From Nitrososphaerales archaeon (GTDB taxonomy: Archaea > Thermoproteota > Nitrososphaeria > Nitrososphaerales > Nitrososphaeraceae): a DNA stretch of 32,686 bases. Positions 1 through 32,686 of this stretch are shown here, piece after piece (the first letter of the stretch is position 1; the number at the start of each line of letters is the position of its first letter). The stretch covers positions 1 to 32,686 of the forward strand of contig JANWKP010000056.1 of NCBI GenBank assembly GCA_025451315.1, in the 5' to 3' direction. A model generated the notes under the pieces. The model was not told the origin of the DNA. It was given only the letters and a program-made list of their open reading frames with translations, and did not search any database. A program made the position numbers and the translations under genes.

Positions 1-357
1 CAACAAGAGATCTAATGAACTTTTCAGCAACAAGCATGTTTCTTTCTTTTGAAATGTAGATTCCAAACATTGATCATGTATTGATATTGTTTCTATACAA
101 ATCCACAACCAGAAATGCTGACTGCTAACCTGGATGACAGTTTCATCTATTATTAAAGCCGATACTCTTTTACGTTCGTAGTTATCGCATGAACCAAACC
201 TTTGAATCCAGTCCCATACAGAAATAAAACTTCTTTTATCATCCTTGAAAATTATTAATGCTTTAGAAGTATTACGTAGATTTACCTAGAAAATATAGAT
301 AAAGAGAATACATAACTATACCAGTGGATGTTTCATCTTTTCAAATCTGATATTCAT
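1..357 (-). pseudogene. IS6-like transposase remnant, N-terminal part
   Basis: The start codon is at 357-355, followed by a protein related to the transposase at 18302. The reading frame is broken near the N-terminus, again by a 2-nt deletion just before the LRNTS helix-turn-helix segment (identical to the one in the copy at 31110), and once more after the first catalytic Asp region (IIDETVIQV), where the IYISKERNM segment lies in a different frame. The first DDE aspartate is still encoded. It is not functional as it stands. The rest of the gene is outside the window. Confidence 0.75.
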
Positions 358-412
358 AACATGAATGGAATATTCCTAGCTATAGCTTTTACTGCTTAAC
401 TTAACAGAGCCC
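1..412 (-). mobile_element. IS6-like insertion sequence, copy 1 (cut by window edge)
   Basis: Read on the minus strand, this stretch begins at 412 with the terminal repeat GGCTCTGTTAAGTTAA and runs off the left edge of the window. It matches the element at 31056-31774 almost base for base over its first 35 nt and stays clearly similar to both other copies as far as position 1. About 300 bp should lie outside the window. The terminal sequence resembles IS6/IS26-family ends (GG-C-TGTT). The 8 bases next to the end (413-420) cannot be tested for target duplication because the far end is missing. Its transposase frame is broken (see 1-357). Confidence 0.85.
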
Positions 413-421
413 TCAAAACTA

Positions 422-739
422 TTAAAAAAATTTTCTGAGCGTTGAAATATTTTCAGGAGAAAGTTTAATTGTATACGCTGATGCGTCTTCAGAATAAACC
501 TTAGACAGAGCATCCAAAAATCTAGCTTTGTCCATTCCTCTATCAAAAGTACCACCGGATTCTTTAATACAAAGAGGAAATTTTTGCATTTTCAATCCTT
601 TGTTATTTAAATAATGAATGAATTTTATATATCTACCAGTATCATAAGAATTAACACCTTTTTCATTGCATAACATTATCCAAACATCTATTGTATTTTG
701 ATAAAAGGCTTTATCACGTAATTCTTCAAGTGTCATCAT
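422..739 (-). CDS. Hypothetical protein, 105 aa
   Basis: I do not recognise this protein. It is 105 aa, soluble and mixed-charge, with no membrane segment and no obvious motif. It has two cysteines (about residues 24 and 57) without metal-site spacing. The frame starts with two Met codons (ATG ATG, 739-734) and ends in a natural TAA only 10 nt from the terminal repeat of the IS6-like element. Its C-terminus may therefore have been shortened or rewritten when the element arrived, although nothing proves this. It lies in the same orientation as the JAMM protein upstream (116 nt gap). Its composition looks like real coding sequence rather than a random AT-rich frame. Confidence 0.55.
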   Translation of the reverse strand: MMTLEELRDKAFYQNTIDVWIMLCNEKGVNSYDTGRYIKFIHYLNNKGLKMQKFPLCIKESGGTFDRGMDKARFLDALSKVYSEDASAYTIKLSPENISTLRKFF

Positions 740-855
740 ATATAGATATCAAAATATATGTTTTCACATATATTTTTACTTAGTCGGAAACTTAAATTAT
801 AGAGCTTACCTTGATAATATCGGGCTAATAAGATATCAATTGGCTACATTTCACT

Positions 856-1317
856 TTATTCAATTATCAGACTAATATTGTTTCCATTGCGATCAAACGC
901 ACCTATTGTTTCATATTCGTATGGATAGCTAATTATTATAGAAACTACTCCGAAAAAATTGTTCAAATCTTGTAATGATGGTCTATTTGAACCGCCTGGA
1001 TGGGAATGGGCTGTTCCTATATAAGAAAGGTCCATCGGCAACTCATTCGTTGGGAAACCCGAGTAATAAGGGCCACTTGATGCAAAAGGAGGAACTACTA
1101 ATCCCTCGATACGTATTTCTCCACTCTTCTTGCTTTTACCTTGCAAAATAAGTATTCCTTCGTGAGGATGCCATGTCTTTGAATATGTGATAATTCCATC
1201 TGCAGATTGTTTTGTAAGAATTACCTGTCGGTTATATTCAACTTGATTTTTTTTGCTTTTATCTTTAGTAGTGACTCTAGACCCATCCTTTTTATTTTTT
1301 AAGAAATTAAAAAACAA
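856..1317 (-). CDS. JAMM/MPN-domain metalloprotease-like protein, 153 aa
   Basis: This is a single MPN (JAB1/Mov34) domain with the complete zinc isopeptidase signature: Glu53 in HEGILILQG, then HSHP (His104, His106) followed by Ser114 and Asp117, the H-x-H-P-x(n)-S-x-x-D arrangement. Family members are zinc-dependent proteases that cut isopeptide or peptide bonds next to ubiquitin-like or sulfur-carrier proteins, or that trim sulfur carriers such as ThiS/MoaD-like proteins. The first 25-30 residues are a Lys-rich, low-complexity lead. There is no membrane segment. It is divergent from nop5 (98 nt between starts). No ubiquitin-like, E1 or E2 gene is visible here, so the substrate is unknown. 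The JAMM assignment is secure; the function is inferred only at family level. Confidence 0.85.
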   Translation of the reverse strand: MFFNFLKNKKDGSRVTTKDKSKKNQVEYNRQVILTKQSADGIITYSKTWHPHEGILILQGKSKKSGEIRIEGLVVPPFASSGPYYSGFPTNELPMDLSYIGTAHSHPGGSNRPSLQDLNNFFGVVSIIISYPYEYETIGAFDRNGNNISLIIE

Positions 1318-1415
1318 TTACGAAATATGATAGTAAAATGGTATTTATTAATATCTACAAATTCTTCAATATTAGACATATTTTTTAATCGCTTTATTTA
1401 ACAATTAATGACATA

Positions 1416-2672
1416 ATGGCTAAAAATTGTACAATGATCTTGTCTGAATTAGGACCATTTGTATTTGATAACGAAAACGAGTTAATTTATTCAAAAAAAT
1501 TCAAAAATATTATATCTTCTAACATTTTAATCTCCAATGGTGATTATTCTGAAATTCTTGATATCTCTGATAAATTACGTAGCTATGATTCCGTCTTTAG
1601 TAATGATATAGGTTTGATATCTTATCTTCGAAATAACGGAATTAATGTTTATGTAATGCCTTCAGAAAAAATTCGAGAGATTTCAAAACATAAACTCAAT
1701 TACCTTATACAGGCTGGTTTTGCTGAAAATGAACGTGATGCACATATACAACTAAGACAATTTGCTCTCGATTTTTCTTCTAGCAAAGTGCGACGAACTT
1801 CAGAGAAACTTGATCTTCATATCAGTCAATCAATTAATGCTCTTGATGAACTAGATAAAATCATAAATGTGATAGGAGCAAGACTTCGTGAATGGTATGG
1901 ATTACATTTTCCTGAACTTGATTATTTGATACAGAATATTTTTACTTATGCTGAGATAGTTAGATTAGCTGGAAACCGAAGGAATATCGATTTAAATATG
2001 CTAGAGAATCTTGGAATAGAAAGTAAGAGAGCGGAAATGATACTTGTGGCTGTTGAAAGAAGTAAAGGTGGAGATATATTAGAAGAAAATTTGTCTATAA
2101 TTAAAAAACTTGCTAATGAAGTTATAATGCAAACTGAATTAAGAAGAATTCTTGCCCATCAAATTGAGGAAATGATGGAAAAAATTGCCCCCAACATCAA
2201 GGATATATTAACCGCCACTGTTGGCGCAAGATTGATGGCTAAAGCTGGCAGTCTCCAAAAACTTTCTGTCATGCCATCTAGTACTATTCAAATAATAGGC
2301 GCTGAAAAAGCACTTTTTAGATCCTTAAAAACAGGAGCTCCTCCCCCAAAACATGGAATTTTGTTTCAACATCCTATATTACATTCTGCACCTAAATGGC
2401 AAAGAGGAAAGATGGCTAGAGCAATTGCTTCAAAGGTAGCTATTGCCGTAAGAATAGATCTGTTTAGGAATGGCGAAAAGGATGCACACATTTCTGAACA
2501 ACTGAATAAACGAATAGCTGAGATACAAGAAAAATATAAAGAACCAAGACTTAGTGAACAAAGGCCATATAGAAACGAAATGATGATGAATTATAATAAA
2601 AATCCAAAAAGAAGATTTAATAAATTCAATAAAAAACATGCAAAGAAGAACAAATTTTCTAAAAGATATTAA
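1416..2672 (+). CDS. nop5: Nop5 (Nop56/58-like), C/D-box sRNP core protein
   Basis: Nop5 is the scaffold of the archaeal box C/D ribonucleoprotein. It dimerises by coiled coil, bridges L7Ae-bound guide RNA to fibrillarin and positions it for 2'-O-methylation of rRNA and tRNA. In the 418-aa product the N-terminal fibrillarin-binding domain spans about 1-125, NOSIC and coiled coil about 130-250, and the Nop domain about 255-370 with GAEKALFR (296-303 region) and GAPPPKHGILFQHP (307-320). A very basic K/R/N-rich tail covers about 396-418, as in many Nop5 proteins. The length is normal. A TATA-like element (TTTATTTA, about 1391-1398) lies some 22 nt before the ATG, so the mRNA is probably leaderless or nearly so. 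It is followed by fibrillarin 83 nt downstream, the usual archaeal pairing. Confidence 0.97.
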   Translation: MAKNCTMILSELGPFVFDNENELIYSKKFKNIISSNILISNGDYSEILDISDKLRSYDSVFSNDIGLISYLRNNGINVYVMPSEKIREISKHKLNYLIQAGFAENERDAHIQLRQFALDFSSSKVRRTSEKLDLHISQSINALDELDKIINVIGARLREWYGLHFPELDYLIQNIFTYAEIVRLAGNRRNIDLNMLENLGIESKRAEMILVAVERSKGGDILEENLSIIKKLANEVIMQTELRRILAHQIEEMMEKIAPNIKDILTATVGARLMAKAGSLQKLSVMPSSTIQIIGAEKALFRSLKTGAPPPKHGILFQHPILHSAPKWQRGKMARAIASKVAIAVRIDLFRNGEKDAHISEQLNKRIAEIQEKYKEPRLSEQRPYRNEMMMNYNKNPKRRFNKFNKKHAKKNKFSKRY

Positions 2673-2755
2673 TTCAAAAATTTATTTATTTACTTGGTAA
2701 AAGCCTATGTGTTATATTTAAATAACAATTAACGATTCATTATTTAAGTATCTAG

Positions 2756-3523
2756 ATGAAAAATACCAGCACTGAAGAAGAACAAAGATCGTTAACCTCA
2801 TCATCAGATCCGTCCTACTCAGCTTCTGTAAGTGAATTTAATAATGACTTTGATGGATACAGATGGGTCATTTTTAATGGCCAAAAACATTTAGCTACTT
2901 TGAATTTAATTAAGGGAAATACCGTATATGATGAAAAACTAATAACAGTCGATAAGGAAGAATATCGACTCTGGGATATATTTAGAAGTAAACTTGCTGC
3001 AGCTCTAGTCAAAGGTTTAAAAAACCTTCCTATAAAAAACAAAACAAAAGTTCTTTATTTAGGTGCATCTACTGGAACTACAGTAAGCCACATTTCAGAT
3101 ATTATAGGTCATTCTGGGGTAATTTTTGCAATAGAATCTTCCATTCGTGTAGCTAGAGAGCTCATTGAAAATGTTGCTTCTAAAAGAGAAAATATTATTC
3201 CAATAATAGAAGATGCAAGAAAACCTCTCTCCTACTTCTCTACATATGGTGAAGTTGATGTTGTGTATTGTGATATTGCTCAACCTGATCAAACTGAAAT
3301 AGCAATAGACAATTGTAAAACATTTCTTAAAGATAATGGTAAAATATTGTTAGTAGTAAAGACTCGAAGCATAGATGTAACTCAGGATCCAAGAACAGTT
3401 ATACTTCAAGAAGCAAAAAAACTAGAAAATAGTAGATTTAATCTAGAACAAGTTTTAAATCTTGATCCTTATGATAAAGATCATGGATTGATATACGCAA
3501 CTTACAATCAATTAAAATCATAA
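2756..3523 (+). CDS. flpA: Fibrillarin-like rRNA/tRNA 2'-O-methyltransferase
   Basis: This is the SAM-dependent catalytic subunit of the C/D-box RNP, which methylates ribose 2'-OH at guide-selected sites. The 255-aa product carries YRWVIFNGQKHLATLNL (35-51) typical of the fibrillarin N-domain, SAM motif I LYLGASTGTT (100-109), Glu127, the acidic IIEDAR (150-155), YCDIAQP (171-177), VVKTRSID (200-207) and the C-terminal LDPYDKDHGL (236-245). Archaeal homologues are about 225-235 aa. The extra length is an S/T/E-rich N-terminal extension of about 28 residues with no other start codon in frame. The gene sits behind nop5. Its 3' end overlaps the convergent RNase HII gene by 16 nt. Confidence 0.96.
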   Translation: MKNTSTEEEQRSLTSSSDPSYSASVSEFNNDFDGYRWVIFNGQKHLATLNLIKGNTVYDEKLITVDKEEYRLWDIFRSKLAAALVKGLKNLPIKNKTKVLYLGASTGTTVSHISDIIGHSGVIFAIESSIRVARELIENVASKRENIIPIIEDARKPLSYFSTYGEVDVVYCDIAQPDQTEIAIDNCKTFLKDNGKILLVVKTRSIDVTQDPRTVILQEAKKLENSRFNLEQVLNLDPYDKDHGLIYATYNQLKS

Positions 3524-4185
3524 ATCTTACTTTGTTTACATGTTATTTCTCTTATAGGTCTCCATGATTTTCTTACAAAGTCTGGAAATTCCTTATATTC
3601 TTTAATCCAGTTATTTATAAAATACATAGTTTTTTTATCAGATGGATAGCCACTTCCAATATTTTGAAAACTCTCTTCCAAGATTTGGATTTCTCTATCT
3701 CTGGTTACTTTTGCAATTATTGAAGCTGCGGAGACAGCAGGGTTTATTCTGTCTGCCTTATGCATAGCAATAATACTAGTATTATTTTTAAAATCTAAAT
3801 TTGACTTGAGATAGCTTGTGTATTTAGTGATATTTACATCACATGAATCCACATATGCAATATCAGCTGCAAGGTATTTAATAATTCTTGACATTATTCC
3901 TCCTTCTAATTTATTTAATTGTCTTTGGTATACATTTTCATCAATAGTCTTGCAATCAATCTTATATATACAAATGAATTCTGAAATATTTAATATTTGA
4001 TCAAATAGAAAAAGTCTCTTTTTTTTAGTTAAAGCTTTGGAGTCTCTTACTCCGATTTCCTCCAATTTTTTGATATCGCTATTTTTAATATTTATACCAG
4101 CAATTACAAGAGGACCTATGACAGATCCTCTTCCAGCCTCGTCAATCCCACATATTAACAAATTAATATTTCTCATTAATCCCAT
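3508..4185 (-). CDS. rnhB: Ribonuclease HII
   Basis: RNase HII cleaves RNA in RNA-DNA hybrids and removes ribonucleotides misincorporated into DNA. The 225-aa product has the signature GIDEAGRGSVIGPL (13-26) with catalytic Asp15 and Glu16, AYVDSCDV (Asp113), and HKADRINPAVSAASIIAKVTRD (142-163, Asp145). It also has GSGYPSD further on. The length is typical for archaeal RNase HII. A second Met at residue 4 is an equally possible start. The gene is convergent with fibrillarin (16 nt overlap of 3' ends) and divergent from trm1, sharing an 83-nt AT-rich promoter region. Confidence 0.95.
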   Translation of the reverse strand: MGLMRNINLLICGIDEAGRGSVIGPLVIAGINIKNSDIKKLEEIGVRDSKALTKKKRLFLFDQILNISEFICIYKIDCKTIDENVYQRQLNKLEGGIMSRIIKYLAADIAYVDSCDVNITKYTSYLKSNLDFKNNTSIIAMHKADRINPAVSAASIIAKVTRDREIQILEESFQNIGSGYPSDKKTMYFINNWIKEYKEFPDFVRKSWRPIREITCKQSKIYDFN

Positions 4186-4268
4186 CTCTTACATTAAAAT
4201 TTCTATACAAAGATTAACCAAAGATTGGTAATTATATAATAAATAACTTATATTATTCTACTAAAATT

Positions 4269-5456
4269 ATGGATAATTTTATACAAATCACAGAAGGTCA
4301 AACAAAATTACTTGTTCCAAAAAATTCACTTCAAGAAAAGGTTCCACCACATTATCCTGCTTTTTTTAATCCTCTTGCAAGATTGAATAGGGATTTGTCA
4401 ATTTATATTTATAATATTTTTTTAGAAGAATATAATAACACTAAAAATAATCAAATTACCTTTGCTGATGCATTTGGAGGAATTGGATCTAGAGGACTCC
4501 GAGTAGCAGTAGAAGTACCCAAAGTTTCCAAAATTTACATAAATGATATTAATGAACTAGCCATAATAACTGCAAAAGAATCGGCACAACTAAACAATAT
4601 CGATGAAAAATGTTTTTTTTCAATAAATGAGGTATGTAAATTTCTTATTTCTAGGCCTACAGAAAGAAACAAAAGATTTACGATAGTAGATTTGGATCCA
4701 TTTGGAAGTCCTTCACCTTTTATTGAATGCGTTCTCAGAGCTGTTCAAGATGAAGGATTAATTTCTATTACGGCAACTGATACTGCAGTTTTAAGTGGAA
4801 TATATCAAAATGTATGTCTTAGGAAATATTTTGGTTTATCTATAAACAATACCTATTCAAATGAAGTTGCCACACGCTTAATAGTATCTTCAACTGCAAT
4901 AATTGCTGCAAGATTGGGAATATCTTTGACACCTGTATTTGTTCATTCAAATAGACATTATTTTCGTGTCTTTTTAAAAGTATCAATAAGTAATTCAAAG
5001 GCCAACATGGTTTTTGATAACCTAGGATACATAAAACATTGTTTTAAATGTGGTGAAAGAAATTTTTCTAGTATATATTCAAAAGATTTATGTCCAGTAT
5101 GCAGTAGTAAATTTAACGTCTCTGGTCCGCTCTGGACCGGAAAATTATTTGATAAAAATATGATTTTAAACTTAATAAAAAAATATTTTTCAGGTGATTT
5201 TACTAACGATAAAAAAAACCAACAAATTAAACAAATATTTGATATTAGTGTAGATGAACTAGACGATATACCCTATTATTTTACAGTAGATGAGATAGGC
5301 TCAATGCTTAGAACCAGTCCAAAAAAACTAAGTAAAATTATTGAGGAGATTATTTGTTCAGGTTATCGTGCATCAAGGACAATTTTTCGTCCTACCGGCT
5401 TGAAAACTACTGCTTCAATGTCTGATATTTTATCTATACTAAAAATTAGAGAATGA
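4269..5456 (+). CDS. trm1: tRNA (guanine26-N2)-dimethyltransferase Trm1
   Basis: Trm1 methylates N2 of G26 (m2G/m2,2G) in tRNA using SAM. The 395-aa product shows the family start ITEG (7-10), AFFNP (31-35), SAM motif I DAFGGIGSRGLR (67-78), the catalytic DLDPFGSP (141-148), ATDTAVLSG, the archaeal zinc site Cys258-x2-Cys261 and Cys275-x2-Cys278, and GPLWTGKL (286-293). A winged-helix-like C-terminal part follows (about 315-395). The length is normal. ATTATATAAT at 4231-4240 would place transcription start a few bases before the ATG. The gene is divergent from RNase HII. Confidence 0.95.
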   Translation: MDNFIQITEGQTKLLVPKNSLQEKVPPHYPAFFNPLARLNRDLSIYIYNIFLEEYNNTKNNQITFADAFGGIGSRGLRVAVEVPKVSKIYINDINELAIITAKESAQLNNIDEKCFFSINEVCKFLISRPTERNKRFTIVDLDPFGSPSPFIECVLRAVQDEGLISITATDTAVLSGIYQNVCLRKYFGLSINNTYSNEVATRLIVSSTAIIAARLGISLTPVFVHSNRHYFRVFLKVSISNSKANMVFDNLGYIKHCFKCGERNFSSIYSKDLCPVCSSKFNVSGPLWTGKLFDKNMILNLIKKYFSGDFTNDKKNQQIKQIFDISVDELDDIPYYFTVDEIGSMLRTSPKKLSKIIEEIICSGYRASRTIFRPTGLKTTASMSDILSILKIRE

Positions 5457-5764
5457 ATTGGATTAAACAGATAAAACTCTAATGCTATTATTTATATTTG
5501 CTCTTTATATACATTAATTTAAAAATTGAATGAGACTAATCCAATTTTTTGTGGGACAAAGCGGATAATAATATATATTTTTAATAAATGTAATTCCATC
5601 TATAATAACAATGATAATAAATTTTACCAAAATTTCATAAAGTTTAAAACTATGTTTTTTAAAAGTATTTACCTATTCATTATTTATACCCTAGTCTATG
5701 GTGGATTAAATTTTGTTCTTTCCGAGGTTTAAGAGATTTCTGTGTATGGTGGTGGTGTATTCCG
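5457..5764. other. 308-nt intergenic stretch, no convincing gene
   Basis: This stretch holds a TATA-like TTTATATA (about 5505-5512) and a 68-codon open frame (5526-5732) that needs a TTG start and has a random-looking Asn/Ile/Lys-rich composition apart from one short hydrophobic segment near its C-terminus. I do not call it a gene. The TATA element could serve the downstream ABC ATPase through a leader of more than 200 nt. The repeated GGTGGTGGTGT just before the ATPase GTG start holds the only purine-rich ribosome-binding candidate. No tRNA or structured RNA was recognised. Confidence 0.5.
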
Positions 5765-6559
5765 GTGGTTAAATTAGAAATAAAAGACGTTACTAAATCA
5801 TTTTACAGAAATGATGGAAAACAATCAACTCTAATTAATGCTATTGAAAATATTGATTTGGCAGTAAATGATGGTGAATTTGTTTGTCTTGTAGGTCCTT
5901 CTGGTTGTGGAAAGTCTACCCTTCTCAATATCTTAGCAGGTTTAGATAATCCAACAAAAGGACAAGTTGTATTAAATGGTCGACCAATTAGTGGAACTGG
6001 GCCTGATAGGATAATGGTCTTTCAAGAAAATGCTCTATTTCCATGGATGAAAGTAATAGATAATGTAGAATTTGGATTAAAAATAGCTAAAGTTGAAAAA
6101 ATAAAAAGAAGAGAAATAGCCATGCAATACCTTGACATGATGCAGTTGACAAAATATGCAGAAGCTTATGTCTATCAACTTTCTGGAGGTATGAAACAAA
6201 GAGTCTCTATAGCTCGAGCACTAGTTTTGGATCCGGAGGTATTACTTATGGATGAACCATTTGCTGCCCTTGATTCTCAAACTCGTGATTTGTTATTAGT
6301 TGAATTACAATTAATTTGGGCAAAAACAAATAAAACAATTATTTTTGTTACACACAATATTATAGAGTCTGTCTGTCTTGGTGATAGAGTAGTAGTATTT
6401 ACTAATAGACCAGGTAAAATAAAAAAAAATATAAAAATAGACTATAGACGACCTAGGCTAACAGAAGATGATAATCTTAAAGATTTTCAAAGACAAGTTC
6501 TTTACGAATTAAAATCAGAGATGGTTCATTCAAGAAAAGAAAAGCCTGATTTATTTTAA
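5765..6559 (+). CDS. ABC transporter ATP-binding protein, NitT/TauT (SsuB/TauB) type
   Basis: This is the cytoplasmic ATPase of an importer in the nitrate/sulfonate/taurine class. In its 264 aa: Walker A GPSGCGKST (44-52), Q-loop VFQENALFPW (85-94), signature LSGGMKQR (139-146), Walker B VLLMDEP (159-165), D-loop AALD, and switch His197 in FVTHN. The QENALFPW wording and the C-terminal NRPGKIK segment are characteristic of the SsuB/TauB group. The start is GTG at 5765; the upstream ATG (5739) is out of frame. No permease or substrate-binding gene lies beside it, so it is an orphan component whose partner must be encoded elsewhere. The substrate cannot be inferred. Its 3' end overlaps the convergent MTHFR-like gene by 9 nt. 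Confidence 0.93.
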   Translation: MVKLEIKDVTKSFYRNDGKQSTLINAIENIDLAVNDGEFVCLVGPSGCGKSTLLNILAGLDNPTKGQVVLNGRPISGTGPDRIMVFQENALFPWMKVIDNVEFGLKIAKVEKIKRREIAMQYLDMMQLTKYAEAYVYQLSGGMKQRVSIARALVLDPEVLLMDEPFAALDSQTRDLLLVELQLIWAKTNKTIIFVTHNIIESVCLGDRVVVFTNRPGKIKKNIKIDYRRPRLTEDDNLKDFQRQVLYELKSEMVHSRKEKPDLF

Positions 6560-7312
6560 CTCTTTTAATATTTCTGTTGCCAATGCGAAATGATTGGGGG
6601 AAGTTATTAAAACCTCATCTGCAATCTTACCAGAATTTTTAATAAATTCTATAGGCTCTTTTTCATATTCTTTCCAATTAAGGCCTATTACCTCAGCCGA
6701 TTTTTTGTTCTTTTCCGAAGGTACCATTATACATGCAACTACCTTGATATCAAAAGGTCTAATTTGATCTATTATGTTTTCTAAATCTTTTAATGACTCG
6801 ATGGATTGAGTTACAAAAGCATTAGGTTTAGCATCAATTTTACTTTTGATGGTATTGATGTTTCGTATTTTATTTGGAATTGACAGATTTAGTTTTATCA
6901 ATTTGTGGAACTCTTGAGAGCTAAGCTGATTAACGACTTGACTAGGTTTTAATAATTCTTGTGTTTTTAAATCATTTCTTGGTTGATCTCCCAGTATGAT
7001 GAGTAAACTTTCAAGGTTTAGTAGAATAGAATCAGAAATAGTTTGATACATCGATAACAAATTTCTATCTCTTGTTCTTACGCTACATGAAATCTTCGTT
7101 TTAGCATTATATTTTTTTATTATGCTGGCCATAGTTATACTTGATAATCTCGGAATTCCTAATACTGAATCAGTAAAATGAATACAATTGATATACTCAT
7201 CAAGTATCATCACCTTTTTTTTAACATTCGCTATATCACTTAAAAAATTTGAATAGCTGAAATGATTACTAGGTAATATTTTAGGTGGATTCAACTCATA
7301 ACTAATTATCAA
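6551..7312 (-). CDS. Methylenetetrahydrofolate reductase-like protein
   Basis: The 253-aa product has a MTHFR-type TIM barrel. Visible family marks are ELNPPK near the N-terminus (6-11), FTDS-x-LGIPRLSS (46-59), the substrate and flavin region SVRTRDRN (76-83), LLIILGDQPRND (103-114), and ACIMVPSEK in the last third. MTHFR converts 5,10-methylene-THF to 5-methyl-THF using FAD. This protein is shorter than bacterial MetF (about 290 aa) and divergent, so cofactor (folate versus another pterin) and electron donor are open. A related one-carbon role is likely but not proven. It stands alone on the minus strand, convergent with the ABC ATPase (9 nt overlap). Confidence 0.75.
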   Translation of the reverse strand: MIISYELNPPKILPSNHFSYSNFLSDIANVKKKVMILDEYINCIHFTDSVLGIPRLSSITMASIIKKYNAKTKISCSVRTRDRNLLSMYQTISDSILLNLESLLIILGDQPRNDLKTQELLKPSQVVNQLSSQEFHKLIKLNLSIPNKIRNINTIKSKIDAKPNAFVTQSIESLKDLENIIDQIRPFDIKVVACIMVPSEKNKKSAEVIGLNWKEYEKEPIEFIKNSGKIADEVLITSPNHFALATEILKELK

Positions 7313-7517
7313 CTACTGTCATTTAATTTGCTCCTAATGGAATATAAAATATAATGGATTTATTTGCACTATTATTAAAATCACTATACATGTCTTTCGA
7401 GTGATTTTCATTTTACCCATTTTCGTTTGGTTAGCAATTCTTTTGCTTAATCAAAATTAATTTTTAATTATTATTAAATCTATAATTTTAAAATATTACA
7501 ATAGTTATTTTATATTA

Positions 7518-8084
7518 TTGGATATTGATAAAAATCAATTCAAAGAAAAGATTATTCCTAGACTTTCCACAATTGATGTCGATGTCCAATTATTGAAATT
7601 ATCTGGATTTACTCTTTCTTCTGTTCTTATAATTATTCACTTTCGGGATTGGGAACCAAAAATTATCTTAACAAAAAGAAGTTCGCTGTTGAAGTATCAC
7701 AAAAATGAAATTTCATTTCCAGGGGGAACATTCAAAGAAACAGATTCATCATTATTAAATACTGCATTAAGGGAAACAAAAGAAGAGATAGGTCTAAATT
7801 TTGATTCAAATGAAATCTTGGGATGTTTCCAAACAGTAAGAACATTAACTTCTAATTTTGCAATAATTCCATTTGTTACTTTTCAGGACAGTATTAGAAA
7901 GACTAATCTATTAATTGATGAAGTCTCTGAAGTATTGGACATTCCTATATTTGATTTATTTAAAGGTCTTAGTAATTTTAATTTCAAAAATTTTAGTGAT
8001 TCTTATTCATTCAGATACAATAGTGAAATAATTTGGGGAGCTACCGCAAGAATTTTAAAACAAATACGGGATTGTTTTTATTGA
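7518..8084 (+). CDS. Nudix hydrolase, CoA pyrophosphatase (NudL/NUDT7-8) type
   Basis: This enzyme should hydrolyse the pyrophosphate bond of CoA or acyl-CoA to phosphopantetheine plus 3',5'-ADP. The 188-aa product has the CoA-Nudix lead motif ILTKRSSLLKYHKNEISFPGG (about 54-74), running into the Nudix box GGTFKETD with ALRETKEEIGL. As in E. coli YeaB-type enzymes the usual first Glu of the box is replaced by Asp. The start must be TTG at 7518 (MDIDKNQF); no in-frame ATG precedes the domain. TATATTA directly upstream and no clear Shine-Dalgarno sequence fit a short-leader mRNA. CoA specificity is inferred from the motif only. Confidence 0.85.
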   Translation: MDIDKNQFKEKIIPRLSTIDVDVQLLKLSGFTLSSVLIIIHFRDWEPKIILTKRSSLLKYHKNEISFPGGTFKETDSSLLNTALRETKEEIGLNFDSNEILGCFQTVRTLTSNFAIIPFVTFQDSIRKTNLLIDEVSEVLDIPIFDLFKGLSNFNFKNFSDSYSFRYNSEIIWGATARILKQIRDCFY

Positions 8085-8159
8085 TATTTCATGTTGATTA
8101 AGCACTTTCAATTTTTTTTATGATATTCGATATAATAAGAACTATAGACAAAAAGGTGA

Positions 8160-8169
8160 TTTTTTTTTT
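8160..8169 (+). terminator. T-run, possible archaeal terminator after Nudix gene
   Basis: Ten consecutive T on the plus strand about 75 nt after the Nudix stop, with a second run of eight T at 8112-8119. Archaeal RNA polymerase terminates at T-rich tracts without a hairpin, so either could end this transcript. In DNA this AT-rich, T-runs also arise by chance. Confidence 0.35.
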
Positions 8170-8218
8170 GTAAATAATTAATAATTAATTGATAATAATT
8201 AAACCAACCAACATTAAT

Positions 8219-8338
8219 ATGAATTCAGAATTTGAGTCAATAATTAATACTTTAAATTTTGTTGATTTTCATATCCTACTAGGTATTTTTGGTTTTGTCT
8301 CTGCAGTAATAATTTGGGGAATAATAAAAAACCGTTAA
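8219..8338 (+). CDS. Small single-span membrane protein, 39 aa
   Basis: This is a 39-codon frame with an ATG start. The acidic N-terminus (MNSEFESIINTLNF) is followed by a hydrophobic segment of about 20 residues (HILLGIFGFVSAVIIWGII) ending in basic KNR, as expected of an N-out or C-in single-pass peptide. I do not know its function. It stands between the Nudix gene and ubiD (83 nt upstream of ubiD). Its membrane segment shares the GF-x-SA-x-I pattern with the 46-aa protein at 29855. The charge layout and the recurring motif argue for a real gene despite its size. Confidence 0.55.
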   Translation: MNSEFESIINTLNFVDFHILLGIFGFVSAVIIWGIIKNR

Positions 8339-8421
8339 ACCATGTTCATACTCACTAAATCTATTCTTTTGAAGGAAAAGAGCTGTTTTTATTACTCTAT
8401 AAACTAGTTACTTGTTGATTT

Positions 8422-9876
8422 ATGGCTTTTGATAGCTTATATGAGTACATTGATACATTGGAATCTATTGGCAAATTACATCGTGTAAAAACCGAGGTGG
8501 ATACAAATCTTGAGATAGCAGAGATTATGCGACGGATGATGTATTCAGGAAATTCACCTGCTATACTTTTTGAAAATGTAAAAGGATATGATATTCCAGT
8601 ACTAGGTAATGCATTTGGAACTATGGATTTATTAAAAACTGCTCTCAATCTCTCCGATTTCAGGGAAATTGGTAAAAGAATTACAGATTTAACAAAATTG
8701 AAAATACCCTCTAACCTGTTTGATAAATTAAAGATGCTTCCGAGATTATCTGAATTAGGAGAGTATGCTCCAAAGTACGTTGAATCTGGTGCTGTAACAG
8801 AAATAATTGAAAAGGAAAAGGCTAATCTTTATTCACTACCAATTCTAAAATCTTTTCCAGATGATGCAGGAAAATTTATTACGTTTGGATTAACTATTAC
8901 CAAACATCCAGAAACTGGAATTAGAAATATTGGTGTCTATAGAATTCAAATCGTAAATGAAAAAAAGGCTATAATGCATTGGCAGACACATAAAAGAGGA
9001 GCTCAACACTATGAAATAATGAAGGAATATTGCAAACCTATTGAAACAGCAATAGTGATTGGAACTGACCCATCAACTATTTTTAGTGGAATCGCGCCTG
9101 TACCCGAAGGAATGGACAAATTTTTCTTTTCTGGAATCGTTAGAAAAAAGGGAGTAAAATTAGTAAAATGCAAAACAGTTGATTTAGAAATTCCTGCTAA
9201 CTCAGAAATTGTTTTGGAAGGATATGTTGACCCTAATGAAATGAGAATAGAAGGACCATTTGGAGATCATACTGGATTTTATACACCTCCTGATCCCTAC
9301 CCAACATTCAATTTGACATGTATGATGAGAAGAAAAAATCCAATTTATCTGACAACGGTGGTTGGGAAACCAGTTTTGGAAGATGCATACATAGGTAAAG
9401 TTATTGAACAATCATTTCTTCCTCTTATTCAAATGTTTCAACCTGAGGTGACTGATTTTTCTATGCCTGCTTCAGGTTGGTTCCAAGGACTAGCTATAAT
9501 ATCTATCAAAAAAAGATATCCAGGCCAGGCAAAAAAAGTAATGTTGGGATTATGGGGTATGGGCCAATTATCATTAACAAAAATTTTTGTCGTAGTTGAT
9601 CATGACATTAATGTACATGATATAAATGAAGTAATCTGGGCAATTACCACAAAATCTGATCCTAAAAGAGATATACTTATAATCGATAATACTCCTACTG
9701 ATACGCTTGACCCTGCTTCTCCAATTTTGAACCTGGGTTCCAAAATGGGAATAGATGCAACTACTAAAACCAGAGAGGAAGGATTTATGCGAGATATTCA
9801 AAAACCAGTACAAGTTGACAATGATACTAAAATTCTAGTTGATAAAAAATGGATCCATTATGGATTTCATAATTAA
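8422..9876 (+). CDS. UbiD-family prenyl-FMN-dependent decarboxylase
   Basis: UbiD enzymes decarboxylate aromatic or alpha,beta-unsaturated acids with prenylated FMN and Mn2+/K+. The 484-aa product has normal family length. It shows RNIGVYRIQ (168-176; Arg174 as the conserved active-site Arg), the HWQTHKRGAQH segment (186-196), GIAPVPEGMDK, and EGPFGDHTGFY (277-287), whose Glu277 and Asp282 match the E...E/D pair of the family. In archaea a close UbiD homologue is anhydromevalonate phosphate decarboxylase of the modified mevalonate pathway, the most economical guess here. A role in quinone synthesis is the alternative. No UbiX-type prenyltransferase is in the window. Confidence 0.9.
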   Translation: MAFDSLYEYIDTLESIGKLHRVKTEVDTNLEIAEIMRRMMYSGNSPAILFENVKGYDIPVLGNAFGTMDLLKTALNLSDFREIGKRITDLTKLKIPSNLFDKLKMLPRLSELGEYAPKYVESGAVTEIIEKEKANLYSLPILKSFPDDAGKFITFGLTITKHPETGIRNIGVYRIQIVNEKKAIMHWQTHKRGAQHYEIMKEYCKPIETAIVIGTDPSTIFSGIAPVPEGMDKFFFSGIVRKKGVKLVKCKTVDLEIPANSEIVLEGYVDPNEMRIEGPFGDHTGFYTPPDPYPTFNLTCMMRRKNPIYLTTVVGKPVLEDAYIGKVIEQSFLPLIQMFQPEVTDFSMPASGWFQGLAIISIKKRYPGQAKKVMLGLWGMGQLSLTKIFVVVDHDINVHDINEVIWAITTKSDPKRDILIIDNTPTDTLDPASPILNLGSKMGIDATTKTREEGFMRDIQKPVQVDNDTKILVDKKWIHYGFHN

Positions 9877-10000
9877 ATAAGTTTATTATTCTTCCATTTT
9901 TATTTTGATTACTTCACAATTTATTGTATTTGTTTACAATTATATTTATTATATCAATTAGTTTAATAAATTGCATTGTGGTTTTATATCTTGATTTTAA

Positions 10001-10417
10001 TTGAAATTTGATGTAAAAATTGGTACTACAAAAATTAGAGATGTGAAGACTAGTTCAAACCAGACTACCAGTTTTTTATGGGAAGGCGAAAATGTTCTTT
10101 CTACTCCTTCGTTGATTTCCGAAATGGAAGAAACGTGTAGATTACTTTTAAAAGATTTTGTTTTAAAAGAGAAGGAGTGGGATTCAGTTGGAACCATTGT
10201 TGATATTAAGCATATAGCTACAACTCCGGTAGGTTCAACAATTAGGTTGAAATCAATAATAGAATCTGTTGATAATAGAAGAGTAATGTTTATTGTAGAG
10301 GCATTTGATAATATTGAAAAAATAGGGGAAGGAAAACACGAACGTTTTATTATCAATGTACCCAATTTTCGAACCAAATTTGAGGAAAAAAAAAGAAAAT
10401 TAGATATAAATAAATGA
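10001..10417 (+). CDS. Hotdog-fold thioesterase, FlK (fluoroacetyl-CoA thioesterase)-like
   Basis: The 138-aa product is a single hotdog domain. It aligns by eye with the FlK-like thioesterase group: VLSTPSLISEMEETCR (about 33-48), VGTIVDIKHIATTPVGSTIRLKS (about 63-85), RRVMFIVEAFD, and the closing IGEGKHERFIINVPNF. The Glu of EMEE and the His of IKHIATTP sit where the catalytic residues lie in FlK. The likely role is hydrolysis of a small acyl-CoA. The substrate is unknown, and fluoroacetate is not implied. The start is TTG at 10001 (MKFDVKIG); no ATG precedes the conserved part. It lies 124 nt after ubiD and 76 nt before the thermosome gene, all on the same strand. Confidence 0.8.
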   Translation: MKFDVKIGTTKIRDVKTSSNQTTSFLWEGENVLSTPSLISEMEETCRLLLKDFVLKEKEWDSVGTIVDIKHIATTPVGSTIRLKSIIESVDNRRVMFIVEAFDNIEKIGEGKHERFIINVPNFRTKFEEKKRKLDINK

Positions 10418-10493
10418 TATTAAGTATATTAATTGTGTAAAACTATAAAAATAGGATTATTTGAAATGTGTTTATTATATTAGGTGAATGAAT

Positions 10494-12203
10494 ATGAGTA
10501 TGGGCCAAATACAAACAAGTGCTGGCGGAATGCCGGTCGTAATTTTAAGAGAAGGAACACGTGAAAATAAAGGGAGAGAGGCACAAAAAAACAATCTTAC
10601 TGCCGCTAAATTGGTTGCTGAAGTCGTGAAATCTAGTCTAGGTCCACGAGGGATGGATAAAATGTTAGTCGATTCTCTAGGAGATGTTACTATCACAAAT
10701 GATGGAGCTACTATTTTAAAAGAAATAGATGTCCAACATCCAGCAGCAAAAATGGTCGTAGAAGTAGCCAAATCAGTAGATAATGAAGTCGGCGATGGTA
10801 CCACATCTTCAGTCATTTTTACTGGTGCGTTATTAGAAAAAGCAGAAGAATTGATTGACAAAAACGTTCATCCATCAGTTATTGTTGATGGTTATACTGC
10901 TGCTTCCACTGAAGCTCTTAAAGTATTAGATAAAATCGCTATTAAAGTAAAAACTGATGATAGGGATCTTTTAGCAAAAATCGCGAATACTAGTATGTAT
11001 TCCAAATTAGTGTCAGAAGATAGTCCTGTATTAAGTAAAATAGTCGTAGACGCTACACAAATGATCGCTGAATTAAATGAAAAAACAAAAACTCTCAAAG
11101 TTGATCTTGACAATATCAAAGTAGAAAAAAAAGCAGGTGGTTCTATGCAGGAAACTTCTCTTATTAAAGGAATAGTTCTTGATAAAGAAGTTGTTCATGG
11201 TGGAATGCCCAAAAGAATTGAAAAAGCGAAAATAGCACTGATTAATTCTCCATTAGAAATAGAAAAAACTGAAATGAGTGCAGAAATCCGTATCAGTGAT
11301 CCTCAACAAATGCAAATGTTCCTTGAAGAGGAAAATAATATGTTAAAAGCAATGGTAGAAAAAGTTAAAAGTTCAGGGGCGAATGTTTTGCTATGTCAAA
11401 AAGGAATAGATGATCTAGCACAACACTACCTTGCAAAAGATGGTATACTTGCAGTCAGACGTGTTAAAGAGAGTGATATGCTAAAACTAACCAAAGCCAC
11501 AGGCGCAAGACTTGTAAATAATATTGATGATCTTTCTTCAAAAGACCTCGGTTCAGCTGACGTAGTCGAAGAACGAAAAGTTGAAACTGATAAATGGGTT
11601 TTCATAGAAGGATGTAAAAATCCAAAGGCAGTAACCATTCTGGTTAGAGGTGGTTCTCAAAGAGTCGTAGATGAAGCCGACCGTTCTCTTCATGATGCAC
11701 TGATGGTTATGAAAGATGTTTTGGAAAAACCATTTATAGTAGCAGGTGGAGGAGCACCAGAAGCCTACATTGCTACACATATAAGAAATTGGTCTAGCAG
11801 TTTGGAAGGCCGAGAACAATTAGCAGTCATTAAATTTGCAGAGGCCTTAGAAACTATTCCAATTTCTCTTGCTACTAATGCAGGTATGGATCCAATAGAC
11901 ACAATGGCAGAGTTAAGAGCAAAACAAAACAAAGGAATGAAATGGACTGGTGTGAATGTAAGGAGTACAACTGTTGCAGATATGTTTAAACTAAATATAT
12001 TGGAACCTGTTGTGATCAAAGAACAAATAATCAAATCTGCTACTGAAGCAGCTTGTATGCTTTTACGAATTGATGATGTTATTGCATCAAGTAAATCCAA
12101 AGGAGGCCCACCTGGAGGCGGTATGCCCGGAGGCATGGGTGGAATGGGCGGCATGCCCGGTATGGGTGGAATGGGCGGCATGCCCGGAATGGATATGGAT
12201 TAA
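10494..12203 (+). CDS. thsA: Thermosome subunit (group II chaperonin)
   Basis: This is a subunit of the archaeal double-ring ATP-dependent protein-folding chamber. The equatorial, intermediate and apical domains are all present: VVKSSLGPRGMDKMLVD, NDGATILKE, VGDGTTSSVIF near the N-terminus, and VAGGGAPE in the C-terminal equatorial part. The protein ends in a flexible GGM-rich tail built of two exact MGGMGGMPG units (27-nt DNA repeat) and MDMD. GGTGA at 10483-10487 directly abuts ATG 10488 but lies 6 nt before ATG 10494, so I prefer 10494 (569 aa); 10488 would add two residues. The length is normal. Which paralogue (alpha, beta or gamma) this is cannot be told here. Confidence 0.96.
   Translation: MSMGQIQTSAGGMPVVILREGTRENKGREAQKNNLTAAKLVAEVVKSSLGPRGMDKMLVDSLGDVTITNDGATILKEIDVQHPAAKMVVEVAKSVDNEVGDGTTSSVIFTGALLEKAEELIDKNVHPSVIVDGYTAASTEALKVLDKIAIKVKTDDRDLLAKIANTSMYSKLVSEDSPVLSKIVVDATQMIAELNEKTKTLKVDLDNIKVEKKAGGSMQETSLIKGIVLDKEVVHGGMPKRIEKAKIALINSPLEIEKTEMSAEIRISDPQQMQMFLEEENNMLKAMVEKVKSSGANVLLCQKGIDDLAQHYLAKDGILAVRRVKESDMLKLTKATGARLVNNIDDLSSKDLGSADVVEERKVETDKWVFIEGCKNPKAVTILVRGGSQRVVDEADRSLHDALMVMKDVLEKPFIVAGGGAPEAYIATHIRNWSSSLEGREQLAVIKFAEALETIPISLATNAGMDPIDTMAELRAKQNKGMKWTGVNVRSTTVADMFKLNILEPVVIKEQIIKSATEAACMLLRIDDVIASSKSKGGPPGGGMPGGMGGMGGMPGMGGMGGMPGMDMD
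12135..12187 (+). repeat. Tandem 27-nt repeat in thermosome tail
   Basis: A 26-nt block starting ATGGGTGGAATGGGCGGCAT at 12135 recurs exactly at 12162, giving two in-register copies of MGGMGGMPG. It is among the most GC-rich DNA in the window and is a natural site for repeat-number change by slippage, which would only lengthen or shorten the flexible tail. Confidence 0.85.
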
Positions 12204-12210
12204 TTTTTTT
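12204..12210 (+). terminator. T-run immediately after thermosome stop
   Basis: Seven T directly after the TAA, followed by further T-rich sequence (CTTTCC, TTTTC). Archaeal intrinsic termination uses such tracts without a stem. The position right after a strongly expressed gene makes it plausible. Confidence 0.45.
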
Positions 12211-12347
12211 CTTTCCATCCTTTTCTGTTCACTAATGTATTTTTCGATTAATCTACAATAGTCTAAAACGAGCATTTTGTTTTCAATATGCAAAAAATTA
12301 TTATTATATTTTCTTCTCTTATTTCAAAAAGATGAGTGAAGTTGTAA

Positions 12348-13463
12348 TTATGTAGCGAATTTCTTTAGAATCATGTCAGACCAATTTCTTCCGCTACTTT
12401 TTAGGATATAACAATCTATATTAGATAATAACTTCTCCATCATTTTTCTCTCGGCCTCTAAAAGATCATATGCTGATTTACCATCAATTCGTATATATTT
12501 TATTAAATCACTATAGGGAGGAAATAGAAATGCATCATCGCTATTTTCTATTGCTCTTTTTAATGCATTCTCTACTGAAATCCTTTCCATTTTTTCTACT
12601 TTTTCTCCGTTACTACCTTTTTCCAGGAAGAAAAGAGAATCTGTTGTTGTTTTTTCTTTAATTTTAGCATCTTTTATAATGTCGCTAATGTGGTACTTTG
12701 GAGGTTTTATCCTTGACTGTCCAATTGTATTAATCGTGAAGATTGGTACATTATGATCGGCCAATTTATGCATCAAACTCCTTCCAGTTTTTGAGTGAAT
12801 CAAACTTCGAATCCTCATTCCTTTTTTATCATTTGCATCATGATTACCATTAATACCCGATGATTGTGCTTCAACTGCTGTTTTGTAGGTATGGGCACTA
12901 ATTGTCATTGATTTTGGAAAGCATGCTGCATTATTTGGTAGTTTAATTATAGTCATATCATCTGACAAAAAATAGTATCCATGTTTTACACATTTTATTA
13001 CAGTTGTTGTCTTGCCAGTATCTGGAGGAGCTGAAAGAAAAAATCCTTGACCATTTGGAGAGGACATACATGCAGAATGTAAAAGAATGTATTCTTTAGA
13101 AAGAAAGAGAAATCTGAGAATAGGCTCTATTAAATTCACATATGTAACATGTTTAGATTTTGATATTAACTGATTAATTAATACTTCAATTTTGTTTCCA
13201 TTAAATTTTATTTGAAATTGAGCTCCTGAAGAACCAAAATGTTCGGTATACTTGATCGTATAATGCGAACTTCCAGATTCAAAGTTATTTGTTATTAATT
13301 TCCTAGTAGCTCTAAATTTAGACATATCTGAATCTTCTGAAAAAGAACTTATCATGAGGGTTATATCAGAGCCCTCAAACTCTTTTGACGAAAAGTATTC
13401 TAACTCTTGTAAATTTATCTCTGATTTAATCTTGATGATGTCATGAATGTTATAGTAATACAA
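12348..13463 (-). CDS. HprK-like P-loop kinase-fold protein, 371 aa
   Basis: The central part resembles the C-terminal domain of HPr kinase/phosphorylase and related P-loop proteins: LLHSACMS (127-134), P-loop SAPPDTGKTTT (144-154; Lys151), then YFLSDDMTII (164-173) with the Asp168-Asp169 pair where HprK has its second Asp motif, and FPKSMTIS. About 120 N-terminal residues and 180 C-terminal residues have no motif I know. No HPr or PTS system is expected in thaumarchaea, so a true HPr-kinase role is unlikely. In bacteria such HprK-like proteins often accompany glycan or peptide-modification genes. Here the divergent neighbours are sugar-lipid glycosyltransferases. Its substrate is unknown; it might be a nucleotide- or sugar-binding regulator or kinase. 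Confidence 0.7.
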   Translation of the reverse strand: MYYYNIHDIIKIKSEINLQELEYFSSKEFEGSDITLMISSFSEDSDMSKFRATRKLITNNFESGSSHYTIKYTEHFGSSGAQFQIKFNGNKIEVLINQLISKSKHVTYVNLIEPILRFLFLSKEYILLHSACMSSPNGQGFFLSAPPDTGKTTTVIKCVKHGYYFLSDDMTIIKLPNNAACFPKSMTISAHTYKTAVEAQSSGINGNHDANDKKGMRIRSLIHSKTGRSLMHKLADHNVPIFTINTIGQSRIKPPKYHISDIIKDAKIKEKTTTDSLFFLEKGSNGEKVEKMERISVENALKRAIENSDDAFLFPPYSDLIKYIRIDGKSAYDLLEAERKMMEKLLSNIDCYILKSSGRNWSDMILKKFAT

Positions 13464-13790
13464 ATATACAAAATTACTATTTTTAAAAGAGATTTAAACA
13501 ATATTCCTATATCTTATATAAGAATGTTCAATTATTATATTTTATATTATTTGAGAATTAATTTTAATTTAGTTCAAGTTCTTTAATATTGTATCTATGT
13601 ATCAAATAAAAGTTAATAAATTCAATATAAAAATGATAATTAAATCAGGTAAAAAAGCTATCATAAATTTTTTACTAAAAAAAATATTAAAAAATGTTAT
13701 AAATATAACTCACGATAATTTTAATACGCAGATGTCTATTATCAAAAACAAGTGCAAACAAATCATCAAGAAATATTTGAAACAAAGAAT
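13464..13790. other. AT-rich divergent intergenic region between HprK-like and GT2 genes
   Basis: These 327 nt are over 80% A+T with several TATA-like stretches (for example near 13530-13560). They should contain the promoters of both divergent genes. A 70-codon Lys/Ile/Asn-rich plus-strand frame (13597-13809) running into the next gene looks like a by-product of base composition. I see no RNA gene. Confidence 0.45.
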
Positions 13791-14546
13791 ATGTATACTA
13801 TTTCAATAATTATTCCCACATATAACGAATCAGAAAATATTATAAGATTATTAGATAAAATTAAAGAAAATTTATCTTCTAATGTTTTTACAGAAATTAT
13901 AATAGTCGATGATAATTCTCCAGATGGTACTAGTAGAGTGGCACAAAATTACATTGATAGTGATGTTAGATCTAATAGAAAAAGCGCAAATTTTGAAGAA
14001 AAGCAATATTCTATTAAAATTATTACTAGAAAAATAAAAAATGGTTTAATTCCAGCCTTATTAGAAGGGGTCAAATCATCCCATGGTGATTATGTACTCA
14101 TTATGGATGCAGATTTTTCCCATCCACCTGAAATGATACCAAAAATAATAGAAAAATTGCTACACAATTCTAATTCAATAGTTATAGCTTCTCGGTATAC
14201 AAAGGATGGGTCCATAGTTGGATGGCCCTTTAAAAGGCGATTGATAAGTAAAGCTGCAGCTGTTATCGCGAAATTTGGCCTTAATGTACATAATGTTACA
14301 GATCCAATGTCAGGATTTTTTGCACTACCTAGAACTATCCTCCAAAACTTAAAAATTGATACGAAGGGTTATAAGATCCTGCTAGAAATACTTGTAAAAT
14401 CAAAAGATATTCCAATATTCGAGATACCGTATACTTTCAGGGATAGAAAATCAGGTAAAAGCAAAATGGGGTCTAGTGTTATTTTAGACTATATAAGTTC
14501 AGTATGGCAGTTGTATAGATATGGACGAAATCACCAAAAGAAATAA
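13791..14546 (+). CDS. Dolichol-phosphate mannosyltransferase-like GT2
   Basis: This enzyme should transfer a sugar (mannose or glucose) from a nucleotide donor to a polyprenyl phosphate, giving the lipid-linked donor used outside the membrane. It has ISIIIPTYNESENI at the start, IIVDDNSPDGT, LLEGVKSSHGDYVLIMDADFSHPPEMI (catalytic DAD), GSIVGWPFKRRLISK, DPMSGFFALPR and IPYTFRDRKSGKSKMG, the full DPM1/Ppm1 pattern. It ends soon after the catalytic domain, so it lacks the GtrA-like membrane part of some archaeal homologues and should be a peripheral membrane enzyme. ATG 13791 is the best start (251 aa). A GTG at 13752 would add 13 poorly conserved residues. A GT39-type membrane transferase follows 93 nt downstream, its likely user. 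Confidence 0.92.
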   Translation: MYTISIIIPTYNESENIIRLLDKIKENLSSNVFTEIIIVDDNSPDGTSRVAQNYIDSDVRSNRKSANFEEKQYSIKIITRKIKNGLIPALLEGVKSSHGDYVLIMDADFSHPPEMIPKIIEKLLHNSNSIVIASRYTKDGSIVGWPFKRRLISKAAAVIAKFGLNVHNVTDPMSGFFALPRTILQNLKIDTKGYKILLEILVKSKDIPIFEIPYTFRDRKSGKSKMGSSVILDYISSVWQLYRYGRNHQKK

Positions 14547-14639
14547 ATTTGTTAATTCTCGCATTATGGATACAAAGATGGTTATTAGAATCAAAAAACC
14601 TTCTAATTAATTCTTTGTAATGTATGATGGTGATTAATT

Positions 14640-16172
14640 TTGAATCAAATGACTAAAACTAGGGGACTTAAGAATAAAAAAGTACTTTTAATTTTCATAC
14701 CTCTAGTTTTAAGTTCTTTTACAAGTCTCTGGAATATAACAGGTTTTCCTAGTCTACATGTGGATGAAGGTCATTATATGCGTAAAGCGATGTCTACACT
14801 AGAAGGAGAAGGTCTTCAACCACAGGATAGATATTTTGCTCCATATTTTGGACAAATATTATTGGCTGGTATCCTAGGAATGATTGGTTATCCTGATATT
14901 TTAAATCCGTCTCCAGATGCTGATTCTGTAGAATCACTTTACTTTATTCCAAGACTCATTATGGGTTTATTTGCTGTAATAGATACGTTGCTAATTTACA
15001 AAATTACAGAAAAACGATATGGGCTTAAAGTAGCACTTTTAGCATCTATTATTTTTGCAGTCATACCATATGGATGGTTATTAAGAAGAATATTTTTAGA
15101 GTCCATACAACTTCCTCTGCTATTGACTTCTATACTATTAGCTCTATATATAAAAACTAGCTCAAATCAAGAACAAAATAATAAACTAAGAATACAGAAT
15201 ATATCTTTAATTTTATTATCAGGTGGATTTCTCGGCCTAGCGATATTTACTAAGATCCCAATTTTCGTTATGATACCATTAGTTGGATATATTGTAATGA
15301 CTAATAGTGGTAACAAAAAATTCAAAAATTTTGGACTTTGGCTTTTACCAGTTATTTTAATACCTATGATATGGCCTGCTCACGCTTATTCGATCGGTGA
15401 TTTTGACACTTGGATAGAAGATGTATTACATCAAACTCAAAGAGAGAGCAAACCTTTAATCAATTCTCTAGCTACATTCCTTCAAAATGATCCTATAACA
15501 TTTTCATTGGGGATGGCAGGAATTCTTTATGCTGCAATCAGAAGAGACTTCTTTATATTGTTATTTAGTATACCGTTTCTTTTGTTTTTATATTGGTTAG
15601 ACTTTGTATCTTCATTTCATGTGGTCCCTTTATTTCCAGTATTTGCTATTGCTGCAGCAAGGTTAATTGTAGATTTATCCAATATGATACCTATCTCTAA
15701 GATCAGAAATACTATTCCATATGTCACGGTATCAGTTATCGCTATTGTTGGATTAATTTCGATTTTTTCATTAATTACAATAGATTCTAATTCTGTAATC
15801 ATTAAAACACATGCTGTATTAATCCAGCATTTACAACAAAGAAACGATACTGTGACTATGATAGGAAATCCTCTTTACACATGGATGCCTAGACATGTTT
15901 TTGATCTTTCGTATCAAGATAGGAGTTATTATTCTTCAAGACCTTTAGATACACCCTATTTCATAGTAATCGATGATGCAGGTTATAAAAAGATAATTAA
16001 AGAAAAGGGTAAGAGAGGTACTTTTCATGCAAACTTATTCAATCAAACACATCTAGTAGAAAGTGTTAAACCAGATAACCCTATACCAAAATACAAAACT
16101 AATATTTATCCATATACAAATTTGAAACAATCTCCTATATTGAAACAACTTGATATAAGAGCAAACTACTAA
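14640..16172 (+). CDS. GT39/PMT-type membrane glycosyltransferase
   Basis: A 510-aa polytopic membrane protein with about ten hydrophobic segments in the first 380 residues and a soluble C-terminal part. The first extracytoplasmic loop carries PSLHVDEGHYMRKA, with the Asp42-Glu43 pair that marks GT-C transferases of the GT39/ArnT type, which use polyprenyl-phosphate sugars. The acceptor (protein, S-layer or lipid) is not evident. It sits just after the polyprenyl-phosphate sugar synthase. GGTGAT at 14629-14634 lies 5 nt before TTG 14640, which supports this start over the ATG at 14649. Overall length is short for protein mannosyltransferases but normal for bacterial or archaeal GT39 proteins. 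Confidence 0.85.
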   Translation: MNQMTKTRGLKNKKVLLIFIPLVLSSFTSLWNITGFPSLHVDEGHYMRKAMSTLEGEGLQPQDRYFAPYFGQILLAGILGMIGYPDILNPSPDADSVESLYFIPRLIMGLFAVIDTLLIYKITEKRYGLKVALLASIIFAVIPYGWLLRRIFLESIQLPLLLTSILLALYIKTSSNQEQNNKLRIQNISLILLSGGFLGLAIFTKIPIFVMIPLVGYIVMTNSGNKKFKNFGLWLLPVILIPMIWPAHAYSIGDFDTWIEDVLHQTQRESKPLINSLATFLQNDPITFSLGMAGILYAAIRRDFFILLFSIPFLLFLYWLDFVSSFHVVPLFPVFAIAAARLIVDLSNMIPISKIRNTIPYVTVSVIAIVGLISIFSLITIDSNSVIIKTHAVLIQHLQQRNDTVTMIGNPLYTWMPRHVFDLSYQDRSYYSSRPLDTPYFIVIDDAGYKKIIKEKGKRGTFHANLFNQTHLVESVKPDNPIPKYKTNIYPYTNLKQSPILKQLDIRANY

Positions 16173-16208
16173 ACTTTCTAAAATAATAATATTTGTCCAT
16201 AATAAGTA

Positions 16209-16226
16209 ATATAAAAATAATCAAGT
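16209..16226 (+). promoter_or_regulatory. TATA-containing 18-mer shared with the GH5-like gene promoter
   Basis: ATATAAAAATAATCAAGT occurs here and again exactly at 21479-21496. At the second site the TATA part sits 26 nt before a start codon. Here it lies about 95-110 nt before the sugar dehydrogenase ATG, so it would give a long leader, or a second TATA-like ATATAAATATT a little downstream is used. The shared TCAAGT flank goes beyond a plain TATA box. Confidence 0.4.
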
Positions 16227-16320
16227 AGAGAAAATATAAATATTATTTTAACTTTAATAATAATTACTGATAGTTTGTTTATGGATTTTTTTAGTATAGG
16301 TTCAAATATGATGTATTCCA

Positions 16321-17688
16321 ATGACCTGGTATATGAATAATAATCATTACTATGCAACGATCAGTGTTATAGCAATTATTATTATAACTTGTACCGGTTT
16401 AATCTATATAGATAATATTGATAAAATTAATGCTCAATCTACAAAAAAATTAAAAAAAGAACCTTCTATACCTATACTAAGAGATGCTAATTTGAAAACA
16501 GAACTAATTATCGATGATTTGAAATTTCCTTCTGGAATGGAGTTTATAGGAAATGATGATCTCTTAGTTATAGAAAAAAATACTGGAAAGGTGAAACGAG
16601 TAACTAATGGACAAGTAGTTAGCGATCTCTTGGACTTTAATGTAGCAACAGAGAGTGAAAGAGGTTTATTGGGTATAGCTGTATTAGATATATCTAAAAC
16701 TAAACATGCTGGTAATTATGGTCCTAATGATAAATTTGTTTTTCTTTTTGTAACTGAAACCGAAAACGAAGATAATGGGAAAATTTTAGGTAATCGTGTA
16801 TACAGATTTGATTTTGTGAATGATACTCTAATAAATCCTATCATGCTCCTTGATTTACCTTATTTACCAGGTCCGTCACATAATGGAGGAGTTATGAAAA
16901 TTGGTCCAGATAATAATTTGTATATTATTATGGGTGACTTAAATAGATTAAAAGATCCAACTGGTGACACGATTGCTTCAAATCTAGAGGGAACGTCTCT
17001 TCCTGATGGTAGAGGCGGAGTTCTACGCATAACACCTGATGGCGAAACTGTCAATGATGGATTTACTTTAGGTAAGGGAGGACTTTTAGACAAATATTAT
17101 GGATATGGAGTAAGAAATAGTTTTGGTATTGGATTTGATAATGTTACAGGATTTTTATGGGATACTGAAAATGGATCGCATTATGGTGATGAAATTAATA
17201 TTATTAAACCTGGGTTTAATAGTGGATGGAGACAGGTTTTAGGATTATCCTCTATGTATAGTGATTTTTCTGATAAGGAGTTTGACAAGAGCAAATTAAT
17301 CACTTTCAATGGCAATGGCAAATATTATGATCCTATATTAACGTGGAATGAGACGATAGCACCAACAACCATTGCATTTATTCATTCCTCAACGTTAGGA
17401 CAGGAATATAAGGATGATGTGCTAGTAGGGGGTGTAAAAAATGGAACCATTTTGCATTTTGACCTAAACCAAACGAGAACAGGATTGCAATTGGAAGGAC
17501 CGTTGTCTGATAGATTGGTAAATAAACCTGATGAATTAAATACTGCAATTTTTGGAACAGGTTTTGACATAATTACAGATATCAAGGTAGATCCTATAGA
17601 TGGAGATGTTTATGTCTTGGCAGCAAATACCAAGAATGGCAAAATTTATAAAATTTTTAACGATGAAGATGCTTTAGATTCTCACTAA
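16321..17688 (+). CDS. PQQ-dependent sugar dehydrogenase family (GSDH, sorbosone/glucose DH-like), exported
   Basis: This is a six-bladed beta-propeller of the soluble aldose sugar dehydrogenase family, which oxidises sugars with pyrroloquinoline quinone outside the cytoplasm. The 455-aa product has one N-terminal hydrophobic segment (about 11-30) followed by INAQS, so it is either secreted or tethered. Family motifs visible: FPSGMEFI (69-76), ERGLLGIAVLD (113-123), PGPSHNGGVMKIGPDNNLYI (183-202; His187 is the expected catalytic base), GRGGVLRI, YGYGVRNSFGI and WDTENGSHYGDEIN. Length matches the family. Whether this organism supplies PQQ is unknown and no pqq gene is nearby. Many archaeal members have unclear substrates. 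It follows the membrane glycosyltransferase by 148 nt. Confidence 0.88.
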   Translation: MTWYMNNNHYYATISVIAIIIITCTGLIYIDNIDKINAQSTKKLKKEPSIPILRDANLKTELIIDDLKFPSGMEFIGNDDLLVIEKNTGKVKRVTNGQVVSDLLDFNVATESERGLLGIAVLDISKTKHAGNYGPNDKFVFLFVTETENEDNGKILGNRVYRFDFVNDTLINPIMLLDLPYLPGPSHNGGVMKIGPDNNLYIIMGDLNRLKDPTGDTIASNLEGTSLPDGRGGVLRITPDGETVNDGFTLGKGGLLDKYYGYGVRNSFGIGFDNVTGFLWDTENGSHYGDEINIIKPGFNSGWRQVLGLSSMYSDFSDKEFDKSKLITFNGNGKYYDPILTWNETIAPTTIAFIHSSTLGQEYKDDVLVGGVKNGTILHFDLNQTRTGLQLEGPLSDRLVNKPDELNTAIFGTGFDIITDIKVDPIDGDVYVLAANTKNGKIYKIFNDEDALDSH

Positions 17689-18022
17689 TCAGTCTACTAT
17701 TACTTTAACCATAACTTTTTATTTTATCAATTATAACTTTCAAGACGCCTCTTTAGGAATTTCACAAAAAACTGGAATGAATAAAACAATGTCGAGTATA
17801 ATTAAGTCTTAATATTATTATTACCTAATTCAACTTACAGAATTATATCAAGAGGTATTTGTTGTCCTAAAGGTAACTAATTATAGTTATTATGTTAATA
17901 TCTTTTATTAATATGAAAAAAAGGAAAACATAATTTAATGTAGATCAGAGTCGATTAAGAAGGATTTTAGATTATTGAAGTTGAAACTAATATTTAATAC
18001 AAGTATGTAACTGTTTTACTTA

Positions 18023-18244
18023 TTAGTTATCAGCTGAAGTGAGAAATTTTAAAAAGATATATTCATTTGACTCTGACCATATTTTGAAAAGATAAAAAAT
18101 ACTTGTACATGTAACTTTCAGAACCTGATATTGGAGTTTTGATAAATGTGTCGCATTCTGTATGTAAAACTTCTGATGATGCCCATACTGGGTGTACAAT
18201 TTTTGCAGAACAAAATCTTTTTCTACGTCTTTTACTTTATTATG
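18023..18244 (-). pseudogene. Open frame interrupted by the IS6-like element (tentative)
   Basis: Minus-strand reading from the IS boundary (18244) to a TAA at 18025-18023 gives 73 uninterrupted codons (NKVKDVEKDFVLQKLYTQYG near its start). If the element and one copy of its 8-bp duplication are removed, the frame continues upstream into 18983-19018 for about a dozen more codons, with a possible TTG start. An open frame of about 85 codons is unlikely by chance at this base composition. I cannot name a family, and there is no ATG. It may be a small gene killed by the insertion. Confidence 0.3.
18237..18244 (+). repeat. 8-bp target-site duplication, left copy (TTATTATG)
   Basis: TTATTATG directly precedes the left terminal repeat of the element at 18245 and is repeated exactly after its right end at 18975-18982. 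Eight bases is the duplication length expected of IS6-family transposition. Confidence 0.9.
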
Positions 18245-18974
18245 GGCTGTGTTAACTTAACGATATAGATTTAGCTGTGGAATCTCTATTTCTAATCTAG
18301 TATGCAAATTAGATTTGAAAGAAACAGAACATCCACAGTTGTAATTATGTATTCATTGTATTTGTACTTTCTTGGTTTGAGTTTAAGAAATACATCAAAG
18401 GCATTAGTAATATTTAGAGATGAGAATAAGAGAAGTTATGTTTCTGTTTGGAACTGGATTCAGAGATTTGGAGAGTATCCGATTTACAAAAGGAAAAGAA
18501 TCTCTGCTTTCATAATAGATGAAACTGTTATTCAAATTGGAAATCGTCAGTACTGGTTATGGTTTTGTATAGAACCAGTACACAGTTCTGTGCTTGGAAT
18601 TTTCCTATCAGAAGAGAGAAACATGCTTGTTGCTGAAAAATTCATTAGATCTCTTGTATTCAAATATGGAAAACATACAGTCTACACTGATGGTGGAACA
18701 TGGTATCCAGAAGCATGTAAGATACTGAGATTAAAACATTATTTACATTCACCATTAGAGATTTTGATTGAAAGGGTAATACAGTATTTAAGATAGAGTT
18801 GAATCTTTTGATGATTACTATCCATGCAATAGTAAAAGAAGAGATTGTGATAATAGTCATGTGTATAACTGGGTAGAACTATTTGTATCAATGTACAATA
18901 ATACTATAGTAGCAAAGAATAATTCTATTCAAATAATAAAGTAGGTGGTGGTATTTTCTTAAATTAACACAGCC
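18245..18974 (+). mobile_element. IS6-like insertion sequence, copy 2 (730 bp, with TSD)
   Basis: The element is bounded by GGCTGTGTTAACTTAA (18245-18260) and its imperfect inverse TTAAATTAACACAGCC (18959-18974), with a perfect 8-bp direct repeat outside. Length, end sequence (GG-C-TGTT), duplication size and a single short DDE transposase agree with the IS6 family. It is the most intact of three related copies here. Its transposase is still frameshifted close to the C-terminus. The perfect duplication shows it moved as a unit and has not since recombined. Confidence 0.92.
18302..18944 (+). pseudogene. IS6-like DDE transposase, frameshifted near the C-terminus
   Basis: The open part (18302-18796) encodes 164 aa: a helix-turn-helix region with [19 protein letters not shown] (28-46), then catalytic Asp73 (FIIDETV), Asp130 ([10 protein letters not shown]) and Glu157 (IERVIQYL). 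By comparison with the copy at 31110, two bases are missing around 18786 (QYL|K). Restoring them reads on through [15 protein letters not shown] and VYNWVELFVSMYN to a stop at 18942-18944, about 214 aa in total, a normal length. The break falls right at the Lys/Arg seven residues after the catalytic Glu. The truncated product keeps the DDE triad but loses the last 50 residues, so activity is doubtful. Confidence 0.85.
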
Positions 18975-18982
18975 TTATTATG
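18975..18982 (+). repeat. 8-bp target-site duplication, right copy (TTATTATG)
   Basis: Exact partner of the repeat at 18237-18244, directly abutting the right terminal repeat of the IS6-like element. Confidence 0.9.
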
Positions 18983-19026
18983 CAGGTATCTAGGCAATTG
19001 AATTTTCAACTGGTTAGATTAATCTT

Positions 19027-19191
19027 CTACCTGTTATCATAATGTTCTTCATTATGTAGCCCATGAGATCGGATGAATCTTAATAATTCTGTAGAATCAT
19101 CAATATTATAATATTTTTTCATTTTTTCCAAGGTTTCATCATCATAAATCCTTGGTTTTTGGATTCTTTTTTCTTTCTCACTTTCTCTCAT
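19027..19191 (-). CDS. Small acidic/basic hypothetical protein, 54 aa
   Basis: An ATG-started 54-codon frame of strongly charged, helix-prone sequence: MRESEKEKRIQKPRIYDDETLEKMKKYY, then NIDDSTELLRFIRSH. It has no membrane segment or cysteine. The amphipathic pattern is like small DNA- or protein-binding peptides, but I recognise no family. The stop lies 45 nt from the insertion-site duplication of the IS6-like element. The coherent composition and good start make a real gene more likely than not. Confidence 0.5.
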   Translation of the reverse strand: MRESEKEKRIQKPRIYDDETLEKMKKYYNIDDSTELLRFIRSHGLHNEEHYDNR

Positions 19192-19420
19192 ACTATTTTT
19201 TTACATTTATAATACTTAAGTTTTTATTGATTCTCTATTACAATGGAGTGCTCTTACAAATTTTTTGAAAAGAGAGTATTATTAAAAAACTATTATTATC
19301 TGAATAAAACACTATTTTTGAATAGATAGTATAGTCTGACAACGGCTCAATATTTGTAATATTAATTGTGAAAAATTTTTGAAGAAATTTATTTTGTTTA
19401 TAGACAACATCATGTATTTT

Positions 19421-21361
19421 TCATGATTTAAATTTTCGGTTGTCGTTATTTATTTCTCTGGTTTTTCTCTTTTTTCTTATAAACAAGAAAATACCAATAG
19501 ATATTAAAATTAAAATAGATAATATTATTATAGTAATTAAAACTGGAGTGGTCGTTAATTCAAATTCTAGTCTATAAGATATTTGATCATTTTTCAAATT
19601 AAATTCTATAGTATTGTTATTATTGCCCAGAGTTATCAGATCTTTTATCTCTTTATTTACCTTCACCAATACCTGACTTCCTGGGTAAAATCCTCCTACT
19701 GTAAACTTTGTCACAATTCCTAATTCAGGATACACTAAATCGATCCTTTTGTACTCCTTATTTTTTTCTAAATCATAGTTAACTTTTGTGATGTTTATGT
19801 AGGATGTTTCCGGGTTCACATACATATCGGTAGTTTTTAATTTAGTAAAATTATTATTAGGATTAAGTATTATTGTATTATTTTGTTTATAGACTGTATT
19901 AGTAATATTATTTCCTTCAATAATTCTATTCATTGTATCAGTTATTACCATGTTGCTTTTTTTATCATTCAGCAAGATTCCAGTATAATTAAAAAAAGAA
20001 TTTATTATAATGTTATCTTTGGACTGTCTTATAAAGAAATCATCATTTTGATTATTTTCTATTATATTATTTTTTAATATGTTTTTAGATGTTTTATCAA
20101 ATTTTAAGCCATAGTTAGCTCCTTCGACAATATTGTTATTTATCAGTTTATTATTATTAGTTCCATAATCTGCAATATTTATTCCACTATTCATAGACTT
20201 TTTTATATTATTGCCTTGAATTATATTATTAGTAGAATTATTATATATGTTTATCCCATAGTTATTGCTGTTTGTTATATTGTTTGAATTAATTAGATTG
20301 TTCTTTGTATTCTTTATAAAAATGCCATTACCATTTCCTACTAAGTTATTCGTTATTATAGTATTTTCTGGCGATTCCGAAACCATTATTCCCATTGTGT
20401 TGGATCTTATATTATTTGATTCAACATAATTAATGCTCGAATTTCTTTCTAATAGAACTCCAATACCAATATTATTTTCTAAAATGTTATTCTTTATTTT
20501 TATATTATTACAATTTTTTTTACAAACTATTGCATGAAAATTATTTTCGAAAATTCGATTTTGTTGTATATCAATATTGTTTGTATTTGAGTCCAAATTG
20601 ATACCATCAAATTGGCTTTTCGAAATATTGTTATTCTTAATAGTGATATTAGAAACTTTATTTGCAAAATGTAATCCAAAATAATTATTAATTATTGTGT
20701 TGTTTTGAATTAAACTACCGTCACCAGAAAAAAATGCTAGTCCAGTTGTGCCTAAATGACTTTTATAACCAAGATTTTCAAAAAATGAATTTGTAATATT
20801 AGTTTTTCCTGCCGAGTTCCAAAATGTCCATATATAAGCTCGAGGAATTTCAGGAGATAATTCGGGAACCTCATTACTAGTTGAATTCCATGATGTTATA
20901 TTTGTATTATCTATAATTAAATTGCCCCTTGAAATTATAGAATACGCCAAATTATTGGGCGAGTCAGAATCTATTTTAAGTAGGCGAGTATTCAGACCAC
21001 TAATATTCAATGTTCCTTTTTCAAGTATCAAAATGTTGGACTTCAAGATCCATTCTTTTTCTTCTTTCATTTCTAGAATATCAGAATTATTATCAATAAA
21101 ATCATAAATAGTTGGAATATCTACCGCCCCATTACATACTATGATAGTTTTTGTAATGTTTTCATATCTCAAACAAATATCTTCATTATTTATACGATTA
21201 TTACTTTTTATGATATTATTATTTTCAGATTCCGAATTATTGGTTAATTGACTGTGAATATCACTCGCAAATGAAATATCTATTATATTAGCTAAAATGA
21301 AAATTAATAAAGAAGGAAATACAACGATTCTAAAAATTATAATATTTCTAATGCTAAACAC
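19421..21361 (-). CDS. NosD-type parallel beta-helix surface protein, membrane-anchored
   Basis: A 646-aa extracytoplasmic protein. A hydrophobic N-terminal signal segment (about 5-28) is followed by an Asn/Ile-rich right-handed beta-helix of repeated NN-I-NN coils (about 200-480, in the style of NosD and pectate-lyase-like repeats). A beta-sandwich-like region follows, then a C-terminal transmembrane helix (TTPVLITIIILSILILISIG, near 608-630) with a basic RKKRKTRE stop-transfer tail. The topology is therefore outside the cell with a C-terminal anchor. Such helices bind or cut polysaccharide, or act as surface structures; no catalytic residues can be assigned. The start is GTG at 21361, with TATATAAAT about 30 nt upstream (21390-21398), giving a near-leaderless mRNA. 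It is divergent from the GH5-like gene. Confidence 0.85.
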   Translation of the reverse strand: MFSIRNIIIFRIVVFPSLLIFILANIIDISFASDIHSQLTNNSESENNNIIKSNNRINNEDICLRYENITKTIIVCNGAVDIPTIYDFIDNNSDILEMKEEKEWILKSNILILEKGTLNISGLNTRLLKIDSDSPNNLAYSIISRGNLIIDNTNITSWNSTSNEVPELSPEIPRAYIWTFWNSAGKTNITNSFFENLGYKSHLGTTGLAFFSGDGSLIQNNTIINNYFGLHFANKVSNITIKNNNISKSQFDGINLDSNTNNIDIQQNRIFENNFHAIVCKKNCNNIKIKNNILENNIGIGVLLERNSSINYVESNNIRSNTMGIMVSESPENTIITNNLVGNGNGIFIKNTKNNLINSNNITNSNNYGINIYNNSTNNIIQGNNIKKSMNSGINIADYGTNNNKLINNNIVEGANYGLKFDKTSKNILKNNIIENNQNDDFFIRQSKDNIIINSFFNYTGILLNDKKSNMVITDTMNRIIEGNNITNTVYKQNNTIILNPNNNFTKLKTTDMYVNPETSYINITKVNYDLEKNKEYKRIDLVYPELGIVTKFTVGGFYPGSQVLVKVNKEIKDLITLGNNNNTIEFNLKNDQISYRLEFELTTTPVLITIIILSILILISIGIFLFIRKKRKTREINNDNRKFKS

Positions 21362-21475
21362 TTGCGTTACTAAATTAAATTAATATGCTATATAAATGAC
21401 GACAAAATTATTAATGCAGTTATTACTTATTTTTTTTAAATAACATACTTCTACTCAGACCTGGAGAGACACACA

Positions 21476-21487
21476 TTTATATAAAAA
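21476..21487 (+). promoter_or_regulatory. TATA box of the GH5-like gene (leaderless mRNA)
   Basis: TTTATATAAAAA is centred about 27 nt before the ATG at 21508, the distance at which archaeal transcription starts. The mRNA should begin at or within a few bases of the start codon. The element overlaps the 18-mer also found at 16209. Confidence 0.6.
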
Positions 21488-21507
21488 TAATCAAGTTATA
21501 TTGATTT

Positions 21508-22797
21508 ATGAAATCACAGCTTGTAACTAAAAATACTATTGTCGAATGTCTTGTCATATTCTTCTTCACTTTGCTAGTCTACAATATTGTTTTTTATCCT
21601 TTACCTTTAGACCAAATATATGGTGGCACCACTAATGTAAACACGGATAACGGTCCACCGTATAACGGTGTTAATATGCATGGATTTTATACTAGAACAT
21701 CCCAAGCTAGAGATACAAATTATGATCTTCCAAATAATTATTTTGAAGAGAGCTTTAAGATCCTTTCATCTAATGGTTTAAATCACGTTAGATTCTTGAT
21801 TTTCTGGGAATCATTTGTTAAAAATCCTACAGAGTTCATTGATGAATTGAAGTCAGTTGCAAATGCTGCTGATAAATATAATATTAAAGTTTTATATGAT
21901 AACCACCAGTTTCATACATCATCTTACCTAAATCCTCAACGAGGTACTGGTTTCCCCTTTTCATTATTTGAAGCAGATTTTGCCTTCTTCTATGGAAGTG
22001 GTGGTGGTACGAAATATCCTACCGCTAAAGTATGGTGGACAAATTGGTGGGATAGAAATGTTCGTGACAAAGATGCAAATGATGGTTGGACCTTACAAAC
22101 AGAATTCTTCAAAAAAGTTCTAGAAACGGTTGATAACCATACAAGTACTGTAGGCTATGAAATTTTAAGTGAACCACAAGTCCATGATAAGAGCCAATGG
22201 GAAAAAATTGGAAAATATAATACATTTATGGCAGATTTTCTGAGAAAATATACAGATAAAACTATTGCGTATAGTATGAACATTCCAGTATCTTTACAAA
22301 GCCCTATTGAATTAAATCCAATTAACCTAGCAAAAATGGCACCAAAGAATGTGTCTAACTCGGTATTTAAAATAAGCGTCTATGGGGTTCCACAAGAAAA
22401 TGAGTATCAAGAATCGAGATTGAGTAATTTTGTTCAAGCTGCTGAACTGGCAAATGTTCCACTATACGTTGGAGAATGGAATAATGTTCAGAGAGATAAG
22501 ATTATTGATGAAGAAGGAGAAATTGTCACATTTATTAATGAAACATTTAGTAGTATTAATCAGAGTGAAGCCAACCGATTAGTCGAAGTGTTTAAGAATC
22601 TTGATGTATGGGGATCTGCATTTTGGCAATGGCGAGTAGATTCTCATCAAGTACAAAACTTTAACCTGATTAATGTAACAAATGGAAAGATAGAAACTAC
22701 GCCTTATTTTGATATAGTAAAAACTGCCTATCAGACAATTTATGTCAATAATAGCCGAAATGTCTCTCTTAATACTAATAATAATTCTCTAGTATAA
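21508..22797 (+). CDS. GH5-like glycoside hydrolase (cellulase/endoglycosidase fold), exported
   Basis: A 429-aa protein with an N-terminal hydrophobic segment (about 11-32) that exports or tethers it, then a TIM-barrel of clan GH-A type. Visible are GVNMHGF (54-60), LNHVRFLIFWESF (91-103; Arg95), VLYDNHQ (128-134; His133), YEILSEPQVH (217-226) with presumed acid/base Glu222, LYVGEWNN (319-326) with presumed nucleophile Glu323, and AFWQWRVDSH near the end. The residue before Glu222 is Ser where GH5 enzymes usually have Asn (NEP). The substrate may be cellulose, mannan, glycolipid or the cell's own polysaccharide; nothing decides. It is divergent from the NosD-type gene and about 2.3 kb from a polysaccharide synthase gene. 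Confidence 0.85.
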   Translation: MKSQLVTKNTIVECLVIFFFTLLVYNIVFYPLPLDQIYGGTTNVNTDNGPPYNGVNMHGFYTRTSQARDTNYDLPNNYFEESFKILSSNGLNHVRFLIFWESFVKNPTEFIDELKSVANAADKYNIKVLYDNHQFHTSSYLNPQRGTGFPFSLFEADFAFFYGSGGGTKYPTAKVWWTNWWDRNVRDKDANDGWTLQTEFFKKVLETVDNHTSTVGYEILSEPQVHDKSQWEKIGKYNTFMADFLRKYTDKTIAYSMNIPVSLQSPIELNPINLAKMAPKNVSNSVFKISVYGVPQENEYQESRLSNFVQAAELANVPLYVGEWNNVQRDKIIDEEGEIVTFINETFSSINQSEANRLVEVFKNLDVWGSAFWQWRVDSHQVQNFNLINVTNGKIETTPYFDIVKTAYQTIYVNNSRNVSLNTNNNSLV

Positions 22798-22907
22798 TAG
22801 GAAGATCAAATGGAATCGGAACCGAATAATGGTGATAAGGATTACTATTCAATAAATTTCCTATGGGGTTTGGAAAGATAAATTTGAAAAGTTATGATAA
22901 GTAATTA

Positions 22908-24827
22908 TTAAGCCATTATCTGTGGTCTTTTTGAAAGATACTTCGGCAAATTTAGTGGCATAAATGGCTTATCTTTTGTTTCATTTTTTACAGATTCTAT
23001 TAGTTCTATTAAATTGGATTCAATCTGTTTTCCGGTTTTACGATCACGTATTACCAAAGTTGTAGATTCAACTTCTTTATCTCCAATAACCAATATATAA
23101 GGAATCCATTCTGTTTCTGCTTCCCTTATTCTTTTACCAAGAGATTCCTGTCTATCATCTATATCTGTTCTTATTTGACTGCGGGAAAGAATATTCTCCA
23201 TATTTTCTGCAAATCCTAAATGTTCATTTCTAATAGGTATAATTCTAACCTGTGTATGTGATAACCAAATAGGAAATTGAGGCGTTTGGCCTTGTTGTTT
23301 TATTTTAGCAGCTTTTTCTAACAGTGTATAAATAATTCTTTCTATAGCTCCACTCGGTGAATTATGTAATATTATAGGATTGTTTCTTTTTCCTTGTTCA
23401 TCTATATATTCAATATTGTATCTTTTTCCATTTTCTACATCGATCTGGTCAGTTGATAATGCTGCGGCTTTTCCTACATTATCAACATAATTAAATTCCC
23501 ATTTTAAAATAAAATAAAAAAATCTATCCTTCCACATTTCAACTAATATTGGTTTTCCAAATTTTCTAGAAATCTGGGCAACAAACTCTTTATTTTCATT
23601 ATAAAATATTTCAGTAAATCTTATTGCCATTTCTATATCTTCAATTTTTATATCAAACCCGTTTAATACATCTATAGAGAGATCAAAACGTTTTAAACAT
23701 TCATCTTTTGCTTGTTCTATATCTTTACAAAATGCATGACAGTCAGGCATACTGAATGCTCTTAATCTTCTAAGTCCTACTAGTTCTCCACTTTTTTCTC
23801 TACGGAAACTATATCTTGTTAACTCATAAAGTTTTAATGGAAGATTTTTATATGTAATATGAAAATCTTTAGCCATTAAAAATTGACCAAAACAGGCTGC
23901 AAACCGTAAAAATAATTGTTTGTTATCTGATAATATATTATATTGTCTAGCAGGAAATCGATTGAAATAGCTTTCCATAGATGGATGTTTTGTATCATAC
24001 ATTATGGGAGTTTCAACTTCTATTCCCCCATATTCAAGAACCTTCCAAGTTACAAACTGTTCTATTAATGATTTCATCAATCTTCCCTTTGGATAGAATC
24101 TCATATTACCTGCATCAGAAGCTGGTTCATAATCTGCAATAGCCATTTTCTTCATTAGGCCTACATGAGGAGGTTGTTCATCTGCAGCTCTTCTTTTTGA
24201 TGTTTCGTATTCTAAAAACCTCTTCAAATTATTATTTGTTTCCATTTTGAATTTTTCTAATGGTGTTAATACTCCATTTGTATCTAAAATGAACCAGAGA
24301 GATTGTTGCTTTTCCTCTGATTTTAAAGCAGATGAAACCGGACCTGTATCAATAATATGTTGTTTTAGATCCTCTTTCTGAAAAATCTCGTCGTTATCTT
24401 CACTTGTAACTTGTTTATCAGAAATCACTTTAAAATTTTCTGCTAATGGGTGACCTTTTACTTTTATATTAAAGCTCTTAGTCCATCCAAATGGAGCTCT
24501 ATAAACCTCATTTATTATCTTTCTTGAGTTTATTTCCAATTCTTTGATAATTTCAAACGCATATTTTGGAGGAGCCAAATAAGAACTTAAGTGGGAATAA
24601 GGATAAATCAATAATTTATTAATTTTTAAATTTTGTAAGTAACTTCTAATCTCTTTTATTGCTTTTTCTACAGTAATTTTATTATCTCCTTTCTCTACCG
24701 ACACAAAAACAACTATTAAACTTTCTAATTTGATTTTCGATTTTGATACGTCTTTTTCTGCATCATCAAGTTCCACTTCAATAGGCTCATATTCTATGAA
24801 GTCTGCGTGCAATTGTAATAAACGCAT
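22908..24827 (-). CDS. thrS: Threonyl-tRNA synthetase, archaeal type
   Basis: It charges tRNA-Thr. In the 639-aa product the first 145 residues are the archaeal editing domain related to D-aminoacyl-tRNA deacylase (YPYSHLSSYLAPP at 75-87, APFGWTKSFNIKVKGHPLAE at 111-130), which removes mischarged serine. The class II core follows: FYPKGRLMKSLIEQF, motif 2 FRREKSGELVGLRRLRAF, and motif 3 GAIERIIY. Zinc ligands are the Cys in AACFGQF, the His in PDCHAFC and the His in ILHNSP. A HGAP-type anticodon-binding domain closes the protein. Length is normal for archaeal ThrRS. A small zinc-ribbon-like gene starts upstream on the same strand (25 nt gap), probably one transcript. Confidence 0.97.
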   Translation of the reverse strand: MRLLQLHADFIEYEPIEVELDDAEKDVSKSKIKLESLIVVFVSVEKGDNKITVEKAIKEIRSYLQNLKINKLLIYPYSHLSSYLAPPKYAFEIIKELEINSRKIINEVYRAPFGWTKSFNIKVKGHPLAENFKVISDKQVTSEDNDEIFQKEDLKQHIIDTGPVSSALKSEEKQQSLWFILDTNGVLTPLEKFKMETNNNLKRFLEYETSKRRAADEQPPHVGLMKKMAIADYEPASDAGNMRFYPKGRLMKSLIEQFVTWKVLEYGGIEVETPIMYDTKHPSMESYFNRFPARQYNILSDNKQLFLRFAACFGQFLMAKDFHITYKNLPLKLYELTRYSFRREKSGELVGLRRLRAFSMPDCHAFCKDIEQAKDECLKRFDLSIDVLNGFDIKIEDIEMAIRFTEIFYNENKEFVAQISRKFGKPILVEMWKDRFFYFILKWEFNYVDNVGKAAALSTDQIDVENGKRYNIEYIDEQGKRNNPIILHNSPSGAIERIIYTLLEKAAKIKQQGQTPQFPIWLSHTQVRIIPIRNEHLGFAENMENILSRSQIRTDIDDRQESLGKRIREAETEWIPYILVIGDKEVESTTLVIRDRKTGKQIESNLIELIESVKNETKDKPFMPLNLPKYLSKRPQIMA

Positions 24828-24852
24828 TTTTCATCTTACCTTGATCCAATCT

Positions 24853-25062
24853 TTATTTCCATCTAGCTCTTTCCGTTTCTCGATCTTCTTTTGTAGCTTT
24901 TTTCCAATCTTTATAATGGTTTCTACATAAATAGATTCTTTTACTAGTTGAGGAAATATCCAAGTCGGTAGCCATTTTTCCTTTGCTCTCACTCATAGAT
25001 CTTTCTGCTTGTTCAGTACATCCTTGTATGCTACAGTTAACACCTTTATTTACTCTACCCAT
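24853..25062 (-). CDS. Small zinc-binding-like protein, 69 aa
   Basis: A 69-aa basic protein with a possible zinc site: Cys10-x4-Cys15 near the N-terminus and Cys46-x2-His49 (LCRNHY) further on, followed by a charged helical tail (KDWKKATKEDRETERARWK). I do not recognise a named family; the layout resembles a small treble-clef or ribbon. It is transcribed with thrS (25 nt gap, same strand), so a link to translation or to tRNA is possible but unproven. The start is ATG at 25062. Confidence 0.75.
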   Translation of the reverse strand: MGRVNKGVNCSIQGCTEQAERSMSESKGKMATDLDISSTSKRIYLCRNHYKDWKKATKEDRETERARWK

Positions 25063-25119
25063 CTATAGTAAAATTATATTTGAATATAAAAGCTATACCG
25101 ATGTATTAGTTAGAAAGTA

Positions 25120-26577
25120 TCATCGTATTATAAAAATTACTATAAAAACTAGTGATACTATTATTTCACTTGTAAGTATAAAATTCTTTATCTTTTTAAA
25201 TGAGGAATTATCTGTTTTCCTATTTTTTGATCTAATCCACTTTTGATCTCTGATTGTTACTAAGGCGTATAATTTTATTATTGCAATCATAAAATTGATT
25301 ACAACGTAGACTGGAAGAAGTATAATATCTGCAGGATGCCTTTTTAGATGTGGTATTATTTTAATTCCTCGACCGATCATCCATAAAAGTAAAATGGATA
25401 CCGCTAATACATAGTGGTTTAAATAAAGTGAAATACCAAAGAAGATTGGACCAAAAAACAATGTAAATATGGAAATAAATCTATCTATTATGTGAAAAGC
25501 TAAAAATGGATGTTTCCATGCCCATCCATCCCACAAACTTATTAAATCAGAATTATGACTATTTCTTGACCACCTTAATCGCTGACTCCAAAAAGTCTTA
25601 AAGTCAGGAGCAGCATATGAGTAGATTACAGCATTGCTCTGATAGTATGTTTTCCAACCTTTACTTTGAACTATTCTTGTTAAACATTTATCCTCTCCTG
25701 ATTCTTTCTTTTTTCCTAAGACTATTTCATTAAGAAAATTATCCAAATAGTCAATTATAATGTCTTTTCTATAGAGTGAAGTTCTACCTGACAGGCACGA
25801 AAGAGCTTGTCCCATAGCAGTCTGAGCAGGTAGATCATAATAATTTCTCATATCCCAAAAAATATCTGTTATTTTTTGCCATATTGTATTTCTTTCAATA
25901 GGATGTTGCCTTGTTGTAACACCTCCTATAAGTTGATCGTCGAAAGGGGATAGTATGGATTCCCTAATATTTTCTGCCCAAACTGTGTCACTATCAACAA
26001 GAGCAACAATTTCATTTTTTGCCTCTTTTATTCCTTCAGCCAATGCAGGTCTTTTGCCAGGCTTCCTTGCGATGAGAAGCTTCATAAATGAATAATCTTT
26101 TGCCAAAGATTTGAAAACTTCAATACAACGACTATCACTTTCGTCGATCACTCCTATTATCTCATTAGGCTCATTTTTGATCCATGATCTTATTGCATGA
26201 TCAAAAAGTTCCGGATCTTCATTATAAACTGGGGTAATTATGGTGTATTTGCGATAGCTTCTATCATTCCAAGATACTTTAGGTCTGTATAAAAACGAAG
26301 TGGATTTTTTAAAAACCCATACACTCCATCTCCAAACTCCGATAATTCCAAGTGGTATGTAAATCCATATTAGTTGATAGTAATTAATAGCGACATAGCC
26401 AAAAAATTCGGATAGCTTTAAAACTAGAGATTGAATTGGTTCTAATAGTGATATTTTACTAAAAAAATGAGGAGAAAAAATGTAAACTACAGAAAAAATA
26501 AGAAGTACAGATAAGACTGATATAATTAAAGCAACCGTAACTTCCTCTGACGCTCTTGAATCCAGTAATCTATACAT
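25120..26577 (-). CDS. Processive GT2 polysaccharide synthase (hyaluronan/cellulose synthase-like)
   Basis: A 485-aa membrane glycosyltransferase that should polymerise a sugar from a nucleotide donor and export the chain. Two N-terminal membrane segments (about 14-35 and 65-85) precede the GT-A domain: TIITPVYNED (112-121), Asp145 in VIDESD, DSD (195-197), LSGRTSLYR (262-270, as in class I hyaluronan synthases), GED (294-296) and QRLRW (332-336). Three or four membrane helices follow (about 360-440), with a last one at the very C-terminus. TATATA at 26607-26616 lies about 35 nt before the ATG. It is divergent from the nucleotide-sugar dehydrogenase, whose product class (UDP-uronic acid) is a substrate of such synthases. 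The polymer made is unknown. Confidence 0.88.
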   Translation of the reverse strand: MYRLLDSRASEEVTVALIISVLSVLLIFSVVYIFSPHFFSKISLLEPIQSLVLKLSEFFGYVAINYYQLIWIYIPLGIIGVWRWSVWVFKKSTSFLYRPKVSWNDRSYRKYTIITPVYNEDPELFDHAIRSWIKNEPNEIIGVIDESDSRCIEVFKSLAKDYSFMKLLIARKPGKRPALAEGIKEAKNEIVALVDSDTVWAENIRESILSPFDDQLIGGVTTRQHPIERNTIWQKITDIFWDMRNYYDLPAQTAMGQALSCLSGRTSLYRKDIIIDYLDNFLNEIVLGKKKESGEDKCLTRIVQSKGWKTYYQSNAVIYSYAAPDFKTFWSQRLRWSRNSHNSDLISLWDGWAWKHPFLAFHIIDRFISIFTLFFGPIFFGISLYLNHYVLAVSILLLWMIGRGIKIIPHLKRHPADIILLPVYVVINFMIAIIKLYALVTIRDQKWIRSKNRKTDNSSFKKIKNFILTSEIIVSLVFIVIFIIR

Positions 26578-26820
26578 CTATTTATTTTTATATTTGTGAC
26601 TTCTAATTTATATATAGATCGTAAAAATTTTGATTAAGAAACTCAGTAAACAAAAATAGAAACTGGTGGTTACACTATAATTTTATATTTAAAATTCATA
26701 TTAATATTTTATAGAAGAATATTTAAAATAATCAATCCTAACTATATAAGTGAAAAAGAGATAGTAGTACTTATATATTAATTTGCGTTTTTTTTTGTAA
26801 AAGAGGATTGTGGAACAGTA
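26578..26820. promoter_or_regulatory. Divergent promoter region, polysaccharide synthase / sugar dehydrogenase
   Basis: These 243 nt separate the two divergent starts. A TATA-like ATTTATATATAG (26607-26618) serves the minus-strand synthase, and TTATATATTA (26771-26780) lies about 45 nt before the plus-strand ATG. The rest is AT-rich with no clear operator. The shared region suggests the two genes could be controlled together. Confidence 0.5.
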
Positions 26821-27693
26821 ATGGTAAAAATTTCTATAATTGGATCCGGAGTAGTTGGCTCTGCCACGGGAAAAGGATTTCATAAGCTAGGTCACAACGT
26901 TTTCTTCTATGATATTTCTAAAAATAGAATAGAAACGTTAAAGAAAGAAGGATTTAAGATCGCTCATAATGTAAAGGATGCTTTGCAGCAGAGTGATATT
27001 ACGTTTGTATGTGTCAATACGCCTACTGGCGATAATGATGAACAAGATTTGTCACAGGTAAAATCTGCTCTCTTCTCTATAAAAGAAGCATTAAATGAAT
27101 CTACTAAATATAACTTGATAGTTTTTAGAAGTACTATGTTACCAGGGACTATGAATGAAATAGTTATTGGTTATCTGGATCAAGAGTGTAAACAAACTAG
27201 AGGTAAAGATTATGATGTTTGTTATAACCCAGAATTTTTAAGACAAGAAAGTGCATATGAGGATTTTTTTATTCCTGATAGGGTAATTATAGGAGAGGAT
27301 TTTGAAGGCAGTTCGAAATTATTACAAGAATTGTACAAACCACTTACGGAAAAAATTATTGTTACTAGTCCTAAGGCTGCAGAGATGATTAAGTACACAT
27401 CCAATTGCTTCTTGTCATTAAAAATATCATTCTTTAATGAAATCGGAATGTTGTGTAAAGAAATAGGTATAGATGATAGAGCAGTAAGTTTAGGTGTATC
27501 TCTAGATAAACGTATAGGTAAATATGGTACTATCGCAGGTAGACCATTTGAAGGTGCATGTTTGCCAAAAGATACAAGAGCATTATCTACATTTATCAAA
27601 AAAAGAGGATGGACACCAGACTTGCTTAAAGTAACTTTAGATATAAACAAAAAAATTGAAGAATTAGTAACAAAAACTGCATTAACAAAATAA
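26821..27693 (+). CDS. Short UDP-glucose/GDP-mannose 6-dehydrogenase (lacks C-terminal domain)
   Basis: It should oxidise C6 of a nucleotide sugar twice with NAD+ to a uronic acid donor. In the 290-aa product: dinucleotide fold GSGVVG (8-13), VCVNTPTG (63-70), FRSTMLPGT (102-110), YNPEFLRQESA with Glu138, AAEMIKYTSNCFLSLKISFFNE with Lys191 and Asn195, and RPFEGACLPKDTRAL with catalytic Cys247 and Asp251. All catalytic residues are present, but the protein ends about 40 residues after Cys247, whereas usual enzymes run to about 390-440 aa with a third, UDP-binding domain. There is no frameshift continuation in the 93 nt downstream. Either it is a natural short form or it needs a partner. It is divergent from the polysaccharide synthase. 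Confidence 0.88.
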   Translation: MVKISIIGSGVVGSATGKGFHKLGHNVFFYDISKNRIETLKKEGFKIAHNVKDALQQSDITFVCVNTPTGDNDEQDLSQVKSALFSIKEALNESTKYNLIVFRSTMLPGTMNEIVIGYLDQECKQTRGKDYDVCYNPEFLRQESAYEDFFIPDRVIIGEDFEGSSKLLQELYKPLTEKIIVTSPKAAEMIKYTSNCFLSLKISFFNEIGMLCKEIGIDDRAVSLGVSLDKRIGKYGTIAGRPFEGACLPKDTRALSTFIKKRGWTPDLLKVTLDINKKIEELVTKTALTK

Positions 27694-27786
27694 TATATAT
27701 ATTTTATAAATTTTTTATTAAAAATTAATAAACAAATCCATTAAATTTTTTTAATAAGTTTATCGGTTTGCAGTTTTGTTACTATC

Positions 27787-28869
27787 TTATTTATTATAAA
27801 TATTACAATAATAGTCAAAAAATTTCTCTAATGAAATTAATTGTCTGTTCTCAATAGATATATATAATGAAGCAAAAACATTAGAAAAGAATAATCTCTC
27901 TTGTGGTGGTAATTCAATAAGATGTCCTATAATGTCGGCAGCATCCCAAGAATCCCCTGCACCGGTTAAATTTCTTAAAATAGTATTTTTTATGTTATAT
28001 TCAAAATATACCTCATCGCCATAAGAACAAGCACAACCATATCTGGTATGCAGGTCGATAAATACTCCTAATTGTTTTGCTAATTCTTTAATAGCCATTT
28101 CTATATTGATACGGTCATATTTTTTACTTAAGTAAAAATTTTTGAGATCTAATTCAAAAAGTAAAGAATTACATTCATTTTCATTAATACTTAGAATATC
28201 TATCATATTATTTGGATCTCTTAATAATGTACAAAATTCCTTACTCCGAGTTTGAATATCTGCAGGATCAACAAAATGTAAGGCTTTCGGTGAATTTTTA
28301 AATACATGTTTTAAAAGATCAGTACCTTTCCAATTGCTAGCCCAATTTACAAGAATAACAGCATCAGAATTAACTAATATTTCTTTATAATCCGGAGAAT
28401 TTAGTCTGTCTGAACCAAAATTTGAATTTTCACCTACATCGCTAATCATTATATTAGAATTACTTAGGTCAATGCAGTTCTGAATTTCTAGTGATGTTGT
28501 GTATCCTGGTTTTCCATTCGATAAATGCAATTTTACTTTAGGTAAATCTTTAAAAAAATATTTTAAGTTCATGTCACTTGAATCATCAGTTATAGTGAAT
28601 AGATCTACATCAAATCCAAGTTTTCCAAGACAATAAGCAATATTTACTGCATTTCCTCCTTCAATTTGTGTAGTGGGTATTCCTCTGATGCTTCCACCCC
28701 CATACTTTGTTTTTTCTTTTATACATATAAAAAATTCATCTATATTTTTAATTTTGATTATTCTGTCGATAAAAAAATCATGTAATACCGTAATTGATTT
28801 ATTATTACATTGGGCATCATTTATTTTATCAAAAATTGTAATTGGGTCCAAAACCGTTATGGGAAACAC
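27787..28869 (-). CDS. PfkB/ribokinase-family sugar kinase, 360 aa
   Basis: It should phosphorylate a sugar or nucleoside with ATP. Visible are the substrate-binding YGGGSIRG (56-63), GGNAVNIAYCLGKLGFDVDL (71-90), the family's NENE-like INENE (228-232), and the anion-hole/base motif TGAGDSWDA (302-310; catalytic Asp306, with Trp where Phe is common). The N-terminal about 50 residues before GGGS carry an extra DPITIFDKIND segment. Length is slightly above the family's 300-330 aa. The start is GTG at 28869, with ATG absent nearby. A 47-aa membrane protein gene lies 39 nt upstream on the same strand, probably cotranscribed. The substrate cannot be told; a sugar-activation role next to the glycan genes is a guess. 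Confidence 0.85.
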   Translation of the reverse strand: MFPITVLDPITIFDKINDAQCNNKSITVLHDFFIDRIIKIKNIDEFFICIKEKTKYGGGSIRGIPTTQIEGGNAVNIAYCLGKLGFDVDLFTITDDSSDMNLKYFFKDLPKVKLHLSNGKPGYTTSLEIQNCIDLSNSNIMISDVGENSNFGSDRLNSPDYKEILVNSDAVILVNWASNWKGTDLLKHVFKNSPKALHFVDPADIQTRSKEFCTLLRDPNNMIDILSINENECNSLLFELDLKNFYLSKKYDRINIEMAIKELAKQLGVFIDLHTRYGCACSYGDEVYFEYNIKNTILRNLTGAGDSWDAADIIGHLIELPPQERLFFSNVFASLYISIENRQLISLEKFFDYYCNIYNK

Positions 28870-28908
28870 CTGTTTGATTTTTTTATAATATATTGTTGTT
28901 TATGAAAG

Positions 28909-29052
28909 TTATCTCCAAAATATCGAAATTACACCTAAACCCAAGATAGCTAATCCTCCATAAATCATAGATGTAATATTCATAGCTCCAGCGCCTGCTG
29001 CTATTCCTATTCCTGAACCTATCATAATTATCTCTGCTGTTCTTCGCCTCAT
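28909..29052 (-). CDS. Small membrane protein, 47 aa
   Basis: A 47-codon ATG-started frame. A basic lead MRRRTAEIIM is followed by two Gly/Ala-rich hydrophobic stretches (IGSGIGIAAGAGAM and IYGGLAILGLGVISIFW), giving a hairpin or two short membrane spans. The positive N-terminus favours an inside orientation. I recognise no family. It precedes the PfkB kinase by 39 nt on the same strand and follows the ferritin-like gene (91 nt). Its length and hydrophobic design argue for a real gene. Confidence 0.6.
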   Translation of the reverse strand: MRRRTAEIIMIGSGIGIAAGAGAMNITSMIYGGLAILGLGVISIFWR

Positions 29053-29143
29053 TTTTAAATATTATAAAAACTTGCCTAATAAGTATTATAGTTCATAAAA
29101 TGTCATTTGTTAAAGAAACCAAAAATATAAAATATTAAAGAAA

Positions 29144-29737
29144 TTAGGTGTGAATTAATCCGCCATGTTCACTTACATGTGGAGATTGCCCAACAAACTT
29201 TCTTCTAAAGTGACCAGAGGGTCTTTTTGATAAAAGTTCAATAAACCATGCCTCGTGTTCAACTTCTTCTTGCATTATTTTTTGTGCAATATCGTATGTT
29301 CGTGGATCTTTGCCGGCAGTCATATCACATACTTCTCCCCATGATCTTATTGCACATTGCTCTGCCTCTAGCAATACTGTAAGTATGGATTTGATATCTT
29401 GCCAATTATCAGGTAAATAGGCATCAGGGCATCCAGCTTGGTCAGCAAATTCTCTAATATCTCGTGGTAAACTACCACCTAACTCATATAATCTGGGAGT
29501 CATTGCCTCAAAATGATTTCTATCTTCAATCCTGGCATCCTCTACTATTTCCTTAATTCCTTCACCTTCTAAACCTGTACAATGCATCCTTAAGATTGTA
29601 TAATAGTAATATGTTGTAAACTCAGCGCCTACACCTTTTCTAATTAATTCTATTAATCTTTGTACATTTACCCCATTCTTTTCCAAAACTTCCAATGCTA
29701 CAATTTTTGGAACAGAGCTATCTTGATTATTTGACAT
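29144..29737 (-). CDS. Dps-like ferritin (DPSL type)
   Basis: A four-helix ferritin-fold protein that should oxidise and store iron, probably using peroxide, and protect DNA. In 197 aa the di-iron ligands appear in [13 protein letters not shown] (Glu39), EDRNHFEAM (Glu71, His75), [12 protein letters not shown] (Glu124/Glu126) and [10 protein letters not shown] (Glu157/Glu158, His161). Cys103 (AGCPDAY) and Cys128 (EQCAI), 25 residues apart, match the cysteine pair that marks archaeal DPSL (thioferritin-like) proteins. It has extra N- and C-terminal tails (HGGLIHT end with His). A TATA-like TTATATATT (minus strand, about 29757-29767) is about 26 nt from the ATG, so the mRNA is probably leaderless. 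Confidence 0.87.
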
Positions 29738-29756
29738 ATTATTCGATTTGAATAAT

Positions 29757-29767
29757 AATATATAAAG
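29757..29767 (-). promoter_or_regulatory. TATA box of the Dps-like ferritin gene
   Basis: On the minus strand CTTTATATATTATT lies with its centre about 26 nt upstream of the start codon at 29737, giving a leaderless or near-leaderless transcript. Confidence 0.5.
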
Positions 29768-29823
29768 GTTTTAATATAACAAGTAAAACAGTTAGCTAAT
29801 AAATAACTATTGACACCTTAATG

Positions 29824-29836
29824 ATATATATATAAT
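29824..29836 (+). promoter_or_regulatory. TATA box of the 46-aa membrane protein / DHH unit
   Basis: ATATATATATAAT centred about 26 nt before ATG 29855. The transcript would start at the first codon of the 46-aa gene and can run on into the DHH gene 18 nt after it. Confidence 0.55.
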
Positions 29837-29854
29837 GGTTTTTGGATATTGTAT

Positions 29855-29995
29855 ATGGCAACCGAACAAATTGTAGATCCTTTTCTGGTTATGATCGCTA
29901 TTTCTGGATTTTTCTCTGCAACCATTTTATTATCATCGCTTTTAACAATTAGAAAGAAAAAAATCCAAACTGATAGAATTAAAAATAATATTTAA
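29855..29995 (+). CDS. Small single-span membrane protein, 46 aa
   Basis: An ATG-started 46-codon frame: short acidic lead (MATEQIVD), one hydrophobic segment (PFLVMIAISGFFSATILLSSLL), then a basic tail (TIRKKKIQTDRIKNNI). The layout predicts a single helix with its C-terminus inside the cell. The segment carries GFFSATI, like GFVSAVI in the 39-aa protein at 8219. A well-placed TATA box and 18 nt to the DHH gene support a real gene cotranscribed with it. Function unknown. Confidence 0.65.
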   Translation: MATEQIVDPFLVMIAISGFFSATILLSSLLTIRKKKIQTDRIKNNI

Positions 29996-30013
29996 TATTG
30001 AATTATTTCTAAA

Positions 30014-31033
30014 ATGACTATTACAATTTGTATTTCTCATAAAGAAGATGTTGATGGTTTATCTTCAGCTATACTGATAAATTCTGCCTTCAAAGAAAAA
30101 GTGTCTATAGTATTAGTAGATTATGCAAATCTTATATTTAGGCTTGAAAGATTGCTTAAAAATCTCTTACCGGTAACAAAAGGATATAATAGGATATTTA
30201 TTTGTGACCTTGGATTAAATAAAAAAAATCAACCCAGATATATTTCAATATTAGGAAAAATGGTTGGTTTGGGATATAAAGTAACCTATATTGATCATCA
30301 TGACCTTGAAGAAGACGCAAAGAAAGAAATAAAAAAAATAGGAGTAAATCTAATTCATTCTACTCAAGAATGTACTAGTATTCATGTTTATAATAAATAT
30401 AAAAAAAAACTTTCCTCTAATGCATCGTTTTTTGCTGCTGCAGGTGCTTTAACTGATTATCTAGATAATAAGCCAGTAGCATCATCACTGATACCTCTAT
30501 ATGATAGACAATTTTTAATGTTAGAATCGACAGCAATGTCTTACATGATTTCTTCAAACCAAAACAATGAGGAATATCTATACAATATCGTTAATGTTTT
30601 ATCTGCTATGAAATTCCCTCATGAAATTGAAGGAGGGTTTATAGAAGCAGAGAAATATGCAAAAAAAATATCTAATGCTATTACTTCCCTTTCTAAAGAG
30701 ATTAAAACTAAAGATAGTATTGCTTTAGTACAAAATAATCTTGATCTTGCATCAAGTACTGTAGTAAATTTTGTTTTAGGAATGTCAGAAAAAAAAATTG
30801 CAATGGTTTATAAATATAAAGAAGAAAAAAAAGTTTTTATTATTTCTATTCGAGGATCTAAAGATTGTAATGTTCATTTAGGAAGAATTGTAAATGAGAT
30901 TGCATCAACTTTGGGAGGAAGTGGGGGAGGTCATGATAAAGCATGTGGAGCTGTAATTCCTAAAGATTCATTCGATAAATTTGTTGAATTGTTAGATACA
31001 AAAACCTCAGAGTATATCGCTGTCAATTACTAA
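30014..31033 (+). CDS. DHH/DHHA1 phosphoesterase (RecJ-like)
   Basis: The 339-aa product has the DHH core: HKEDVDGLSS (9-18; Asp12, Asp14), FICDLG (Asp65), YIDHHD with DHH at 94-96, and ALTDYLD (Asp148). The C-terminal DHHA1 substrate-binding part carries GGSGGGHDKACGA near the end. Family members are Mn2+-dependent 5'-3' exonucleases (archaeal RecJ/GAN) or hydrolases of nanoRNA and cyclic dinucleotides. Length and the single DHH-DHHA1 layout without an OB-fold fit either. The substrate cannot be decided. Upstream in the same transcript is a 46-aa membrane protein. Its stop is 22 nt before the IS6-like element at 31056. Confidence 0.9.
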   Translation: MTITICISHKEDVDGLSSAILINSAFKEKVSIVLVDYANLIFRLERLLKNLLPVTKGYNRIFICDLGLNKKNQPRYISILGKMVGLGYKVTYIDHHDLEEDAKKEIKKIGVNLIHSTQECTSIHVYNKYKKKLSSNASFFAAAGALTDYLDNKPVASSLIPLYDRQFLMLESTAMSYMISSNQNNEEYLYNIVNVLSAMKFPHEIEGGFIEAEKYAKKISNAITSLSKEIKTKDSIALVQNNLDLASSTVVNFVLGMSEKKIAMVYKYKEEKKVFIISIRGSKDCNVHLGRIVNEIASTLGGSGGGHDKACGAVIPKDSFDKFVELLDTKTSEYIAVNY

Positions 31034-31055
31034 TTCTAAAATCAACACTTGTTTC

Positions 31056-31774
31056 GGCTCTGTTAAGTTAAGCAGTAAAATCTATAGCTAGATACGTTCT
31101 CTTTATGATATGAAAGTTAGATTTGAACGAAACATAACATCCACTGTTATTGGAATGTATTCTCTTTATCTATACTTTCTAGGTAAATCTACGTAATACT
31201 TCCAAGGCATTAGTAATCTTTAGAGATGTGAATAAGAGAAGTTATGTACCTGTATGGAACTGTAATCAAAGATTTGGATCCTGTCAAATCTACAAAAGGA
31301 AAAGAGTGTCTGCCTTTATCATAGACTAAACAGTTATCCATGTTGGAAACCAGCATTTCTGGTTATGGATCTATATTGAACCAATAAATAGTTCTATGCT
31401 TGAATCTACATTTCAGAAGAGAAACATGCTTGTTGCTGAAAAATTCATTAGATCTCTTGTTGCAAAATATGGAAATTATTTAGGGTATACAGATGGTGGA
31501 ACATAGTATCCAGAAGCATGCAAGATACTGGGATTAAAACACAATCTACATTCATCATTTGAGAAAAGCCTGATGGAGAGAATAAACCAATACTTTAAGG
31601 ATATAATAGAAAGTTTTGATGACTGCTATCCATGTTTGAAAGATGAATGTAATCTATTTCATGTGTATAACTGCATACAATTCTTTGTATCCATGTATAA
31701 TTATACAATAGTAAATAATAATTATGATCTCGAGTTAGTAGAGGAGGTGAATATTTTCTTAAATTAACAGAGCC
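31056..31774 (+). mobile_element. IS6-like insertion sequence, copy 3 (719 bp, degenerate)
   Basis: Ends GGCTCTGTTAAGTTAA (31056-31071) and TTAAATTAACAGAGCC (31759-31774) are near-perfect inverses. Bases outside (CTTGTTTC left, TTATTTTA right) do not match, so the target duplication is lost or the element has recombined. Its ends agree with copy 1 (GGCTCTG) rather than copy 2 (GGCTGTG). The transposase is broken several times. Confidence 0.9.
31110..31767 (+). pseudogene. IS6-like transposase pseudogene
   Basis: Begins MKVRFERN, related to MQIRFERN of the copy at 18302. It is broken by a 2-nt deletion before [13 protein letters not shown], a TAA right after the first catalytic Asp (FIID*), indels around the ESTFQKRNM segment, and a TAG in place of Trp in TDGGTW. 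The C-terminal part (31573-31767) is still open and shows the region missing from copy 2: ERINQYFKDIIESFDDCYPC, which carries the catalytic Glu and the Lys seven residues on. Not functional. Confidence 0.9.
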
Positions 31775-31860
31775 TTATTTTATATAATAATTAGAAAAAA
31801 TAATCTAAACTTATAATATAAATTGAAGAGAAAAAATTCTACGTATTGATAAATAATTCG

Positions 31861-31876
31861 ATACCGATCTCGGTAT
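31861..31876. promoter_or_regulatory. Palindrome ATACCGA-TC-TCGGTAT
   Basis: Perfect 7-bp inverted arms around 2 nt, the most GC-rich feature in this AT-rich spacer, 75 nt before the decayed frame at 31952. It is operator-like in size. No regulator is identified. Confidence 0.3.
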
Positions 31877-31951
31877 AAAAATAAGAGTTTAACATACAGC
31901 ATTAAAGAAGATAGTTATTATTCATGACAAACATCTCAAAGATCTAAGACC

Positions 31952-32659
31952 ATGGAACAATTTTTTTATGATATAATGGAACTACCATATGATAAGAGAT
32001 CTATTACGTTATTATTGGTTAAAGTTCTTGTAATCAACAAACTGGTAAATAAAGAAATGATTTTAGTATAGGTTAAAGTAGTATTATTCTCAAATATATC
32101 AAATGTTAAATTCTAAAGTTGCATGAAATCTAATGAACCTTATTATTGTGATACTCTAAGTAGCAATAACTGTCAAATAAGAGGATATACGACTGTTTTG
32201 TTCATTTAAAGATGGAATGTTTACACAAGCAGATAGCATTATTTCTTCGACATAATAATTCATTTAATATGGTCTGAAATCCGACTTGAACTCTGCAACT
32301 ATATTCACAGTTTATACATGTTTATTTTTAAAGAAAGAAAATTGAGACATAACCAATATTTTATTATTCTGCAACTTATAACGCTAGTTCGATTAAAACA
32401 ATTTACGGAGGGCTTGGGCGGTATAACTATTTTTGGAAATCGTTCTTGAGAATTATACCAAAATGTAACATTAGATTATTTGAAATTATTATATCTAGTT
32501 GATGAGATTTATTTCCATGAGAATATAATATTATCTCCTTTGAAGATTTGAAGACGATTTGAAAGATATTTTGCAAAAACATTTGCTAATATATTTTATC
32601 TATTAATGCCAATGTCTGAAGGATTTTTCATGAATGAAATTGACTTATTCAAATTTTAA
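31952..32659 (+). pseudogene. Decayed protein-coding frame, about 236 codons with six stops
   Basis: From ATG 31952 (MEQFFYDIMELPYDKRS) one reading frame runs to TAA 32657-32659 with only six internal stops (TAG 32069, TAA 32114, TAA 32207, TAG 32234, TGA 32447, TGA 32549) and no needed frameshift. At this base composition about 20 stops are expected. Longer open parts read MFIFKERKLRHNQYF and RLKQFTEGLGGITIFGNRS, ELYQNVTLDYLKLLYLVDEI, RRFERYFAKTFANIFYLL. I do not recognise the protein. Each stop could derive from CAA, CAG or CGA by one C-to-T change. It lies beside a dead IS6-like copy. Chance openness is possible, hence low confidence. Confidence 0.35.
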
Positions 32660-32686
32660 TCGTATAGACTCATCCTGTAAATGAGC

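Follow-up and report, generated by a model that had tools for sequence, protein, structure and literature searches.

A divergently encoded membrane GT2 and short nucleotide-sugar-dehydrogenase-like enzyme in Nitrososphaeraceae

Gene content and conservation of the locus

We analysed a stretch of 32,686 nucleotides (the window), which corresponds to contig 56 in a Nitrososphaeraceae assembly of 4.0 Mb. An earlier note on this DNA had described a hyaluronan-synthase-like GT2 gene diverging from a nucleotide-sugar dehydrogenase gene, and both open reading frames were confirmed on opposite strands with a gap of 243 nt between them. The features discussed below are the following.

13752..14546, + strand: dolichol-phosphate-mannose-synthase-like (DPM-like) GT2 beside the PMT-like gene, looser association (PF00535, 112.7 bits)
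14640..16172, + strand: PMT/ArnT-like membrane glycosyltransferase (PMT_2; synteny family F5, PF13231)
19421..21361, − strand: right-handed beta-helix protein, AlgG-related, with a C-terminal transmembrane segment and without DPHD (PF13229; PDB AlgG, E 1e-12)
21508..22797, + strand: GH5-like protein with an N-terminal hydrophobic segment and SEP and GEW motifs (synteny family F2, 13 loci)
25120..26577, − strand: membrane GT2, putative polysaccharide synthase, 485 aa (PF13641, PDB and fold matches, tree)
26578..26820: intergenic region between the divergent genes; two blocks are conserved, ATATTAATNTTTTATAGAA and AAGAGATAGTAGTACTTATATAT (six aligned genomes from the genus)
26821..27693, + strand: short two-domain nucleotide-sugar-dehydrogenase-like enzyme, 290 aa (PF03721 and PF00984, without PF03720)

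The conserved blocks between the two genes are probably their promoters. Both blocks are strongly conserved and the rest of 26578-26820 drifts; one of them contains ACTTATATAT, about 50 nt ahead of the dehydrogenase start.

To evaluate the conservation of the pair we surveyed 70 Nitrososphaeraceae genomes. A close relative of the GT2 was found in 19 of them (genera g1, g9 and g10), all of which also carry the dehydrogenase, and the remaining 51 have neither gene (Fisher p 2e-17, a value that ignores the kinship of the genomes). The two genes diverge on a single contig in 18 of the 19 genomes, with 235-324 nt between them, and are split over two contig ends in the other one. The genomes with the pair belong to the TH1177/TH5894/RBC_AOA1, WS9 and TA-21 groups of soil archaea. 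The earlier note had allowed for a pairing peculiar to this genome; the pair was present throughout these 19 genomes and recurs in other phyla. Second copies of the dehydrogenase occur in the TA-21 group and stand alone. In seven genomes of this group (L071 to L077) the cluster dehydrogenase has ACG at the start position, where the second copies have ATG (L080 and L081) or CTG (L082). As the ACG is kept over all seven genomes and the frame is open and conserved, a non-AUG start is possible.

TA-21 genomes carry, after the dehydrogenase gene and in the same orientation, genes for the GH5-like protein, the PMT/ArnT-like protein and a threonyl-tRNA synthetase. In the genus of the window the genes of this cluster are dispersed over 14640-24827, together with the gene for the AlgG-related beta-helix. 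The SEP and GEW motifs of the GH5-like protein are conserved and its match to the Cel5A profile was weak (E 0.004). The beta-helix protein reached 40 bits against the AlgG model, for which the cut-off is 700, and a motif alignment places NLDS at the site where a Chloroflexota protein (L173) has DPHD, the catalytic motif of AlgG (PMC4444821). Proteins of this kind are common in the family (45 of the 70 genomes) and we therefore did not count the gene as strong evidence for alginate. The DPM-like GT2 is a neighbour within the same genus only. The position of a PfkB kinase at 27787 is likewise conserved only inside the genus, and this gene was left out of the module. A 164-aa open reading frame at 18302-18796 resembles, by eye only, the remnant of a DDE transposase.

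The short dehydrogenase and the clade to which it belongs

The window enzyme matched PF03721 with 132 bits and PF00984 with 89 bits, and PF03720 was absent in the Pfam comparison. Against TIGR03026 it scored 251 bits, above the cut-off of 190. Thus the N-terminal NAD-binding domain and the central domain of a nucleotide-sugar dehydrogenase are present, the two domains it has in common with UDP-glucose 6-dehydrogenase (UGDH; PF03721, PF00984 and PF03720; AglM, PDB 3vtf and 3gg2). Its predicted structure (pLDDT 94) matched the first two domains of UGDH with a TM of 0.9, and the NAD site and the catalytic Cys, Lys, Asn and Asp are shared. However, the short form has no PF03720 domain, its N-domain insert is shortened, Tyr10 is lost and the loop ahead of the catalytic Cys is remodelled. 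The C-terminal domain, together with its invariant Lys320, is absent in the whole short clade as well.

Two simple origins of the missing domain were rejected. All above-cut-off matches to PF03720 in ten genomes lie in long frames (443-503 aa) and none of them is a stand-alone gene, which rules out a separately encoded C-terminal domain among these matches. A truncation, frameshift or pseudogene was rejected because the short form is kept in the 19 family genomes and in other phyla. The genome of the window also encodes two full-length dehydrogenases.

For the individual residues we used the numbering and roles from a comparison of 229 enzymes, which lists 18 invariant residues (PMC4794789). 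The enzyme had been credited in the earlier note with all catalytic residues. This holds for Cys260, Lys204, Asn208, Asp264, Thr118 and Glu141, which correspond to C247, K191, N195, D251, T105 and E138 of the window enzyme, but Tyr10 is Val (V11), Glu145 is Gln, Gly257 is Glu and the domain with Lys320 is gone. Of the 18 invariant residues 16 are retained, the exceptions being Gly257, which contacts UMP, and Lys320, which contacts the diphosphate (PMC4794789). Tyr10 is 98% conserved and is held responsible for hydrolysing the thioester at the end of the reaction (PMC4794789), a role for which Rocha et al. 2011 is also cited elsewhere.

Tyr10 is replaced by Val, Ile, Met or Thr in 19/19 short forms and kept in 31/34 full-length enzymes. 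The loop G/A-[FY]-G-G-S-C of the full-length enzymes mostly reads P-[FY]-x-G-x-C in the short forms: five positions before the catalytic Cys, 16 of 18 short forms have Pro, where all 35 full-length enzymes have Gly or Ala. Each of the 19 short forms has Ala, Met, Glu, Lys or Arg in place of Ser259, and Gly257 is altered in 11/19. The catalytic Cys, Lys and Asn were found in 19/19 short forms and the catalytic Asp in 18/19. Asp29 of the NAD site is retained in all 12 short forms that were checked, and the RIG motif equivalent to Arg244 is retained in the Nitrososphaeraceae enzymes.

The dehydrogenase is short in every Nitrososphaeraceae member. When 84,980 named species genomes were scanned, only two of the other best relatives were short, both of them Chloroflexota records (L105 and L112); the remainder had the full length of about 400-540 aa. 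Further short forms came from samples of 398 Thermoproteota and 400 Chloroflexota genomes. A tree built from the shared domains of 12 short and 27 full-length enzymes places the short forms on one side of a branch supported at 100/98. They still form one group (92/98) in a tree of 19 short and 35 full-length sequences in which the diagnostic columns were masked. By these sequence comparisons, the missing C-terminal domain, the lost Tyr10 and the altered loop are marks of one Thermoproteota/Chloroflexota clade. We found no description of a short dehydrogenase or of a hyaluronan-like system in these archaea among open-licence papers. What is new here is a subfamily of two-domain dehydrogenases that is conserved and tied to GT2 synthases.

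The GT2 synthase and its association with the short dehydrogenase

The window GT2 matched PF13641 (89.9 bits) and also PF00535. The motifs DSD, GED and QRLRW and the LSGRTSLYR segment given in the earlier note were found again, the last within CLSGRTSLYR. The enzyme thus carries the signature D, DSD, G(E/D)D and QxxRW with membrane helices that is known from class I hyaluronan synthase (HAS). There is one hydrophobic segment at the N-terminus and several at the C-terminus, and in the structural model, which is of moderate confidence (pLDDT 64), helices flank the glycosyltransferase domain on both sides. Class I hyaluronan synthases, such as the chlorovirus enzyme (PDB 7sp6-7spa), are the closest solved relatives both by sequence profile and by the fold of this model, and they, too, work together with a sugar dehydrogenase. 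The best NCBIfam match was the chitooligosaccharide synthase NodC (TIGR04242), which has a similar GT2 architecture; the score of 107.4 bits is, however, far below the cut-off of 550.

The tree separates the window GT2 from both families. It falls in a clade characterised by CL[SP]GRT, together with sequences from Chloroflexota, other Thermoproteota, Streptomyces and Curtobacterium (96/94), whereas HAS, NodC and a Lactococcus sequence form a separate group (95/96), in which the chlorovirus HAS is represented by a fragment. Forcing the Nitrososphaeraceae GT2s together with HAS/NodC was rejected by the AU test (p 5e-14). We conclude from the sequences that the GT2 is HAS/NodC-like in fold and motifs and belongs to its own clade beside HAS/NodC. 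The label hyaluronan-synthase-like therefore fits the fold and motifs and does not extend to membership of the HAS clade; the partner dehydrogenase, being short, also differs from the hyaluronan system. A place in a non-processive GT2 clade, which the earlier note had considered as the adverse outcome, was not observed: the QxxRW of the processive type is present and the clade lies beside HAS/NodC.

Outside Nitrososphaeraceae a short dehydrogenase adjoins a GT2-family gene in Chloroflexota (L112 and L173, and L105 with a DPM-like GT2 that overlaps it) and in several Thermoproteota families (L176, L177, L180, L246, L247, L248, L251, L252 and L253), and the two genes often overlap. The gene order in L112, L173, L176, L177, L180, L246-L248 and L251 is unlike that in Nitrososphaeraceae. 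A GT2-family reading frame lies at most 350 nt away in 13 of 17 short dehydrogenase loci, with the window as the single stand-in for its 19 relatives, compared to only 3 of 52 full-length loci, which are a non-random sample of the best tblastn matches (Fisher p 3e-8). The four short loci without a near GT2 are two stand-alone second copies of the TA-21 group, L249 and L250. As all short loci outside the family came from searches with the dehydrogenase only, the association is not an artefact of searching with the GT2. In L249 (5726-6622) and L250 (5722-6618) a divergent short dehydrogenase lies beside a 773-aa gene that resembles the large subunit of xanthine dehydrogenase, and the short enzyme probably has another function there.

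The partner GT2s are of different types: those of L180 and L251 belong to another clade, that of L248 is more NodC-like and those of L252 and L253 are of a distant PF13632 type. Such a mixture is more easily reconciled with a step that supplies the donor than with a dedicated subunit. In L248 the GT2 and the short dehydrogenase are followed by a gene resembling GalU (UTP-glucose-1-phosphate uridylyltransferase; TIGR01099, 200 bits, under the cut-off of 327), which points to UDP-glucose as the substrate. Related GT2s also occur with full-length enzymes. On the Curtobacterium plasmid pTCL (L213, 7917-12488) a GT2, a glycosyl hydrolase and a full-length UGDH form a tight operon with overlapping ends, a bacterial counterpart of the archaeal cluster, and on a Lactococcus plasmid a related GT2 is paired with a full-length UGDH.

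The alginate system (AlgD, Alg8, AlgG) offers a further comparison, as it likewise combines within a region a dehydrogenase, a GT2, an AlgG-related beta-helix and a glycan-cutting enzyme. After the pair, L173 encodes a tandem AlgG-like protein that carries GIDPHD motifs (212 bits against the AlgG model), and L174 has a beta-helix gene beside a related GT2. However, the beta-helix of the window is under the AlgG cut-off and lacks DPHD, and the window GT2 had no match to a putative Rhizobium Alg8 at E 1e-3. In two genomes (L246 and L247) the short dehydrogenase, the GT2, a CapK-like protein and a large membrane protein are encoded in a row; the CapK-like call was made by eye and had no Pfam match.

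Proposed function and alternative explanations

We hold with modest confidence, from the gene sequences, that the pair most likely lies at the centre of a module for an extracellular polysaccharide of the synthase-dependent kind, in which the dehydrogenase oxidises C6 of the sugar donor. The GT2 would be an inner-membrane polymerase, and probably translocase, of the hyaluronan/chitooligosaccharide-synthase type, and the short dehydrogenase an NAD-dependent C6 oxidase of UDP-glucose dehydrogenase descent. The GT2 would receive the oxidised donor from the dehydrogenase, most likely UDP-uronic acid made from UDP-glucose, and with this donor the polymer would probably be acidic. The GH5-like protein, the PMT/ArnT-like protein and, in some lineages, the AlgG-related beta-helix may act as accessories that trim, decorate or remodel the polymer extracellularly. 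The data show the anatomy of the genes, the domain loss, the conservation, the clade structure and the GT2 association across phyla; substrate and donor, product, processivity and export are what we infer here. The polysaccharide system proposed in the earlier note is borne out as far as a polymer-synthase-like GT2 is coupled to a dehydrogenase in a polysaccharide-type neighbourhood, while the departures from a standard UDP-sugar enzyme make the substrate and product of the dehydrogenase tentative.

Uronate would be the expected product, though the missing parts also allow a 6-aldehyde or a nucleotide-free substrate. The absence of the Lys320 domain, the loss of Tyr10 and the changed loop make a normal production of UDP-uronate doubtful, whereas the invariant catalytic Cys favours the full two-step oxidation. 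The two full-length dehydrogenases in the genome could serve as an alternative source of uronate, which counts against our main reading, as do the stand-alone second copies in the TA-21 group and the moderate confidence of the GT2 model. The puzzle is the loss of both the nucleotide-binding domain and Tyr10: either the loop of the central domain suffices, or the carrier is a different one, or the reaction stops early.

With a different carrier, the short dehydrogenase would oxidise not a free nucleotide sugar but a sugar phosphate, a sugar on polyprenyl phosphate or one in the growing chain, and the GT2 and the PMT/DPM-like enzymes would use or display the oxidised product. We consider this unlikely. 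It would agree with the clade having lost the C-terminal domain and residues that contact the nucleotide (Gly257 in 11 of 19), with the PMT/ArnT-like gene in the cluster and with the overlapping DPM-like GT2 in L105, but a GalU-like gene is part of one operon (L248), the loop region of the central domain that contacts the nucleotide is largely retained and so is the RIG motif in Nitrososphaeraceae. If the reaction stopped early, the enzyme would use a UDP-sugar and halt at or release the C6 aldehyde, the residue for thioester hydrolysis being gone, and the polymer would contain cross-linkable dialdose residues. The consistent loss of Tyr10 in the short forms, set against its retention in most full-length enzymes, is in line with this outcome; we nevertheless rate it as quite unlikely, since the catalytic Cys needed for the second oxidation is invariant, so that this step should still occur, and we found no precedent.

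We give little credence to a pseudo-enzyme, or to a hydroxyacid dehydrogenase that has nothing to do with sugars, with a divergent pairing that reflects shared regulation only. Such a protein would account for the domain loss, the two-domain architecture of the 6PGDH type and the short forms beside a xanthine-dehydrogenase-like gene (L249 and L250), yet the catalytic residues are strongly constrained and the GT2 association is repeated in separate phyla and in different gene orders. It is highly improbable that the GT2 was acquired by gene transfer as a genuine synthase of hyaluronan or chitin oligosaccharides. The best PDB and NCBIfam matches would suggest it, but membership was rejected on the NodC score and the AU test, the GT2 has a well-supported clade of its own and CLSGRT replaces the CCxG/CVGG segment. 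A broader idea, which appears rather unlikely to us, is that UGDH gave rise to a distinct class of sugar oxidases without the nucleotide-binding domain and the hydrolysis Tyr, which works with membrane GT2s and oxidises a synthase-held, lipid-linked or in-chain sugar, giving polymers with aldehyde or unusual C6-oxidised residues in archaea and Chloroflexota.

Exopolysaccharide production is assumed for soil ammonia-oxidising archaea, but the papers that we found name only general sets of glycosyltransferases for it (PMC10064710, PMC11559005). For a TA-21 genome GT2, GT83 and GH5 enzymes were listed and production of exopolysaccharides was suggested (PMC10064710). In the TA-21 and TH1177/TH5894 groups the pair provides a concrete and testable candidate for making a polymer that is oxidised or of the uronate type. 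The results suggest a slightly new route, through a synthase and a reduced dehydrogenase, by which some soil archaea and some unrelated archaea and bacteria would give their surface an acidic or otherwise oxidised coat of sugar. The subfamily is also open to misannotation, as automatic calls would read UDP-glucose dehydrogenase despite the missing domain and a residue thought to be necessary, and the short enzymes make the need for both directly testable.

We also observed a different arrangement in genus g7 (L025, L026 and L027). A GT2 from the HAS/NodC side is followed directly by a long protein, the C-terminal half of which is an AlgG-like beta-helix with YGLDPHT, and the two could possibly represent a second uronan-type system in Nitrososphaeraceae.
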